Below, piece after piece: positions 1 through 64,000 of a stretch of DNA of 64,000 nucleotides. The position numbers and the translations under genes are program-made. How positions within the stretch are numbered: the first letter of the stretch is position 1; each line of letters starts with the position of its first letter. Source of the DNA: Litchfieldia alkalitelluris (GTDB lineage: Bacteria > Bacillota > Bacilli > Bacillales > Bacillaceae_L); the NCBI RefSeq assembly GCF_002019645.1, contig NZ_KV917374.1, positions 1,438,696 through 1,502,695 on the forward strand. The letters run 5' to 3'. The notes beneath the pieces were generated by a model. The model ran no database searches, was not told the DNA's origin, and saw only the letters and a program-made list of their open reading frames with translations.

Positions 1-1
1 A

Positions 2-841
2 GCATTAGCACATGAAGCGCAAATTGATTACCCAATTGAGCGAATTAATGAAGTGGCAGAGCGTGTGCCACATTTATCAAAGCTTGCTCCAGCTTCTGAT
101 TATCATATTGAGGATCTTCATGAAGCAGGTGGGGTATCAGCTGCATTATATGAATTATCGAAAAAAGAAGGTGCACTTCACCTTGATAATATTACAGTAA
201 CTGGAAAATCTATTGGTGAGAACGTTGCTGGTTGTGAAGTGAAAGACTACAATGTTATTCGCCCAATTGATGATCCACATACAGTAAAAGGTGGGTTAGC
301 CGTATTGTTTGGTAACTTAGCTCCAGACGGTGCAATCATTAAAACGGGCGGAGTGCAAAATGGAATCACAAGCCATGAAGGACCTGCTGTTGTTTTTGAA
401 TCACAAGAAGAAGCAGTAAAAGGGATTTCTTCTGGTCAAGTGAAAGCGGGAGATGTCGTGATCATCCGTTATGAAGGACCAAAGGGTGGACCGGGAATGC
501 CTGAAATGCTTTCGCCAACTTCGATGATTGTTGGAATGGGATTAGGACCAAAAGTAGCACTAGTTACAGACGGTCGTTTTTCTGGCGCATCTCGTGGACT
601 ATCAATCGGACATGCATCACCAGAAGCAGCTGAAGGAGGCCCATTAGCATTTGTAGAAAATGGTGACCATGTTGTTATTGATATTGATAAGAGAACAATG
701 GTTGTCGTGGTAGACGAGGCTGAATGGGAAAAGCGTGAAGCTAACTGGAAGGGCTTCGAACCAAAGGTTAAAACTGGTTATCTAGCACGTTATTCTAAGT
801 TAGTTACATCTGCAAATACTGGTGGAGTAATGAAAATTTAA
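2..841 (+). CDS. ilvD: Dihydroxy-acid dehydratase, C-terminal part (5' end outside window)
   Basis: The frame is open from base 2, so the gene starts upstream of the window. The 279 visible residues are about the second half of IlvD, normally near 557 residues. IlvD dehydrates 2,3-dihydroxy-3-methyl acids in valine and isoleucine synthesis in the cytoplasm, using an Fe-S cluster and Mg2+. Family signatures seen are [11 protein letters not shown] and the [11 protein letters not shown] segment with SPEAAEGG, and the end matches the usual C-terminus of the family. A hairpin terminator follows 10 bases after the stop. Identification is firm; the N-terminal cluster cysteines cannot be checked. Confidence 0.95.
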
Positions 842-851
842 TACTAATTCA

Positions 852-890
852 AAGAAGCCTTTACTTGTTTAAGGGCTTCTTTCATTTTAT
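852..890 (+). terminator. Rho-independent terminator after ilvD
   Basis: GAAGCCTTT pairs with AAGGGCTTC (one G-U pair) across an 8-base loop, followed by a T-rich run. It directly follows the ilvD stop. Confidence 0.85.
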
Positions 891-939
891 TAATAGTTTT
901 AGAAAATCATATACTGAAAATGCATGATTTTTTATATAC

Positions 940-958
940 TATAATGATAGCGCTTTCT
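940..958 (+). promoter_or_regulatory. -10 box overlapped by a cre-like CcpA site upstream of scoA
   Basis: TATAAT at 940-945 is immediately followed by TGATAGCGCTTTCT (945-958), which matches 12 of 14 positions of the catabolite-responsive element TGAAAGCGCTTTCA. A CcpA site over the promoter would repress ketone-body use in sugar. No good -35 was found. CcpA control is inferred from the motif only. Confidence 0.5.
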
Positions 959-1018
959 TTATTCGTTTAATCTAGGAATCTGAATATATCCCTAGAAAAC
1001 TAATTTTTTTCGAAAATA

Positions 1019-1045
1019 TGATATCTTCATTCGAAGATTTTATCA
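1019..1045. promoter_or_regulatory. Inverted repeat in the scoA leader
   Basis: ATCTTC (1023-1028) and GAAGAT (1033-1038) form a short stem, and outer TGAT/ATCA arms extend it across a TTT bulge. There is no T-run, so it is more like an operator or leader hairpin than a terminator. It lies 45 bases ahead of scoA. Confidence 0.3.
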
Positions 1046-1089
1046 TGGTTTTCAATAAATGAATTGTGAGAGTGTAGGAAGGGGGAAAC

Positions 1090-1782
1090 ATGTTGAAAAC
1101 AATCTGTACTTCATTCATAGAAGCTATAAATGATATTCAAGATGGCGCAACCATTTTGGTTGGAGGGTTTGGTTTAGTTGGAATTCCTGAAAATTTGATT
1201 CTGGCATTGATGGAGCGAGACATTAAAGACTTAACAGTTATTTCTAATAATTGTGGGGTAGATGAGTGGGGATTGGGGCTGTTACTACAACGTCATCAAA
1301 TAAAAAAAATGATTGGTTCTTATGTGGGTGAAAACAAGGAATTTGAGCGACAGGTTTTATCTGGTGAACTTGAGGTTGAGTTAACTCCGCAAGGAACTCT
1401 TGCAGAACGAATCCGGGCAGGTGGAGCAGGAATCCCCGCATTTTTTACACCAGCTGGGGTGGGAACGCCTGTCGCTGAAGGAAAGGAAGTAAGAGAATTT
1501 GATGGAAAGCAATATGTATTAGAGCATGCAATAACTGCTGATTTTAGTTTAGTGAGAGCGAGTAAGGGAGATAAAATGGGAAATCTCATTTATAACAAAA
1601 CTGCTCGTAACTTTAATCCCGGTGTTGCAGCAGCAGGGAAGATTACAATTGCAGAGGTCGAAGAGTTGGTTGAAATCGGAGAACTAAATCCAGATCATAT
1701 TCATACTCCTAGTATTTATGTTCAAAGAATGGTTGTAGGGAAACAACATAAGAAAATTGAGAGACTAACAGTATCAAAGTAA
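1090..1782 (+). CDS. scoA: 3-oxoacid CoA-transferase subunit A
   Basis: This 230-residue protein is the alpha subunit of succinyl-CoA:3-oxoacid CoA-transferase, which activates acetoacetate to acetoacetyl-CoA. It shows the CoA-transferase family I subunit A pattern: [10 protein letters not shown] near residues 25-34 and [21 protein letters not shown] near 112-132. ATG 1090 follows a GGAAGGGGG ribosome site. scoB starts 16 bases after its stop and a hydroxybutyrate dehydrogenase follows, so the operon should feed 3-hydroxybutyrate and acetoacetate into acetyl-CoA. The B. subtilis counterpart is scoA of the yxj region. An AtoD-type specificity cannot be separated by sequence alone. Confidence 0.92.
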
Positions 1783-1798
1783 AGGAGGTAACCTTAAG

Positions 1799-2467
1799 AT
1801 GGTAAATAAACAAACGATAAGGGAACGAATTGCAAAACGTGCTGAAAAAGAAATTGAAAACGGTTACTATGTAAACCTTGGAATTGGTATGCCAACCCTT
1901 GTAGCGAATTTTATCAGTGATTCTAAACAAGTTGTTCTTCAATCAGAGAACGGTCTACTCGGAATTGGGCCATATCCCAAAGAAGATCAAGTCGACCCTG
2001 ATTTAATTAATGCAGGGAAAGAAACGGTGACCTCCATTCCAGGTGCTGCTTATTTTGATAGTGCAGAATCCTTTGCGATGATAAGAGGAGGACATGTCGA
2101 TATTGCAATATTAGGTGGTATGGAGGTTTCACTGACTGGAGATTTAGCAAATTGGATGATACCTGGAAAGATGATTAAAGGGATGGGAGGCGCAATGGAT
2201 CTTGTTCATGGTGCGAAAAAAATAATCGTCATTATGGAACATGTGAGTAAAGATGGTTCACCAAAGATTGTTAATAAATGTAGTCTGCCGTTAACTGGGC
2301 AAGCGGTGGTAAATCGAATTATTACTGACCGAGCAGTAATTGATGTAACAACGCAAGGGTTAAAGTTGGTTGAGGTCTTCGAAGGATTTACGATTGAAGA
2401 AATTCAAGCATCGACCGAACCAGAATTAATAGTTGAAAAGGTAAAGTTTACAAAGTTCGTTAACTAG
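1799..2467 (+). CDS. scoB: 3-oxoacid CoA-transferase subunit B
   Basis: This 222-residue beta subunit pairs with ScoA. The catalytic glutamate, which forms the covalent CoA thioester in this family, is expected to be Glu50 in SENGLLG. The NLGIGMPT motif (27-34) and [15 protein letters not shown] are also typical. A strong AAAGGAGG site overlaps the scoA stop and sits 9 bases before ATG 1799, so the two genes should be translationally linked. The length is normal and no lesion is seen. Confidence 0.93.
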
Positions 2468-2637
2468 AAACAGGGGGATGTGGATGTGCAATTATAACAG
2501 TTGGTGTCAAGTGGTCGTTACATAAACTATTAATTGGAGCTGTGGTTTTCTAGTAACTCTCATTTAATCAATTGAGCTAGCGATTGGTTTCTATCATTCT
2601 CATTAGATCTTGGAATCTGGAATTAGGAGGAAATGTC

Positions 2638-3414
2638 TTGGTAACAGATAAAGTGGTTTTAATAACAGGAGGAGCACAAGGGATTGGTTTTGAAATTGGG
2701 CGTGTTTTTGCAGAAAATGGTGCCAAGGTTGTTCTAACAGATCTGAATGAAGATGGAGTTTTAAATGCAGCAAATAGTCTTCAAGAAAAAGGTTTTAGTG
2801 TGGTTGGAAAAAGGTGTGATGTTACTAGTGAACAAGATTTAGAAGCTAGTATTAACTATACGGTGAACGAATTTGGACGTATTGATGTATTAATCAATAA
2901 TGCGGGCATGCAACATGTATCCCCAATTGAAGATTTTCCAACAGATCGATTCGAGCTTCTTGTGAAAATTATGCTTACTGCACCTTTTATTGCCATTAAG
3001 TATGCACTACCAATTATGAAGCAACAAATGTTTGGGCGGATTATTAATATGGCATCAATTAATGGATTAGTCGGCTTTGCGGGCAAGGCCGCCTATAATA
3101 GTGCGAAGCATGGCGTGATAGGGCTAACGAAGGTGACAGCACTTGAAGCCGCCGAATATGGTGTAACGGTAAATGCCGTTTGTCCCGGATATGTTGATAC
3201 ACCACTTGTTCGCAACCAACTAAGTGACTTAGCGGCAGCAAGGAATGTTCCATTGGAAAGGGTACTTGAAGAAGTGATTTACCCATTAGTTCCTCAAAAA
3301 CGATTATTACAAGTTGGTGAGATTGCAAGTTATGTCATGTATTTAGCAAGTGATGGAGCAAGAGGGATTACTGGGCAAGCGTGTGTGATTGATGGTGGGT
3401 ATACCGCGCAGTAG
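2638..3414 (+). CDS. bdhA: 3-hydroxybutyrate dehydrogenase, short-chain dehydrogenase family
   Basis: The 258-residue protein has the SDR pattern: NAD-binding TGGAQGIG (10-17), NNAG, and catalytic Ser then Y-x3-K in YNSAKHG. Together with ScoAB it would oxidise 3-hydroxybutyrate to acetoacetate. TTG 2638 is chosen because AGGAGG lies 7 bases before it and the length then matches known enzymes; the frame is open upstream to 2584 but without a ribosome site. The 170 bases between scoB and this gene hold no intact gene. The gene ends at a terminator. Substrate is inferred from the operon. Confidence 0.88.
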   Translation: MVTDKVVLITGGAQGIGFEIGRVFAENGAKVVLTDLNEDGVLNAANSLQEKGFSVVGKRCDVTSEQDLEASINYTVNEFGRIDVLINNAGMQHVSPIEDFPTDRFELLVKIMLTAPFIAIKYALPIMKQQMFGRIINMASINGLVGFAGKAAYNSAKHGVIGLTKVTALEAAEYGVTVNAVCPGYVDTPLVRNQLSDLAAARNVPLERVLEEVIYPLVPQKRLLQVGEIASYVMYLASDGARGITGQACVIDGGYTAQ

Positions 3415-3436
3415 GTAATGTAATAAATGTTTAATG

Positions 3437-3471
3437 TCCTATGGGTTGGTTGTAGCCCGTAGGATTTTTTT
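3437..3471 (+). terminator. Terminator of the sco operon
   Basis: TCCTATGGG pairs with CCCGTAGGA (one G-U pair) and a run of seven T follows. Confidence 0.88.
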
Positions 3472-3564
3472 GTTGTGGTAAAAAATGTTGTAAATTAGTT
3501 ATTAAAGATGTAAAATTACACTATAGGTAATATATTACATTGATAAGAAGGGTGGTAAGATACC

Positions 3565-3834
3565 ATGAAAACAAAACTAATTATTTTACTTTCTTTAGTT
3601 ATAGTTGGCTCATTATATTTTGGAATAAACGGAAATCCCTTAGCTAAAGCAAAAAGCAGAGAAATAGTAGAAGATTATATGAATGAGAATTATCCAGATC
3701 AATCTTTTACAATATCTAATGTAGGATATTATCCCGGTGAAGCTGTGTATATTGTCCATGTAGTATCAAAGGATTTTGGTATTGAAGGAAATATTAATGT
3801 GAAGAAAGGTAAAGTTGTTGGTGAAGAATTTTAG
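3565..3834 (+). CDS. Small exported or membrane-anchored protein, YfjL-like N-terminal domain
   Basis: The 89-residue product begins with a hydrophobic stretch (residues 4-22) that could be a signal anchor, then a short domain with NPLAKAKSREIVEDYMNE and YPDQSF. This resembles the N-terminal domain of B. subtilis YfjL-like proteins, but the protein ends after that one domain. A purine-rich AGAAGGGTGG site precedes ATG 3565. The function is unknown; it may act at the outer membrane face. The family call rests on remembered motif likeness. Confidence 0.6.
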   Translation: MKTKLIILLSLVIVGSLYFGINGNPLAKAKSREIVEDYMNENYPDQSFTISNVGYYPGEAVYIVHVVSKDFGIEGNINVKKGKVVGEEF

Positions 3835-3902
3835 TGCATGTAATAAAGGTGGAATTAACTTTACAGATAATGGAATGATAAGAGAAAAAGGAAGTGTATT
3901 AA

Positions 3903-4361
3903 ATGAAAAAGTGGATACTAATGATTGTTTTTCTCTTATCAACCAGCTTTCCAACAGTATTGCAAGCAGCCGAAAAAAAAAGCTGCGATGTAATTGAAAA
4001 AGTTTTTAAGGATGCAAAAGTTGAAGGGGAAAATGGAATATGTACTGTTGAAATTGTTCGCACGAATCTTAATGTTACACATATGGGTATGAAACTATCG
4101 CCTGAAACGATGGAGCTTGTATTTCATTTCGCTCTTGAAAATGTCGGGAATGAAACAGCTGTTATGGGGGAACTTGCTTTATTAGAAGATGAAGTGAACC
4201 CAGTCATCGATCAGTTGAGAGAAGGTAATTTGGAAGTTTCCGCTATACATAACCATATGATTCATGAAAATCCCAGAATTTTTTACGTGCATTTTCAGGG
4301 AATTGGTGATTTAACTCTACAAGCTGAGATAATCAAGAAGGCTATAAACAACACAAAGTAA
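3903..4361 (+). CDS. DUF1259 (LppY/LpqO family) secreted protein
   Basis: The first 22 residues are a signal peptide (KK, hydrophobic core, LQAAE). The mature part carries the DUF1259 pattern: MGMKLSPETMELVFHF, ALLEDEVNPVIDQL, and the histidine-rich AIHNHMIHENPRIFYVHFQG. The family is named after mycobacterial LppY/LpqO; no function is established. The clustered histidines suggest metal binding, which is inference. It begins 68 bases after the preceding small gene and may share its transcript. Confidence 0.82.
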   Translation: MKKWILMIVFLLSTSFPTVLQAAEKKSCDVIEKVFKDAKVEGENGICTVEIVRTNLNVTHMGMKLSPETMELVFHFALENVGNETAVMGELALLEDEVNPVIDQLREGNLEVSAIHNHMIHENPRIFYVHFQGIGDLTLQAEIIKKAINNTK

Positions 4362-4391
4362 TAATAACGGTCCCATTCCAATATTGTGTAA

Positions 4392-4434
4392 AAAAAAAGA
4401 GGAAGTGAATCTAGGTGATCTTGATTCACTTTCT
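4392..4434 (-). terminator. Terminator for the minus-strand pair ending at 4501
   Basis: GAAGTGAATC and GATTCACTTT form the stem. Read on the minus strand the hairpin is followed by a run of nine T, so it ends transcription of the two genes at 4501-5957. Confidence 0.75.
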
Positions 4435-4500
4435 TAGGAATGTAGAAGAAACAAAGATATTTCCACTGCTGTTTTACTTATAGCTCCTGATTTTATCCGT

Positions 4501-5250
4501 CTAATAGCCGAATAATTCTTCGTCTTCTCCTATAAATCTTACAAATATAAGAGAATTTCCCCCACCACTTCCTCCCCCACCAATAGATAGTTCTGGATAG
4601 ACAATAGTCCCAGATTCATCAAGTGAACTCCACGCGAATTCAGTTGAGAGTGACGAAAAAACCCCATTATAATACATTTTCTCCATTTGAGCAGATTCTA
4701 ATTGAATCGTATCATTCAAAACCTCTACAAATTCTTGTGGTAATTTTACATACCCGTAGGGCTGTTCAGTAAGCTTTGTTGAAAATCTCATTTGTAGCCC
4801 AGGAATATAGGTTTCAACGCCATTAGAAACTGAGTAATTTCTTCGTTTTAACAATAAAAACTCTAGAGATTGTAAGTCATCCCCGGGATGTAGGTTCCAA
4901 ATAAAGTGGTAGGTTGAAGCATCCTTTGGATTTGTGCTGACTAATAAAGGAGTGCTGATTGTCCCCACATAGTGGGTGTGCCATTTGCGCTTTTCATAAT
5001 ACCAATAGCTAGCAGCATATTCCCCTTCAGTAGTGATATAAGGGACAAACACATGACTTTTATCTAAATAGATAATATCCTGAACTTTCTCGATCTTAGC
5101 ACTTAAATGATAAGGATTGACCTCATTTTTTATTTCTTCTTCGGTTAAAAAGGAACTAGGACTACTTGGATAGTACCAATAAAAGATGTAGCCAGTAATG
5201 CTTATAATAGTAAGATTTAAGAAAATTAGAATCGTTTTACGTTTAGCCAT
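4501..5250 (-). CDS. Membrane-anchored protein of unknown function
   Basis: The 249-residue protein has one N-terminal membrane segment (residues 6-26) and an extracytoplasmic-looking remainder rich in aromatic residues. Near the C-terminus is a glycine run (SIGGGGSGGG). I do not recognise a family. Its ATG overlaps the stop of the upstream gene by one base (TAATG), so the two are translationally coupled and probably act together at the membrane. Confidence 0.7.
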   Translation of the reverse strand: MAKRKTILIFLNLTIISITGYIFYWYYPSSPSSFLTEEEIKNEVNPYHLSAKIEKVQDIIYLDKSHVFVPYITTEGEYAASYWYYEKRKWHTHYVGTISTPLLVSTNPKDASTYHFIWNLHPGDDLQSLEFLLLKRRNYSVSNGVETYIPGLQMRFSTKLTEQPYGYVKLPQEFVEVLNDTIQLESAQMEKMYYNGVFSSLSTEFAWSSLDESGTIVYPELSIGGGGSGGGNSLIFVRFIGEDEELFGY

Positions 5251-5957
5251 TATTGATCTCCCTCCTTAATCAAGGAGTTCTCCGAACGATAATAAAACTG
5301 TTCAGTTGGTGTTGTGATTAAAAGTCCTTTTCCATCCCGTTCTACGAAAATAACCGTTTGAAGCTGACTCCCACCTTTAGGTTTCGTTTTAACCATTTGA
5401 TATGGAAATCTTTCTTTTTGTTCATCTTCCTCAGCAAAATGCACCTCTTCAAACCACTGAATACTATCTACTTGTTGTTTTTTAAATCCATCTAACAAGG
5501 AACCAACATCGTTTATAAGTTCTATTTCGTTAGCACTCGGGTGTGTAACAACAATCTCGGCTTCGTCGAATTTAGAGATATATGTAGAGATTTCATCTTT
5601 TGGATATAAAACAGAATGCAATGGACTAGTGATTAATGCTCCTATCAAAAAAATGAAATTCGCCCAAAAACCTAACCAAGCAAATTTTCGATATCGTTGC
5701 CATAACTCCATTTGTCCGTCTCTTTTTAAAATCCAATAAGCAATCCAAACTCCAAGTGGTAAAATAGGAATTCGTAGAGCATCAAAATTAAAGCTAAAAG
5801 AGAAGATTCCAAGTATGAGAATAAGAATGGCTTTCCACACAGGTGGTTTCTCACTCTTTTTATAAAGATAGATAAACCACACCACAACAATTGCCCATGT
5901 AACAACTGTAATAATCATAGAAGGAAGGCTATTTGATAAGTTAATAGTAAAATCCAT
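5250..5957 (-). CDS. Multi-pass membrane protein of unknown function
   Basis: The 235-residue protein has four probable membrane segments in its first 115 residues (about 12-32, 43-60, 62-77, 93-113) and then a soluble domain of about 120 residues. ATG 5957 has an AAAGGAG ribosome site. It is the first gene of a two-gene operon with the anchored protein at 4501-5250. No family was recognised. Confidence 0.7.
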   Translation of the reverse strand: MDFTINLSNSLPSMIITVVTWAIVVVWFIYLYKKSEKPPVWKAILILILGIFSFSFNFDALRIPILPLGVWIAYWILKRDGQMELWQRYRKFAWLGFWANFIFLIGALITSPLHSVLYPKDEISTYISKFDEAEIVVTHPSANEIELINDVGSLLDGFKKQQVDSIQWFEEVHFAEEDEQKERFPYQMVKTKPKGGSQLQTVIFVERDGKGLLITTPTEQFYYRSENSLIKEGDQ

Positions 5958-6124
5958 GGATTCACACTCCTTTGTATGAATTTTAACATGAAAATGGAAG
6001 TTAATGGTTAGTAGGAGATTACTTGGTTAAAATATATCTAGGAGCAAGCCTATTTTTCTTGATAGCACTTGCAGTTTAGTTGCAAATTCTATACAATACA
6101 CATTATAATCTTATATTACTTATA

Positions 6125-6390
6125 AGCGTTGATAAGGAGTAGTAGTGAGTAACAATGCCTAGAGAGTTGACGGTCGGTGCAAGTCAATCATTGGTTGTTC
6201 ATGAACTCGCCTTTGAGTTGCAGGTGTGAAATACGATATTTCGTAAAATAGCGCTTGTCGTTTGGTCCGCGTTACGGATGAATGAAGCGAGTGCATTACG
6301 CAAATAAGCGTAACAACACTAATGTGGGTGGTACCGCGGGAGATTAATACATAATCCTCTCGTCCCTATTTGGGATGAGGGGTTTTTTAT
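6125..6390 (+). promoter_or_regulatory. T-box leader of leuS (leucine specific)
   Basis: The T-box sequence is seen in full at 6321-6340 (AATGTGGGTGGTACCGCGGG). The stem I region carries the usual AGAGAGTTGACGG segment, and a CTC codon in ATGAACTCGCC (about 6203) is the likely leucine specifier, as in B. subtilis leuS. A terminator follows at 6354-6389 (stem CCTC-TCGTCCC / GGGATGAGGGG plus T-run). Uncharged leucyl-tRNA should pair with the specifier and the T-box bulge and stop the terminator forming. About 200 bases separate the terminator from leuS. Confidence 0.95.
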
Positions 6391-6589
6391 ATTTAAGGTC
6401 TTTTCTAAAACCTTGTTGCTAATCGACAAATTATAGAGGTTAAATTGTTGTTACTATACAATAGAGAGTCAGAGTGTCGGAAGAAAAGATGCCACTCTAC
6501 CTATTTAATAGTGCTTTCTATACCGTTTAAGAGCAACAAAGTTTACGAAAATAACCATGTTTAAAAAGAGTTTCTATAGGAGGATAAAG

Positions 6590-9001
6590 ATGAGCTATAA
6601 ACACCAGGATATTGAAAAAAAGTGGCAGCAATATTGGGAACAAAATAAAACGTTCCGTACAACTGAAGATAAAGGAAAGCGTAAGTTTTATGCGTTAGAT
6701 ATGTTTCCATATCCTTCAGGAGCGGGGCTACATGTTGGTCATCCAGAAGGTTATACGGCAACTGATATTTTAGCAAGAATGAAGCGTATGCAGGGCTATA
6801 ATGTGTTACATCCAATGGGCTGGGATGCATTCGGTTTGCCTGCTGAGCAATATGCATTAGACACTGGAAATGATCCAGCGGAATTTACGGAGAAAAATAT
6901 CAACACATTCCGCCGTCAAATTAAAGAACTTGGCTTCTCATATGATTGGGATCGTGAAGTAAATACAACAGATCCTAAATACTATAAATGGACTCAATGG
7001 ATTTTTACGAAGCTATATGAAAAAGGATTAGCTTATGTTGATGAAGTAGCTGTAAACTGGTGCCCAGCACTAGGGACAGTACTTGCAAATGAAGAAGTGA
7101 TTGATGGAAAGAGTGAGCGTGGAGGGCATCCTGTAGAACGCCGTCCAATGAGACAATGGGTGTTAAGAATTACTAAATATGCAGACCGCTTACTTGAAGA
7201 CTTAGAGGAGCTTGATTGGCCAGAAAGCTTAAAGGAAATGCAACGTAACTGGATCGGAAAAAGTGAAGGAGCACATGTGACATTTAATATTGATCAGCAT
7301 GATGAGACATTTACTGTATTTACAACACGTCCAGATACTTTATTCGGCGCAACCTATGCAGTTCTTGCACCAGAGCATCCTTTTGTTGATAAAATTACAA
7401 CAGAAGATCAAAAGCAAGCAGTAGCTGCTTACTTGGATAAAGTGAAAAGTAAAAGTGATTTAGAACGTACAGATTTAGCGAAGGATAAAACCGGTGTTTT
7501 TACAGGGGCATATGCAATTAACCCAGTAAATAATGAGAAAATGCCAATCTGGATTGCTGATTATGTATTAATGAGCTATGGTACTGGAGCAATTATGGCA
7601 GTTCCAGCACATGATGAGCGTGATTACGAATTTGCAGTGAAATTTGAGTTGCCAATTAAAGAAGTTGTATCTGGTGGGGATGTCACAAAAGAGGCTTACA
7701 CTGGGGATGGAGATCATGTGAACTCCGACTTCTTAAATGGCATGAATAAAGAGGAAGCCATTACAGCAATGATTGATTGGCTTGTTCAAAACGAAAAAGG
7801 GAAAAAGGAAACAACTTATCGTTTACGTGACTGGTTATTCAGCCGTCAGCGTTACTGGGGTGAGCCTATACCAATTATTCATTGGGAAGATGGCACAATG
7901 ACTGCTCTTCCAGAAGAAGAACTACCATTAATGCTTCCAAAAACAACAAATATTAAGCCGTCAGGAACAGGTGAATCACCACTTGCTAATATTGAAGAGT
8001 GGGTAAATGTTGTTGATGAGAAGACAGGTAAAAAAGGTCGTCGTGAAACAAATACAATGCCACAATGGGCTGGTAGCTGCTGGTATTACCTACGATATAT
8101 TGATCCAGATAATGAAGAACATTTAGCAGATCCTGAGAAATTAAAAGAATGGTTACCAGTTGATATCTACATTGGTGGTGCTGAGCATGCGGTTCTTCAC
8201 TTATTATATGCTCGTTTCTGGCACAAAGTTTTATACGATGTAGGTGTGGTTACAACAAAAGAGCCATTCCAAAAGTTATTTAATCAAGGGATGATTCTTG
8301 GTGAAAACAATGAAAAAATGAGTAAGTCTAAAGGGAATGTAGTTAACCCTGATGATATTATAAAGAGTCATGGTGCTGATACATTACGTTTATACGAAAT
8401 GTTTATGGGTCCACTTGATGCATCCATTGCTTGGTCCGAAAATGGCTTAGACGGTTCACGTCGATTCCTTGATCGTGTGTGGCGCTTATTAGTAGATGAT
8501 AATGGACAAATCACAGGCAAGATTAAAGATGTAGAAGAAGGCGGCTCATTAGAACGCGTATATCATCAAACAGTGAAAAAAGTGACAGAAGACTACGAGG
8601 GTTTACGCTTTAATACGGCAATTTCACAGTTAATGGTGTTTATCAATGAAGCGTATAAAGCAACTGAGCTTCCAGCCAAGTACATTGAAGGCTTTGTAAA
8701 GCTATTATCTCCTGTTGCTCCACATATTTCAGAAGAGCTTTGGAACAAACTTGGACATGAAAAGTCACTTTCATTTGAAGCATGGCCAGCATTCGATGAA
8801 GCAAAATTAGTGGATGATGAAATTGAAATCGTTATTCAAATTAATGGTAAAGTAAAAGCGAAGCTTAATGTCCCTGCAGATGCTTCAAGAGAAAAGCTTG
8901 AAGAAATTGCTATGGGTGAAGTGAAAGAGCAAATAGAAGGAAAAACAGTTCGAAAAGTGATTGCGGTGCCAGGTAAATTAGTGAATATCGTTGCTAATTA
9001 G
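6590..9001 (+). CDS. leuS: Leucyl-tRNA synthetase
   Basis: This class I aminoacyl-tRNA synthetase charges tRNA-Leu. HVGH (the HIGH signature) lies within [17 protein letters not shown] near residue 40-60, and KMSKS is in [12 protein letters not shown] near residue 575. The editing domain ([17 protein letters not shown]) is intact. ATG 6590 is chosen because AGGAGG lies 6 bases ahead and the 803-residue product equals the B. subtilis length; an in-frame ATG at 6557 lacks a ribosome site. A T-box controls it and a hairpin terminator follows. Confidence 0.97.
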
Positions 9002-9007
9002 TTGAAC

Positions 9008-9046
9008 AAAAAAACGTACAGGAAATTTTCTTGTACGTTTTTTTTA
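9008..9046 (+). terminator. Terminator of leuS
   Basis: AAACGTACA...TGTACGTTT forms a stem with an inner GAAA/TTTC pairing, and a run of eight T follows. Confidence 0.88.
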
Positions 9047-9188
9047 CTGTAAGACTGACTTCATCAAATAGTGTTATAAAGATCCCATAAATTAAAAGCC
9101 CATTTCTTATAAGAAAAGCCTCTTTAGAAATCAGTTTTTCATAACATGAAAGGGTAAGAAGAACATAAACTGGAAGGGGCTGCTTTAC

Positions 9189-9416
9189 TTGTTATTTCCA
9201 CAAACATATTCAGGTTTTGGGTATGGTTTTGATTTAAACCCTTATTACTCACCATATGGATTTGGACACCACCATCATCATGGGCATCATTACGGACACC
9301 ATCATGGACATCACTTTGGTCACCATGGTCACCATGGTCACCATCATCACCACCACCACGGACACCATTGGGGTCCTGGATACGGGGGATATGGCGGATA
9401 TCACGGATACTATTAA
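9189..9416 (+). CDS. Histidine-, glycine- and tyrosine-rich small protein
   Basis: The 75-residue product has about 29 histidines in HHG/GHH repeats (residues 27-60), flanked by Gly/Tyr-rich ends. The start is TTG 9189, about 10 bases after AAGGGGC. Composition resembles small Bacillus spore-coat proteins such as YeeK, and the histidine repeats could bind Zn, Ni or Cu ions; both are inference. It is a stand-alone gene with its own terminator. The repeats are coded with mixed CAC/CAT codons, which supports a real gene over a simple DNA repeat. Confidence 0.7.
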   Translation: MLFPQTYSGFGYGFDLNPYYSPYGFGHHHHHGHHYGHHHGHHFGHHGHHGHHHHHHHGHHWGPGYGGYGGYHGYY

Positions 9417-9424
9417 ATTCTGAG

Positions 9425-9456
9425 GAGGATATGGAACCGTTCCATATCTTCTTTTT
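9425..9456 (+). terminator. Terminator after the His-rich gene
   Basis: GATATGGAA pairs with TTCCATATC across CCG, followed by a T-rich stretch. Confidence 0.75.
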
Positions 9457-9485
9457 ATTTGGAGGATTAAAATGACTAGCCGAGG

Positions 9486-9517
9486 TTATTCTAAAATTGT
9501 TCTACACTTTAGAATAA
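9486..9517. promoter_or_regulatory. 10-bp perfect inverted repeat before the DUF6254 gene
   Basis: TTATTCTAAA (9486-9495) and TTTAGAATAA (9508-9517) are exact inverse copies with a 12-base spacer. The right arm touches the AAAGGGG ribosome site of the gene at 9535, so a hairpin here could affect translation, or the repeat could be an operator. Confidence 0.4.
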
Positions 9518-9534
9518 AGGGGCTGAAAAATATT

Positions 9535-9660
9535 ATGAGTCATTCAAAACGTGAAAAAGAAAGACTGTGGAGAGAAAGAAAGCAAGAGCAAAATCCACAT
9601 GGGAAGGTAAAAACCTTTGAACAATTAGCTGAAGAAGCTGGAAAAAACGAGAATAAGTAA
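9535..9660 (+). CDS. DUF6254 family small protein
   Basis: The 41-residue, highly charged peptide carries the family pattern SKREKERLWRERKQEQNPHG and VKTFEQLAEEA. ATG 9535 is chosen because DUF6254 proteins are about 40 residues and AAAGGGG lies 11 bases ahead. An in-frame ATG at 9472 with an excellent GGAGG site would give 62 residues, but its extra 21 residues span the inverted repeat and look unrelated. Function is unknown. Confidence 0.7.
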   Translation: MSHSKREKERLWRERKQEQNPHGKVKTFEQLAEEAGKNENK

Positions 9661-9669
9661 TAGCTTTAT

Positions 9670-9693
9670 TAAAGTTGCTTCGGCAACTTTTTA
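9670..9693 (+). terminator. Terminator with TTCG tetraloop
   Basis: AAAGTTGC-TTCG-GCAACTTT followed by TT, ending the DUF6254 transcript. Confidence 0.8.
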
Positions 9694-9852
9694 AATTGTA
9701 ATAAATGATCTGGGTAATAACTTGGATTTTAAATTAAAGTATTTAATTCTTACCTGCGCAAGCAAAATTCCAAGTCCTGAGTCTTGTGGTTTTGTATTAA
9801 TATTTTAATTTGATTATAATAAGTATATGTTTGTGTTGAAAGGATGAGAAAT

Positions 9853-10158
9853 ATGTCTGAAATAGATATAATTACACCAGAGGAATTGAAACAGAAGCTT
9901 GAAAATGGTGAGAAGCTTGAGCTTGTCGATGTTCGTGAGGATGAAGAAGTAGAGTTTGGTATGGTACCAGGTGCAAAGCACATTAAAATGGGAGAAATTC
10001 CAGCGAATCTTGACTATTTTGAAAAAGATAAAGAATACATATTTATTTGTCGTTCAGGACGTAGAAGTGAAAATGTCTGCTATTATCTTCAAGAACAAGG
10101 CTATAACGTCCGTAATATGATTGGCGGGATGCTAGAGTGGACAGGAGAAACTAAATAA
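9853..10158 (+). CDS. ytwF: Rhodanese-like sulfurtransferase, YtwF type
   Basis: The 101-residue single rhodanese domain has LVDVREDEEVEFGMVPGA and the active-site loop CRSGRRS with the catalytic cysteine near residue 64. Such proteins carry persulfide sulfur in the cytoplasm. ATG 9853 is preferred over ATG 9844 because AAAGGATGA gives correct spacing only to 9853. B. subtilis keeps ytwF near leuS, which supports the name. Confidence 0.88.
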   Translation: MSEIDIITPEELKQKLENGEKLELVDVREDEEVEFGMVPGAKHIKMGEIPANLDYFEKDKEYIFICRSGRRSENVCYYLQEQGYNVRNMIGGMLEWTGETK

Positions 10159-10172
10159 AATTTGATTGAAAC

Positions 10173-10228
10173 AGATGTTTTAAAATTCGACACCGGTCCA
10201 GGTGGTGAAAATTAAAACATCTTTTTTA
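10173..10228 (+). terminator. Long terminator after the rhodanese gene
   Basis: AGATGTTTTAA/TTAAAACATCT forms an outer stem enclosing CACC/GGTG, followed by six T. Confidence 0.85.
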
Positions 10229-10352
10229 TGATTTCAAAAATTTTCCTGATTGTAGTTGTATGATGGAAGATTTTATAATATAAAATAGTTAAGATAACTT
10301 AAATGTTTATAAAAATAAAAAGTTAATAAAAATTAATCAAAGGAGATTTGCA

Positions 10353-10793
10353 GTGGATATAAAGAAGATCTTAATAGAGGCAAATGAATATTCTGACGGA
10401 ATTAAATCTGTATTTATTAAAGAATATAAAAAAATTTTGGATGACCATGATTTGTCATCCAAGCAATCTGTCGTTCTTTCCGTGTTAGAAAAGAAGAAGA
10501 AGTTAAATATGAACGAAGTAGCTGAACTTATAAATGGCACTCCAAGTGCAGCAAGTCAATTCGTCCGAAAGTTAGAAAATAATCAGTATGTTAAAAGGGA
10601 GGTAAATAAAGATAATCGGAGAGAAGTATTTGTGTTGTTAGATGAGAAGGGGGAAAGCTTCTTTCATGAAATGAACATGGTAGATGAAATGGTTTTAGAG
10701 AAATATTTTATGAAACTACCTGAAGAAGATATTATTAAGTACCATCAAATACTAAAGAAATTACATGAATTAGTTGTTACGGAGCATGAATAG
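10353..10793 (+). CDS. MarR family transcriptional regulator
   Basis: The 146-residue protein has a winged helix typical of MarR: LSSKQSVVLSVLEKKKKLNMNEVAELINGTPSAASQFVRKLE, then the wing with KDNRREVFVLLDEKG. GTG 10353 follows AAAGGAG. It heads an operon with a membrane protein and a CPBP protease and probably controls it; MarR proteins often sense small ligands. The ligand is unknown. Confidence 0.88.
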   Translation: MDIKKILIEANEYSDGIKSVFIKEYKKILDDHDLSSKQSVVLSVLEKKKKLNMNEVAELINGTPSAASQFVRKLENNQYVKREVNKDNRREVFVLLDEKGESFFHEMNMVDEMVLEKYFMKLPEEDIIKYHQILKKLHELVVTEHE

Positions 10794-10817
10794 TAGCTCA
10801 GGGAGAGAGGAAATGAT

Positions 10818-11375
10818 ATGAGTTTGATTGTCCAAGATGCAAAAACGTCGAGTATCAATAACTCAGTTAATTTTACTTATCACAAAGAGTCTGGATATAT
10901 TGGTTTTGTTTGGGCCATGATTACTGTAACGGTAGTAGAAACGGTTGGTGTATCTTTTCTTCTATACAACTGGAATCCAATCATCCATTGGATTCATTTA
11001 CTTATTGGGATATCAGTCTTGTTATTTTTAATTATCGAATTAAAAACAGTTAATAAAACTCCAATAACCTTAAATGCTTCAAACCTTTCATTAAAAATAG
11101 GAATACGGCCAGAGGTGTCGTTAAAGCTAAATAATATCAAAGAAATAATTAGTGGAAGCATAAATTATGAAAGTGATAAAAAACAAAAGAATATGTTGGA
11201 TTTATCTTTACTAGGATTGGAATCGCCGAGCTATGAAGTGATTTTAAATCAACCAATCGAAGTGAAATCTCCCTTAGGTATTAAATCAACGGTTGATCGA
11301 GTTTTCTTTACTGTTGATGATAAAGAGGCATTTTTAAGAACTTTTATGCAGAGTAAGGAGGAGAATATTCAATGA
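10818..11375 (+). CDS. Membrane protein of unknown function in the MarR-CPBP operon
   Basis: The 185-residue protein has two membrane segments (about residues 28-48 and 55-73) followed by a beta-rich cytoplasmic part that could be PH-like. No clear family. GGGAGAGAGG precedes ATG 10818. Its last four bases overlap the start of the CPBP protease (ATGA), so the two are coupled and likely a functional pair. Confidence 0.7.
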   Translation: MSLIVQDAKTSSINNSVNFTYHKESGYIGFVWAMITVTVVETVGVSFLLYNWNPIIHWIHLLIGISVLLFLIIELKTVNKTPITLNASNLSLKIGIRPEVSLKLNNIKEIISGSINYESDKKQKNMLDLSLLGLESPSYEVILNQPIEVKSPLGIKSTVDRVFFTVDDKEAFLRTFMQSKEENIQ

Positions 11376-12127
11376 TTCTATTTTTCTGGGCAATGCTGTT
11401 ATATCTTTGTTTGTATGAGCCACTTTATGGATACTTTGATTATCAAAAATTCAAAGAAAGAGTACACATCAATAGTGAAGAAAGGATTAAATATTATAAG
11501 AAAGTAATGATTGGACTATGGATTCCAACAATCGCAATTTTATGCTTTATTATTTTTAGTCCCTTTACTCTGCATAATATTGGCCTAAGTAATATAGTTA
11601 TTAATACTACGATCCTTGGTAAACCAGTTACGTACGGAGCTTTTGTGTTAGTTATCATCTATTTACTTAGTCTTTGTTATTACATCATTGGCTCAAACCT
11701 GAGTACTAAAATGAGGAGTGAAATTAATAGAATAAAAAGTGAAGAAATGAAAAAAAGTAAGTTCGTTGATATCATGCCTGTCACGGCACAGGATAAAACG
11801 GTATGGACTTATGTTTCATGGACGGCTGGCATTACCGAAGAAATCATTTATAGAGGATTCGCCATTTTTGCTTTATATTCCTTGTTTCCTTCATTGTCTA
11901 TTTGGTGGGTGCTCATCATTTCTTCTGTATTATTTGGATTAGCGCATACCTATCAGGGAGCATTAAACGTCTTAAAAACAACATTATTTGGTTTTATATT
12001 TTCAATTTTATTTATAGGTTTTGGATCAATTATCCCCCTAATTATTTTGCATTTTTTAATTGACTATGTAGGAAAAATCGGTGATGTTGTAGAAAGTAAT
12101 ATATCAGAAAAGACTATCAAAACATAG
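11372..12127 (+). CDS. CPBP family intramembrane glutamic endopeptidase
   Basis: This 251-residue multi-pass protein has the three CPBP (Abi) motifs: EEIIYRG near 152-158, FGLAHTYQG near 188-197, and HFLIDYVG near 227-234. These supply the catalytic glutamates and histidines of Rce1-like membrane proteases. In bacteria such proteins often give self-immunity to bacteriocins or process membrane peptides. It is last in the MarR operon. No bacteriocin gene was seen beside it, so its target is open. Confidence 0.85.
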   Translation: MILFFWAMLLYLCLYEPLYGYFDYQKFKERVHINSEERIKYYKKVMIGLWIPTIAILCFIIFSPFTLHNIGLSNIVINTTILGKPVTYGAFVLVIIYLLSLCYYIIGSNLSTKMRSEINRIKSEEMKKSKFVDIMPVTAQDKTVWTYVSWTAGITEEIIYRGFAIFALYSLFPSLSIWWVLIISSVLFGLAHTYQGALNVLKTTLFGFIFSILFIGFGSIIPLIILHFLIDYVGKIGDVVESNISEKTIKT

Positions 12128-12179
12128 TTTGATTCTAACAAAAAGATACCATGCCTCTTTTATCCTAAAAAACCGCAAA

Positions 12180-12358
12180 TATAAAAAAACCAGCCCCCGA
12201 TTGGAAGCTGGTTTGGTATGTTTTAGTCAGTAAGCCGCATTTGCCGTAACTCACATAAGAAAGTTTTAAACCACCACTCCTCAAAGTGGGTGTTTGCAAT
12301 TGCAATCCTGTCGTCCTCAAGCAAATGGAGGCGTGACATTCCTGCAACAATGTAAAAC
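12180..12358 (-). ncRNA. 6S-like small RNA with own promoter and terminator
   Basis: Read on the minus strand, an extended -10 (TGTTATAGG, 12370-12361) is followed about 3 bases later by an RNA of about 175 bases ending in a terminator (AACCAGC...GCTGGTT and T7 at 12187-12213). Its two ends pair: GTTTTA/TAAAAC (12358-12353 with 12225-12220), GTCA/TGAC, GCC/GGC, and CATTTGC/GCAAATG (12327-12321 with 12244-12238). Inside lies an open bubble and a tip hairpin CACC-CACT/AGTGGTG. Size and single long stem with bubble fit 6S RNA, the RNA polymerase decoy; I cannot confirm the class. Confidence 0.5.
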
Positions 12359-12638
12359 TCCCTATAACAGCATAAAGGTTAAAACTTAATTATCATTACG
12401 AACAATGTAGCTTATGTATTTATAATACAGGAAAGAAACATGTATGACAAAGGTCAATTCCTTCCAGTGCTACCACTAATATCTGTTAGAAAAAGAACCA
12501 ATTGCTCTCTGTAGTAAAATTGCAATTAAATTGACATATTTTTGTTAAACTACACTGTTAGAATACAAATAACATACGAATAGTATATTGAAGAATTCTG
12601 TCGTAAGCTCTTCATAAACAAACTTTAGGGGGAAGAGT

Positions 12639-15359
12639 ATGAGTAAAGAAGAAATACTTATAGAAAAAAAGTATTATACTAGGTATTTAACAAAAGAGAG
12701 TAATATAGAGCCTATTACGGTTTTAGGAGAATTGTATTTTGCTGAGCATCAGAATGAATTTTGTGACCTTTCATATATTCGATTTGCTCAAGGAGAGCTT
12801 TATTTTCAACATAAAGATTATGAAACTGCGATTTTTAAATGGGAAAACATTGAAAATGAATTAAGCTTTTGGGCAAAGAAAAATATGGCGGATGCCTATG
12901 TTGAATTAGATTTGCTACCAAATGCGGAAGAACTTTATTTATCTATATCTGCCGAAAATCAAGTTCTAGCAACAGAAGTGGCCCTGAAATTATTTTCTCT
13001 TTATTGGACTCAAGGTAAAGTTGATTCTGCAAAAGACTTAATCAAAGAAATAGTATCACTCAATCCAGATTACAAAGGGGTAACAGATTTAGCTCGGTCG
13101 TTTTTTGAGGAGCAAAAGAATTGGGAACATGCCATCGAGCTTGCGGTGAATGAAGCAATTCGAACGGAAGAACTTTGTTGGTTTGATACAATTCTATCCT
13201 ATATTAAAAAGGGAATAACAGCTGAAATCGTTCCTTCCTACTTTACGGATTACCTACTTAAACTTCATCAACTAGATCTGAATCGTTTTGAAGATCATTT
13301 ACATGAAAAATGGAATTCGTATAAAGATGGTCAATATTGTTTAAATTGGATTGAAGAAGTAGAAAGTCTGTTGAATTCGTTAGAACTAGATAAATTCCAC
13401 CCATGGAAAAAGGTAACAAATATGTATCAGGAAATTTATTTGGATTTAACAGCTGGAACGTTCCTACTGCACGATATTGAGGACCTTCTTTCAGGAGTGT
13501 TGGTAAATTGGTTTCATCTATCAAATCCAACAAAGAAGACATTTCCTGCAGCTGCAATTGTTGCTTGGAGCGAAATACGGCCTAGCTTTTTCTCTACGGA
13601 AGTAATTGAACATGCGAAGGTTTCTTATCATGCCACTAATGTTTCTAGCGAATCTCTCACCTTTGTTACAGAACTCTATCATTCAATTCAAAGATGGGCG
13701 GACAAACAGAGTCTTACTATTGATCTCCGCTTTAGACATTTAGCAAATAATATTTTAGATTTAACAACTAAAAACCTTATGGTTGTTGGTACTAGTGAAC
13801 GTGGGAAAATTAGTATAAGAGATTACATACTTGGCGAACAAGTGTTAGAAGGACCTTCTTCATGTATGATGTCCTTTGGTTATGGTGATAAAGAAGAGCT
13901 AGTCGAAATATCAATGAAAGAAAAAAGAGAAGTAGCCAATCTGCCAAAATATCACTTTTTATCAAGGGAACATCAAGAAAAAAATGATCATGCCTTATTA
14001 AACATTAAACTGCCAGTAAAAAGCCTAAAAGAACATCACTTAACACTATTAGATGCTCCGTGTAATTGTGATGAATTCCTTAGTTATGTCAATTATGTAG
14101 ATAAACTTTTATTTGTATTAAATATTCATTCCCCATTTACAGATAAAGAAAAAGACCTTCTTCTAAAGATAAAGAAAAAATCACCAGAGTTACCAGTCGT
14201 ATTTATTCTGACTGAAATAGAAGAGGGTTACAGTGAACAAGAAATTCAAAGAGTGTTAAAGGTGACAAAAGCTAAGATTAATAGTTATGACCCTAGTGCA
14301 TCAATCATTGCTTTCAAATCTTCTGATACGTCAATGTTCAATGATTTAGTGAATCTTGGAATCGTTTATAACGATTTGCTCAGAGTTCGTTCAGAGAAAA
14401 TCATAAAAAGTACTAAGGATACTTTAAAGGCAATGGTGAAAACAAGACATCAGTTGGAGAAGTATTTAAATGAGAATATCTCTTTTAACAAAGAAATGAC
14501 GTCTAAATTGAATGGTGCAATTCATCAATTGCAGGATGTGGAAAAGGAAAAAATTCAAAAAATAACTGCGAACTATGGTGAGATTAAAACTAAAATCGCT
14601 GAAGAAATAAAAAGCAATCTTCCTTTGCAATTAAAAAAAGTTAGTGAGTTAGTAAATGAAGAAAGTGATCTTAAGGAGCTTCATAGTAATCTTAATAAAG
14701 AAATGAATAAGAAGATAGAGAAGTTTCTAAGGTCAATAATAGAGCCGCTGTTTTTAGTATCTATTCAAGAATGGATTACGGAAGCAAATGATCACTTTAA
14801 TGAAAGTAGGTTAAATTTAGAGGATCTGTGTGAAAGCTTAAATCGTTTATATGGTGAGGAAAAAATAAAGTTGAATTGTGATTTCAAAGTTTTAGATGAT
14901 TGGAAACGGGATGCAGATCGATTATCAAACAGAATACAAATTGGTGAAGTAGATATCTTTCTTCGATTTTCACCTTCACAGCTTTTATTTAAAAGCGCTG
15001 GAAAACTATTAGGGGCTATCCCACAAAAAACAGTACTGCTTAATAAATATAAACAATTTATTGAGAACAAAAGCTATGATGATGTAATTGCCAAAGTAAC
15101 AACTCAGTTTTTATCCCAATTTGAATTTTTTGAAAAAGCGATAGAACGTGATATCACCATGTTCTTTAAAGAACCGTTACAGACATTAAAAGCAATTGTA
15201 GAAGAAACCATCATCGAGACAGATGAGAAGAGAGAACTATTACATTTGATGAATAGTAATCCTGAGGTGTTTCGTGATGCTTTAGCGCTATTTGAGGTGA
15301 GAATTCGTCAATACGAATTAATGACAGGGAGAAGAGAAATAGAGTTATTAGAATCATGA
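12639..15359 (+). CDS. TPR protein with decayed dynamin-like GTPase domain
   Basis: This 906-residue protein has TPR-like helical repeats in residues 1-200, a helical linker, a dynamin-like GTPase fold (about 380-590), then long coiled coils (about 600-720) and a helical end. The GTPase motifs are degraded: the P-loop is GTSERGKI (no Ser/Thr after Lys), the DxPG motif is LLDAPCN, and N/TKxD is ILTEIEEG. It is therefore probably a non-hydrolysing pseudo-GTPase with a role at membranes. A GGGGGAAG site precedes ATG 12639. It stands alone, ending at a shared terminator. Function unknown. Confidence 0.75.
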   Translation: MSKEEILIEKKYYTRYLTKESNIEPITVLGELYFAEHQNEFCDLSYIRFAQGELYFQHKDYETAIFKWENIENELSFWAKKNMADAYVELDLLPNAEELYLSISAENQVLATEVALKLFSLYWTQGKVDSAKDLIKEIVSLNPDYKGVTDLARSFFEEQKNWEHAIELAVNEAIRTEELCWFDTILSYIKKGITAEIVPSYFTDYLLKLHQLDLNRFEDHLHEKWNSYKDGQYCLNWIEEVESLLNSLELDKFHPWKKVTNMYQEIYLDLTAGTFLLHDIEDLLSGVLVNWFHLSNPTKKTFPAAAIVAWSEIRPSFFSTEVIEHAKVSYHATNVSSESLTFVTELYHSIQRWADKQSLTIDLRFRHLANNILDLTTKNLMVVGTSERGKISIRDYILGEQVLEGPSSCMMSFGYGDKEELVEISMKEKREVANLPKYHFLSREHQEKNDHALLNIKLPVKSLKEHHLTLLDAPCNCDEFLSYVNYVDKLLFVLNIHSPFTDKEKDLLLKIKKKSPELPVVFILTEIEEGYSEQEIQRVLKVTKAKINSYDPSASIIAFKSSDTSMFNDLVNLGIVYNDLLRVRSEKIIKSTKDTLKAMVKTRHQLEKYLNENISFNKEMTSKLNGAIHQLQDVEKEKIQKITANYGEIKTKIAEEIKSNLPLQLKKVSELVNEESDLKELHSNLNKEMNKKIEKFLRSIIEPLFLVSIQEWITEANDHFNESRLNLEDLCESLNRLYGEEKIKLNCDFKVLDDWKRDADRLSNRIQIGEVDIFLRFSPSQLLFKSAGKLLGAIPQKTVLLNKYKQFIENKSYDDVIAKVTTQFLSQFEFFEKAIERDITMFFKEPLQTLKAIVEETIIETDEKRELLHLMNSNPEVFRDALALFEVRIRQYELMTGRREIELLES

Positions 15360-15476
15360 TCAACATAGTACCACTACTGTGGCGTACGCCTAAAGGCTTA
15401 TGACCTAAAGTCGAAAACGCTTAAAGGCTAGGAGTTGGGCACAAACCTAATTCGAATTAAACACTTCTTATCCTGT

Positions 15477-15517
15477 AAAAAAAGGCAATCCAAGTAACTT
15501 TATGGATTGCCTTTTTC
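15477..15517. terminator. Bidirectional terminator
   Basis: AAAAAGGCAATCCA and TGGATTGCCTTTTT pair over a 10-base loop, with A- and T-runs on either side, serving the genes converging from both strands. Confidence 0.9.
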
Positions 15518-16303
15518 CTATTTAACTAATCCAAGGCTTTTAAGCCCATTAAAGATACCAGAGTCTTCAACAGAAGTTGTTTGGTGTTTTGCATAGGTAT
15601 GTAATTGCGGATGTGCATTCCCCATTGAAAAACCTTCACCAACTACTGATAACATTTCTTTGTCATTCATTCCGTCTCCAAAGGCAATAGAAGCTTTCGG
15701 GTCAATGTTTAGTTGGTTTAAAACCATTTTAACAGCTTGGCCTTTGTTTGCAGTATCACGAATAACGTCATAACAATGATGAAAGCCTTCTAGATTAACT
15801 TGTGAAAGATGAATCCCCTCTTCATTATATAATGCTTGTTCATCAGCATTTACATTTACAACTGTCATCCCCAGAATTTTGTCTATAACAGCTGGAGTAT
15901 ACTCCTCATTATGTTTTAAGTGGAATTTTGTTATGAATTCTTTAATTCTTTCGGACTCAAGTGAAGACATCACATTTTTTTTGTTCGTATACATCACTAG
16001 TTCATGGCCATATTGTTTTGCTGTTTGAAGATATTTCTCAACAGTAGTTGAGTCGATTGGTTTGTTATAAATTTCCTTGTGATTACGAATCGCATATGCC
16101 CCATTATAACCAATAAATGCGTCAACATTTAATGTCTTCCCAATATCCCATATTTCATGAAGAGGTCTACCTGTAGCAAGGAATACCTCAATTCCTTTTG
16201 CTTGTACTTGCTTAACGGCTTCCTTTGTTGACTCCTGAATTGAGTCATCCGAAGTTAAAATCGTACCATCAATATCTAAAAATAGTATGGAGTAGTTAGT
16301 CAT
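15518..16303 (-). CDS. Cof-type HAD-IIB phosphatase
   Basis: The 261-residue cytoplasmic hydrolase has the HAD motifs: LFLDIDGTI (8-16) with nucleophile Asp, ATGRP, a conserved Lys in NKGQAVK, and FGDGMNDKEML. The cap is the Cof (type IIB) kind, which acts on sugar phosphates or nucleotides. It resembles B. subtilis YkrA in length and order, but I do not assign a substrate. ATG 16303 is preceded by AAGGAGAA. Confidence 0.88.
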   Translation of the reverse strand: MTNYSILFLDIDGTILTSDDSIQESTKEAVKQVQAKGIEVFLATGRPLHEIWDIGKTLNVDAFIGYNGAYAIRNHKEIYNKPIDSTTVEKYLQTAKQYGHELVMYTNKKNVMSSLESERIKEFITKFHLKHNEEYTPAVIDKILGMTVVNVNADEQALYNEEGIHLSQVNLEGFHHCYDVIRDTANKGQAVKMVLNQLNIDPKASIAFGDGMNDKEMLSVVGEGFSMGNAHPQLHTYAKHQTTSVEDSGIFNGLKSLGLVK

Positions 16304-16387
16304 ATCATTCTCCTTGGGTTTTGTAGTTTATATAGGGGGATTTTACCATAAAGAGAAACATGAAGAAAACAAAAGAAGTAGAAAATA

Positions 16388-16437
16388 AAAAGATGTGTAA
16401 CCAGATAAACGAAAAGTTTGTTTAAGGTTACACATCA
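16388..16437 (-). terminator. Terminator for the small minus-strand gene at 16469
   Basis: GATGTGTAACC (16392-16402) pairs with GGTTACACATC (16426-16436); on the minus strand a T-rich run follows. Confidence 0.8.
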
Positions 16438-16468
16438 TGAGTAGGTACTAAATTTATTAATCTTATCA

Positions 16469-16654
16469 TTAGGCAATATTTCCGTAGGCAACACCCAAGA
16501 ATTTCACCTTGATTGTTTGGTTTGGGTTTGTTGTTTCAAGTTCTTTTTTAATGATCTTTGCTTTTTTCATTGCTTCAAACATTCCGTTTGAATTGAATCT
16601 CAATTCCTTGATTGTTTTTTTATCTGTTTCGAATATAAAGTGGAACTGTTTCAT
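16469..16654 (-). CDS. Small conserved-looking cytoplasmic protein, unknown
   Basis: A 61-residue basic protein beginning MKQFHFIFETDKKTIKELRF, with alternating beta-like segments and a Lys-rich helix. GGAGGTAAT precedes ATG 16654 and a terminator follows, so it is a genuine single-gene unit. I do not recognise the family. Confidence 0.65.
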   Translation of the reverse strand: MKQFHFIFETDKKTIKELRFNSNGMFEAMKKAKIIKKELETTNPNQTIKVKFLGVAYGNIA

Positions 16655-16950
16655 TTTTTCATTACCTCCAGGTATCGTTATTTAAGAGATATTTAAAGTA
16701 TATCATCAAACTGTATTATTTTGTATTAAACAACTGTTACAATTTTATTAAGAAAGTATAAAGGTATGTGCAAGATAGAAACATTATGGTCAAAATGTTA
16801 ATCATACATACCTACCTAGATGAAAATATTATGTTCCTAGAATAAAAGATTTATAGAGGGCGAGTGTTAAGAGTTTGTAAATGTGGTGTAAATTAAAAGC
16901 GTACGCTAAATGATATGTTGAATAGAATGTTCGTTTTTCTTACAAATGGT

Positions 16951-16960
16951 GAAGCGCTTC
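16951..16960. promoter_or_regulatory. Palindrome GAAGCGCTTC, half-match to cre
   Basis: Perfect 10-bp palindrome in the 590-base gap upstream of the nucleotidase. The AAGCGCTT core and right flank (CCA) match a CcpA cre site; the left flank does not. Confidence 0.3.
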
Positions 16961-17011
16961 CAAATAATGTTAGAACTTTGATTATAAAGGGTATTTCTTG
17001 ATTTTAAATGT

Positions 17012-17103
17012 AAATTTGTCACATTTTGTCGAATGGAAAATATGGCGTAATTTCCGAAAAAACGATATAGTTTTAATAGAAGTGGACAAAATTAGACAAA
17101 TTT
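17012..17103. promoter_or_regulatory. Inverted pair of 19-bp elements upstream of yfkN-like gene
   Basis: AAATTTGTCnnATTTTGTC occurs at 17012-17030 and again, inverted, at 17085-17103. Each element is itself a direct TTTGTC repeat with 10-bp period. The arrangement looks like paired binding sites for a dimeric response regulator; tandem TT(A/C/T)ACA-like repeats recall PhoP boxes, but the match is only partial. Apart from this and the palindrome at 16951, the 16655-17246 gap shows only an isolated TTGACA (17201) without a good -10. Confidence 0.4.
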
Positions 17104-17246
17104 TAGAAGCTTTCAAGAATTATAAAGAAAATGTGAATCTATCAATCAATGTTTTCTGGTGAAAGAGTTCCTTTATTACCATTACACTTGGGCGAATAAA
17201 TTGACATTTTTTTTATGAAATCAAAAAGTCGGAAGGTGGATTTTAA

Positions 17247-20200
17247 TTGAAGGTGAAATTTAAAGCACTGAAGCGTAAGGTAGTTAATAGTGCAATTGCT
17301 ACGTCAATGTTAGTAGGGACAATCTTTGCACCGATTCTTCCAACAGTTGCTTCTGCGGCAGAAGAGACGAATCCAACAGTAGAGCTACGTATTTTGGGAA
17401 CAACGGATATTCACACAAATATCTTAAACTATGATTACTTCCAAGATAAAGAAACACAGTCTTTTGGACTTTCAAAAGCAGCTACTTTAATTAAACAACA
17501 AAGAACAACAGCTACAAACAGTTTACTTTTCGACAATGGTGATTTAATCCAAGGTAATCCACTTGGAGATTATATTGCTAGAGAAACTGGTTTAGAAGAA
17601 GGACAAGTTCATCCAGCAATTAAAGCTCTAAATTTATTAGATTACGATGCTATGACTGTTGGAAATCATGAATTCAACTTCGGATTAGATTTCCTAAATG
17701 AGGCAATAGCTGGTGCAGAGTTCCCAGTTGTTAACGCTAACGTCTATAAGTTAGATGGAACTCCTTATTTTAAACAATATGAAATTCTTGAAAGACAAGT
17801 AACTGACACAAATGGTAACACTCATACAATCCAAGTTGGGGTTACAGGTTTTGTACCTCCACAAATCCTTAACTGGGATTATGGACATTTAAATGGAAAA
17901 GTTACTGTAAAAGATATCATTGAATCTGCAAATGAAGTTGTACCAGAAATGAAAGCAGAAGGAGCAGATATTGTCGTTGTTCTTGCTCACTCTGGAATTG
18001 ATGATAGTGAATACGTTAAAGGTATGGAGGATGCTGCATATCATTTAACGCTTGTTGAGGATGTAGACGCAGTATTAACTGGTCACTCACATTCTAATTT
18101 CCCAGCCCTACCAACAGATGATAAAGATGATTATGCTTATCCAGATGGTAATGGCTTTGATAATGCAACTGGGACTATTAATGGCGTACCAGTGACAATG
18201 CCAGGTTCTTGGGGAGATCATATTGGACAGATTGACTTAACTCTAGAAAATGTCAATGATGATTGGGTTGTTGCTGATTCTCAAGGTGCTATCTTACCAA
18301 CAGCAGCTTCTGAAAGTGATCCTGAGCTAGAAGCAGCGATAGCAACAGAGCATGCTGGAACTGTTGAGTATGTAAACGGACCTGTAGGGAAGACTACAGC
18401 TCCAATTAATAGCTATTTTGCATTAGTACAAGATGACCCATCAGTACAAATTGTTTCGAATGCACAACAATGGTATGTAGAAAAATGGATCGCGGGTGCT
18501 GGTTCAGAGTATGCGGACCTTCCAGTATTATCATCGGCTGCACCATTTAAAGCAGGTGGACGCGGTGGTACAGATGCATCTTACTTTACTGATATTCCTG
18601 CTGGAACAATTGCAATCAAAAATGTTGCAGACCTTTACTTATACCCTAATACAGTTTATGCATTAAAAATCAATGGATCTGAATTAAAAGAGTGGATCGA
18701 ATGGTCTGCTGGTCAATTTAACCAAATTGATGCAACTAGCAAAGAAGAGCAAGCTCTGATTAATTATAGTTTCAGATCATACAACTTCGATATTATTGAT
18801 GGAGTAACATACGAAATTGATGTTACACAACCAGCTAAATATGATAATGATCAAAATGTAATTAATCCAACTGCAAGTCGTGTTATGAATCTTGAATACA
18901 ATGGTGAACCTGTAACTGCTGACATGGAATTTATTGTTGCGACTAACAATTACCGTGCTGGAACAAACAAAATTGTAAATCCAGGTGGTAAGAACACTGT
19001 GTTCGTAGCTCCAGACGAAAACCGTCAAGCAATTATTGATTATATCGTTAGTAATACTGGTGAAATTAATCCAAGTGCTGATGGTAACTGGAAAATTGCT
19101 GATATTTATGGCGATGTGAATGTAACATTTAATTCAGCAGCTAAAGCACAGGAGTATTTAGAAGGTCAAACATTTATCAACCATGTTGAGACAAATGGAG
19201 ATCTTGCAAAATATTCTCTTGACTTAAATACACTACCTGAAGACGCTTGGCATCTGCGTGTATTACACACAAACGATACACATGCGCACCTTGATGATGT
19301 TGCTCGCCGTGTAACATTAACTGAGCAACAACGTACACAAGTAGCAAACAGTATCTTAGTTGATGCGGGTGACGTATTCTCAGGTGATTTATATTTCACA
19401 AAGTGGTTAGGACAAGCTGACCTAGGATTTATGAATATGATGGGCTATGATGCAATGGTACCAGGAAACCACGAATTTGATAAAGGTCCTGATGCCTTAG
19501 CTGAATTTATTAAGAATGCAACATTCCCAATCGTAAGCTCAAATATTGATTATACAGCTGAGCCTGTATTAAATAGTTTATTAAAAGATGCAGCAACATT
19601 TGATGTAAATGCTGCGAAGACTACCGACAACGCTGGATTATACCCTTATATCGTAATTGATGTTAATGGTGAAAAAGTTGGGGTATTTGGTTTAACAACT
19701 GAAGATACGCCAGAAGCATCAAGTCCAGGAGAAAATATCGTATTTAATGATTCTGTAGAATCAGCAACTGAAACAGTTGAAGCTTTAACAACTTTAGAAA
19801 ATGTCAACAAAATTATTGCGCTTTCTCACAGAGGTCATAATGTTGACCTTGAGCTAGCTGAAGCAGTAGAAGGCATTGACGTAATTGTTGGTGGTCACAC
19901 TCATACAACTCTTGAAGATGAAGTAGTTGTTGCTAATGATGATACACCTACAATTGTTGTACAAGCTAATGATTATGGTGAATTATTAGGTTCTTTAGAT
20001 GTAGTATTTAACACAGACGGTGTTGTACTTCCTGAATATACTGACGGTGAATTTTTAGTAGTAGAGAATGCACCAGAAAATGCTGAAGCAAAAGCGATCC
20101 TTGATGGATATAAAGCTGAGCTTGAAGTATTAAAAACTACTGTAGTTGGATATTCTCAAGTAGTTTTAGATGGTGAACGTGTAAATGTTCGTGCTAAAGA

Positions 20201-21017
20201 AACTAATTTAGGTAACTTAATTACAGATGGTATGCTAGCAAAAGCGCAAGAAACAAAAGGTGCAGATTTTGCAATCACTAATGGTGGTGGAATCCGTGCT
20301 TCTATCGACTCAGGCGATATTACGTTAGGTGAAGTTCTAACAACTATGCCATTTGGAAATACACTTGCTGTCCTTGATGTAACTGGTGCTCAAGTAATTG
20401 AAGCTTTAGAAAATGGTGTTTCTGGAGCAGAACTTGAAGACCTACCAGGTAAATTCCCGCAAGTATCAGGTTTGAAGTTTGGTTTTGATAAAACTCAACC
20501 TGTTGGTGAGAGAATTGTTACTGTCGAAGTATTAGGTGAAGACGGAGAGTATACTCCAATTGAACTTGATAAGACTTACCGTGTTGCAACCAATGCTTTC
20601 GTAGCAGCTGGTGGAGATGGATATGATGTATTCAAGGAAGCTACTTACATGGAAGACCTTGGTATTGTTGACTATGAAGTATTCGTTGAACATATTGCAA
20701 ACCTTGGTGGAGAAGTAAATCCACAAGTTGAAGGTAGAATCCTTGAAGTATCTAAGGATGATGTAGATCCAGTAGATCCGGTAGACCCAGTTGATCCAGT
20801 TGATCCAGTTGATCCAACTGAACCTACTGAACCAGGCGATGAAACAGAACAACCAGGTACTGAAACACCAGGTAACTCTGATGATTCTAAGGATAAAGAT
20901 GGTAAAAAGCTTCCTAATACTGCAACTCAAACTTATAACTATATCTTATTAGGTGTAATGTTACTTGCAGTAGGACTAGTTACAATTTATATCCAACGTA
21001 AGAGAAGAGTAGCTTAA
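17247..21017 (+). CDS. yfkN: Cell-wall-anchored bifunctional 2',3'-cyclic phosphodiesterase / 5'-nucleotidase (YfkN type)
   Basis: This 1256-residue exported enzyme has a signal peptide (1-38, ending VASAA), a first metallophosphatase plus 5'-nucleotidase module (TTDIHTN, DNGDLIQGNP, GNHEFN, GHSHSN), and a second (HTNDTHAH, DAGDVFSGD, PGNHEFD, GGHTHT, then ITNGGGIRASI and TNAFVAAGGDGYDVF). A (DPV)n spacer leads to LPNTA at 1222-1226, a membrane segment and RKRR: a sortase signal of the type used by Bacillus SrtD/YhcS-like enzymes. It should release nucleosides and phosphate from nucleotides outside the cell. TTG 17247 follows GGAAGGTGG. B. subtilis YfkN is longer (1462). Confidence 0.92.
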   Translation: MKVKFKALKRKVVNSAIATSMLVGTIFAPILPTVASAAEETNPTVELRILGTTDIHTNILNYDYFQDKETQSFGLSKAATLIKQQRTTATNSLLFDNGDLIQGNPLGDYIARETGLEEGQVHPAIKALNLLDYDAMTVGNHEFNFGLDFLNEAIAGAEFPVVNANVYKLDGTPYFKQYEILERQVTDTNGNTHTIQVGVTGFVPPQILNWDYGHLNGKVTVKDIIESANEVVPEMKAEGADIVVVLAHSGIDDSEYVKGMEDAAYHLTLVEDVDAVLTGHSHSNFPALPTDDKDDYAYPDGNGFDNATGTINGVPVTMPGSWGDHIGQIDLTLENVNDDWVVADSQGAILPTAASESDPELEAAIATEHAGTVEYVNGPVGKTTAPINSYFALVQDDPSVQIVSNAQQWYVEKWIAGAGSEYADLPVLSSAAPFKAGGRGGTDASYFTDIPAGTIAIKNVADLYLYPNTVYALKINGSELKEWIEWSAGQFNQIDATSKEEQALINYSFRSYNFDIIDGVTYEIDVTQPAKYDNDQNVINPTASRVMNLEYNGEPVTADMEFIVATNNYRAGTNKIVNPGGKNTVFVAPDENRQAIIDYIVSNTGEINPSADGNWKIADIYGDVNVTFNSAAKAQEYLEGQTFINHVETNGDLAKYSLDLNTLPEDAWHLRVLHTNDTHAHLDDVARRVTLTEQQRTQVANSILVDAGDVFSGDLYFTKWLGQADLGFMNMMGYDAMVPGNHEFDKGPDALAEFIKNATFPIVSSNIDYTAEPVLNSLLKDAATFDVNAAKTTDNAGLYPYIVIDVNGEKVGVFGLTTEDTPEASSPGENIVFNDSVESATETVEALTTLENVNKIIALSHRGHNVDLELAEAVEGIDVIVGGHTHTTLEDEVVVANDDTPTIVVQANDYGELLGSLDVVFNTDGVVLPEYTDGEFLVVENAPENAEAKAILDGYKAELEVLKTTVVGYSQVVLDGERVNVRAKETNLGNLITDGMLAKAQETKGADFAITNGGGIRASIDSGDITLGEVLTTMPFGNTLAVLDVTGAQVIEALENGVSGAELEDLPGKFPQVSGLKFGFDKTQPVGERIVTVEVLGEDGEYTPIELDKTYRVATNAFVAAGGDGYDVFKEATYMEDLGIVDYEVFVEHIANLGGEVNPQVEGRILEVSKDDVDPVDPVDPVDPVDPVDPTEPTEPGDETEQPGTETPGNSDDSKDKDGKKLPNTATQTYNYILLGVMLLAVGLVTIYIQRKRRVA

Positions 21018-21030
21018 TAGCGACTAAACA

Positions 21031-21064
21031 AGACCCCACATAGATTTCTATGTGGGGTTTTTGC
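21031..21064 (+). terminator. Terminator of the nucleotidase gene
   Basis: ACCCCACATAGA/TCTATGTGGGGT with TT loop and a T-run. Confidence 0.92.
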
Positions 21065-21165
21065 ATACTGCAAAATTATAAAGTGTTAAAGGAAGATGAT
21101 GTAGAGTTATGTAAAATAATGTATAATATTGGTATGGAATATTTATTTGAGGCTAGGGGTAACTT

Positions 21166-21606
21166 ATGAAATGTGATCAATGTGGAAGTTTTGATAGCAT
21201 GGCTAATCATATGTATGTTGATAAAAATCACCTATTGTTAACAGAAAATGAACTAATTGCATTCGGTATTGTTCATCATCGACATACCAAAAATCCGAGC
21301 TTTAGCAAAGTTATTTTATGTGGGATTTGTTATGAGACAATAGATTCCAAGAAGAATAGAGTGTTAAAAATAAAAAAATCTAACTCTGCCGTTATTAGAG
21401 GAGACAAACGGAAAAGAAGAGATAAAACGACTTTTTATATATGTTATTTTTGCCAATCGGAGAATGAACCTTTAAGGAGTACATGCAGAAAGTGTGAAAA
21501 GAATCTATTCAGTACAGATTATGAGACTAAACAAGTTAGTTCCAGTAACTGTTTATATTGTAAAACTAGCCTAATTAAAAGGCTTTTAAAATATCTCACT
21601 CAATAA
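21166..21606 (+). CDS. Zinc-ribbon protein of unknown function
   Basis: The 146-residue basic protein holds several CxxC knuckles: CDQC at 3-6, CGIC near 52, CYFC near 92, CRKC near 106 and CLYC near 125, probably two or three zinc sites. GAGGCTAGGGG precedes ATG 21166. No catalytic domain or family is recognised. A shared terminator separates it from the converging chemoreceptor gene. Confidence 0.65.
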   Translation: MKCDQCGSFDSMANHMYVDKNHLLLTENELIAFGIVHHRHTKNPSFSKVILCGICYETIDSKKNRVLKIKKSNSAVIRGDKRKRRDKTTFYICYFCQSENEPLRSTCRKCEKNLFSTDYETKQVSSSNCLYCKTSLIKRLLKYLTQ

Positions 21607-21649
21607 ATTTAGTATTGTATTCAGCTATAGTATTAAATATCTATATTAT

Positions 21650-21682
21650 CATAAAAAAAGCACAATTCTGTGCTTTTTTATT
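21650..21682. terminator. Bidirectional terminator
   Basis: AAAAAAGCACA-ATTC-TGTGCTTTTTT between the zinc-ribbon gene and the converging chemoreceptor. Confidence 0.88.
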
Positions 21683-21702
21683 ATGATTATCAAGGAGACA
21701 CC

Positions 21703-23409
21703 TTATGTAAAATTAAATTCCTTGGTTATTTTAGCTAATGAAGTTGATAAAGTTGTTAGCTTTAAGCCAATTTGATGAGTGTTATCCATTTTGTCAATTT
21801 GGTCATGACTTGTTAATAACATTTGCTCTGTACTTGCTAGTGTTTCCTGAGATACTGATGTAAAGGTTATTGTTGCTTCTTCTAAATGTGGTAACACCTG
21901 TTTTAGGTCCTTCAGATCTCCTTCCATTGCTTTTAAATTGCTAGTTACCTTTATTATCTCTTCCATAAGACTATCAAAGGAAGTTTTTGAGTGATTAGCA
22001 GTGATTAGGTTTGATTGTATCTTTTCTAACATTTCCTTAAACTCAGTTGTAGCTACTGAAGTCATTTGCTCCATATTTCCTATGGATCTTGTAATCTCTG
22101 AAGTAGCAGCGGTAGACTGTTCTGCTAACTTTCTAACTTCATTCGCAACAACAGCGAATCCTTTACCAGCTTCGCCTGCTCTTGCTGCTTCGATGGTAGC
22201 ATTTAGTGCTAATAGTTTAGTTTGTTCTTCCACTTTTTGAATCAACCCGACTAGCTTAGTAATTGAAGAAGATTGGTCTCGCACCATCTGAATCGTTTTG
22301 TTCATGTGTTCAAAGTCATTTTTGAATGTAAGTATTGTCTTTATTAAATTTGATATATTTTTCTCCCCATTAAGAGCAGAATGATACATACCCTCTGAAC
22401 TAATAAAAACCACATTCATATTTTCTAATAATTGTTCATTAACCTGCTTTAAGGCATGAAATTGCTGAACATGACTATCTGAGCTACTCGCAGTTTGTTC
22501 TGCCCCTTCTTTTACGGTATTTATGACATTGACTAGCTCTTGACTATGTAATAAAGCATCTCGTGATGAAACGGTTAACTGATCCCCTGTTTCTTCTAAT
22601 TCAAAAGTGGTTTCAGATAGCTCATTTAAAATTGTGGTCATTTGCCCCATCATCGTATGGAAGCTTTTATTTAAAGAGATAAATTCTGGAATGGTGGTAT
22701 TAAGTTCAGTATTTTGATTCATGTTTCCGTTCCTAACTTGCTTCATTCTATTTTGTAATTGAAGCAGAGGCTTTGTTAATCTTTGGACGAATAAAATAAT
22801 GGCAATGGTTGCGAAAATAATACTTAATAATATGATGAAAAGAGTAGATCTGGCCATTTGCTGGATTTCGTTTAAATATGATTCAGTAGGAACAACAAGT
22901 ACATAGTGACCACCAATTTCACTGATTTTCTTAGCTAATATCGTGTAATCTTTATTGGCAATTACGTGATGGAACACTTTTTTCTCTTCATTTATAATTT
23001 TGGTCACTAATGTATGTTCTAAAGTAATAGATGAATTTATACTCGTTTGAAAGGGTGTAACCTTATGATCAACAATGTAAAACATATCAGAAAGAAATCC
23101 ATCTTCTTTCAGTTGCTTTTGTTGTTCCCGTATACTTATTTCAAGTTGTTGCTTAAAGTAATCTTCATCACTTACATACATAAACTTCAAATTACTAGAA
23201 ATGTTGGAGATGATATCAGCTTCCCTACTTAGTCTATTTTCTGTAGTATTAATAGTAGCAATTTTAGCTTGATAATAGGAGCTTGCACCAACTGAAACAA
23301 TTGAAATGACTAGTAATAAAATAAATAGAAAAAGTAACCTGTTTTTTAGACTAAAACGTTTTAGTAAGTTTTCTAAGCTTTTCTGTTTTTTGTTATGTAC
23401 TTGGTCCAT
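21703..23409 (-). CDS. Methyl-accepting chemotaxis protein
   Basis: The 568-residue receptor has a membrane segment at about 22-44, an extracellular sensor of about 145 residues, a second segment at about 190-210, a HAMP linker with [19 protein letters not shown], and a cytoplasmic coiled coil. The signalling tip reads [20 protein letters not shown]...[18 protein letters not shown], which docks CheA/CheW. The attractant is unknown. It is a single-gene unit. Confidence 0.93.
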
Positions 23410-23518
23410 ACTTTGCCTCCGTTTACATTATTCGTATTTATACGACAAATTTTACCATTGGTATATTAAGCTAGTGTAAACTGGTTGTAAATTTTAAAAA
23501 GAATAGACCCCACCAACA

Positions 23519-23566
23519 AAAAACCCCTCTGTAAAAGTAATTATACTTTTACAAAGGGGTTTTTAA
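23519..23566 (-). terminator. Terminator of the subtilisin gene
   Basis: AAAAACCCCT-TGTAAAAGTA pairs with TACTTTTACA-AGGGGTTTTT; on the minus strand it ends transcription 2 bases after the protease stop. Confidence 0.9.
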
Positions 23567-23567
23567 A

Positions 23568-24698
23568 TTACTTTATAGCAGCTTCTACATTAATGACTCC
23601 ACTTCCATAATAGAAAGAATCACCCAGATAGGTCGCAGTATTTCGTAATCTTTCGCGCACTTGTACATTAGTTAATGAAGGGTGCTTTGCTAGAATAAGA
23701 GCAGCAGCCCCTGCTACATGTGGTGATGCCATCGAAGTTCCGTTATAGGAATCATACCCATTCCCAGGAACCGAGCTTAAGATGTTTACTCCAGGAGCCA
23801 TCACTTCTAACTCACTTCCAACACTTGAAAATGATGCACGATTGTTACTACTATCAACAGCACCAACCGCAATAACAGAACTGTATTTAGCTGGATATCC
23901 AATGGTGTTTCGCTTTCCTCTAGAGCCACTATTCCCTGCAGCTGCAACAACGACAACACCACTATTATATGCATTATCAACAGCTTGCTCAAGAGCAGTA
24001 GAGCCTTGAGATCCACCTAAACTCATATTTATAACATCCATACCGTTTTCTACAGCCCACTCAATACCTTGAGCAATTCCAGCATATGTACCAGATCCAT
24101 CAGCACCTAATACTTTTACTGCATAAAGAGATGCGCTTGGAGCTACCCCTAACACACCAAGTGTATTATTAAGACCAGCAACGGTTCCAGCAACATGGGT
24201 ACCATGCCCGTTTCCATCAGTTAGAGCATCTGGTTCACCTGAAACGAAACTTGCACCTCCAGCCACATTTAGATCTTCGTGAGTAGCATCAATTCCTGTA
24301 TCCAGAATTGCTACTTTTACGCCAGAACCTGTAACACCAGTTGATTGAACAGTATCTGCTTTAATATGAGGAATTCCCCATGGAACAGTCTGACCAATTG
24401 CATAGGCTATTTGATTTTCTTCCACAAATGCTACATTAGGTGTTTTAGAAAGAGCATAGGCAGCACTTTCTGGAAGGGTAACATGAGCAACATTCATGAA
24501 TTTATATTCATGCTTTACGCTTCCGCCAAGTGACTTAATTTTAGATTTTTGAGTTTGAGTGATTTTGCTGGAAAAGCCAATTAGGTAGTCTTTTTTAATC
24601 GAATTTCCTTTTGCTTCTGTTGAGGTGTTAAAGAAGAACATTGAAAAAACAAGCACAAAACTTAGCAAAATACTACTTACTAATTTCATTTTCTTCAA
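23568..24698 (-). CDS. aprE: Subtilisin-type secreted serine protease
   Basis: The 376-residue prepro-enzyme has a signal peptide (1-29, ending TEAKG), an I9 propeptide (about 36-96, [12 protein letters not shown]...VAFVEENQ) and the mature S8 domain. The triad is Asp in AILDTGID, His in [10 protein letters not shown] and Ser in [16 protein letters not shown] holds the oxyanion Asn. Length and layout equal subtilisin. The start is TTG 24698, 8 bases after GGAGGT. It is divergent from the RNPP peptide-sensing regulator at 25076, which suggests cell-density control of protease output (inference). Confidence 0.95.
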
Positions 24699-25075
24699 GA
24701 TTTATTACCTCCATTTAGTGTTTTTGATAATCAAACGGCTGGTAGACTACTAGATAGAGATTAGGAAAAACAACTCGACAATTACGGGGATTAGTTTTGA
24801 ATGTTTGATTATATTGCGTATTGTAGCATCTTACTGGGTTGATTCATATTGGGAAAATAACCGTAAAATTCATTGGATTAATGCTATAATGAACCAGGTA
24901 TTTTCCAATCATAAAAAAAAAGTAGGTACTAAAGTCTTATTTAGGAAACATTGTCCTGAAAAACACGTATAACAGACCATTTTTGTCTATAATTTTCCCA
25001 AATTTTCATTGAAGGAGTTTTCGAATAAATAAAGAATTTAATAGTATATATACATCATGACTAGAGGAGTGTGTT
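24699..25075. promoter_or_regulatory. Divergent control region between subtilisin and the RNPP regulator
   Basis: No gene is seen in these 377 bases. GTATATATAC at 25044-25053 is a perfect palindrome 23 bases ahead of the regulator start and is a candidate operator. No full PlcR-box was found. Confidence 0.3.
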
Positions 25076-26350
25076 ATGAATATAGGAAACAGGATAAAAA
25101 TGGCAAGAATACACCAAAACATGACACAGGCTAAACTGTCTAAAGGTATTATTTCAATTTCTTATCTATCTAAAATAGAACATGGCCTAACAACTGCGAG
25201 TAGAGAAGTTCTTGAAATGTTATGTGAACGATTAGGATTGCCGCTTTCAGAGGAGCAGGAAGTTGAACTTATCAAGGAATTGAAAAGTTGGTATCAGCAG
25301 ATTGTGCAAAAAAACTCTGAAGAGGCTTCCAGTTTATACAAAAAGTATAAAAATGCTTTTAGGGAAAATAGCGATTCTATAGCATTTATCTATTTTTGTT
25401 TATTTGAAATTCGTTATTTATTTACGGTTGGCGAAATGGAAAAAGCAAAAGTACAGCTTCTAAAACTAGAGTTAATTCAAGAATTATTAGACCGAGATAT
25501 GAATTATTATTATCAAAAATTCCTTGGTCTCTACAACTATCTGACAGGACAGTATACTTTAGCTAAAGAACATTACCAGCTTGCTGAGAGATTACTTGTA
25601 AACAGTATTCAATATGAAAAGTGGGAAGAAGCTAATCTATATTATTCGATGGGTTTAACCTATAGCCAAACGAATAATCCAACACTAACGATCAGTTATA
25701 CGAAAAAGGCCTTGGTTATATATCAATCATTATATGACCTAAAGCGATGCGCTGAATGTCATATATTACATGGTATTGGTTATGTGAAAACAGAAGAATT
25801 CAGTCTAGCTGAAGATAGTTATCGGACTGCAAGTAAATTAGCATATCAAATGGATGATATTTACCTTAAAGGACTTATACATCATAACCTTGGATATTTA
25901 TTATCATTACAAGAAAGAACAACTGAAGCCATTAAGGAGTTTGAAAGTAGTCTAGAATATAAGGAAACTGGTAATTTAATAGGCCGGTTAAAAACAATCC
26001 TTTCTTTGACTAACGAGTATTATCTAATAGGAAATGTTGATAAAAGCAAAGAGTGGATAAGGGAAGCAAAAGAATTATTATCTCAATTTGATCAACATGA
26101 TAAGCCGATAGAATATGATATTCATTTTACTTTATATGATTATTTGACAACTGGGCAATTTGAGGAATATGAGATAACCTTCAAAAAAGCAGGTATGACA
26201 TATTTTAAAAAATTTGAAATGAATTATTATTTATCTTATTATTCTGAGATTCTGGCAAAGCACTATGAATCTGTCTTTAAATATAAACAGGCATGTTACT
26301 ATTATGCTATATCAACCAATGCATTAAAAAAACAAAACTATATCTATTAG
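25076..26350 (+). CDS. NprR/PlcR-like peptide-sensing regulator (RNPP family)
   Basis: The 424-residue protein begins with an HTH_3 domain (MNIGNRIKMARIHQNMTQAKLSKG, then SYLSKIEHGLTTASREVLEMLCERLGL, about 1-60). The rest is helical TPR repeats, for example YNYLTGQYTLAKEHYQLAERLL and HHNLGYLLSLQERTTEAIKEFE. This layout and length (NprR about 423) are those of RNPP regulators, which bind re-imported signal peptides in the TPR groove. The next gene, 12 bases on with its ribosome site against this stop codon, encodes a 42-residue secreted-peptide precursor, which fits. It lies divergent from subtilisin. Specific function unproven. Confidence 0.85.
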   Translation: MNIGNRIKMARIHQNMTQAKLSKGIISISYLSKIEHGLTTASREVLEMLCERLGLPLSEEQEVELIKELKSWYQQIVQKNSEEASSLYKKYKNAFRENSDSIAFIYFCLFEIRYLFTVGEMEKAKVQLLKLELIQELLDRDMNYYYQKFLGLYNYLTGQYTLAKEHYQLAERLLVNSIQYEKWEEANLYYSMGLTYSQTNNPTLTISYTKKALVIYQSLYDLKRCAECHILHGIGYVKTEEFSLAEDSYRTASKLAYQMDDIYLKGLIHHNLGYLLSLQERTTEAIKEFESSLEYKETGNLIGRLKTILSLTNEYYLIGNVDKSKEWIREAKELLSQFDQHDKPIEYDIHFTLYDYLTTGQFEEYEITFKKAGMTYFKKFEMNYYLSYYSEILAKHYESVFKYKQACYYYAISTNALKKQNYIY

Positions 26351-26362
26351 GAGGATACAAGA

Positions 26363-26491
26363 ATGAAAAAGTTTTTAGTTATGACTTTACTTAGCTTAGG
26401 ATTACTAGTTACTACTGTTGGTACTATTAATGGAGGCGGGGGCGGTGGCCCAGAGCATCCAGATCCACTTTCTGTTGTTGAACAACAATAA
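26363..26491 (+). CDS. Secreted signal-peptide precursor (NprX/PapR/Phr-like), cognate of the RNPP regulator
   Basis: The 42-codon frame opens MKKFLVMTLLSLGLLVTT, a clear signal sequence, then a run of six glycines and a short C-terminal end PEHPDPLSVVEQQ. GGAGG immediately follows the regulator stop, 8 bases before ATG 26363, so translation is coupled. Precursors of PapR, NprX and Phr pheromones have the same size, place and layout: a signal peptide plus a C-terminal active peptide of 5-8 residues released by proteases. The C-terminus does not match the NprX or PapR sequences I know. A terminator follows at once. Confidence 0.75.
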   Translation: MKKFLVMTLLSLGLLVTTVGTINGGGGGGPEHPDPLSVVEQQ

Positions 26492-26510
26492 TAATCTGTA
26501 AAACAAGTTA

Positions 26511-26552
26511 AAAAGGTGTAAGCTCCAGTCATTTTGGGCTTACACCTTTTTC
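26511..26552 (+). terminator. Terminator of the regulator-peptide unit
   Basis: AAAAGGTGTAAGC pairs with GCTTACACCTTTT, with a T-run. Confidence 0.9.
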
Positions 26553-26618
26553 TATGCGCTTGAAACAGATTTTTGTCTATTTGCTCCATAAAGGGTGAAA
26601 ATAGTGCATTCGCCTAGT

Positions 26619-26671
26619 GTGGATCGCAGCTCATGGAACTCCGCAACCTAAGTTATTTTCAGGGTAGACAC
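26619..26671. repeat. Solo right end of the dispersed repeat
   Basis: GTGGATCGCAGCTCATGGAA followed by CTAAGTTATTTTCAGGGTAG repeats the right end of the fuller copy at 26836-26886 almost exactly, so a partial duplication lies in tandem with it. Confidence 0.7.
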
Positions 26672-26730
26672 CTATGCTAAATAAGTATTTCGCACCATGG
26701 TGGATGAAAATGTTTACCCCTCAGTGTGTA

Positions 26731-26886
26731 ATGAGCGAAGAGCCACCTGACTCCTGCGGGATCTAGCGGTCTCGTGAGACCCCGCAGGAGCCAAAAGCGA
26801 CGAGGAGGCTCCCGGACTGCCCCGCGGAAAGCAGGTGGATCGCAGCTCATGGAACTCGGTTAACTAAGTTATTTTCAGGATAGAAT
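26731..26886. repeat. GC-rich dispersed palindromic repeat, copy A
   Basis: About 156 bases, much richer in GC than the surroundings. It contains a nested palindrome CTCCTGCGGG / GGTCTC-GT-GAGACC / CCCGCAGGAG (26751-26790) and ends with GTGGATCGCAGCTCATGGAA. A second copy lies at 54563-54728. It has no coding capacity and resembles the small non-autonomous palindromic repeats scattered in Bacillus genomes; its mover is unknown. The rest of the 26492-27019 gap shows nothing else. Confidence 0.75.
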
Positions 26887-27019
26887 TTGAATTTTCGATG
26901 TGACTCTATTGTGGATTACTTTCTTTTCATATTATATTGTAAGAATATATTGATATAGATACTAAAAAAGATACAATAACTATAACACTTTTCCAGAAAT
27001 TAAAGGAGAGAGAGAGCTA

Positions 27020-28567
27020 ATGTCTAAATACATGCTAGGTGTGGATATCGGAACAACGAGCACAAAGGCAGTTCTGTTTACGAAAAAGGGCATAGTTATG
27101 AGTCAACACTCAGTTGAATATCCCCTACATACACCTGTACTTGGAGCAGCAGAGCAAGACCCGGATGAGATTTTAACAGCTGTTATCACTTCGATTAAGG
27201 AATCAGTTGCAAAAGCAGGAATTGAAAAAGATGAATTATCCTTTATTTCTTTTAGTGCTGCGATGCATAGTTTAATTGCAATTGATCAACAAGGGTTACC
27301 TTTAACGAGAAGTATCACTTGGGCTGATCAAAGAAGTGAAAAATGGACAACAAAGATTAAAGAAGAGATGAATGGACATGAAATTTACATGCGGACTGGG
27401 ACACCAATTCATCCAATGTCACCATTATCAAAATTAGTATGGTTAAAAAACGAACATCCTGATCTTTTCAAAAAAGCAGCAAAATTTATTTCAATTAAGG
27501 AATATGTTTTTCATGCACTGTTCGGAAGGTACATTGTAGATTATTCAATTGCTTCTGCCACTGGTTTATTCAATTTAAAAAAATTAGATTGGGATGAAGA
27601 AGCATTATTAATTACTGGAATTACCTCAGATAAACTTTCAAAAATTGTACCAACAACCGAAATTATTACAGGTTTAAATTCAGATATGGCAGAAAACCTC
27701 GGAGTTCGAAGGGGAGTCCCATTTATTGTTGGTGCAAACGATGGAGTGTTATCTAATCTGGGAATAAATGCTGTTGAACCGGGAGTTGTTGCACTAACAA
27801 TTGGAACAAGTGGTGCAATTCGCACAGTTATAGATCAGCCAATTACAGATTCGAAAGGAAGAACATTTTGTTACGCTTTAACTGAGAAGCTCTGGGTTAT
27901 TGGTGGTCCAGTCAATAATGGTGGAATGATTTTACGCTGGCTTCGAGATGAACTAGCCAGAGAAGAAACTGAGCACGCAAAAAAGCTTGGGATAGATCCG
28001 TATGATATCATTACTGAGAAAATATCAAAGGTGAAGCCTGGAGCGGACGGGCTAATTTTTCACCCATACTTAACAGGGGAAAGAGCACCGATTTGGGATG
28101 GAAATGCCAGAGGTTCTTTTTTTGGTTTAGGAATCCATCACAAAAAAGAACATATGTTACGTGCCGTTCTAGAAGGGATAAATTTAAACCTTTATACTGT
28201 TTTATTAGCATTAGAAGAAATCATTGGTGTACCTAGGAAGATTCTTGCTACAGGTGGCTTTGCTAGATCCAAAGTTTGGAGACAAATGCTTTCTAATATT
28301 TTTAACCAGGAGGTTTGTTTTCCTGAAAATGTCGAAGGTTCCTGCTTAGGTGCTGCTGTTTTAGGACTTTACGCTCTTGGTGAAATCGAATCATTTGAAA
28401 TGACAAAAGATATTGTTGGTACTACAACAACCCAAACACCAGATTTACACGAAGTGAAGATTTATCAAGAACTAACGCCCATTTTTATTCGTTTGTCCCA
28501 AATATTTCATAAGGAATATAAAGAAATAGTTAGTTTTCAAAAGAAATATCAAGGTGAATTTCACTGA
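27020..28567 (+). CDS. gntK: Gluconokinase, FGGY family
   Basis: The 515-residue kinase phosphorylates gluconate to 6-phosphogluconate. It shows the actin-fold FGGY signatures: LGVDIGTTSTKAVLF (6-20), ITWADQRS with catalytic Asp, LTIGTSGAIR, and FHPYLTGERAPIWDGNARG plus LATGGFARSKVWRQML. Length matches B. subtilis GntK (513). AAAGGAGAG precedes ATG 27020. No gntR, gntP or gntZ is beside it, so it is detached from the usual gnt operon. Xylulokinase is the main alternative, but the GNARGSFFG region favours gluconate. Confidence 0.88.
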   Translation: MSKYMLGVDIGTTSTKAVLFTKKGIVMSQHSVEYPLHTPVLGAAEQDPDEILTAVITSIKESVAKAGIEKDELSFISFSAAMHSLIAIDQQGLPLTRSITWADQRSEKWTTKIKEEMNGHEIYMRTGTPIHPMSPLSKLVWLKNEHPDLFKKAAKFISIKEYVFHALFGRYIVDYSIASATGLFNLKKLDWDEEALLITGITSDKLSKIVPTTEIITGLNSDMAENLGVRRGVPFIVGANDGVLSNLGINAVEPGVVALTIGTSGAIRTVIDQPITDSKGRTFCYALTEKLWVIGGPVNNGGMILRWLRDELAREETEHAKKLGIDPYDIITEKISKVKPGADGLIFHPYLTGERAPIWDGNARGSFFGLGIHHKKEHMLRAVLEGINLNLYTVLLALEEIIGVPRKILATGGFARSKVWRQMLSNIFNQEVCFPENVEGSCLGAAVLGLYALGEIESFEMTKDIVGTTTTQTPDLHEVKIYQELTPIFIRLSQIFHKEYKEIVSFQKKYQGEFH

Positions 28568-28662
28568 TATTTAATAATTACATAGTTCTTACTATTTTAT
28601 CTACTGAACAAATTATAGTTTTTCATTCGAGGAATAACGAGACGAAATTAAGGGGGGGAGAA

Positions 28663-29103
28663 ATGAAGAACCGTAGTCAACAAACTATTAATCTACTTAT
28701 CTTCTTTTATGCGGTTTTAATTGGATTACTCCTTATTTTTTCCCTATTGTATATAAGGGAAGTCAAGCAAGTCGAGCAAACTACGGTTGTCTTTTATAAT
28801 GCCGAGGTAGAGTCTTCTTTGAATATCATTTCAGCGTTTTTAGCTCGTGTAAAGGAAGACTCTGTCGTTTGTGAAGAAGAGGGGTTTGTGGGAGAATTAG
28901 AATTACTTTTTTACCAATTGGATACGGGAATAATGAACATAACAGGAGAAGTTGGAATAAAACTAAAAGTCCCAGATAAGGTTGTGTCTCAACTTAAAGA
29001 ATTAAGAGACGTAATTAGACCTTACCGCGAAAGTATTTATGAAGGGTACATTGATCGAAAAGCCAAGCAGGAAATCATTGACTTTACTGAACATCCGGGA
29101 TGA
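28663..29103 (+). CDS. Single-pass membrane protein, probably frameshifted near its end
   Basis: The 146-residue product has one membrane segment (8-30) and a helical outer domain; the family was not recognised. GGGGGGGAG precedes ATG 28663. After FTEH at 29094 the frame stops within two codons, but the neighbouring frame continues sensibly as RDDISENWQDVELRLDCLLK to a stop at 29158. A one-base indel near 29095 in a C-rich spot would explain this. It may be a real mutation or a sequencing error. Confidence 0.6.
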   Translation: MKNRSQQTINLLIFFYAVLIGLLLIFSLLYIREVKQVEQTTVVFYNAEVESSLNIISAFLARVKEDSVVCEEEGFVGELELLFYQLDTGIMNITGEVGIKLKVPDKVVSQLKELRDVIRPYRESIYEGYIDRKAKQEIIDFTEHPG

Positions 29104-29316
29104 CATTAGTGAAAATTGGCAAGATGTTGAGTTAAGACTTGATTGCTTATTAAAATGAATATCTGAATCCATTAGGTGAGTGTGAGTTATATAACTTGAA
29201 GAATGAGCTATTCGCAGATTCTGTATTAGGTTGTATCCATATAAAGGTATGTTCAAGCTTTTTTAGATAATGCTAATACTAATGCAGAATCATAAAATAG
29301 CTAAGGGGTGTTGCGT

Positions 29317-29745
29317 ATGTCTAAAGATATCGTGATTGAAGAACTTAATACATTACTGAGAGGTCAGCACATGGGAATTCGTTCGTTTGAACATTATATT
29401 CAGAATCTAACTGATGAAGAAATTAAGAAGCAGTTTCAGCAAATGCAAATAGAAATAAAGCATAATGCAGAGAGAGTCGCTGAAAGAATTCAAAATCTAG
29501 GTGGTGTTCCTGCCGACGATGAAGGAGTATCCGGATCAATACATAGTTTTATGCATAAATTTATGATATCAGATCAAACTGAAGGAATTGTTAAAGATGC
29601 TATAAAGGGAGAGGATCTTTATGGTGTTCATTATTCTGAGGAGCTTGTTAAAGGCGATCTAGATCATGAAAGTATGCGGATTGTTGAAAACGTACTAGAT
29701 GTTAATCGAAGACATGTCGAACAGTTAAACCAAATTCTCCATTAG
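29317..29745 (+). CDS. Ferritin-like four-helix protein, DUF2383/PA2169-like
   Basis: The 142-residue, all-helical protein reads VIEELNTLLRGQHMGIRSFEHYI...HNAERVAERIQNLGG, then LVKGDLDHESMRIVENVLDVNRRHVEQLN. Paired E/H positions on the helices suggest a ferritin-like bundle, possibly metal binding, as in stress-related DUF2383 proteins. ATG 29317 has AAGGGG 8 bases ahead; an in-frame GTG at 29308 overlaps that site and is not used. Function unknown. Confidence 0.7.
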   Translation: MSKDIVIEELNTLLRGQHMGIRSFEHYIQNLTDEEIKKQFQQMQIEIKHNAERVAERIQNLGGVPADDEGVSGSIHSFMHKFMISDQTEGIVKDAIKGEDLYGVHYSEELVKGDLDHESMRIVENVLDVNRRHVEQLNQILH

Positions 29746-29826
29746 GTTATAAAGGGTGACCAAAAACATTTGTGATGGTTATTCATACCTAGAGAATGTA
29801 ACTTAACTGGATTTATGTTTATTTAT

Positions 29827-29863
29827 GTAATAAAATGGTAATTTAATCCATTCATTTTATTAC
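29827..29863. promoter_or_regulatory. 11-bp perfect inverted repeat upstream of the CBO0543-like gene
   Basis: GTAATAAAATG (29827-29837) and CATTTTATTAC (29853-29863), 15-base loop, no T-run, just ahead of the ribosome site. A candidate operator or leader hairpin; it could also be a weak terminator of the preceding gene. Confidence 0.4.
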
Positions 29864-29879
29864 GTAGGAGTCATTTTTG

Positions 29880-30410
29880 ATGATAAATGCAATCTATGCT
29901 TCAATATGGTTATTCTCTTTATATAAATGGGGAGATTGGAAAAACTGGAAGAACTATTATTCAACCATCCTTTTCTTTATCCTAGGAGATTTTATTTATC
30001 TCTACCTGTTGTCGGATATTTATCCAATGTGGAAATACGAACCGTACCATATTGATGGGACTATGGGAATTACCAATACCCATGTTTCTTTATCTATTAT
30101 GGCGATCAAATATCCTGCTACAGTTCTTATTTATTTATATCATTTTCCTGAGAACAATTGGAAAAAACAGTTTGGTTATCTATTACTTTGGGTCGGTCTG
30201 TATAGTATTAATGAGATTATTGATCTTTACTATGGTGTAATTAATTACTATAACGGGTGGAATTTTTGGTGGTCAATCATCATGAATATTATTATCTTCT
30301 CGACTTTGAGGATTCATTATCATAATCCGATTCTAGCTTGGTTAATGTCAATAGCGTTTATATTATGTTTATGGCATATTTTTAATGTTCCTTCAACTGT
30401 GTTCCGATAA
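29880..30410 (+). CDS. CBO0543-like multi-pass membrane protein
   Basis: The 176-residue protein has five or six hydrophobic segments rich in Trp and Tyr, with the motif DIYPMWKYEP and NEIIDLYYGVINYYNGWNFWWS, which recalls the CBO0543 family of unknown function found in Bacillus and Clostridium. ATG 29880 is used, 9 bases after TAGGAG; TTG 29877 is one codon earlier. A second family member lies at 59484. Confidence 0.75.
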   Translation: MINAIYASIWLFSLYKWGDWKNWKNYYSTILFFILGDFIYLYLLSDIYPMWKYEPYHIDGTMGITNTHVSLSIMAIKYPATVLIYLYHFPENNWKKQFGYLLLWVGLYSINEIIDLYYGVINYYNGWNFWWSIIMNIIIFSTLRIHYHNPILAWLMSIAFILCLWHIFNVPSTVFR

Positions 30411-30512
30411 CGATAAATAAAAAGAAGCTCGCTGATGGTTAAAAAATCAACTTTTGTGAGAAAAATAGGAAAATTCATGTGTGAATGGGGAGGTTTTTGG
30501 AAAATTAAAGAC

Positions 30513-30546
30513 AATAAAAAAAGGTACCAAATTGGCACCTTTAATA
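30513..30546 (-). terminator. Terminator of the Ktr gene
   Basis: AAAGGT-CCAA / TTGG-ACCTTT hairpin; on the minus strand a T-run follows, 18 bases after the ktr stop. Confidence 0.8.
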
Positions 30547-30563
30547 TTTTTATAAAAAATAAA

Positions 30564-31949
30564 CTACCCTATCATAATTTTTTCCTCTACATACTTATAA
30601 GGTAATTTCCTATTAGCTCTAGCTAAGGCAAACGCAAGTGTAAGCGGACCGACTCGGCCTATAAACATTAACACTGTGATGATGAATTTTCCAGCTACAC
30701 TTAGCTCAGGAGTTAATCCTAGGGACATCCCAACCGTACCGAAGGCTGAAATTACTTCAAATAAAAGCACATTTAATGGTGCTGTTTCAGTGATGGTTAA
30801 AAGAAATAAAACGAAAAATATTACACTGATGGAATATACAGTAATTGAAAATGCTCGAAAAATGATGTCTTTTGGAATCCTGCGGCCCATAGTATTTACT
30901 TCTTCACGTCCTCTAATCATAGTCCATACAGCAAGAAGAATGATTACAAAGGTAGTTACTTTAATTCCACCCGCAGTCCCACCAGAACCGCCACCAATAA
31001 ACATAAATAACATCGTAACAAATTGCGAACTTAATGTGAGTTCGCCCATATTTAACGTATTGAATCCAGCTGTTCTAGGAACGACTCCATGAAAATAAGC
31101 ACCTAAGATTTTTTCTTTGAGTGACATTCCACCTAATGTACCAGGATTGTTGTACTCTAAACACAAAATCAAAATGGTACCTGCTACATTCAGCAGAAGT
31201 GTAACCCAAAGTACCAATTTAGTATGCAATGAAAGTTTCTTAAATGATTTTTTCTTTAGTATATCTAATACAACTGTATAACCGATACCTCCTATGATGA
31301 ATAAAGAACTAAGAGTAACAATAATGGTGAAGTCTCCGACATAACTAGTGAGACTTCTGAAATCTCCCATAAGATCAAAACCAGCATTATTAAAAGCAGA
31401 TACCGAGTGGAAAATTCCATAAAATAGAGCTCGACCTAATCCTAGCTCTGGCCACCATCGTAAAGCTAAAATTAACGCTCCGATTCCTTCCATTAAAAAC
31501 GTGAAGATAAGTACAAACTTAACAAGCCTTACCATTCCTTCTAATGATAGCTGATTTAAAGATTCCTGTATCATCAGTCGACCCTTTAAACCAATATTTT
31601 TTCCTAGGAAAAGGGCGATTAGGATTCCGATTGTCATAAAACCGAGACCACCAATTTGAATCAAAACCATTAACACAATTTGACCAAAAGTGGTAAAGGT
31701 TGTTGCTGTATCTACAACCACCAAACCTGTCACACATACCGCAGAAGTTGCCTCAAATAGTGCATCAATAAATGACAAATGATGGCGGTCCTTTGTAGCA
31801 AAAGGTAACATTAGTAATAATGTCCCTAATAAAATTAACCCTAAAAATCCAATAGATAATGTTTGAGCGGGATTGATTCGTATTAATTCGCGAGATATTC
31901 GGATGCTGCCTAATTTCCTCATCATCATTTTCCTAAACCCTCGGTTCAT
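30564..31949 (-). CDS. ktrD: Ktr/Trk potassium uptake membrane subunit
   Basis: The 461-residue protein has the four P-loop repeats of the KtrB/TrkH superfamily, with filter segments SAVCVTGL, FNNAGFD, PRTAGFN and SAFGTVGMSLG, each with the key glycine. It forms the K+ (often Na+-dependent) channel subunit and needs a cytoplasmic KtrA/KtrC ring, absent here. A gene without its KtrA partner is the rule for ktrD in B. subtilis, hence the symbol. Start: ATG 31949 is outermost but has no ribosome site; ATG 31928 (MMMRKLG) after TTTAGGA is equally possible. Confidence 0.9.
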   Translation of the reverse strand: MNRGFRKMMMRKLGSIRISRELIRINPAQTLSIGFLGLILLGTLLLMLPFATKDRHHLSFIDALFEATSAVCVTGLVVVDTATTFTTFGQIVLMVLIQIGGLGFMTIGILIALFLGKNIGLKGRLMIQESLNQLSLEGMVRLVKFVLIFTFLMEGIGALILALRWWPELGLGRALFYGIFHSVSAFNNAGFDLMGDFRSLTSYVGDFTIIVTLSSLFIIGGIGYTVVLDILKKKSFKKLSLHTKLVLWVTLLLNVAGTILILCLEYNNPGTLGGMSLKEKILGAYFHGVVPRTAGFNTLNMGELTLSSQFVTMLFMFIGGGSGGTAGGIKVTTFVIILLAVWTMIRGREEVNTMGRRIPKDIIFRAFSITVYSISVIFFVLFLLTITETAPLNVLLFEVISAFGTVGMSLGLTPELSVAGKFIITVLMFIGRVGPLTLAFALARANRKLPYKYVEEKIMIG

Positions 31950-32125
31950 TTATATTGGCTGCTTTCATAAACTTTGTTGCTCTGATAGGTCAATTAAAAT
32001 CACTATGAACTAAGTAAAGCATCTATTCTTCCGAAACTACAACCAGAATGCTAAAAAAAAAAGTGATTTTTAATTCAAACTAGGGTAGTAAGCAACAATC
32101 TTTCAGAAAAGAGTCTTTAATTTTT

Positions 32126-32160
32126 AAAAAAACGCCCTCTACTTGAGAATGGCGTTTTTG
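32126..32160 (-). terminator. Terminator after the small gene at 32169
   Basis: AAAAACGCC pairs with GGCGTTTTT; on the minus strand a T-rich run follows. Confidence 0.82.
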
Positions 32161-32168
32161 TCCGTCAT

Positions 32169-32360
32169 TTATTTGATTATGTTTAACAAGCGTAAGATTG
32201 GATTTTTAGAACGGTCAATGATTTTTAGATCATTCATGGATAATTTTTCTTTATGTTCTGAGATCCATTGGTGCAGCTCTTGTTTATTTTTACAATGCGT
32301 ATAGTATGTTTCTCCACCTTTTCCGATAGCGTTTATAACAAATCTGCTGCTATTCCCCAT
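32169..32360 (-). CDS. Small protein of unknown function
   Basis: The 63-residue protein begins MGNSSRFVINAIGKGGETYYTH and continues with a charged helix (NKQELHQWISEHKEKL). AAAGGTGG precedes ATG 32360 and a terminator follows, so it is a real single-gene unit. No family recognised. Confidence 0.65.
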   Translation of the reverse strand: MGNSSRFVINAIGKGGETYYTHCKNKQELHQWISEHKEKLSMNDLKIIDRSKNPILRLLNIIK

Positions 32361-32538
32361 AAGTGTCCACCTTTAAATGTTTTGTGTTCTTATGGATTAT
32401 AACAAGGATAGTTCAAGTTTTCATTACATTTTTGTTGAAAAAAAGCTAACTGCTTAAATAGACTAAAACGTGATGTGTGTTGGGTTCATCTTGAAGGGAT
32501 TTGGAAGATTACTACTTTTATATGAAACTTTAAAATAA

Positions 32539-32907
32539 TTACTTCGAAGCTAGTTTAATTTCAGGAGAATCATCTACAAGTACATTTTCTCGATAATGTT
32601 TCCCCCAGTTGTACATTTTTTCTAAGATAGGCATAAGGCTTTCGCCGTGTTCTGTTAATGAATATTCTACCTTTGGTGGTACGATAGGATAAACCTCACG
32701 ATGGATAATTAAATCTTCTTCTAATTCCCGCAATTGATTCGCTAGCATTTTTTGAGTGATATCTGGAATCATTGTTTTTAACTCACTAAATCTTTTGGTT
32801 CCTTCTTTCCCGAGATGCCACATGATCAGCATTTTCCATTTTCCGCCAATCACATGAAGAGTAAGTTCTTTTTCACAATTAAATACCTTTGCATCTATAC
32901 GACTCAT
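32539..32907 (-). CDS. hxlR: HxlR-type transcriptional regulator
   Basis: The 122-residue winged-helix protein shows the HxlR pattern: [51 protein letters not shown] and [15 protein letters not shown]. It contains the conserved N-terminal cysteine (Cys11) that senses formaldehyde in B. subtilis HxlR. It is divergent from hxlAB, so it most probably activates them in response to formaldehyde. The palindrome at 32950 lies between. Confidence 0.92.
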
Positions 32908-32949
32908 ATTATCACTCCTCTATTTCAAAAACTGATTCACTACCTTTAG

Positions 32950-32963
32950 GATACTGCAGTATC
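32950..32963. promoter_or_regulatory. 14-bp palindrome between hxlR and hxlA, candidate HxlR operator
   Basis: GATACTGCAGTATC is a perfect palindrome 43 bases upstream of hxlR and 174 bases upstream of hxlA. HxlR-type dimers bind short dyads of this kind. Confidence 0.45.
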
Positions 32964-33136
32964 AATTAGTATAACAAATTGTCGTTAACATGAAAAAAGA
33001 TAAACCTTCATAGTTACTTTTTCCATACTAGATGAGATTTTGTTCACTTGATGAGTTTAAAGTGCGTACTTCTGTGAAGCTTAACCAGTTGTTATACTTT
33101 GTTTGAACGAAGAATAAAAAAGGGAGAGTGAATGTT

Positions 33137-33778
33137 TTGAAATTACAATTGGCACTAGATTTGGTAAACATAGAAGAAGCAAAAGCAGTGGTGAGAGAGG
33201 TTGAAGAGTTTATTGATGTGGTGGAAATTGGTACACCTGTCGTAATTAATGAAGGTCTTCGCGCTGTAAAGGAATTAAAAGAAGCATTCCCATCGTTAAC
33301 TGTTTTAGCAGACTTAAAAATTATGGATGCAGGTGCTTATGAAGTAATGAAGGCTTCAGAAGCAGGTGCATCAATTATTACAGTTCTAGGTGCTACTGAC
33401 GATTCAACAATTAAAGGTGCCGTAGAAGAAGCGAAAAAGCATGGATCAGAAATTCTTGTCGACATGATTAATGTTAAAAATCTTGAAGAACGTGCACGTG
33501 AAATTGACGCTTTAGGTGTTGATTATATTTGTGTCCACACAGGATATGATCTTCAAGCGGAGGGACAAAATCCATTTGAGCAACTTCAAACGATTAAACG
33601 TGTGGTGAAAAATGCAAAAACTGCTGTTGCTGGTGGAATTAAATTAAATACTCTTCCAGAAGTTGTTGCTGCTGGACCGGACCTTGTTATTGTGGGTGGA
33701 GGAATTACTGGGCAAGAAGATAAGCAGGCTGTTGCTAGTAAAATGAAACAACTAATCAGTGAAAGAACTGCTGTGTAA
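33137..33778 (+). CDS. hxlA: 3-hexulose-6-phosphate synthase
   Basis: The 213-residue (beta/alpha)8 enzyme condenses formaldehyde with ribulose 5-phosphate. It opens MKLQLALDLVN and contains LADLKIMDAGAYE (metal and substrate residues), VDMINV and AVAGGIKL, as in OMP-decarboxylase-like synthases. TTG 33137 is used because AGGGAGA lies 10 bases ahead and HxlA begins M(E/K)LQLALD; GTG 33128 is also in frame. hxlB starts 15 bases after the stop. Role: formaldehyde detoxification by the ribulose monophosphate route. Confidence 0.95.
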   Translation: MKLQLALDLVNIEEAKAVVREVEEFIDVVEIGTPVVINEGLRAVKELKEAFPSLTVLADLKIMDAGAYEVMKASEAGASIITVLGATDDSTIKGAVEEAKKHGSEILVDMINVKNLEERAREIDALGVDYICVHTGYDLQAEGQNPFEQLQTIKRVVKNAKTAVAGGIKLNTLPEVVAAGPDLVIVGGGITGQEDKQAVASKMKQLISERTAV

Positions 33779-33793
33779 GTAGAGATTTAAAGT

Positions 33794-34348
33794 ATGAATA
33801 CATCTCAATACTTAACGAAAATAATTGAAGAACTCACCGAATCTGTAGGTAGGATTAGTCATGAAGATGCAATTCAACTAGTTGAAAAAATTTTATCAGC
33901 CAAAAAAGTATTTGTAGCAGGTGCAGGGCGTTCTGGTTTTATGGTTAAATCCTTAGCAATGCGTTTAACGCATATGGGAATCGATGCAAATGTGGTCGGT
34001 GAAACGACAACACCAGGTATGACAAAAACTGATTTATTAATCATTGCTTCTGGCTCAGGAGAAACAAAAACTTTGGTAGCTGTGGCTGAAAAAGCAAAGT
34101 CAATTGGTGGTTCTGTTGCAATTGTGACATTAGCACCTGAATCGACCATTGCGAAGTTATCTGATAGTATTGTAAGACTTTCAGGAGCACGAAAAGACGA
34201 GGCGGAAAATACTCAAACCATTCAACCAATGGGTTCACTCTTTGAACAAACTTTGTTACTATTCTTTGATTCAATTATTTTAGCAATTATGGAAAAACGA
34301 GATTTAAATTCAACAAACATGTATGGAAGACATGCGAATTTAGAATAG
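33794..34348 (+). CDS. hxlB: 6-phospho-3-hexuloisomerase
   Basis: The 184-residue SIS-domain isomerase converts the HxlA product to fructose 6-phosphate. FVAGAGRSGFMVKSLAMRL, HMGIDANVVGETTTP and IASGSGETKTL form the sugar-phosphate site; the C-terminus has LNSTNMYGRHANLE. It follows hxlA closely, and a strong terminator at 34356 ends the operon. Length equals B. subtilis HxlB. Confidence 0.95.
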   Translation: MNTSQYLTKIIEELTESVGRISHEDAIQLVEKILSAKKVFVAGAGRSGFMVKSLAMRLTHMGIDANVVGETTTPGMTKTDLLIIASGSGETKTLVAVAEKAKSIGGSVAIVTLAPESTIAKLSDSIVRLSGARKDEAENTQTIQPMGSLFEQTLLLFFDSIILAIMEKRDLNSTNMYGRHANLE

Positions 34349-34355
34349 GTAGTTT

Positions 34356-34400
34356 AAGGCTAGATCAATGGGAATACTTAGCCCTTGATGTAGCCTTTTG
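34356..34400 (+). terminator. Terminator of hxlAB
   Basis: AAGGCTA-ATCAA-GGG pairs with CCC-TTGAT-TAGCCTT, followed by TTTT. Confidence 0.8.
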
Positions 34401-34463
34401 CAGACTGGCCTTGGTACTTTCATATAACATTGCAATTTGAAACTAGGTTATGGTACATACGCT

Positions 34464-34488
34464 AAAAAAAAAGCACCTAATATTGGTG
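34464..34488 (-). terminator. Terminator for the MscS/DUF2188 unit
   Basis: GCACC/GGTGC hairpin; on the minus strand a run of nine T follows. Confidence 0.75.
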
Positions 34489-34490
34489 CC

Positions 34491-34853
34491 TCAACTCCCA
34501 GTATTTTGTACTTTTTCAATTGTTCCGTCTTGGCGGTGAATAGTTAGTTGCGCATTTTTCGTCTTTGCATAATACTGTCCTTTTTCTAATGCTTTTTCTT
34601 TTGTTGAGAAAACATGTGAAGCATGTGAAGCATTTTCTTTTTTTATCGCCCATTCACCATCTTGTGGAATAATATGATACATTACACGGAAAGAATCATC
34701 CATTTTTTCTGCCTGTGAAATGCCAATAGCAATTGCCCTACCTTCTTCATATCCCTCTTCTAATAAGGTATTTGATATTTCAATTGCTTTATTTCTGATA
34801 TTTTCAGTTAAGTTTTTCATTGCTTCTGGGTAATTATTTTTAGTCCATACCAA
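34491..34853 (-). CDS. DUF2188 domain protein
   Basis: The 120-residue protein starts VWTKNNYPEAMKNLTENIRNKA and ends with a DUF2188 domain (YHIIPQDGEWAIKKENA...VFSTKEKALEKGQYYAKTKNAQLTIHRQDGTIEKVQ). TTG 34853 is chosen because GGGAAGG lies 6 bases ahead and family members start near WTKNxYP; the frame runs open to 34943 inside the MscS gene, which would be an unlikely overlap. It is 22 bases downstream of the MscS gene, probably co-transcribed. Function unknown. Confidence 0.78.
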   Translation of the reverse strand: MVWTKNNYPEAMKNLTENIRNKAIEISNTLLEEGYEEGRAIAIGISQAEKMDDSFRVMYHIIPQDGEWAIKKENASHASHVFSTKEKALEKGQYYAKTKNAQLTIHRQDGTIEKVQNTGS

Positions 34854-34875
34854 TAAAAACACCTTCCCATTTAAA

Positions 34876-35781
34876 TTATTGCTTTTGATTAAGATTGACA
34901 TCAACAGTTGGTACTTCAACGATTTCAAATGTAGCTGAGGCAAATTGAATTTTTTCAGAGCTAGTGTCTACTTCCTCTAAAATTCTCATGAATAACAAGT
35001 CTTTCGTTGTTCTTCGCGTTCGATACTCAGCCACATATCTAAGCGTAAATTCAACCCAATTATCATTGGCAACAACAGTAACCATTGGTTGTGTACTAGC
35101 ATCTTCAATTAAGAACTTCTGCACCATTAAATTCCAATGTTCTCTTGCTTTGTCGGCATAATCTCCTGTGATCTCTATACCTATGTTTGAAATGATTGAT
35201 CTTGCCGCTTGATAATTACTGCCATATTTAATGGGGATCTTGATTTCATCCCATAGGAATGGAAAATCATTTGAATAATTATAGACAGGCTCTTTAAATA
35301 CAAAGCTGTTTGCAACTCTTACAATTCGTCCGTTATATAAATCGCCATCAACCCATTCGTTTACTTCCATAATGGTCGTTCGTAATACTCCAAGATCGAT
35401 AACATCACCTTTAATTCCACCTAGTTTGACGCGATCTCCACTCTTGAAAATATTCCCAACCAAAATAGAAATCCATCCAGCTATACTAATGATGACTTCT
35501 TGCAAAGCGAAGGCAATACCAGCACTAGCGACACCGAGTACTACTGTAATACCACCAATTTGCTCACTATAGACGGCTGCTATAAAAAGAAGTGTAACTA
35601 TATATCCAAAGATATTAATCATCTTACGTGTTTTATAGCGATTATCTTGTTCCTTTATATAACGGCCAATACTTCTTTGTAGAACACGAATGATAATTAC
35701 AATGAGTGGAATCCCGATTAATACAATCGCTATTTTCATTAGCAAGGGATTAGAAATTAACGCTTTGATGCTTTCTTCCAT
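34876..35781 (-). CDS. MscS-family small-conductance mechanosensitive channel
   Basis: The 301-residue protein has three membrane segments (about 12-34, 56-75, 80-112). The third, pore-lining one carries GVASAGIAFALQEVIISIAGWISIL with alternating Gly/Ala, followed by the beta domain (GDRVKLGGIKGDVIDLGVLRTTIMEV). It should release osmolytes on sudden dilution. It resembles B. subtilis YkuT/YfkC. The Asn/Asp pattern and C-terminal cage are complete. Confidence 0.9.
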   Translation of the reverse strand: MEESIKALISNPLLMKIAIVLIGIPLIVIIIRVLQRSIGRYIKEQDNRYKTRKMINIFGYIVTLLFIAAVYSEQIGGITVVLGVASAGIAFALQEVIISIAGWISILVGNIFKSGDRVKLGGIKGDVIDLGVLRTTIMEVNEWVDGDLYNGRIVRVANSFVFKEPVYNYSNDFPFLWDEIKIPIKYGSNYQAARSIISNIGIEITGDYADKAREHWNLMVQKFLIEDASTQPMVTVVANDNWVEFTLRYVAEYRTRRTTKDLLFMRILEEVDTSSEKIQFASATFEIVEVPTVDVNLNQKQ

Positions 35782-35834
35782 TTAACAGTCCCCTAACAAT
35801 AAAGTGAAAATATATCATTCTACTATTTATTAAG

Positions 35835-36119
35835 TTAAACGTGTGTTAGTTTATTGTTTATTGAGACACCATCTGGCTTATAGTGGAGCTTCACATTGGT
35901 TAACACTTCTGTTGCTCCCATATCAGTTGCAGTTGCTTGTGTTGCTTTAATGATTAACATGACTTCATCAAAACTTCCTTCGATGACGGTTTCCATTGGT
36001 CCAATATCATATCTCAGTCCAGATTTCTTAATAACCTCAATAATCTTAGGGATAACACCGTCTGTATCCATATCTTTTCCGTTTGGTAAAACTTGAATTC
36101 CTGCAGTTATTGTATCCAT
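35835..36119 (-). CDS. Thiamine-binding protein, MTH1187/YqgV (UPF0045) family
   Basis: The 94-residue ferredoxin-fold protein has the family pattern AGIQVLPNGKDMDTDGVIPKIIEVIKKSGLRYDIGPMETVIEGSFDEVM and ends with KLHYKPDGVS. Members bind thiamine or related ligands as small oligomers. ATG 36119 has an AAAGGAG site. It lies upstream of the MscS gene on the same strand, 53 bases away, and may be co-transcribed. Confidence 0.82.
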   Translation of the reverse strand: MDTITAGIQVLPNGKDMDTDGVIPKIIEVIKKSGLRYDIGPMETVIEGSFDEVMLIIKATQATATDMGATEVLTNVKLHYKPDGVSINNKLTHV

Positions 36120-36226
36120 TTTTATGCTCCTTTCTAACTATTTATCTTCTTTTACCTTTCATTTGCGCTTGTTAAACATTTGAATATGTGATGAGGGGCA
36201 AAAGGTGTTTGGAATTGGAAAAATAA

Positions 36227-36805
36227 ATTCATCAACTTGGCTACACGTATAATCAAAAATATTCGAACCATGTTATTAAACATTGGCACGAAAATGAAGA
36301 ATTTCAATTTCTGAGATATATTCCAATTGAAGAAACTGTGATTAGAGAAGACTGTGAGCAACTACTTTCGAAAATTAAAGCTCTTCCCGTAAGTGACAAA
36401 ACCTATGGATTAGTTCATGGAGATGTATGGCTCGAAAATGTTTTAGTGGAACACGAGTTATGGCCAACAATCATTGATTTTCAGGACTGCGAAAAGCACT
36501 ATTATATGTACGATTTGGCTGTACCACTTTACTCTGCCCTTGAGTTTTCATTTCAGGGTAAGGGGAGTATGGTAGACTATGGTCGTTCCATTGCAAAGGC
36601 ATTAGTAGAGGGGTATAGTGAAGAGCATAACATCTCAGAAGAAATGTATGAACAGCTCCCTCTGTTTTTAAAGCTAAAGGAAATGTTCGAATACAGTTTA
36701 ATGCATATGTATTGGAACAAAGAAGAGATAACCGAAGAACAAATGAGAATCATGAATCTATATCGACTAAGAATTGAACATGAAATACCAGTGATCAGTT
36801 TATAG
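36227..36805 (+). pseudogene. Aminoglycoside phosphotransferase-like gene, N-terminally truncated remnant
   Basis: The frame begins after a TAA at 36224 with IHQLGYTYNQKYSNHVIKHWHENEEF and continues to the kinase core: YGLVHGDVWLENVLV (catalytic loop, HGD) and PTIIDFQDCEKHYYMYDLAVPLY (DFQD, Mg site). About 150-170 N-terminal residues with the ATP lysine are missing, as is a ribosome site. An ORF from ATG 36338 gives 155 residues and cannot be a full kinase. It is a decaying gene of the APH/choline kinase fold. Confidence 0.75.
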
Positions 36806-36848
36806 TAATATGAGGTGGCTATCTTCTTCAGCTTATAATTGTCCAAAA

Positions 36849-36884
36849 CAAAACTAGGCAATCAATTCGGTGAGCCTAGTTTTG
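36849..36884. terminator. Bidirectional terminator
   Basis: AAAACTAGGC pairs with GCCTAGTTTT over a 14-base loop, between the APH remnant and fadH. Confidence 0.85.
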
Positions 36885-36894
36885 TTTATAGTAG

Positions 36895-37665
36895 TTAAAA
36901 TTTGAATGAGGCACCATTCAACCATTGTCCGCCATCAATCGTAATACAGTCACCGTTAATATAATGTGCTTCAGGAGAGAACAAAAAGGCTGCTAAATTT
37001 GCAACTTCATCTACTTTTCCAAATCGATTTAATGGAATTCCGGCTAACACTCGTTCAACTGCTTCTTCATCTAAAATCAATCTTTCAGCGCCACCAGTTT
37101 CTTCAATTGGTCCAGGAGCAATTGCATTTACTCGAATTCCGTATTGTTTACCCCATTCAACAGCAAGGGTCCGTGTCATCGCGAGAACACCAGCTTTTGC
37201 GCTGGCTGAATGAACTACGCCAACTCCAGCTGTCCATGCATATGTAGCAACAATATTTGTGATACTCCCTGTTTTCTTCTCTTTAATCCATTCCTTACCT
37301 ACTGCCTGAGTGCAATTCCAAGTTCCATTCAATACAATATCAATAACAGCCTTCCAACCATTTGGACTAAGGTCTTCTGCTCGAACTAAGAAATTACCAG
37401 CAGCATTATTAACAAGATAATCAATCGAACCAAACGCAGTTTTTGTTTGATCAACCATACTCTGAACTTTTTCAAGATCTCGTACGTCCATGACAACAGG
37501 GAGGACCTGACCTTCAAAAGTTTCGATTTCTTCTTTAGCACGGTTAAGCTTCTCAGGATCACGACCACTAATCGTTACAAACGCTCCATCCTGGGCAAAA
37601 CGCTTGGCCATCGCCTTTCCCATTCCATTACTTCCTCCAGTTACGATTACTACTTTATCCTTCAT
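36895..37665 (-). CDS. fadH: 2,4-dienoyl-CoA reductase-like short-chain dehydrogenase
   Basis: The 256-residue SDR has VTGGSNGMGKAMAKRFA (8-24), NNAAGNFLVRAEDLSPNGWKAVIDIVLNGTW, and ATYAWTAGVGVVHSASAKAGVLAMTRTLAVEWG. This combination, with His-Ser in the usual Tyr position and the Lys kept, is that of the DECR type, B. subtilis FadH (YkuF). It reduces double bonds during degradation of unsaturated fatty acids. AGGAGGAACC precedes ATG 37665. TCATTAATGA (37716-37725) upstream could be part of a FadR-type operator; this is weak. Confidence 0.88.
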   Translation of the reverse strand: MKDKVVIVTGGSNGMGKAMAKRFAQDGAFVTISGRDPEKLNRAKEEIETFEGQVLPVVMDVRDLEKVQSMVDQTKTAFGSIDYLVNNAAGNFLVRAEDLSPNGWKAVIDIVLNGTWNCTQAVGKEWIKEKKTGSITNIVATYAWTAGVGVVHSASAKAGVLAMTRTLAVEWGKQYGIRVNAIAPGPIEETGGAERLILDEEAVERVLAGIPLNRFGKVDEVANLAAFLFSPEAHYINGDCITIDGGQWLNGASFKF

Positions 37666-37718
37666 ATGGTTCCTCCTTTTCTATTTATCTATCATATTAA
37701 TATTCTTAAATTTAATCA

Positions 37719-37871
37719 TTAATGAATCAATCCTGTTCTTAAAGCAACACCTACCGCTTCTGCCCGATGTCTTATTCCTAGCTTTCGGTTTACAGAAGTT
37801 AAATAATCACGAGCGGTAAATTCGCTAATACTCATCGAGGTTGCATGAATCCCTCCTATATTTTCAGCAAT
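37719..37871 (-). pseudogene. LuxR-type helix-turn-helix remnant
   Basis: On the minus strand the frame reads IAENIGGIHATSMSISEFTARD then YLTSVNRKLGIRHRAEAVGV and ALRTGLIH, ending at 37719. This is the C-terminal end of a NarL/LuxR DNA-binding domain (recognition helix SEFTARDYLTSVNRKLG). Upstream the frame is closed by a stop at once and no receiver domain is present. ATG 37835 gives 38 residues only. The gene is almost erased. Confidence 0.75.
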
Positions 37872-37993
37872 TTAAACTGATTGATTCTAGTTTAAAATAG
37901 AATGTAAGCACTTACATTTTACTGTTGTTTATTAAATTATTCAATAAATTTCTATTAATCTAGCTGTTTTATCAGAAGGAGGAGAAGAAATCA

Positions 37994-38363
37994 CCTACAG
38001 CAACTGGATTAACGGATGCCTATGCCCTACATGCAATCCGATTGATTCAAAGAAATTCTTCCAATTGTCGTGTCTGATGGGAAGAACCTTGATGCAAGAA
38101 TGGAGATGCTTCAAGCATTCGCAGTCGAAACCCCTTTGGATGATCCTGAATTGTTATTTGCCGGTGTGATTGAAAAAATCAAAATGCTGCAATATAAAGC
38201 TGGGTTACCTAGTGATTTTTCACATTATAAGATATCAGAGGGTGATTTACAAAGGACTGTTGTAGCAGTTTCATCAGATCCCGCCGCACTTAACTTTCCG
38301 ATTCCACCTGAGTTAATTCGTTCGATTGGGGAGAAGATTGTTAGGTTAGAGGTTAAGAATTAA
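37994..38363 (+). pseudogene. Iron-containing alcohol dehydrogenase remnant
   Basis: PTATGLTDAYALHAIRLIQRN at 37994-38056 is the metal-binding region of Fe-dependent alcohol dehydrogenases. The next part, EILPIVVSDGKNLDARMEMLQA, is in another frame, so there is a frameshift near 38057. The text then jumps to a C-terminal end (PELLFAGVIEKIKMLQYKAGLPSDF), so an internal deletion removed the middle, including the His ligands, and the N-terminal NAD domain is lost. ATG 38070 would give 97 residues with no likely activity. Confidence 0.72.
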
Positions 38364-38386
38364 ATAAGAAGGATACATTTACAAGT

Positions 38387-38416
38387 AGGTCTGTAAAAAT
38401 CCACAGGCCTTTTTCT
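38387..38416 (+). terminator. Terminator after the alcohol dehydrogenase remnant
   Basis: AGGTCTGT pairs with ACAGGCCT (one G-U pair) and a run of five T follows. Confidence 0.65.
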
Positions 38417-38525
38417 TATGTAAATATGGAAGAATATCTTCATGGTAATTAGACGTCTAATTAATAAGAAACAAATAGTTGGGAATAAATAAATTGAAAC
38501 TAAACTACTTTGGGGAGGTAAAATA

Positions 38526-39092
38526 ATGTTAAAGACTGTAGATGTCGGCTTAATGGCTAACCATATACCAGCACATAAAGGGGTTATTAGTAGGCTTGAA
38601 GTATATAGCAGACATGTTAATAACCAGCAATTGATGGTCATTTTCCAAAAGCAAATTATGATGATGAAAAATCACGTACAGGCGATGAATCAATTACTAA
38701 ATCCTAATCAAAATAATCAGGTCATGTTACCGCCCATTCCGCAAAATATTCCACTCTATACGGATCAAACAAAAGGAAGTATTGGAATAGAAGACAGAGA
38801 AATGGCACTCGATTCACATTTTACTGCAAATGCCATGGCAAATGAAAATTTCATGTCAGCTACCAATATGAAAAATACTCATGTAAAAAGAGCTCATGTT
38901 GAGATGGGACTTCAACAATTAGATATTGCGGGTCAACTTGAGATCTTAGCACAGCAGCAAGGATGGTTAACACATCCAAATGCAACAATGATGGAGCAAA
39001 ATGAATCCATGAATCACCTGAACAAATCTAATCAAGGGTATATGAATATGCAAAATAATAGCTACCAAACATTCAATCAAAGAAATCATTAA
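38526..39092 (+). CDS. CotF-like spore coat protein
   Basis: The 188-residue protein is rich in Met, Asn and Gln. Paired helices (VISRLEVYSRHVNNQQLMVIFQKQIMMMKNHVQAMNQLL and HFTANAMANENFMSATNMKNTHVKRAHVEMGLQQLDIAGQLEILAQQQGW) fit the CotF-like ferritin-type bundle of coat proteins. The tail is low complexity (HLNKSNQGYMNMQNNSYQTFNQ). TGGGGAGG precedes ATG 38526. Likely made in the mother cell late in sporulation; no sigma-K promoter was confirmed. Confidence 0.75.
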   Translation: MLKTVDVGLMANHIPAHKGVISRLEVYSRHVNNQQLMVIFQKQIMMMKNHVQAMNQLLNPNQNNQVMLPPIPQNIPLYTDQTKGSIGIEDREMALDSHFTANAMANENFMSATNMKNTHVKRAHVEMGLQQLDIAGQLEILAQQQGWLTHPNATMMEQNESMNHLNKSNQGYMNMQNNSYQTFNQRNH

Positions 39093-39125
39093 AAGCTTGA
39101 AAATTCCTGAGTAATAAAAGGATGA

Positions 39126-40457
39126 ATGAATATGGGCTTAAAAGAAATTGGAAAATTGGATCGGACATTAATTGTCCTTTTAGCAGGTGTTTTATTATCA
39201 CATTTAGGAACATACATGATTCTGCCTATGCTACCTATCATTTTAACGCTTGATAATGGTTTTTCCATTGCACAGGTCGGAATCATTTTAGCGAGTATTG
39301 CGATTGCTTTTCAGGTTGGAAGCATTAGTGGCGGAGTACTTGCGGACCGGATTGGAAGAAGATTTATCATTGGATTAGGTGCACTGATTACTGCGCTAGG
39401 GATAATAGGTTTTGGCGTGTTTGCAGGATTTCTTTTATTATTGCTGATGGCTATTACAATAGGTCTGGGCACAGGACTAAATGCACCTTCAACAAAAGCA
39501 TCGATTGCAGCAATTGCCTCTTCAAAGAATCGTACTACTGCTTTCTCACTAAGAGGAATTGCCGCAAATATAGGAACTGCAACTGCTGGCTTAATTGTCT
39601 TCTTCTTAATTGTAGGTACATCCAAAATGATTTTTTGGATTGGAGGCGTAATATATATTCTATGGGCAATTATTGGTTGGACTCTTTTGCCAAAAGACTG
39701 TGGTAATATGCCTTGTCCACCGGTGCCAACTGGTGCTTATAAGGAGATTTTTAAAAATAAGCCTTTTCTTGTATTCAGTTTTGTCACAATATTTATTTGG
39801 ATCTTATACGCACAGCTTTCTCTTGCATTACCACTTCGGGCAGCAGCAATCCTTCCTGAACCCAAGAATGTTGCCTTGATCTGGACGATAAATAGTTTTA
39901 TCGTGATATTAAGCCAAACTCTGATTACCAAGAAAATCATTGATAGAGTGCATCCTCTAACAGCGTTAAGTATTGGAGTTTTATTTATATCAGGTGGCAT
40001 TGCTTCTTTATTCTTTGCTACATCATTTTCACTACTTGTTATGAGTGGAGCGATATTTGTATTAGGTGAGATGTTAATTCTTCCAACAATTGATAGTACC
40101 ATTTCGCAATTATCAACATCACAGTTAATAGGTGTATTTTTTGCATTATCCAATGTAGTGTCTGGATTAGGTGAAGCAGGTGGGAAGTCGATTGGGGGAA
40201 GGCTACTAGGACTAAATGGTGGAGAAAGTTCAATTCCCTGGATGGTTTACGGTATCTCTGGAGTGATTTTGTTTCTGATCGTGTATTTTTTGAAGAAATG
40301 GCAGCCACTTGATACGTCACTAAGAATTGCCGCTGGTAAAGAAAATAAGCCTTCACATGCCCCAATAGTCTCTATTGAGCCCCCTCAGCAAAGAAGTCAC
40401 CCATTTAATAGCTGGGAACCTGAGGTGTTTTTTAGGAAAAAACCAAGAACAGAATAA
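39126..40457 (+). CDS. Major facilitator superfamily transporter
   Basis: The 443-residue protein has twelve predicted membrane segments and the MFS loop 2-3 signature GGVLADRIGRRFIIGLG near 62-78. A cytoplasmic tail of about 45 residues follows the last segment. It is a 12-segment efflux-type carrier; the substrate is unknown. AAAGGATG gives the ribosome site for ATG 39126; ATG 39132 is an alternative. It is 33 bases after the coat gene but functionally unlike it. Confidence 0.85.
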   Translation: MNMGLKEIGKLDRTLIVLLAGVLLSHLGTYMILPMLPIILTLDNGFSIAQVGIILASIAIAFQVGSISGGVLADRIGRRFIIGLGALITALGIIGFGVFAGFLLLLLMAITIGLGTGLNAPSTKASIAAIASSKNRTTAFSLRGIAANIGTATAGLIVFFLIVGTSKMIFWIGGVIYILWAIIGWTLLPKDCGNMPCPPVPTGAYKEIFKNKPFLVFSFVTIFIWILYAQLSLALPLRAAAILPEPKNVALIWTINSFIVILSQTLITKKIIDRVHPLTALSIGVLFISGGIASLFFATSFSLLVMSGAIFVLGEMLILPTIDSTISQLSTSQLIGVFFALSNVVSGLGEAGGKSIGGRLLGLNGGESSIPWMVYGISGVILFLIVYFLKKWQPLDTSLRIAAGKENKPSHAPIVSIEPPQQRSHPFNSWEPEVFFRKKPRTE

Positions 40458-40461
40458 ATGA

Positions 40462-40605
40462 AACAAGAAGCCCAGTGCAGAGGCTTCTTGTTTTCCGTGA
40501 AGTGTTTATGACTGCTGCAGTTTGGTTATGGCTGTACTATACTCTATTAATATTTGCCAAAAAGGTGAGGGCAGAAGACATAATAACTCAAAAAGGGCGC
40601 TTTTA
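40462..40605 (+). repeat. Diverged repeat, copy 1 (terminator plus 110 bases)
   Basis: From the MFS terminator onward, this stretch aligns with 41350-41495: AACAAGAAGCC hairpin, then TACTATACTCTATTAA versus TACTATATTCTATTAA, and AAAAAGGGCGCTTT versus AAAAAAGGCGCTTG. The copies have diverged strongly. No intact gene lies here. Confidence 0.45.
40466..40495 (+). terminator. Terminator of the MFS gene
   Basis: AAGAAGCC-TGCAGAG-GCTTCTT hairpin followed by GTTTT. Confidence 0.8.
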
Positions 40606-40805
40606 ATAGAATTAAATAATAGAAATGAAACGAAAAGTTGTTTTGAAGGCTTGGGTTTCGATGTGTGTTTTAAATATGCAGTTTGTATTGTGGATAAAAA
40701 GATAATCGTAAAACGCGAAAAAATGTCTATTTAGGATATAATCTAAGCAATAATGGAATTTGGGAATATCCTATGGGTAAATCACGAATAAGGATGGGTG
40801 CCCAA

Positions 40806-40961
40806 ATGAACAGATATTATCAATCCCAATATCCATATAATCATTATTATCAACCTCATTACAAGCCAAGAGATATAATTTATAAAGAAGGCGGTATTGA
40901 ACAACCTAATAAGATTTTATCGAAGCTGGATGAAATCAAAAAGAAGGTTGATTCTACCTGA
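40806..40961 (+). CDS. Small Tyr/His-rich protein, possibly spore-related
   Basis: The 51-residue peptide has a Tyr/Gln/His-rich start (NRYYQSQYPYNHYYQPHYK) and a charged helical end (PNKILSKLDEIKKKVDS). ATG 40806 is chosen because AAGGATGGG lies 8 bases ahead; ATG 40773 in frame has no ribosome site. Composition and neighbours (coat and YjcZ genes) hint at a spore role. No family recognised. Confidence 0.55.
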   Translation: MNRYYQSQYPYNHYYQPHYKPRDIIYKEGGIEQPNKILSKLDEIKKKVDST

Positions 40962-41029
40962 GAAGAAAGTAAGTAAGATTGAACAGCTGTTGAATTTGAA
41001 AAAATAATTTCATAAGCTCTTTTACAGGG

Positions 41030-41060
41030 TGCCTCATCTCAACATAGGATGGGGTTATTT
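41030..41060 (+). terminator. Terminator after the Tyr-rich small gene
   Basis: CCTCATC / GATGGGG hairpin with a T-rich end (TTATTTTTAT). Confidence 0.6.
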
Positions 41061-41085
41061 TTATCCCTTATTGACCCGTCACTTC

Positions 41086-41247
41086 TTAATAACAAAAAAG
41101 GATCCCTACAATAATTAATAATATAAATAGAACAACAAAGATAATTAATTGTTTTTCTTGCTTACGAAGTCCTCTCGTTCCGGTAGTAGCTCCGATGATA
41201 ATTAAAAGTATGAACAAGATGACAATTAGAATAAAATCACTTCTCAT
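41086..41247 (-). CDS. Small membrane protein with two YjcZ-like hydrophobic segments
   Basis: The 53-residue peptide is two near-copies of the YjcZ core: FILIVILFILLIIIGA (5-20) and LIIFVVLFILLIIVGI (34-49), joined by TTGTRGLRKQEKQ. ATG 41247 sits 7 bases after a perfect AAAGGAGG site. Single-copy YjcZ proteins have one such segment, so this looks like a duplication and fusion giving a hairpin membrane protein. It leads the minus-strand cluster of YjcZ paralogs at 41796-42505. Function unknown. Confidence 0.75.
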   Translation of the reverse strand: MRSDFILIVILFILLIIIGATTGTRGLRKQEKQLIIFVVLFILLIIVGILFCY

Positions 41248-41349
41248 TATTAAGCCTCCTTTAGCTATTATGTATTCTTTTAAAAGTATGGTATAGATTA
41301 AAGCTGTAGTTGTTAATTTTTATATGTATAATGGAAGTTATCTTACAAT

Positions 41350-41495
41350 TAAACAAGAAGCCTGTTGCAGGAGGCTTCTTGTTTTTCCGCTGAGATGTTA
41401 AAAATGAGTCTTGCGGATACGGTGGATACTATATTCTATTAAAAATCTAGTAAATGGTGCAGGCATAGGAACTAACTTTTTAAAAAAGGCGCTTG
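41350..41495 (+). repeat. Diverged repeat, copy 2
   Basis: Copy of 40462-40605 (see there). Its hairpin AACAAGAAGCCT/AGGCTTCTTGTT with T5 (41352-41386) is a good terminator shape but has no gene ahead of it on the plus strand, as expected for a duplicated 3' end. The remaining gap to 41795 shows no gene; a hairpin near 41762-41785 (GGCTACACC/GGTGTAGCC) may end the YjcZ cluster. Confidence 0.45.
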
Positions 41496-41795
41496 TTATC
41501 AAATATAATAGTCGACAGAAGGGTCTGCTAGGTTTTCTCGAATTATTGATTAATAGGGGGGGGTACACAAAAATAAAAAAAGGTTAATTATTGGGCTTCT
41601 ATTACAGACGAATACTTAAGAAATGAATAAGGTAATAGTAGTCTATTTTTTTCAATAGGACTAACAAAATTGAATAACTATCATATGCCTTTAGTAAACT
41701 ATTATTAATAATAGTTGCTAATGGTTCAAGGTGGGTTATTAACCTAGACACACATAAAAGGCTACACCATCAAACGGTGTAGCCTCATTATTTAT

Positions 41796-41912
41796 TTAGT
41801 AACCATAACCTCCACCAATTGGATAGTTATTACCAACAATAATTAATAGAATGAACAATACTACTAAAAGTGTAAAACTGTTCCCCATGTTACCAAATCC
41901 TCCGTAACTCAT
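41796..41912 (-). CDS. YjcZ family sporulation protein, paralog 1
   Basis: The 38-residue peptide starts MSYGGFGNMGNSFTLLVVLF, continues ILLIIVG and ends NYPIGGGYGYGY-like. AAAGGAGGTGAATTT precedes ATG 41912. YjcZ-type peptides are small membrane proteins made in sporulating Bacillus. The next paralog (41954) shares 30 of its first 31 residues, so the duplication is recent. spoVIF lies upstream on the same strand, as in B. subtilis. Confidence 0.85.
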   Translation of the reverse strand: MSYGGFGNMGNSFTLLVVLFILLIIVGNNYPIGGGYGY

Positions 41913-41953
41913 AAATTCACCTCCTTTTATAGAGACTATATTAAAGAGTTATA

Positions 41954-42064
41954 TTAGTAACCTTGTGCAATTGGATAGTTTGATCCAACAATAATTAATA
42001 GAATGAACAATACTACTAAAAGTGTAAAACTGTTCCCCATGTTACCAAATCCTCCGTAACTCAT
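41954..42064 (-). CDS. YjcZ family sporulation protein, paralog 2
   Basis: The 36-residue peptide is nearly identical to paralog 1 over its first 31 residues and then ends NYPIAQGY. Its ribosome site and upstream 40 bases are also copied, so the duplicated unit is gene plus leader. Its C-terminal end matches paralog 3, pointing to mosaic copies. Confidence 0.85.
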   Translation of the reverse strand: MSYGGFGNMGNSFTLLVVLFILLIIVGSNYPIAQGY

Positions 42065-42104
42065 AAACTCACCTCCTTTTATAGAGATATATTAAAGAGT
42101 TATA

Positions 42105-42212
42105 TTAGTAACCTTGTGCAATTGGATAGTTTGATCCAACAATAATCAATAGAATAAATAATACTACTAAAAGTGTGAAGCTATTTGAATTATTACCCCA
42201 TGAGTAACCCAT
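42105..42212 (-). CDS. YjcZ family sporulation protein, paralog 3
   Basis: The 35-residue peptide starts MGYSWGNNSNSFTLLVVLF and ends VGSNYPIAQGY. The membrane core is the same as its neighbours while the N-terminal six residues differ. GGAGGTGATAGAT precedes ATG 42212. Confidence 0.85.
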   Translation of the reverse strand: MGYSWGNNSNSFTLLVVLFILLIIVGSNYPIAQGY

Positions 42213-42314
42213 TTATCTATCACCTCCTTAAGTCTATCTGTATAGACTATGAAGATCATCCATTGTGGAAAAGGTGTCTATCATAAATTAAATAAAAATA
42301 GGTGTATGTTTGAT

Positions 42315-42505
42315 TTAGTCAATTGGTCCTTCTTGTGCAATTGGATAGTTTGATCCCACTATAATTAATAGGAGATGAATAAAACAACCAATAAGGTGAA
42401 ACTATTAGCAGTGTTTTCAAAGAATCCACCACCTGCACTAGCTCCGTAACCATAGCCATAACCATATCCAGCTCCGTGGCCAGCTCCTCCATAGAAGTAA
42501 CTCAT
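42315..42505 (-). pseudogene. YjcZ paralog 4, frameshifted
   Basis: From ATG 42505 the frame gives a Gly/Tyr-rich head (MSYFYGGAGHGAGYGYGYGY) and NSFTLLVVLFI, then stops at 42365 after SY. In the next frame the sequence continues exactly as expected, LLIIVGSNYPIAQEGPID, to a stop at 42315. Two inserted bases (TC) in ATCTCCTATTA relative to the paralogs' ATTCTATTA explain it. The 46-residue product lacks half the membrane segment. Confidence 0.78.
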
Positions 42506-42649
42506 ATTTCGTCACCTCCTTTTTTGCTTTATACTATACTCTATGAAAAAAATTAATAGATGATAGGATTTTTGCCAGTATTGATATAAAAATAGGCAAA
42601 TATTTAATAGATCTTGATTAGTAAATTTTTGCTAGAGATACTGCTATCA

Positions 42650-42898
42650 CTATTTCCCGATCATTTTTGAAATCGTAGCGGGATCAATCTTTTTCTTTTT
42701 CTTTACGAGTAAGTCCACAATCATGTCTTCCTTACTCTTTGGAACGTTTTTTCCTGCTAGTTTAGAAACCCGTTTGACAAGTTTGCGAACAGTTTTTTCA
42801 TCTTGTAAATTAGAGTTCTGTAATGAATTAGCTAACTTCATAACATCATCCATCCTAACTCCTGTCTTCTTTTCAATTCCTTTTGAAAAATCACTCAT
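42650..42898 (-). CDS. spoVIF: Stage VI sporulation protein F
   Basis: The 82-residue protein matches SpoVIF (YjcC): DVMKLANSLQNSNLQDEKTVRKLVKRVSKLAGKNVPKSKEDMIVDLLVKKKK and PATISKMIGK. In B. subtilis this mother-cell protein is needed for late coat gene expression and spore resistance, and it is next to yjcZ as here. AGGGAGGGA precedes ATG 42898. Confidence 0.9.
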   Translation of the reverse strand: MSDFSKGIEKKTGVRMDDVMKLANSLQNSNLQDEKTVRKLVKRVSKLAGKNVPKSKEDMIVDLLVKKKKKIDPATISKMIGK

Positions 42899-43527
42899 TA
42901 TTAAAATCCCTCCCTGTTTTGATTTAAGCTATTTCCTAATTTTTATTGCTTTTAAACCGCTAGAGTATACCACTATAAATTCTCTTTTGATCAGAGATCC
43001 TAACTCTTATCTAAGAGAAACAGTTATTTATTTCAACTCTATAAATTTGTTCTATAGCAACAATCTTTAGAAATAGTCTTGATATATCATATGAACATAG
43101 AAGAAGATTGGTATAAACAAAACATAAATAGTAGAAATTACTATAAGGTTCTTATATATCAGAAACTATGGGAACCAAGTTAAATGAAGAGTCCACTCTC
43201 ATTTTTAACAGAGAGTAATGAAAATAGGAGAGTATTATAAATCGTCTAATGTGTAAAGGTAAGATTCATAGAGGTTGGAATAGAGTTTGGAGTAGATGGA
43301 AATGAAGGGGAACCAAGTAATTGGTAAAGTAAGTATTGGTAGTGTAGGGATGGAATCTAAATAGAGAGATATTCGGCAAGTGAATATTGAGAGACTAGGT
43401 TTGGGTATGGTTTTTATGGGTATTTAAGAATACGGTACTATCCAAGTGCATTCTTTATTCAGGGTTATATGGCCTAACATTAGTCTCATTCTTGTGTTGA
43501 TAAAAGAAGAAGGGAAGAGAATTTTTC
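42899..43527. other. 630-base gap without a recognised gene
   Basis: AT-rich intergenic DNA. Many stops in all frames; no good ribosome site followed by an open frame, no repeat or RNA structure that I could support. It holds the spoVIF promoter on its left edge. Confidence 0.4.
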
Positions 43528-43563
43528 AAAAAAGAACCATATATCTAATAAGGTTCTTTTTTA
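43528..43563. terminator. Bidirectional terminator after the Cys-rich protein gene
   Basis: AAAAAAGAACC pairs with GGTTCTTTTTT over a 12-base loop. Confidence 0.85.
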
Positions 43564-43569
43564 AAGGAT

Positions 43570-43932
43570 TTAAAGAGCAAAGGCTTTACATTCTTGTGCA
43601 CAGTGTAAGCAAGTCTGGGCACAGTTTTGTGAGTGTGGGTCAGGAAATTGTGCACAGGTGCTTCCACAAAGTTCACAAACATATGAACAATATTGAGCTA
43701 GTGATTTAGATAACTGTGTACCTCTAGCTAAATATTTACTCATTAATGTGCAAATATCTGCACAGTCTCTAAGTAACTGGATTTGTTGTCTTCTCATAAA
43801 AGCATCCTCATGATTAACTAACATACTAATCATGTGTTCACAAGTAGCTTCACAGTGTTGAACAGTTTTTAACAGATGCTCATAAGGCACTTGTGAATGA
43901 AGATGTGGTGTTGTTCCATAAGTGTGTGACAT
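43570..43932 (-). CDS. Four-helix-bundle copper-storage-like protein (YhjQ/DUF326)
   Basis: The 120-residue protein has about 14 cysteines on helices in the spacing of the Csp/YhjQ family: HCEATCEHM, LLRDCADICTLMSKYL, YCSYVCELCGSTCAQFPDPHSQNCAQTCLHCAQEC. Such bundles fill their core with Cu(I). AAGGAGGATACCT gives ATG 43932; the frame is open to 43959 without a ribosome site. No copper ATPase is near. A spore or copper-buffering role is inferred from the family and the sporulation neighbours. Confidence 0.85.
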   Translation of the reverse strand: MSHTYGTTPHLHSQVPYEHLLKTVQHCEATCEHMISMLVNHEDAFMRRQQIQLLRDCADICTLMSKYLARGTQLSKSLAQYCSYVCELCGSTCAQFPDPHSQNCAQTCLHCAQECKAFAL

Positions 43933-44105
43933 AGGTATCCTCCTTATTTTTAAATCCATTTATCCTATGCAGAGGTAATTGTCCTAGGAACTAGGCGTTT
44001 TCCTAATTATTATTTAAAGTACATTATCTAAATGGACAGTTATCTGTATCAAGTTTAAGTGTTATTACATATGGTATAGAGAATCCAGTTAATGGAGGTG
44101 TTTTT

Positions 44106-44210
44106 ATGAGTGGTTCAGTAGCAACAGGTGGATATGGTGCAGGTTTTGCACTAATTGTCGTGTTATTTATCCTATTAATTATTGTAGGAACTGCTTATGT
44201 AGGTTACTAA
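44106..44210 (+). CDS. YjcZ family sporulation protein, plus-strand member
   Basis: The 34-residue peptide MSGSVATGGYGAGFALIVVL then FILLIIVGTAYVGY is closer to classical YjcZ than the cluster at 41796-42505. TGGAGG precedes ATG 44106 by 8 bases, and a terminator follows. Confidence 0.87.
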   Translation: MSGSVATGGYGAGFALIVVLFILLIIVGTAYVGY

Positions 44211-44228
44211 TTGATAAGGTAAGTATAA

Positions 44229-44258
44229 AGGTGCTTCGCAAATGCGAGGCGCTTTTTC
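44229..44258 (+). terminator. Terminator of the YjcZ gene
   Basis: GTGCTTCGC-AAAT-GCGAGGCGC (three G-U pairs) and a T5 run. Confidence 0.8.
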
Positions 44259-44380
44259 TAGGGAAAATATACATAGAAGATTATAATGTAAAAAAATTAT
44301 GTATAATTGGATTTTTTCCTACAAGAAAGAATATAGTCATATATAATATAAGTAAAAAAAGCAAATGGAGTGAGGCCCAG

Positions 44381-44584
44381 ATGAAACAGGAAAAGAATTT
44401 ACTTTTCATATGTCAGCATTGTGGATTGCCTCAAAGTGTAACAGAATATATTGTAAATGATTATTTAATTAACCCAAATGTTAAGGGATATTATTGCAGC
44501 AACGAGGATTGCTTGCAGATGAATCTACTCAGTGTAACAGATAAAAGGAAATTAATAGAGTTGGTCTGTGGAACAGCTAACTAG
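44381..44584 (+). CDS. Small zinc-ribbon protein
   Basis: The 67-residue protein has CQHC at 11-14 and a second pair CSNEDC (39-44), a likely single zinc site. GGAGTGAGG precedes ATG 44381; the frame is open upstream to 44231 but without a ribosome site. It is followed closely by a membrane protein gene. No function known. Confidence 0.65.
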   Translation: MKQEKNLLFICQHCGLPQSVTEYIVNDYLINPNVKGYYCSNEDCLQMNLLSVTDKRKLIELVCGTAN

Positions 44585-44605
44585 TAAGTGAATGGAGTGT
44601 ATTTT

Positions 44606-45007
44606 TTGAAATTTCTAGGGGCTGTTTTAGCATTTTTTTTAACGGATTTTTTCTTTCATATTATTGATGCCTATGCGGTTGGGCTGAAAGCGGAAAGTCC
44701 GGGTGAACGAATTGGTGCAGTTATTTTTGGAATTCTTTTCTTACTCATCTTAATGGCTTTCTTTAAGCGTATATTTAACCCATCCTTTTTTAATGGTTTT
44801 ACCGTTGCAACTGGATTATTCTTAAGCTTTGATATTGTGGTGTTTCATTGGATATTCCAACTGCACAGAATTACGAATGGTCCTGAAGCCAATTGGTTAG
44901 AGCCTATTCTCGTAGTAGCTGGATCCATCCTTGTATGGCAGGGAGTGAGGCAAGAACAAAAAAGGAATATCGGTTCACTCAATACAAATATTGAGAACTC
45001 TTCTTAA
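44606..45007 (+). CDS. Four-segment membrane protein, DUF2243-like layout
   Basis: The 133-residue protein has four hydrophobic segments, with HIIDAYAVGLKAESPGERIG in the first loop and DIVVFHWIFQLHRIT in the third. Buried His residues suggest a cofactor or metal, and the layout recalls DUF2243 proteins; I am not certain of the family. TTG 44606 is chosen with TGGAG 8 bases ahead; GTG 44588 is in frame but overlaps that site. Confidence 0.6.
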   Translation: MKFLGAVLAFFLTDFFFHIIDAYAVGLKAESPGERIGAVIFGILFLLILMAFFKRIFNPSFFNGFTVATGLFLSFDIVVFHWIFQLHRITNGPEANWLEPILVVAGSILVWQGVRQEQKRNIGSLNTNIENSS

Positions 45008-45014
45008 AGTCCAA

Positions 45015-45048
45015 AACTAGGATCTAGGTTCCTAGTTATTTTTTTTGC
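45015..45048 (+). terminator. Terminator
   Basis: AACTAGGA pairs with TCCTAGTT; a run of eight T follows. Confidence 0.82.
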
Positions 45049-45106
45049 CAATTTTTAATTAAAATGGGGAATTATAAAATTAACTTGAAAAAAAGGAGAG
45101 AATAGG

Positions 45107-45418
45107 ATGGAATTTCAAAGCAGAGAAGAGGTTATAAGAGACTTACAAAAACAAATGCCTTCAATTATGGATGAATTCGATGTTGAAGAAATTGGGGTAT
45201 ATGAGGAAGAGGGGGAAGGCAATCACTATTATATGGGCTATACCGTTAGAAAAAATGGACATGTTTATATGATTAATACCCCTTATGTGAAAAACGACAA
45301 AAAAGAACTAACCCAAGCTGAAGAAACATGGACCATTCAAGAGGAAGAAGGAGAATCAAAAGGATATCGCTCTTTAAATGAAGTATTTCAAAAAATAAAT
45401 GAAAAAACTCTACATTAA
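45107..45418 (+). CDS. Small acidic cytoplasmic protein, unknown
   Basis: The 103-residue protein opens with a helical stretch (SREEVIRDLQKQMPSIMDEF) and then a beta-rich part (GNHYYMGYTVRKNGHVYMINTPYV). AAAGGAGAG precedes ATG 45107. Bacillus genomes carry similar small proteins, but I cannot name the family with certainty. Confidence 0.68.
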   Translation: MEFQSREEVIRDLQKQMPSIMDEFDVEEIGVYEEEGEGNHYYMGYTVRKNGHVYMINTPYVKNDKKELTQAEETWTIQEEEGESKGYRSLNEVFQKINEKTLH

Positions 45419-45501
45419 AAGTGTCACCACTCGGATTTTGTCGAATTTAAGGATACATTTATAAACAATTTTTTTAATATTAAATGGGGAGGAACTCAAA
45501 A

Positions 45502-45669
45502 GTGAAAAAACAAGAAAAGCAATATTTTACCTCTTCTGTCGTTGATCTAAAGGATGAAGGGGAGTTAGATGTATCAGATAAGCGTGGGATTATCGAATTC
45601 TCCGAAGAATTATCAGATGGTGGAGAACGTGTTGAATTTATTGAGGAACAGTTGGAGGAAGAAGAGTGA
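45502..45669 (+). CDS. Short acidic protein, unknown
   Basis: The 55-residue, strongly acidic protein ends EFIEEQLEEEE. GTG 45502 is chosen, 11 bases after GGGGAGG; ATG 45484 overlaps that ribosome site. It follows the gene at 45107 by 83 bases. No family recognised. Confidence 0.5.
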   Translation: MKKQEKQYFTSSVVDLKDEGELDVSDKRGIIEFSEELSDGGERVEFIEEQLEEEE

Positions 45670-45797
45670 AGGTGCCTGGTGTCACCTCGCGAAATTTTTG
45701 TCTAAGAGGCTCCTTTGTGGGGGAGAAGATGGGATCTAACAAAGGAAATGTACAGGTAAAAGCATATAATTTAAACAACCCTATTAGCACCTGGAAT

Positions 45798-45835
45798 AGT
45801 AAAAAAGCTCGGAATTTTACCGAGCTTTTTTACTT
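45798..45835. terminator. Bidirectional terminator
   Basis: AGTAAAAAAGCTCGG pairs with CCGAGCTTTTTTACT over a 7-base loop. Confidence 0.88.
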
Positions 45836-45949
45836 ATAACATAGCATTCATTCGTTAGATAAGTGATTTCTCATTTATGGTCCCACCCGGCCATCAAAAA
45901 ACGCAAACCCTCGGATCCCGATGAAGGAATTAGCAGCATGGGCTGATAA

Positions 45950-46185
45950 AATAAGGGGATAAACTTCCTTTAATTAGGGAATGGGACTGAAAATAGTTAA
46001 TATAGAGGTAAAAATTCCCGTTATTTACTTGAAAAACATGAAAATAGGATGATTGGCTTTGCTTAAAGGAAAAACTTCCCCTTAATTACACCTAACCAAG
46101 TTATATTCTGCAGTATAAAGGGAAATATCCCTTTATTTTAAGTATCTATGATCACTCGATTAATATTAAAACTTCCTATGCTTTA
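45950..46185. repeat. Degenerate tandem repeat with palindromic core (about 55-base units)
   Basis: Four to five decayed units share AAGGGGA-AAA-CTTCCC-TTAATTA: starts near 45952, 46003, 46066, 46118 and 46167. The fourth is a near-palindrome (AAAGGGAAATATCCCTTT). The rest of the 45836-46433 gap shows no gene. Confidence 0.5.
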
Positions 46186-46433
46186 CATATACTTTATCAG
46201 GAAATTTAGTGAAGTAATTTGACACTGATTAGAAATTATTATGCATCGGACAAACTGGCTAGCAAAAACCTGATAATTTAAGGTTAAATTCCATTAAATC
46301 AAGACTTAAAAGTAATGAAAAGGTCAAAATAGCTATGCTACTAGTCTGCTAATTCATTTTTGAGCTTATTGAATTGTTTCTCCCCGTCAACGGCCCCGTT
46401 AGTAAAAGCCTGGTATTTATATTTCATTCGGGT

Positions 46434-48794
46434 TTAAGCAGGAGAATCAACTTCTAAATCAGCGATGCGTTTTTCGTAGTATTGAGCATCTTTGCGTGCA
46501 TTAAAACGCTCTGCCTTTTCAATGGTAACAGTAATGTTATAGTCCGGAGTTCCCGCAAATTTATCATATCTTCCCTTTGGCAATAGGAAGTTTCCTTCAG
46601 GGAAGTGAACACCTAAATTCCCTTTAGCGATATTTGCAAATTTAGCTTTTCCTTGGAAAACCCCATAGCCATTATAAACAACTACACCTTCACCTTCAGC
46701 AATACTTAACTTATGAGCATCATCTTTACTAATGAGCACATCATAGCGCTCAGAATTGTTAAATGGATCCTTGTCTTTATAGACCATTGAGTTAAATTGC
46801 TTCCCACGACGAGTAGTAAGAACAAATTGGCCTTCTTTTTTGTGTAAGTCTGGAATATCAACAGAAATTAAGTTGCCTTTTCCGTCCGGAGTTGGGCATA
46901 CTCCATCTTCACATAACCAAGCACCACCCCACTGGAATACATCACCTTGTTTCTTTAAGTGTTGAATTCCCTCATAATCAGTGTTAGTAATGGCAATTTC
47001 ATCACGAATTTCTTGGCCTGATTTAAAATTAATTAAATGGGCTTTGTCAGGATTAACACGTTTCGCGAGATCGACATAAATTTTCCATTCTGAGCGGGCT
47101 TCCTCAATATGGTTTTTGTTTCCATCAAGTTGAGGAGAGAAATAAACCATACGTTCTGTTGATGTCGAGGTACCGCCGCCATCCTGCTCATAACGAGTCT
47201 TTGCAGGTAATACGATAACCGCCTCTTTTGCATCAAGTAATGTTGACGTATTTAATATAATATCTTGATGAACACGAATCTCTAGTTCAGATAATGCTTT
47301 TTCAATAAAATCCGGGTCTGGCATTGTTTCTAAGAAATTACCTCCAGACATGTAATAGAGCTTAATTTTGCGTTCATGATCCTCAGGAAGGACAATGTTC
47401 TCAAGCGTAACTCCAACAATGTCTCCTTGCCATCTATCTATATCAAAACCCCAGATCTTTTCCATCCGTTTAATATTCTTCTCATCAAAGCCACCACCTG
47501 GTAAAACAAATGGATCAGCCCCCATTTCCCCAGCACCTTGTACAGAAGAGTGACCACGGAATGGCATTAAACCACTGTTTCTTCGACCTAGATGTCCACG
47601 TAGTAATGCTAGATTAGCAACTTGAGAGATATTGTCTGTTGCAAAAGTATGCATTGTTAACCCTAATGCCCAAATATAAACTGCGTTTTTGCTTTTTGCT
47701 AAAAGCTCTGATAATTCGATAATTCTTTCTTTTGTAATTCCTGAAGATTTTATAATAGAATTCCAGGATTGTTTTTGCACATGACCTTTTAATTCTTTAT
47801 AATGATTCACATGTTCTTGAACGAACTCATGATTAATTGCGGAGCCGTATTTGTTTTTTTCCATATCAAACCAGTGCTTGATGATACCGTGCATGAAAGC
47901 AATATCTCCACCAATATTTACTTGATAGAAATCATCTGCCACTTTTGTTCCAAATAAAGCAGACTCTGCATTAGAAGGAATCCAATATTGATCCATTGCT
48001 GGTTCTTTGTAAGGATTCACAACAATGATTTTAGCACCGCGTTTCTTTGCTTCAAGCATGTATTTTGTTGAAACAGGAGAAGCATTTGACGCTACACTAC
48101 CAAAGAATAATAGAACATCTGCACCAAACCAATCTTGATAATTTGAAGTAGAGGCACCAACACCAATAGAACGCTTCAGAGCAGTTTTACTTGGAGCGTG
48201 GCAAATACGTGAAGCATTGTCAATATTGTTAGCTCCTAGAAAACGTGATACCTTAGCAGCTACATAATAAGATTCATTTGTAATACCTCTAGAAGTAAGG
48301 TAGAACGCATAGTTTCTTGGATTTAACTTCTTCATTTTATCAGCAATCATTGTCATTGCTTCATCCCAAGTTAAACGAGAAAATGTTCTTTCACCTTTAC
48401 GACGGATAAGTGGGTAAGGAATACGACCTAACTTTCTTAGTTCCGTACTGTCATATTTCCTTAATTCATCAATGTCAGAATGTAAGATATCTGCTTTAAT
48501 GGCAGGAGCTGTATTTAAACGTAACACATTGAATCGTGTAGTACAGGCATGTGGACCTTTAAGAGTTTGGTCATAAAGACCTGAAACGCCTAATGCACAT
48601 CCATCGCATACACCTTTTGTAAGGATTTTTCCGGCGTATGCAAGGTTATCTCTATTTTCCCATATGATTTTTCCAGTATCGCGGAAGTGTTGCGGCTTTA
48701 CTTTGCCAAGACCAAATGGAACAGGGCTCACCCAAAATTCAGGACGGATTGCTTTTGTAGCCTTAATTGGTCCTTGATGTTTTGTATCTCCCAT
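46434..48794 (-). CDS. Molybdopterin oxidoreductase, FdhF/YdeP family
   Basis: The 786-residue protein is a formate-dehydrogenase-like subunit of the FdhF/YdeP type. An N-terminal KGVCDGCALGVSG (about 60-72) may hold an Fe-S cluster, followed by ICHAPSKTALKRSIGVGAST, GSVASNASPVSTKYMLEAKKRGAKIIVVNP and the C-terminal MopB barrel (FVLTTRRGKQFNSMVYKDKDPFN). There is no Sec codon in it. Neighbours are DUF2294, an OxlT-type carrier and divergent fdhD, which supplies sulfur to the Mo cofactor. The true substrate, formate or another, is open. Confidence 0.88.
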   Translation of the reverse strand: MGDTKHQGPIKATKAIRPEFWVSPVPFGLGKVKPQHFRDTGKIIWENRDNLAYAGKILTKGVCDGCALGVSGLYDQTLKGPHACTTRFNVLRLNTAPAIKADILHSDIDELRKYDSTELRKLGRIPYPLIRRKGERTFSRLTWDEAMTMIADKMKKLNPRNYAFYLTSRGITNESYYVAAKVSRFLGANNIDNASRICHAPSKTALKRSIGVGASTSNYQDWFGADVLLFFGSVASNASPVSTKYMLEAKKRGAKIIVVNPYKEPAMDQYWIPSNAESALFGTKVADDFYQVNIGGDIAFMHGIIKHWFDMEKNKYGSAINHEFVQEHVNHYKELKGHVQKQSWNSIIKSSGITKERIIELSELLAKSKNAVYIWALGLTMHTFATDNISQVANLALLRGHLGRRNSGLMPFRGHSSVQGAGEMGADPFVLPGGGFDEKNIKRMEKIWGFDIDRWQGDIVGVTLENIVLPEDHERKIKLYYMSGGNFLETMPDPDFIEKALSELEIRVHQDIILNTSTLLDAKEAVIVLPAKTRYEQDGGGTSTSTERMVYFSPQLDGNKNHIEEARSEWKIYVDLAKRVNPDKAHLINFKSGQEIRDEIAITNTDYEGIQHLKKQGDVFQWGGAWLCEDGVCPTPDGKGNLISVDIPDLHKKEGQFVLTTRRGKQFNSMVYKDKDPFNNSERYDVLISKDDAHKLSIAEGEGVVVYNGYGVFQGKAKFANIAKGNLGVHFPEGNFLLPKGRYDKFAGTPDYNITVTIEKAERFNARKDAQYYEKRIADLEVDSPA

Positions 48795-48861
48795 GATCTA
48801 TCAACTCCTAATTTTGTTTGATTTGTAGTCTATTTAAGTTATTAATAATATTTACTATAAA

Positions 48862-48903
48862 AAAAACCACTGTATACCCATTATTAGAGCGAATACAGTG
48901 GTT
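48862..48903 (-). terminator. Terminator between DUF2294 gene and the oxidoreductase
   Basis: AACCACTGTAT pairs with ATACAGTGGTT; on the minus strand a run of eight T follows. Confidence 0.88.
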
Positions 48904-48949
48904 AAGTCTTTTGCAGGGTCGCTACTAAGTGCCAAACCTAATTATTTTC

Positions 48950-49306
48950 TTAAGAAAACTTTTGTTCGATGTCTTCATCAAACACGAAGATTGACATCCC
49001 AAAATCTTTTTCTATATCAATATCAACAAAAAGTTCTATAAACTTACATTGTAACAATTCCTCCATCTCAACAGGAGGTGTTTTGCGATATAGTTCTTTG
49101 ACCATTTCAGTTCTAGCGGCTCTTAGCATTTGTTTACCATCTTCACCGGTTGCAATAAATTTTTCAACAGGGGAGAGATTACCTTCCATTTCACATATCG
49201 CCCACTTTTTACAAAAAGTGGTTGTAATCTTACTAGGCCCTTTGCCCATATGTTTTTTTCTGAAGGCTCGTACCAAATTGCTAAATTCGGCTTCATATTT
49301 ATTCAT
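48950..49306 (-). CDS. DUF2294 family protein
   Basis: The 118-residue protein matches DUF2294: KYEAEFSNLVRAFRKKHMGKGPSKITTTFCKKWAICEMEGNLSPVEKF, then RAARTEMVKELYRKTP and an acidic end. Such proteins are often found beside formate dehydrogenase-type genes in Firmicutes; no activity is known. It lies between the OxlT-type carrier and the oxidoreductase, all on the minus strand, but has its own terminator. Confidence 0.82.
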   Translation of the reverse strand: MNKYEAEFSNLVRAFRKKHMGKGPSKITTTFCKKWAICEMEGNLSPVEKFIATGEDGKQMLRAARTEMVKELYRKTPPVEMEELLQCKFIELFVDIDIEKDFGMSIFVFDEDIEQKFS

Positions 49307-49369
49307 TTCTAAACCCCATTTTCAGATTTTACTTTTAGAGTAGTGTTAGTCATTAGAAATGTCAAATGG

Positions 49370-50614
49370 TTAACTAGCCTTACGCTCTAGGGCGTTTGCT
49401 TCTTGTAGCTTTTTAATATCTACACGAATCACAACTGAGACAAGAAGGGCAACGATAAACATAAATCCGAAAATACTTAGAGTTCCTGAGTAACTATTTG
49501 TTGTTTCACGAATCCATGCTGCGATAATCGGACCAGCTAGTCCAGCTGCAGCCCAAGCTGTCAAAATATAACCGTGAATGGCACCAAGTTGTTTTGTTCC
49601 AAATAGGTCTCCGATGTAAGCTGGAATTGAAGCAAATCCACCACCATAGCAAGTAAGGATTAAGAAAAGGATTGCTTGAAAAAGGATCGCATGTGTTACA
49701 TTCGGTAATACAAAGAATGTAACGATTTGAATCGCGAAAAACGCAGTGTATACATTAGGACGACCAATATAATCTGAGATAGAGGCCCAACCAATGCGGC
49801 CAAACCCATTAAAAACACCCATTATACCAACCATTGTCGCAGCAGCAGCGGCCGAAAGTCCAGCTATTTCCTGTGCCATTGGAGAGGCGACAGATAAAAC
49901 TGCAATACCACATGTCACATTAATAAATAACATGACCCATAGATACCAGAAACGTCTTGATTTAACTGCTTCATTAGCAGTTAATTGTGAAAGATCAGTG
50001 TTAGCCTTTTTAGTATCATTTTGTAGATGAGCCATATATCCAACTGGCGGTCTTTCTAAGTAAAGTGCTGAAGCAATCATAATGACAAAATAAATAATGC
50101 CTAATGTGTAAAATGTGTTTGAAATTCCAACTGATCCAATTAACATAGCCATAATTGGACTAGCAATCATTGCTGCAAAGCCAAAGCCCATAATGGCAAG
50201 TCCAGTTGCAAGACCACGGCGATCAGGGAACCATTTTACCAGCGTTGAAACAGGTGTAATATAACCTACCCCAAGTCCTATTCCCCCAAATACCCCATAT
50301 GTTAAATAAAGTAAAGGCAAGGACTCAATACTTGTCGCAAATCCAGATCCGATAAGGCCTAAACCAAAGAACGTTGCAGAAACAATACCAGACTTTCTTG
50401 GACCATGTTTTTCAACAAAATGTCCCATAAAAGCAGCTGATAATCCTAAGAAAAGAATAGCGATACTAAACGTAAAAGATACAGATTTTAATTCCCAACC
50501 AAACTTCTCAATAAGTGGGTTTGTAAATACGCTCCAGGCATAAACAGAACCAATAGAAATATGAATTCCTACAGCTGCTAAGGCGATTAACCAGCGATTT
50601 TTTGTTTTGTTCAT
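49370..50614 (-). CDS. OxlT-type oxalate/formate antiporter family MFS protein
   Basis: The 414-residue carrier has twelve membrane segments and OFA-family traits: NRWLIALAAVGIHISIGSVYAWSVF at the start, GHFVEKHGPRKSG in loop 2-3, and GIGLGVGYITPVSTLVKWFPDRRGLATGLAIMGFG. OxlT exchanges oxalate for formate in Oxalobacter; Bacillus members are mostly uncharacterised. Here the oxidoreductase and fdhD nearby make formate or a similar acid likely. AAGGGGAGAAAG precedes ATG 50614. A leader terminator (50655-50720) precedes it, suggesting attenuation. Confidence 0.87.
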   Translation of the reverse strand: MNKTKNRWLIALAAVGIHISIGSVYAWSVFTNPLIEKFGWELKSVSFTFSIAILFLGLSAAFMGHFVEKHGPRKSGIVSATFFGLGLIGSGFATSIESLPLLYLTYGVFGGIGLGVGYITPVSTLVKWFPDRRGLATGLAIMGFGFAAMIASPIMAMLIGSVGISNTFYTLGIIYFVIMIASALYLERPPVGYMAHLQNDTKKANTDLSQLTANEAVKSRRFWYLWVMLFINVTCGIAVLSVASPMAQEIAGLSAAAAATMVGIMGVFNGFGRIGWASISDYIGRPNVYTAFFAIQIVTFFVLPNVTHAILFQAILFLILTCYGGGFASIPAYIGDLFGTKQLGAIHGYILTAWAAAGLAGPIIAAWIRETTNSYSGTLSIFGFMFIVALLVSVVIRVDIKKLQEANALERKAS

Positions 50615-50654
50615 TTTCTTTCTCCCCTTAAATTAGATAGCACAAATTTGAAAT

Positions 50655-50720
50655 GCAAAAACGCCGCAGTCTTCTATAAAAATAGTAAATAAACTATCAA
50701 TATAGAAAACGCGACGATTA
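50655..50720 (-). terminator. Leader terminator (possible attenuator) upstream of the OxlT-type gene
   Basis: On the minus strand a 16-bp stem with one bulged C (CGTCGCGTTTTCTATA / TATAGAAGA-C-TGCGGCG) encloses a second small stem (ATAGT/ACTAT) and is followed by T5. It ends about 45 bases before the carrier start, with no gene upstream on this strand, so it lies in the carrier's own leader. The leader also contains CAGGGTCGCTA (50791-50801 as read on plus), repeated at 48914-48924 after DUF2294. No known riboswitch class was recognised. Confidence 0.6.
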
Positions 50721-50993
50721 GTCCAAGCAGGTTACGCTACTTTTATCCAATAGTAATCGCTTTCAAGTTTGCAACATGTAAGGTTGTAGACAGGGTCGCT
50801 ATCACAATTCTTAAATGTTACAAAAATATGAACGTAACTTAATATTACCCTTTCTTCACAAAAGTTTCAATAAAATTTATTGACTTTTGTAAGAAATGAA
50901 AGTAATGAAAATTTATCCTTGTCACTTTTATAAAGTTGTGTTTAGATGTTGAGTTAAGAAATCTGTCAGTTTTAGAACTGAGGTGGGATTATT

Positions 50994-51782
50994 ATGGTAA
51001 ATAAATTAAGCTTAAAACAAAAAATAGTAAAGTATACAAATGGAATACTATTAGAAACAGAGGACGAGATCGTCACTGAATTTCCACTAACAGTCTATAT
51101 AAATGGTGAGGAATTCGCTACAATGGTATGCAGTCCAACTCATTTTGAAGAGATGGTTATTGGTTTCTTAGCATCAGAGGGTGTTATTCGGTTTAAGGAT
51201 GAAATAAAAGAACTTCAAATAGATGAAGACCGTGGCTTTGCATACGTAGAATTATATACAGTTACAGTGAAAAATCAGCAATATTTTTCTAAAAGATTTA
51301 TTGGTTCCTGCTGTGGGAAAAGTAGGCAATTTTATTTTCAAAATGATGTTCAAACGGCGAAAACATCGATGTCAAAAAAAATAATAAAAGCAGAACACTG
51401 TATACGTTTAATGAATGACATGCAGGAAGCTAGTTATGTTTTTAGAAATACAGGAGGCGTGCATAATGCTGCCCTTGCAACTGAGGAAGAACTTGTGGTA
51501 TGTCGATCTGACATAGGTAGACATAATGCAATTGATAAGCTATATGGCTATTGTCTGCTTAATAGTATACCTGTTCGGGATAAGATTCTTGTCTTTAGTG
51601 GTCGAATTTCCTCGGAAATATTGACGAAAGCTGCTAAAATTGGGGTGGGAATTATTTTGTCCAAGTCAGCTCCAACAGACTTAGCGATAAAATTAGCAGA
51701 TGATTTAAATATAACCGCTGTTGGATTTATAAGAGGTTCAACGTTTAATGTCTATTCACATCCAGAACGAATTACGAAATAG
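50994..51782 (+). CDS. fdhD: Formate dehydrogenase accessory sulfurtransferase FdhD
   Basis: The 262-residue protein matches FdhD: MVCSPTHFEEMVIGFLASEG, the cysteine loop GSCCGKS near 106-112 (cysteines that pass sulfur to the Mo cofactor), FRNTGGVHNAALA, RSDIGRHNAIDKLYG and SGRISSEILTKAAKIG. GAGGTGGGATT precedes ATG 50994. It is divergent from the OxlT-type gene and near the FdhF/YdeP-type oxidoreductase, its probable client. Confidence 0.93.
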   Translation: MVNKLSLKQKIVKYTNGILLETEDEIVTEFPLTVYINGEEFATMVCSPTHFEEMVIGFLASEGVIRFKDEIKELQIDEDRGFAYVELYTVTVKNQQYFSKRFIGSCCGKSRQFYFQNDVQTAKTSMSKKIIKAEHCIRLMNDMQEASYVFRNTGGVHNAALATEEELVVCRSDIGRHNAIDKLYGYCLLNSIPVRDKILVFSGRISSEILTKAAKIGVGIILSKSAPTDLAIKLADDLNITAVGFIRGSTFNVYSHPERITK

Positions 51783-51794
51783 GAGGTTGATAAA

Positions 51795-52016
51795 ATGGGC
51801 TCATGTAATATCGATCACTCTCTAGAAGATGTATATAAGAAATTAGAATCACAAAAGGAATTTCTATCTTTTAAAAGCCTTGAAAAATGTAAACGAATAC
51901 TTTCTGGAAATCCTAGCCAAGCTCTTTTGAATGAAATTTTTCATATGTTAAAAAAGTATGATCTTGCAACACAAGAAGAACGTGCAAATAGGGATGAGAA
52001 AATTGCAGCATTATAA
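51795..52016 (+). CDS. Small helical protein downstream of fdhD
   Basis: The 73-residue protein MGSCNIDHSLEDVYKKLESQ is all helical and charged, with Cys4 near the N-terminus. AGGAGGTTGATAAA precedes ATG 51795, 12 bases after the fdhD stop, so it is co-transcribed with fdhD. Homologs appear to travel with fdhD in Bacillus, which I recall but cannot verify. Function unknown. Confidence 0.7.
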   Translation: MGSCNIDHSLEDVYKKLESQKEFLSFKSLEKCKRILSGNPSQALLNEIFHMLKKYDLATQEERANRDEKIAAL

Positions 52017-52074
52017 GGTATCTTTTGGTACAAGATTGGAATATTTTTATTCTAGTATTCTATTATATTTTATT

Positions 52075-52091
52075 CTATCCTAGTAGGATAG
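52075..52091. promoter_or_regulatory. 7-3-7 inverted repeat touching a ribosome site
   Basis: CTATCCT-AGT-AGGATAG ends where the GGAG site (52091-52094) of the gene at 52105 begins; it may mask translation start or be an operator. Confidence 0.35.
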
Positions 52092-52104
52092 GAGTTGATA
52101 TGGT

Positions 52105-52401
52105 ATGCAATATTACTCAGTAAGGGAAATTGAAAATATTCATAATATGAATACTATCCTAAATTATGCTCGGACTTTATGGTATAGCCTTGCCGAAGGA
52201 TATGAGATTATTCCAAATTCGTATACCGATTTTTGCTTTGCTATAACCCAATATGAAAAAGTTTTCTTTGAAGATTGGAGTTTAACCTTTAATGGGAATG
52301 GCTCATTAATGTTAACTAAGAACATTCCATCAGGAGACATATTAGTAAAAATAGATAGTTTTGGGAAAGAAATCTTTATAATTCTCCCTAACATGAAATA
52401 G
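52105..52401 (+). CDS. Protein of unknown function
   Basis: The 98-residue protein starts MQYYSVREIENIHNMNTILN and has a helical first half and beta-rich second half (WSLTFNGNGSLMLTKNIPSGDILVKID). Ribosome site GGAG 10 bases before ATG 52105, terminator 3 bases after the stop. No family recognised. Confidence 0.6.
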   Translation: MQYYSVREIENIHNMNTILNYARTLWYSLAEGYEIIPNSYTDFCFAITQYEKVFFEDWSLTFNGNGSLMLTKNIPSGDILVKIDSFGKEIFIILPNMK

Positions 52402-52403
52402 AT

Positions 52404-52440
52404 CTTACAAATCCTTAGCGATTTGTAAGATTTTTTTTTG
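52404..52440 (+). terminator. Terminator
   Basis: ATCTTACAAATC pairs with GATTTGTAAGAT; a run of nine T follows. Confidence 0.92.
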
Positions 52441-52520
52441 AAAATGTTGGATAAGTTTAAGTGGGATGGAGAAATTATCATAGTACCAAAAATTCAGCTT
52501 ATAATAGGAGGAAATTACGA

Positions 52521-53165
52521 ATGATGAATCAGCAATTAGGCGCTCATGAATTAATGGAAATCCATGAGGTGTTATGTGATACAATTGATGGAATTAATCA
52601 ATTCCAATTATATCTACCTCATTGTCAGGACCAACAGTTACAAAATATATTACAGAATCAAATTAATTTTATGATGAACGAGTATAACGCTATGGTGGGT
52701 ATGTTAGGGAATAAGACTAGTGGGGCAAATCTTGGCTCGATTAATACTAGATCAAACTTCAGCCCTACATATGGTTTAGATAATCCATCTTCAAATCAGC
52801 CGAATACATCAATGACACAAATGGATGATCGTGATGTTGCATCTGGAATGCTAGGATGTGCAAAGTCTTCCGCTGTACTTCGTATGCATGCGTCATTGGA
52901 ATGTGCAGACCCTGAAATCCGTAATTCAATGATTCAAGGTTCTAAAAATTGCGCTGATCAAGCTTATGAAACTTGGCAGTACATGAACAGTAAAGGATAT
53001 TATCAAGTACCGACACTTAAAGATACAACAGCTCAAACATTTGCAGGGATGTATCAGCCAGCTTCAGGTATGATGAATCAAAACCAAATGAACATGAACC
53101 AAGACTATCCGGTTCAAATTCAACAACAACAAATGAACCCAAATCAAATGAATCAAAACTTTTAA
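52521..53165 (+). CDS. CotF-like spore coat protein (YhcQ type)
   Basis: The 214-residue protein has paired CotF-like helices (LGAHELMEIHEVLCDTIDGINQFQLYLPHCQDQQLQNILQNQINFMMNEYNAMV, and DRDVASGMLGCAKSSAVLRMHASLECADPEIRNSMIQGSKNCADQAYETWQYM) and a Met/Asn/Gln tail. It resembles B. subtilis YhcQ in size and order. ATG 52521 with AGGAGG 11 bases ahead is the start; the frame runs open to 52461 only by chance. Likely a late sporulation gene. Confidence 0.82.
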   Translation: MMNQQLGAHELMEIHEVLCDTIDGINQFQLYLPHCQDQQLQNILQNQINFMMNEYNAMVGMLGNKTSGANLGSINTRSNFSPTYGLDNPSSNQPNTSMTQMDDRDVASGMLGCAKSSAVLRMHASLECADPEIRNSMIQGSKNCADQAYETWQYMNSKGYYQVPTLKDTTAQTFAGMYQPASGMMNQNQMNMNQDYPVQIQQQQMNPNQMNQNF

Positions 53166-53187
53166 TGTAACCCAATATTAGACTGAG

Positions 53188-53222
53188 AAGAGATGGTTTC
53201 TGATGATATCATCTCTTTTTAT
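53188..53222 (+). terminator. Terminator of the coat gene
   Basis: AAGAGATG pairs with CATCTCTT, loop 14, T-run. Confidence 0.75.
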
Positions 53223-53379
53223 TATCTTCTCGTTTTACATTTTAATGAAACTTTTCACAAATTCATCCGTCTTAATGGATATGGGGAATTGAGATTTCAT
53301 AAATTTGAACTCATTATGGGACATTAAATTTCTATAACAAGCCAACATGTATTTATTTAATTTAAATGGAGAGTGGACA

Positions 53380-53877
53380 ATGGTTAGTATTGAGACTGAA
53401 AGACTTATGTTAAGACAGATGCACATAAATGATATCGGTAATCTAATGAAAATATTTTCAGATCCTATAGCCATGCAATATTATACTTCTACAAAAACAA
53501 GGGAAGATGCCGAAAAGTGGATTAGCTGGAATTTATCAAACTATGAAAAAATTGGTGTAGGGCTCTGGATTTGTGAGCTAAAAGACGATAACACATTTGT
53601 CGGTCAATGTGGAATTATTCCACAGGTAGTTGATGGTGAAAATGAGCTGGAAATCGGCTATTTGTTTACCCGAGAGTATTGGGGAAAGGGCTATGCAACC
53701 GAGGCAGCAATAGCTTCAAAAAATTATGGATTTGAAAAGTTAAGAGCTAAACGCCTTATATCGATGATCAGACATAATATTCCTTCAGTTAGAGTAGCTG
53801 AACGAATAGGAATGGTCTTTGAGAAGGAAACACTCATAAAAAATAGAAAAACATACATATATGCGGTTAATAGATAA
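53380..53877 (+). CDS. GNAT family N-acetyltransferase, RimJ/RimL-like
   Basis: The 165-residue protein begins VSIETERLMLRQMHINDIGNL and contains the acetyl-CoA loop YLFTREYWGKGYATEAAIAS (R/Q-x-x-G-x-G/A form) and VRVAERIGMVFEKETLI, typical of GNAT enzymes of the RimJ type that acetylate protein N-termini or small amines. ATG 53380 follows GGAGAGTGGACA; ATG 53347 is further upstream without a ribosome site. Substrate unknown. Confidence 0.85.
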   Translation: MVSIETERLMLRQMHINDIGNLMKIFSDPIAMQYYTSTKTREDAEKWISWNLSNYEKIGVGLWICELKDDNTFVGQCGIIPQVVDGENELEIGYLFTREYWGKGYATEAAIASKNYGFEKLRAKRLISMIRHNIPSVRVAERIGMVFEKETLIKNRKTYIYAVNR

Positions 53878-53985
53878 GTAGAGAGTTGAAAATAACTGAT
53901 ATAAAATACTCTATTATTGTCTAGCAAATGCCCTTACAGTGTGAATAATATTTTTGCGAATGAGTAAAAAAGGAAGGCCGATATT

Positions 53986-54468
53986 ATGAATACTAAGAGA
54001 TGTTTACTTAATGTATTAGATAAGAAAAATTATGAAGATATAAGAAATTTATATACAAATACAGAGGTTCGTAAATATCTAGGTGGAACAAGAGATGATA
54101 ATACAATTAAAGATCACTTCTTAAACATACTTCAATCGAAGGCGGATTCATACTATTGGGCGGTAAATGAAAAAGCAATGAAAGAATTTATAGGCCTTGT
54201 TTCACTTAATCCGCACCATAACGGTGAATCAGTAGAGATCTCGTATCAATTCTTACCAAAGTGGTGGGGAAAAGGATACGGAAAAGAAGTAGTTAATAAG
54301 ATTATTGAATTCGCATTTGAAAAACTTAATTTATCAGAGCTCGTTGCTGAAACACAAGCTGCTAACGTGGCATCTCGCAAGCTTTTAGAATCGGTTGGAA
54401 TGAAGCCACACCAAACTGTTAAAAGATTTGGAGCAGAACAGGTGATTTATATCATTTATAAAAATTAA
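53986..54468 (+). CDS. GNAT family N-acetyltransferase
   Basis: The 160-residue protein has the GNAT fold of the RimJ kind: YQFLPKWWGKGYGKEVVNKIIEFAFEKLNLSELVAETQAANVASRKLLESVGM. AAAGGAAGG precedes ATG 53986. It follows another GNAT gene by 108 bases but differs clearly in sequence. Substrate unknown. Confidence 0.85.
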   Translation: MNTKRCLLNVLDKKNYEDIRNLYTNTEVRKYLGGTRDDNTIKDHFLNILQSKADSYYWAVNEKAMKEFIGLVSLNPHHNGESVEISYQFLPKWWGKGYGKEVVNKIIEFAFEKLNLSELVAETQAANVASRKLLESVGMKPHQTVKRFGAEQVIYIIYKN

Positions 54469-54562
54469 TGTACCTTTTTACCCCTAGGTATTTATCAGGG
54501 TGGACCTTTGTATTAATGAGTATTAACACCATGGAGAATCAAAAGTGTACTTACTAAGTGTT

Positions 54563-54728
54563 GAATGAGCGGAGAGCCACTTGACTCCTTGCGGGATCCA
54601 GTGGTCTCGTGAGACCCCGCAGGAGCCCGCCCCTGGAGACGAGGAGGCTCGCTCGCGGAACATCCGCGGTATCCGCGAGTGGATCGACGCTCATGGAACT
54701 CCAATACCTAGGTTATTTAGACTTTTCC
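54563..54728. repeat. GC-rich dispersed palindromic repeat, copy B
   Basis: Same element as 26731-26886, with the nested GGTCTCGTGAGACC palindrome and right end GTGGATCGACGCTCATGGAA. This copy carries an extra hairpin CTCGCGGA...TCCGCGAG at about 54652-54679. Small ORFs in it on both strands follow from its GC-rich palindromes and are not genes. Confidence 0.75.
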
Positions 54729-54756
54729 ACCTAAGTCATGCAAAGCATAAAATTCC

Positions 54757-54783
54757 ACAAAAAAAGGAGCCAATTGGCTCCAC
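54757..54783 (-). terminator. Terminator of the HesB-like gene
   Basis: GGAGCCAATTGGCTCC (54766-54781) is a perfect 16-bp palindrome, followed on the minus strand by T7. It lies 12 bases after the HesB-like frame. Confidence 0.85.
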
Positions 54784-54793
54784 TCCCTAAGCT

Positions 54794-55072
54794 CTAGCAA
54801 CAGTTCCCAGTATTACCTAACAAAGATAGCCCCGTCTTATCCCCACTAATATCTAGTACAAGATCATCTGTATTTGGCTTTATCTTTGGGTCAATTGCAA
54901 CAACAATTTCATTAATTGTCTCGATTACATCGTCTGCTTCCGGCTCATCCAGAGCCAGTCCAATTTTTGGTGTTCCTCAGCCATATCCTGCAAAATAGAA
55001 ACGAATATTTTTAGCATTCTGTTCACGAAACATTTCTTGTAAAAGACCACGTGCTTCATCTGTAATAATCAA
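54794..55072 (-). CDS. HesB/IscA-like protein with in-frame UGA at the cysteine position (candidate selenoprotein)
   Basis: Reading TGA at 54979-54977 as one residue gives a 92-residue HesB-like protein: IITDEARGLLQEMFREQN, NIRFYFAGYG-U-GTPKIGLALDEPE, then VVAIDPKIKPNTDDLVLDI and a C-terminal GNTGNCC. The family has a conserved Cys where the TGA stands, and HesB-like selenoproteins are known in some bacteria. A hairpin 18 bases downstream fits the bacterial SECIS pattern. There is a promoter, AGGAG site, and terminator. Start is TTG 55072; ATG 55080 is out of frame by one base. If no Sec system exists, it is a pseudogene by one point mutation. Confidence 0.6.
54940..54958 (-). promoter_or_regulatory. 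Candidate bacterial SECIS hairpin
   Basis: On the minus strand CTGGCTC-TGGAT-GAGCCGG forms a 7-bp stem (one T-G) with a 5-base loop whose second base is G. The stem starts 18 bases and the loop 25 bases after the TGA, inside the 16-37 base range described for bacterial SECIS loops. Confidence 0.55.
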
Positions 55073-55110
55073 TTCATTTTCACTCCTCAATTAATTAATC
55101 TATCTTATTG

Positions 55111-55140
55111 ATTTTACCTGTATTAATGAGAAATTTTCAA
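55111..55140 (-). promoter_or_regulatory. Sigma-A type promoter of the HesB-like gene
   Basis: TTGAAA (55140-55135), 18-base spacer, TAAAAT (55116-55111) on the minus strand, 39 bases before TTG 55072. Confidence 0.55.
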
Positions 55141-55218
55141 TTAGATTGCTCTAATAAGATTAAATAATTACAATCGGTCTCATAATTGCAAAATATTCTT
55201 AGGTGAATATGAATCCAA

Positions 55219-55233
55219 TGATAATTATTATCA
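55219..55233. promoter_or_regulatory. Perfect 7-1-7 Fur box
   Basis: TGATAAT-T-ATTATCA matches the Bacillus 7-1-7 Fur consensus at every position. TATAGT at 55238-55243 could be the -10 of a plus-strand Fur-controlled transcript. No coding frame follows in 55245-55470. Confidence 0.75.
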
Positions 55234-55474
55234 ATACTATAGTTATACAAATCCGTGAAAATAGACAACCTCTGTAACGGAAGCCTTTTATCAACATTAT
55301 AAATCTTCAGGTTGAAGGTCTAGCAATCAGTCTCAGACCTATCAGAAGTAGATTAATAATGACAATTGTTTACTTAACATATACTTCCTTTGTCGTCATG
55401 CCCCTCCTATTGTAATATTATCTCCTACTCATACCACTTTAGATACTATCCAAAACTGCCATATGTTATCAGAA

Positions 55475-55526
55475 TGAGAATATTTATCAATTATAGTTGA
55501 CATAGATAATCATTCTCAATTAGTAT
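55475..55526 (+). promoter_or_regulatory. Fur-controlled promoter of the DUF2325 operon
   Basis: A Fur box TGAGAAT-A-TTTATCA (55475-55489) is followed by -35 TTGACA (55497-55502), 18-base spacer and -10 TAGTAT (55521-55526). The spacer contains a second box, TAGATAATCATTCTCA (55503-55518). Iron-replete repression by Fur is strongly suggested. Confidence 0.65.
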
Positions 55527-55565
55527 AAAGGTAATAATAAACTAGATAGTTGAGGAGGCTTCTCT

Positions 55566-55859
55566 ATGAAATCCCTATTAGTGGTTGGTGCTGATCATCT
55601 CGGAAATATAACGGAAAAATTAATTAATTCTGGCTTTCAAGAAATCATTCACTTGGACGGCCGTAAAGTAAATATGGTTAAAAGAGAAATTCCGGAAAAT
55701 ATAGACATCATTTTTGTAATGACAGATTATATAAATCACAATTTAGCCAAAGTGATTAAACAAAGAGCAAAAGAACAAGCTAAGCCGATTTATTTTGTTA
55801 AAAGATCTTGGAGTTCCATTCACAAAGTAGTAAGTACACTCGAAATAGCAACCGTATAA
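55566..55859 (+). CDS. DUF2325 domain protein
   Basis: The 97-residue protein has SLLVVGADHLGNITEKLINSGFQEIIHLDGRK and IDIIFVMTDYINHNLAKVIKQRAKEQAKPIYFVKRS, the DUF2325 pattern (a small Rossmann-like fold). Function unknown; the promoter with two Fur boxes implies a role in iron limitation. GAGGAGG precedes ATG 55566. The next gene starts 36 bases after the stop. Confidence 0.82.
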   Translation: MKSLLVVGADHLGNITEKLINSGFQEIIHLDGRKVNMVKREIPENIDIIFVMTDYINHNLAKVIKQRAKEQAKPIYFVKRSWSSIHKVVSTLEIATV

Positions 55860-55895
55860 GTTTGAGTGAGAATGGTTTTCGATTGGAGGGAGATT

Positions 55896-56243
55896 ATGAG
55901 TGCTATAGATGATGTACAATTATATTCAAACTTTAGTAAATACGATAAAAGCTGGCATCTTAACGTATATACCAAAATTACATACATAATAAAGGAATAT
56001 TATCAATACGAAATAACTAAGAGGTCACCAAGTTTAATCTTAAAATTAATTGATAAGCATTGGAGTAGTGAAGATATAACTCTATTTGAAACTAAGTTCC
56101 AATATTACCTAGTACTATGCAGTGTTAGTGATAATTTAATTACCTTTTTAACAGATCATTTTAGAGGATATAAGTTTGAAAACTTTATCATCTTTATTGA
56201 AGAATTATACTCCTGTTTGCATCGGGCAGATCATCAGATATGA
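55896..56243 (+). CDS. Protein of unknown function in the Fur-linked operon
   Basis: The 115-residue protein is helical and rich in Tyr, Phe and Ile (MSAIDDVQLYSNFSKYDKSW...FRGYKFENFIIFIEELYSCLHRA). ATG 55896 has GGAGGG 5 bases ahead; the frame is open to 55866. No family recognised. It probably shares the DUF2325 transcript and thus iron control. Confidence 0.6.
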   Translation: MSAIDDVQLYSNFSKYDKSWHLNVYTKITYIIKEYYQYEITKRSPSLILKLIDKHWSSEDITLFETKFQYYLVLCSVSDNLITFLTDHFRGYKFENFIIFIEELYSCLHRADHQI

Positions 56244-56331
56244 GTTTGATCATTCTTTTTTTAATATGCTAGTAATATATCCTTTTTTTTACAATATTCA
56301 TGTAGTATGAATATAGCGTAAGGGGGTAAGG

Positions 56332-56730
56332 ATGTACGAATATCATATTGTTTCTTCTGATGCTGGTTTTAATATCACTTGCCTGTACTATGGAAATAAC
56401 AAAGAGAATATGGTTACAAGAGATCAAATTTTAGGTTTTGGTGATTATTTTATGATTGGACATGGTTTTAAGTATATAAAAAAAGCTGGTTGGTTTATAG
56501 AAATCATTATTAACAAGATGAAAACAGAGTATGTGTCTCTTGATTCAATAGAAAAAGCGGTCTTTTTAGGTGCCGTCAAATCAATGGTTGAATTAGAATT
56601 TGAGTTAAGCATCTTGCGACATCAGCTTGATAAGGTACTAAAAACAAGAAATATTGAAGAATTTTTTGTGATTGCACCCAAGTATGTTGGTGCGAATCTT
56701 TTAATGAAAACATATGTTACTAATAGCTGA
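56332..56730 (+). CDS. Protein of unknown function
   Basis: The 132-residue protein has a beta-rich first half (YEYHIVSSDAGFNITCLYYG...ILGFGDYFMIGHGFKYIKKAGWF) and a helical second half. TAAGGGGGTAAGG precedes ATG 56332, and a terminator follows. No family recognised. Confidence 0.62.
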   Translation: MYEYHIVSSDAGFNITCLYYGNNKENMVTRDQILGFGDYFMIGHGFKYIKKAGWFIEIIINKMKTEYVSLDSIEKAVFLGAVKSMVELEFELSILRHQLDKVLKTRNIEEFFVIAPKYVGANLLMKTYVTNS

Positions 56731-56748
56731 AATGTTATATCAGAAAAA

Positions 56749-56788
56749 TGCCGCCTTAATTATCGGTCTAAAAGGTGGCTTTTTTTTT
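56749..56788 (+). terminator. Terminator
   Basis: GCCGCCTT pairs with AAGGTGGC (one G-U pair), followed by T9. Confidence 0.85.
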
Positions 56789-56986
56789 TGTGCGTTTCGG
56801 TATTTTAAAACATAATAGTTTATATTAGTAATACTACTGCATCATATTTTTTTAGACTAAATAGGAGAACTTTAAAGGTATTAATTGTTTATTGCCGAAC
56901 TTTTAAATAATGATTTCAAGCATTTTGTGATAGAATGCGAATGCGAGATAAAATCTTACAACAATACATTAAGGTGGTGTAGTATT

Positions 56987-57664
56987 GTGAATCAAGACTG
57001 GCAAATAGCTACAGATTCCTTATCACAAATAAAAATTTCTTCCAACCCAAATAATGAACCCGTATCAATTAGTGGAAATGCTGAAAAGTTAAGGTGTATT
57101 GGGGTTGGAACAGATGCTGCTGTTTTTCAACATAATGATCTTCCGGCATACGCATTTAAAATTTATGCAAACGATAAAAGCGGTAAAATTAAAATAGAGG
57201 CCGAAGTTTACAATATCTTAGGATCTTCACCTTATTTTTCAACATGTTATGCGTCGAATGACCATTTTTTAGTCTTAAGTTATGAAGAAGGAATAACGCT
57301 TTTTGACTGCATCCTTCAGGGAATACATATTTCAGAGCAGGTAGTTGAGGATGTGGAAAAGGCGAGAGCATATGTGCGTGAGCAGGGGCTTAATCCTCGT
57401 GATATTCATCTGAAAAATATTTTACTTCAAAATGGAAGAGCTAAAATTCTCGATGTTTCTGAATATATCAAGCCAGGAAATGATTATCGTTGGGAGCATT
57501 TGAAAAAGGGATATGAGGAATATTATCACCTTATAGATGGGAAATCTGTTCCATTTTGGTTAGTAGAAACTGTCCGGAAATGGTATAACCAGTGGAACAA
57601 GTATTCTTCTTCATTTGAGGAGTTTATGAATAACGTAATGAAAAATACACCGTTTAGACGTTAG
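56987..57664 (+). CDS. YbdM/YrzF-like serine/threonine kinase-fold protein
   Basis: The 225-residue protein has a small kinase fold: GVGTDAAVFQH (glycine loop), YAFKIYAND (ATP-binding Lys), EAEVYNILG (C-helix Glu), then LNPRDIHLKNILL (catalytic loop HRD replaced by PRDIHLKN, as in YbdM/YrzF) and AKILDVSEY in place of DFG. GTG 56987 has AAGGTGG 9 bases ahead. Such proteins phosphorylate themselves and other proteins; the target is unknown. The loop keeps Asp and Asn, so it may be active. Confidence 0.82.
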   Translation: MNQDWQIATDSLSQIKISSNPNNEPVSISGNAEKLRCIGVGTDAAVFQHNDLPAYAFKIYANDKSGKIKIEAEVYNILGSSPYFSTCYASNDHFLVLSYEEGITLFDCILQGIHISEQVVEDVEKARAYVREQGLNPRDIHLKNILLQNGRAKILDVSEYIKPGNDYRWEHLKKGYEEYYHLIDGKSVPFWLVETVRKWYNQWNKYSSSFEEFMNNVMKNTPFRR

Positions 57665-57774
57665 TTTTTTTTGAATTAACATGATCAAATTAGGTAATTA
57701 GCCTTAATAGAAAACAAAGACATTCTTTTTTTGTGATGAAGTCAAGAAAGCAGTTAGAAAAAGGGGTATAAAAC

Positions 57775-57957
57775 ATGGGTACTTTTATTATCTGGGTATT
57801 GCTTTTGGTTGTCGGAGGTGTAGGTGGTGTAGCTCTTTGTAGCATATTTGCAGGAAATGAAATGATTACTGGTTATGCAATCATGTTAGGGATGTGTGTC
57901 GTGTTATTAAGTGCGATTTTTTTTCAGTTAAATTTAATGCATAGAGATAAGAATTAA
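57775..57957 (+). CDS. Small two-segment membrane protein
   Basis: The 60-residue protein has two hydrophobic segments (4-26 and 33-52) joined by AGNEMITG, and a basic end MHRDKN. AAAAAGGGGT precedes ATG 57775. It stands alone between a kinase and a dehydrogenase. No family recognised. Confidence 0.6.
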   Translation: MGTFIIWVLLLVVGGVGGVALCSIFAGNEMITGYAIMLGMCVVLLSAIFFQLNLMHRDKN

Positions 57958-58081
57958 GGTTAATTATGTAATTGCAAAAATAGTTCATAAGTAATTTAGA
58001 GTAAAGCCAATGCAATACAAATAGTAAATTTACATATGCTTGTGGTGGATGGAGTACATTCTCTCTAGGAAGGTGAGCAGA

Positions 58082-59044
58082 GTGAAACAGAGGATTTACA
58101 TTACTAGAAAAATATCGAATGAAATTGTTGAATGGTTAAAACAATTTGTTGATGTGAAGATGTGGATGGAAGAAGAAACACCGGTTCCCCGTGCAATTTT
58201 ACAAAAAGAAATAAGGGAAGTTGATGGACTTTATTGTTTATTAACTGAGCAGGTTGATCGAGAGTTAATCAATCAAGCAAATAATCTGAAAGTGATCAGT
58301 AATATGGCTGTTGGCTATAACAATATTGATATCGAATATGCAGCTAAAAAGGGAATTGCTGTTACAAATACACCTGGGGTTCTGACTGAAACAACGGCTG
58401 ATTTAACTTTTTCCCTTTTAATGGCGACAGCGCGAAGGTTAGGTGAGGCGGAACAATTTCTACGAGAAGGTAAGTGGACAACCTGGTCACCCATGTTATT
58501 AACAGGGCAAGATATTTATGGAACAACACTCGGAATCATTGGCTTAGGTAGGATCGGGGAAGCAGTTGCAAGACGAGCAAAGGGCTTTGGTATGAAAATT
58601 ATTTATTATAATCGAAATAGGAAGCCTAATGTTGAAAGAGAATTAAATCTGACTTATTATCCTTTTGAGGAATTGCTGAAAACCGCTGACTATATTTGTA
58701 TACTAACTCCTTTTACAGATGAAACCAAAAATTTAATTGATGAACGAGAGTTTAAATTGATGAAGCCAAATACGATATTAATTAATACATCTCGTGGTGG
58801 CATTGTGAATGAAGAGGCCCTATATAAGGCTCTATCCAAGAACCAAATTTGGGGTGCGGGATTAGATGTATTTGATGAGGAGCCAATCTCAGCTGACCAC
58901 CCACTGTTAAGTCTAAAAAATGTGGTAGTAACACCGCATATAGGAAGTGCTAGTATTCAAACACGAATGAGAATGGCAAAACTTGCTGCCGAAAACTTAA
59001 TCTCTGTTTTACAAAAGAAACAATGTAGCTTTATCGTAAATTAA
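58082..59044 (+). CDS. D-isomer specific 2-hydroxyacid dehydrogenase (glyoxylate/hydroxypyruvate reductase-like)
   Basis: The 320-residue enzyme has the family signatures: SNMAVGYNNIDIEYAAKKGIAVTNTPGVLTETTADLTF, GTTLGIIGLGRIGEAVARRAKGFGMKIIYYNR (NAD site), LINTSRGGIVNEEAL, and VTPHIGSAS with the catalytic His. It should reduce 2-oxoacids such as glyoxylate or hydroxypyruvate with NAD(P)H; B. subtilis YvcT is similar. GTG 58082 has AGGAAGGTGAG 5 bases ahead; the frame is open to 58040. Exact substrate unknown. Confidence 0.9.
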   Translation: MKQRIYITRKISNEIVEWLKQFVDVKMWMEEETPVPRAILQKEIREVDGLYCLLTEQVDRELINQANNLKVISNMAVGYNNIDIEYAAKKGIAVTNTPGVLTETTADLTFSLLMATARRLGEAEQFLREGKWTTWSPMLLTGQDIYGTTLGIIGLGRIGEAVARRAKGFGMKIIYYNRNRKPNVERELNLTYYPFEELLKTADYICILTPFTDETKNLIDEREFKLMKPNTILINTSRGGIVNEEALYKALSKNQIWGAGLDVFDEEPISADHPLLSLKNVVVTPHIGSASIQTRMRMAKLAAENLISVLQKKQCSFIVN

Positions 59045-59090
59045 CATAATTCACAATGAAAGTATACTGCGTTTGAATGAGTGAAGAACC

Positions 59091-59324
59091 ATCACATTTA
59101 CTAATGTAATTGGTGATCTAAATGTCGATACTTCATCTGGATCGATTGAGGTTAATAATAAAAGCGCAATGGAAAATATGGAGATCACTGCTTCCAGTGG
59201 ATGTTGGTGTTACGTTATCAACTGACTGGAAGAAAAGTCAGAGAACCGAATTATTGGAACCATTGGTAATGCAGACTATCAACTAGTGGTTAGAACCTCT
59301 TCTGGAGATTTTAAACTAAACTAA
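59091..59324 (+). pseudogene. DUF4097 (adhesin-like beta repeat) protein remnant
   Basis: In frame 1: ITFTNVIGDLNVDTSSGSIE then VNNKSAMENMEITASSG. The text continues in a second frame, VGVTLSTDWKKSQRT, and in a third, GTIGNADYQLVVRTSSGDFKLN, to a stop at 59324. Repeated TSSGS/D turns are the DUF4097 beta-helix signature. The N-terminal part is missing and there are two frameshifts, so the gene is dead. Its intact relatives often lie beside PspC or sensor proteins. Confidence 0.75.
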
Positions 59325-59345
59325 TAATATATATCAAGACCAAGG

Positions 59346-59372
59346 AGAGCCTAGGAATATAGGCTCTTTTTA
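59346..59372 (+). terminator. Terminator of the dead DUF4097 gene
   Basis: AGAGCCTA pairs with TAGGCTCT, then T5; preserved even though the gene is broken. Confidence 0.82.
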
Positions 59373-59483
59373 GCTATAATTGTTGATTTCACCCTTGAGT
59401 AGACAGTCTTTTATGATATTAATTCATAATATTGTCCAGTAAGGGAAAAATAGGATAAAAACTGGGCACTGGGGGGGAACTAA

Positions 59484-60059
59484 TTGAACCAAGAGCAACT
59501 AGAAATGTACAATAAATTAAAAGATTTACAGGGACAAGTCCTCAAGTTATATAAAGAATATTGGCACCTTTATTCAGATATTAGTACATGGCAATTTTGG
59601 CTTATTTGTTTACTTTTTTTTCTAGGCCCTTTGGTCACATTATTTTTTCTACTTGATCGTGAAAATAAATTTTTACTTGGTTTTTATGGATTAAATGTAC
59701 ACATTTGGTTTAGTTATATAGATATCTGGGGATCCGGTCAGGGGTTATGGGGTTATCCATATAAGTTTATTCCTTTTCTACCAGGTAATTTATCTCTAGA
59801 TGCTGCCCTTATCCCAACTTTATTTATGTTAGTTTATCAATGGACGTTAAAGCATAAAAAGAATTATTACTTATATACAATTATATTATCGCTATTCTTA
59901 TCTTTTATATTTAAACCACTCTTGAATTTACATACCTTATTTTTGCTACATAAAGGAACAAATTATCTTCATTTGCTTTTAGGATATATAGTGGTTTTAT
60001 TAATGGCTAAAGTGATTACAAATGTATTTATAAAATTGCCTGATATAAAAAGAAAATAG
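59484..60059 (+). CDS. CBO0543-like multi-pass membrane protein
   Basis: The 191-residue protein has five or six hydrophobic segments after a charged start (MNQEQLEMYNKLKDLQGQVL). The motif IWGSGQGLWGYPYKFIPFLPGNLSLDAALIPTLFMLVYQW fits the CBO0543 membrane family of unknown function, also seen at 29880. TTG 59484 follows GGGGGGG. A terminator follows. Confidence 0.75.
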   Translation: MNQEQLEMYNKLKDLQGQVLKLYKEYWHLYSDISTWQFWLICLLFFLGPLVTLFFLLDRENKFLLGFYGLNVHIWFSYIDIWGSGQGLWGYPYKFIPFLPGNLSLDAALIPTLFMLVYQWTLKHKKNYYLYTIILSLFLSFIFKPLLNLHTLFLLHKGTNYLHLLLGYIVVLLMAKVITNVFIKLPDIKRK

Positions 60060-60069
60060 GAAATGTTTA

Positions 60070-60102
60070 CAGCCCTCCCTAGTGATTAGGGCTTTTTTTT
60101 TG
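60070..60102 (+). terminator. Terminator
   Basis: AGCCCT pairs with AGGGCT over an 11-base loop, followed by T9. Confidence 0.78.
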
Positions 60103-60232
60103 AAATGAAAAATGAAGTAAATTTATAAAAACGGACTTTGGAATCGTCACCAGTAAAGTCCACAGGTTACTAGACGTAGAGTGTTACGGTTTTTTGAAAT
60201 AAGTCAATTTTGTGAAATATAAAGGTGAAAAG

Positions 60233-60287
60233 TTGACTAGTGACACTTTGTCATATATCATAATATCTATAAAGTGACACGATGTCA
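60233..60287 (+). promoter_or_regulatory. Promoter with twin palindromic operators for the alarmone-synthetase operon
   Basis: -35 TTGACT (60233-60238), 17-base spacer and -10 TATCAT (60256-60261). TGACA-CTT-TGTCA (60241-60253) fills the spacer, and TGACA-CGA-TGTCA (60275-60287) lies just after the start site. Two copies of one 13-bp dyad 34 bases apart around a promoter are a clear repressor site; the TetR gene at the operon's end is the obvious candidate. Confidence 0.8.
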
Positions 60288-60339
60288 CATTGTTCCTTGG
60301 CAGTGTTAGTCCGATGGTTTAAAAAAGGAGAATTTGTTG

Positions 60340-61095
60340 ATGAGCTTACAGACAAATGAAACTGAAAATATGAAAGAATTAAAAACAGAATTGATTAGAT
60401 TCATGATGGCTTATAAATTTGCTCTAGATGAAGTAAACACTAAAATTGATATTTTGAAGCAAGAATTCAAATTTATCCATGAATACAATCCAATTGAACA
60501 CGTTAGTTCACGAGTTAAGTCCCCTGAAAGCATTCTAAAAAAGATTCGTCAAAAAGAGCTTATGCTTTCATTACCAATCATAAGAGAAAATATTCGAGAT
60601 ATAGCTGGAATTCGTATCACTTGTTCATTCATTTCAGATATTTATAAGATTAGTGAAATGCTTGAGAAGCAAAAAGATATTAAAGTCGTTCAGTGTAAGG
60701 ACTATATAAAAACTCCAAAATCTAATGGATATAGAAGCCTACATCTTATTATTGAAATTCCAATTTTTATGTCAGACAGAGTTGAGAATGTTTATGTAGA
60801 AATTCAAATTCGAACCATTGCGATGGATTTCTGGGCAAGTCTGGAACATAAAATTTATTATAAATACAACAATGAAATCCCGCAAAAGATGAAGACTGAA
60901 TTGAAGGAGGCAGCAAATTCAGCTGCTGAATTAGACATAAAGATGGAGAAAATTCATCAGGAAATGAACTTGCTCAAGGAAATGTCTGAACCTGATGATG
61001 ATAATTTTCAAGAACTATTTATAGACAACATAAAGTTTAATCTTCCTAATAATTTTTTAAATTTAAGCAAGGGTCTAATAAATAATAGCAAATAG
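60340..61095 (+). CDS. Small alarmone synthetase (RelP/YwaC-like GTP pyrophosphokinase)
   Basis: The 251-residue protein has the synthetase domain only: IEHVSSRVKSPESILKKI, RDIAGIRITCSF, KDYIKTPKSNGYRSLHLII and VEIQIRTIAMDFWASLEHKIYYK, with the ATP/GTP and catalytic residues conserved. No hydrolase or TGS/ACT domain, so it is a small alarmone synthetase making (p)ppGpp, closest in motif to YwaC/RelP. It is about 40 residues longer than YwaC, at the C-terminus. AAAAAAGGAG lies 9 bases before ATG 60340. A TetR gene and twin operators form its control. Confidence 0.9.
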   Translation: MSLQTNETENMKELKTELIRFMMAYKFALDEVNTKIDILKQEFKFIHEYNPIEHVSSRVKSPESILKKIRQKELMLSLPIIRENIRDIAGIRITCSFISDIYKISEMLEKQKDIKVVQCKDYIKTPKSNGYRSLHLIIEIPIFMSDRVENVYVEIQIRTIAMDFWASLEHKIYYKYNNEIPQKMKTELKEAANSAAELDIKMEKIHQEMNLLKEMSEPDDDNFQELFIDNIKFNLPNNFLNLSKGLINNSK

Positions 61096-61108
61096 GAGGA
61101 ACATTTTG

Positions 61109-61558
61109 ATGATGATGTTTAATCAGGATATCCCTAATTTTGTTCATAAAGAGTTGGAAAAAATCAATGAGGTTTTATCACCAATTACTAAAAAGGTTGC
61201 AAAATATAGATTATGGTCTTTTCCATTAATCTGTATATCCCTAATTAATTTATACTTGATGGTGATGATGCTACCAAGTATTCGAGAAGTTGTGCCAACA
61301 ATCATTTTATATGCGGTATTGGGAGCTATTGGAATGGCTTTAGGTAAGGAAGCAAAACATTACCAATTACAGTTGCAAACTCAAAGTACAGAATATATCA
61401 TCAAACGAATCAATGAAAGCGATATTGAATCTGATCAAATAAAAGCAAGGTATACAAGATTAATCAATGACAATCCAAAGAATTCAATGAATTACTTTAT
61501 TGAATTCTTACAAAAGGAAAATAGTCATAGAAATGGTAGTGGGATAGGAGCGAATTGA
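61109..61558 (+). CDS. Two-segment membrane protein in the alarmone operon, DUF5392-like
   Basis: The 149-residue protein has a helical start, two membrane segments (about 36-56 and 62-79), then a helical cytoplasmic domain (EAKHYQLQLQTQSTEYIIKRI...NSMNYFIEFLQKE). It may belong to DUF5392, but I am not certain. AGGAGG at the end of the upstream gene gives ATG 61109. It sits between the synthetase and TetR genes, so a role in the same response is likely. Confidence 0.68.
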   Translation: MMMFNQDIPNFVHKELEKINEVLSPITKKVAKYRLWSFPLICISLINLYLMVMMLPSIREVVPTIILYAVLGAIGMALGKEAKHYQLQLQTQSTEYIIKRINESDIESDQIKARYTRLINDNPKNSMNYFIEFLQKENSHRNGSGIGAN

Positions 61559-61559
61559 A

Positions 61560-62174
61560 TTGCCTAAAATAACCTTTCATAATTTACCTGATGATAAAAA
61601 ACAAAAATTAATCCAGGCTGTAAAAAAGGAATTTTCGAGGGTACCTGTGTATGAAGCTTCGATCTCAAACATTATAAAAACAGCTAACATCCCACGTGGA
61701 AGCTTTTATCAATACTTTGAAGACAAAGAGGATGCTTATTATTATTTGTTGAATGAAATGGTTCTAGAATTAAATAACGTATTTATTGCGCTGTTAACGA
61801 AGCACGAAGGCAATTTATTTGAGGCAATGGTTGATTTGTTTAAGTTAATCATTGACGAGGATGAGAATTTTTACCTATTAAAAAATTCCTTTTCAAATAT
61901 GTCATATAAAGTTGAGGATAAATTTTCAGGAATTTTTAGTGATTATCATAATAGTAATGAAAAAATTGAAAAAATAAGTTTATACATCAATAAAAAGACT
62001 CTAAACATTAATGATGACCGTGAAATATTTTTTATGATGCAAATCATTTCTGCAGTAACGCTACGGAATTTTGTAGAGAAATTTGCGAAGGATTTAACAA
62101 AAGAAGAAGCAATTAAAAATTATATCATTGAAATGAACATGTTGAAGAATGGTCTTGCTAAGAAACTTGAATAG
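61560..62174 (+). CDS. TetR family repressor of the alarmone operon
   Basis: The 204-residue protein has an N-terminal TetR helix-turn-helix (KKQKLIQAVKKEFSRVPVYEASISNIIKTANIPRGSFYQYFEDKEDAYYYLL) and an all-helical ligand domain. TTG 61560 lies 1 base after the stop of the upstream gene, with AGGAG about 9 bases ahead. The twin TGACA-N3-TGTCA operators at the operon promoter are its probable target, giving self-control. The inducer is unknown. Confidence 0.87.
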   Translation: MPKITFHNLPDDKKQKLIQAVKKEFSRVPVYEASISNIIKTANIPRGSFYQYFEDKEDAYYYLLNEMVLELNNVFIALLTKHEGNLFEAMVDLFKLIIDEDENFYLLKNSFSNMSYKVEDKFSGIFSDYHNSNEKIEKISLYINKKTLNINDDREIFFMMQIISAVTLRNFVEKFAKDLTKEEAIKNYIIEMNMLKNGLAKKLE

Positions 62175-62390
62175 GAAGGTGTTGGGGGATTATGTATTAC
62201 TGAATACGTAGTCCTTATTTATTACTATTTATTGGGGTTAAAACCAACTAAAACAAAATAAATAAAAGTAAATAAAGAAAAAACGGGTGATATTATATTT
62301 TTTTTCATGTATAATTTAGAAAAAGATAAATTTTGAACACTATGTGAACATATAACTTGGCCTGTAAATAAGGGGAAGTGGGGAGATATT

Positions 62391-63113
62391 GTGAAAGTAT
62401 CGTTATTTATTACATGTCTTGCTGATATCTTTTATTCTAACGTTGGAAAAGATACGGTAGAGGTATTAGAAAAGGTTGGTTGCGAGGTTCATTTTCCAGA
62501 ACAACAAACATGCTGTGGGCAGCCTGCGTATAATAGTGGCTATCATAAGGAAACAAAAGAAGTGGCAAAGCATATGATTCGTACGTTTGAGGATTCAGAA
62601 TATGTCGTTTCTCCTTCCGGATCTTGTGTTTCGATGCTACAAGAATATACACATTTATTTAAAGATGATGAAGTATGGAAAAAAAGAGCCGAAAATCTTG
62701 CAAACAAATCCTATGAACTTACTCAATTTTTAGTAGATGTCTTAAAAGTGGAAAATATTAAAGCTAGTTTAAATGCCAAAGCAACTTATCACAAGTCATG
62801 TCACATGACACGTTTACTAGGAGTGAAAGAAGCACCATTAAAGCTTCTTGAAAATGTAGAAGGGTTAGAAATGTCACCGCTTCCAAATAGCCATGATTGT
62901 TGTGGTTTTGGTGGAACATTTTCGGTAAAGATGGGGCCAATTTCAGAGCAAATGGTAGATGAAAAAGTACGACATATTGAAGAAACAAATTCTGAGATTT
63001 TAATAGGTTCAGATTGTGGTTGTTTAATGAATATTGGAGGGCGTATTAATCGTCAAGGAAAACCAATAAAAATTATGCACATTGCTGAAGTGCTGAATAG
63101 TGAGGTGAAATAA
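62391..63113 (+). CDS. lutA: Lactate utilization Fe-S protein LutA
   Basis: The 240-residue protein has two CCG domains: [17 protein letters not shown] (about 36-52) and [18 protein letters not shown] (about 165-182), plus CXXC-like cysteines. LutABC oxidises L-lactate to pyruvate, with LutA a (heterodisulfide-reductase-like) Fe-S subunit. GTG 62391 has GGGGAGA 6 bases ahead. lutB begins 3 bases after the stop, so this is the start of the lutABC operon. In B. subtilis it is under LutR and SinR; no site was confirmed here. Confidence 0.93.
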
Positions 63114-63116
63114 AAC

Positions 63117-64000
63117 ATGCCAATGAAGATAGGTGATGAAAAGTTCTTTAATCGAGTCGAGAGCGGGATTAATAACGGCTTTATGAGAAATGCAGTAGCC
63201 TCTGCTCAAGAACGAATGCAAGGAAGACGATTGACTGCTACAGAAGAACTGGGGAATTGGGAAGAATGGCGAGAATTAGGTGAAGAGATTCGCACACATA
63301 CACTAGAAAACCTAGATTACTATCTTGAGCAATTAACCGAGAATGTGACTAAGCGTGGTGGCCATGTCTTTTTCGCTGAAACGGCAGAAGAAGCGAATGA
63401 ATATATCTCAAAGATTGTGAATGATAAAAAAGCGAAAAAGATCGTAAAATCAAAGTCGATGGTCACAGAAGAAATCAACTTAAATGAGGTCCTTGAAAAA
63501 GCTGGGTGTGAGGTAATTGAAACCGACTTAGGAGAATACATCCTTCAGTTAGATGATCATGATCCACCATCTCATATTGTTGTACCAGCACTTCATAAGA
63601 ATAAAGAACAAATTAGAGATACGTTTAAGGAAAAACGAGGATATGATAAGTCTGAAATTCCTGAAGAACTTGCATTATTTGCTCGTGAGCAACTTCGTGG
63701 GGAATTTTTGAGCGCAGATATTGGGATAACTGGCTGTAATTTTGCAGTTGCAGATTCAGGGTCAATTAGTTTGGTTACCAATGAAGGAAATGCACGCTTA
63801 GCTACAGCCCTTCCTAAAACACAAATCACTGTTATGGGGATGGAGCGAATCGTTCCTACTTGGGAAGAGCTTGATGTGTTAGTTAGCTTGCTTTGTCGTA
63901 GTGCTGTTGGGCAGAAGCTTACAAGTTATATTACAGGATTAACTGGGCCAAAAGATGAAGGTGATGTGGATGGACCTGAAGAGTTTCATCTAGTCATTGT
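63117..64000 (+). CDS. lutB: Lactate utilization protein LutB, N-terminal part (3' end outside window)
   Basis: The frame from ATG 63117 stays open to the end of the window (294 codons). It matches LutB, an Fe-S protein with LUD domain: [57 protein letters not shown], and [26 protein letters not shown]. The C-terminal 4Fe-4S motifs (about residues 300-400) lie outside. It starts 3 bases after lutA. Confidence 0.93.

Follow-up and report, generated by a model that had tools for sequence, protein, structure and literature searches.

The window analysed here is a 64,000-nucleotide stretch of the Litchfieldia alkalitelluris genome (RefSeq assembly GCF_002019645.1, contig NZ_KV917374.1). The initial annotation had reported a HesB/IscA-like frame on its minus strand, interrupted once by TGA at codon 32 at the place where homologs carry cysteine, and a hairpin with a 7-bp stem and a 5-base loop (CTGGCTC TGGAT GAGCCGG, 54958 to 54940) beginning 18 bases past that TGA; both were confirmed. 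The encoded protein, read with selenocysteine (Sec, U) at the TGA, is LIITDEARGLLQEMFREQNAKNIRFYFAGYG-U-GTPKIGLALDEP...GNTGNCC, and codon 32 is its sole internal stop. The features of the locus are as follows.

54794 to 55072, minus strand: predicted HesB/IscA-like selenoprotein gene, TTG start, TAG stop, 92 residues, Sec at position 32
54977 to 54979, minus strand: in-frame TGA, the putative Sec codon 32; among the 51 homologous genes read, 42 (the window gene included) have TGA and 9 a Cys codon here
54940 to 54958, minus strand: SECIS-like hairpin, 7-bp stem, loop UGGAU
54980 to 54982, minus strand: Gly codon GGC just before the TGA
54797 to 54802, minus strand: C-terminal Cys91-Cys92, each conserved in 90% or more of the 48 proteins aligned
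55083 to 55088, minus strand: ribosome-binding-like GAGGAG, read from the sequence, 10 bases upstream of the TTG
55111 to 55140, minus strand: promoter-like TTGAAA-18-TAAAAT, near chance level
54766 to 54781, minus strand: intrinsic-terminator-like stem-loop GGAGCCAATTGGCTCC, then T7 (TTTTTTT)

The promoter, ribosome site and terminator ascribed to the gene could all be located (GAGGAG at 55088 to 55083), but the promoter-like sites were close in number to chance (4 found against 2.9 expected, sd 1.4), and the terminator-like sites were less near it (1 found against 0.2 expected). A TAAAAT upstream was also seen in L033, L034, L035, and L037. An out-of-frame ATG had been placed at 55080 and taken as mild support for a dead gene. 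It lies at 55077 and opens merely ATG-AAT-TGA, and the start codons of six close relatives (TTG, GTG or ATG) align with TTG 55072, so the ATG is no argument against the gene and was rejected as a sign of decay. The surroundings of the window gene contain no ars operon; its nearest named neighbors are GNAT acetyltransferase genes and an opposite-strand DUF2325 gene.

A Sec reading called for the corresponding machinery elsewhere in the genome (5.43 Mb in 2 contigs), and selA, selB, selD, and a tRNA-Sec gene were all found. In the profile search of the genome, selA scored 552 bits (1.3e-165, above cut-off) and selB 363.8 bits, the latter reaching 364.2 bits by NCBIfam against a cut-off of 242.25, while the tRNA-Sec, with anticodon TCA, scored 57.8 bits against a cut-off of 47. 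Among 14 control genomes, the number above cut-off was 1 for selA, 2 for selB, 2 for selD, and 5 for tRNA-Sec. The selA, selB, and tRNA-Sec genes lie together within about 4.2 kb, whereas selD (425.6 bits) is located elsewhere and bears an in-frame TGA of its own, in SSKGGUGCKIG, which makes it probable that two or more selenoprotein genes are present here. The selD gene occupies positions 4023 to 5081 of locus L041, where a NifS-like aminotransferase gene and a phosphonate-type ABC transporter were noticed by eye close by.

When the gene was compared with those of close relatives, in which TGC or TGT at this codon would have spoken for a lost cysteine, the closest were found to keep the TGA: copies with TGA occur in 3 of 3 genomes of the genus and in 6 of 17 of the family, our own genome counted in both. 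The six TGA-bearing relatives share 56-82% protein identity with the window protein; one of them, the copy of Aquibacillus salsiterrae (L018), stands at 67% in a genome with both selA and selB. The genome-contig scan returned one locus. Other family members showed different forms of the gene. Three genomes (G009, G010, and G013) have Cys forms with the motif GCCGP, and eight contain one copy each (L025 to L032), a HesB paralog with neither Sec nor Cys at position 32, without the C-terminal Cys pair, and with the ending GPGSYS; in the family genomes G006 and G016, there was no match for a HesB-like gene. The Cys-less copies L042 and L043 are both followed by one and the same small gene.

The hairpin was examined at the levels of folding, codon constraint, and covariation. 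The 48-base segment that begins with the TGA has a folding energy of -13.7 kcal/mol (z = -3.41), a stability that none of 200 shuffles attained. In seven close species, codons 40-43 (GCT CTG GAT GAG) are identical in every base in 7 of 7, and 4 of the 5 hairpin codons are invariant against 2 of the 22 other codons whose amino acid is invariant (p = 0.004). Across the whole gene, pS ranges from 0.51 to 0.72 for 20 of the 21 species pairs; the closely related L036 and L037 differ by 0.22. The seven-species hairpin alignment held no double change, and it was therefore widened to 42 TGA genes (41 distinct). Here, 94.1% of the stem cells are paired, both partners differ in 20 cells, and covariation scores 0.266; none of 500 shuffles matched the pairing, the number of double-changed cells or the score. 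Shuffles did reach two weaker measures: 54 of 500 equalled the count of doubly changed pairs (3), and 124 of 500 that of additional pair types. When the partner strand was slid along, pairing dropped to at most 51% and the covariation score to at most 0.074. The changes observed in the stem include G-C to U-G and U-A to G-C, and a single lineage (L063, L066 to L073) contributes a large part of the 20 double-changed cells. Folded singly, 38 of the 42 sequences form the upper three pairs of the stem, and all seven form in 23. A chance hairpin was rejected on the shuffle fold test and on the covariation.

The glycine codon just before the TGA is GGC in each of the 42 Sec genes read from the order. 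In 14 Cys forms it is GGC (5), GGT (4), GGA (3) or GGG (2), in a pattern search that missed one further Cys form, L172; in TGA copies from other classes it is GGC, GGT, and once GGA. Between the window gene and its six relatives, dN/dS over the whole gene is 0.08-0.23, and downstream of the TGA it is 0.06-0.22 in 8 comparisons, which indicates purifying selection, the values being rough because silent sites are near saturation.

Beyond the family, the TGA copies follow the Sec machinery. The initial annotation had considered selenoproteins rare in Bacillaceae, a view at odds with the presence of selA in every one of the 17 family genomes and, within the order, in 180 of 396, the latter being a sample drawn from a larger group; HesB profile matches at E <= 1e-6 were found in 201 of the same 396. 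Sec use is thus common in the order, apparently a new observation; a 2006 survey counted a total of three selenoproteins for Bacillales (PMC1794560). The best 150 matches in the 396 genomes comprise 100 genes with one TGA and 50 open ones, the position of the TGA having been read in those loci alone that were retrieved. Among these 150, selA is present in 88 of the 89 genomes with a TGA copy against 9 of the 45 with open copies alone (p = 5e-23), a value that overstates the tie because the genomes are related, and in a comparison where some genomes classed as open-only may carry a TGA copy that ranks below the best 150.

The sole exception of the 89, G386, carries a TGA copy with hairpin (L139) beside arsR, arsB, and arsC, and a search of this genome found no selA and neither selB nor tRNA-Sec above cut-off. 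Since selA, selB, and tRNA-Sec adjoin in our genome (G000), a single assembly gap could hide all three; the sel genes of G386 may be hidden in this way, or the trait may have been lost. In other classes of the phylum, a search with TIGR01911 as the query, which may favor Sec copies, returned 12 further TGA copies among 13, several with a similar hairpin. As 12 of these 13 copies are of the Sec form, replacement of Sec by Cys is the likelier direction of change.

Taken together, the Sec machinery, the conserved TGA, the tie to selA, the covarying hairpin, and the purifying selection argue with high confidence that the gene at 54794-55072 is a working selenoprotein gene with Sec at codon 32, and an apparent pseudogene would thereby become a functional one. 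Judged by the promoter-like and terminator-like sites that flank it, the intact gene would be transcribed singly, and SelB with Sec-tRNA would read UGA codon 32 under the guidance of the hairpin 18 bases downstream, as conservation and co-occurrence suggest. The alternative raised in the initial annotation, a single TGY-to-TGA mutation that turned the gene into a pseudogene, agrees with the standard table, by which the frame stops after 31 codons, and with the TGA copy in G386, where no Sec machinery was found. It fits poorly with the six relatives, 56-82% identical, that have TGA at this very codon, with the TGA copies in all 3 genomes of the genus and 6 of the 17 of the family, and with a hairpin that is conserved and covaries in 42 genes, purifying selection downstream of the TGA, and Sec machinery in the same genome, and we rejected it as highly improbable. 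Decoding of the UGA as Trp or Cys by a near-cognate tRNA or plain read-through is just as improbable, given the presence of selA in 88 of 89 TGA genomes among the best 150 matches, the covarying hairpin, and the Cys of homologs at the same site.

With respect to family assignment, the protein resembles a known kind of selenoprotein without reaching the curated models for it. HesB-like selenoproteins are known from some bacteria, as the initial annotation had stated: the 2006 survey lists them in Deltaproteobacteria, Clostridia, and others (PMC1794560), and a 2016 study counts them in 86 organisms (PMC5029168). For Methanococcus maripaludis, mutagenesis and 75Se labelling reportedly revealed a HesB-like selenoprotein; its function is called not clear, and a disruption mutant showed unimpaired nitrogen fixation (PMC11097638). 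Like the proteins described in PMC1794560 and modelled by TIGR01911, the window protein has a HesB/IscA-type domain with Sec at the first conserved Cys, a coding-region hairpin just after the UGA, and Sec machinery in the genome. In contrast, it scores 45.1 bits (1.2e-11) with NCBIfam TIGR01911 (HesB_rel_seleno), under the cut-off of 66.35, and 39.1 bits (7e-10) with NF038090 (IscA_HesB_Se), under the cut-off of 85, and it has UGTP instead of the UxGP motif given in a 2026 review (PMC13188914). Pfam PF01521 likewise remains under its cut-off (19.3 bits against 26.3).

All 48 aligned relatives match both TIGR01911 and NF038090 at E <= 0.001, and UGGP is the motif in 14 of the 42 Sec relatives read, while none of 398 genomes of the phylum passes the TIGR01911 cut-off, though the control Methanocaldococcus jannaschii does. 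Because the scores lie under the curated cut-offs, we call the product a HesB-like selenoprotein in the broad sense and not a member of the curated models; the predicted Sec-HesB set below NCBI's curated cut-offs is apparently new.

The AlphaFold2 model, built from 48 aligned sequences, has a mean pLDDT of 88.7, but of about 50 at residues 91-92. Its best PDB match is E. coli IscA (TM 0.77-0.78, 19% identity), followed by IscA with a [2Fe-2S] cluster and then by DsrR and SufA. The window protein is thus alike to the A-type Fe-S carriers IscA, SufA, and ErpA in predicted fold (TM 0.78 to 1s98) and in weak NCBIfam matches to TIGR00049 and ErpA, and differs from them in its 19% identity to IscA, in Sec for the first Cys, and in its CC end; the A-type carriers have a C-G-C tail. 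The Sec32 position is presumably that of the first ligand cysteine of these carriers and, with Cys91-Cys92 at the C-terminus, the three residues probably make up a single site for a metal, a metalloid or redox chemistry, in which Sec would act as a more reactive ligand.

The gene neighborhoods of the relatives point to arsenic. In two family genomes with a TGA copy (G003 and G005) and in the three with the Cys form (G009, G010, and G013), the gene directly follows arsR-arsB-arsC-arsD-arsA-phosphatase; for L036, NCBIfam and Pfam identified the genes of this ars operon. Flanks were read at 70 loci, and an ars operon was scored where two or more of arsB, arsC, and arsA occurred within 6 kb. This rule is satisfied by 17 of the 56 Sec loci and all 14 Cys loci, and 39 of the 56 Sec loci, the window included, have no ars operon by it. 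The flanks cover 55 of the 100 TGA matches plus L018 and 14 of the 50 open ones, picked by hand and mostly better-scoring, so these shares are no even sample; the 51 homologous genes read were picked in the same manner. Locus L126, with arsR, another transporter, and arsC, fails the 6-kb rule and stands outside the 17, and the Cys-less copies L042 and L043 and the locus L044 are outside the ars counts; among the families that L042 and L043 share with other loci, there were no ars genes. Of the 14 genomes behind these Cys loci, 11 lack selA, and three (G009, G010, and G013) have it.

In a midpoint-rooted tree of 87 proteins, built from few columns and with many forks unresolved, the window copy falls in an all-Sec set of 12 (100/97) that also holds the ars-operon copies L118, L121, and L122. 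Another set (100/96) unites 13 of the 14 Cys copies with four Cys-less ones, and the ars-linked Sec copies are spread over several branches. L172 (G173), a Sec-type HesB sequence with Cys at the Sec place (GCGAP), stands apart from the main Cys set.

A similar arrangement is known from Bacillus sp. CDB3, whose ars1 operon arsRYCDATorf7orf8 includes a HesB-like protein as orf7, according to two papers (PMC4562236, PMC5481582). By gene description, orf7 is likened to L036, L114, L115, and L167, in which a HesB-like gene lies beside ars and dual-specificity phosphatase genes; orf7 belongs to an ars operon, whereas the window gene lies outside any. No word beginning with 'selen' occurs in either paper. 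In the searched literature, available to us in part, we met no description of a Sec HesB within an ars operon, although one may already be in print; the linkage of Sec and Cys HesB copies to ars operons (17 of 56 and 14 of 14 examined) is reported as apparently new, and it makes one idea on the function of HesB-like selenoproteins testable.

As many Sec copies and every Cys copy with flanks read lie in ars operons, the most likely role is one in arsenite handling or stress. The protein would help to handle arsenite or, under stress from metalloids or oxidants, would keep Fe-S and thiol sites intact or mend them, a proposal drawn from the gene neighbors of relatives and the fold, and one that we hold tentatively, at a little under even confidence. 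A different role for the selenoprotein, in general Fe-S carriage or thiol redox, with ars operons having recruited the gene later or for stress repair only, is a serious though somewhat doubtful possibility. It is consistent with the predicted IscA fold, with the 39 of 56 Sec loci, the window among them, that have no ars operon by the 6-kb rule, and with the predominance of Sec in other classes (12 of 13 copies, their flanks lying outside the survey). The presence of all 14 Cys copies with flanks in ars operons argues against it, as do the ars-linked Sec copies in several branches of the tree, many of whose forks are unresolved.

A more specific version of the arsenite role would make the Sec-HesB of the order a selenium-based As(III)-handling protein, with Sec32 and Cys91-Cys92 as a three-ligand site resembling those of ArsD and ArsA, occurring both in ars operons and as a stand-alone gene such as that of the window, and with Sec replaced by Cys mostly where the Sec machinery is missing (selA is lacking in 11 of the 14 Cys-copy genomes). 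We consider this version rather unlikely.

Elsewhere in the window (46434-48794 and 50994-51782), an FdhF/YdeP-family oxidoreductase gene has an open frame without TGA and, judged by eye, what we take to be Cys at the usual Sec place of this family, with fdhD nearby. At gathering scores, Rfam matched the window only at a T-box leader (6120-6370) and a 6S RNA (12228-12416).
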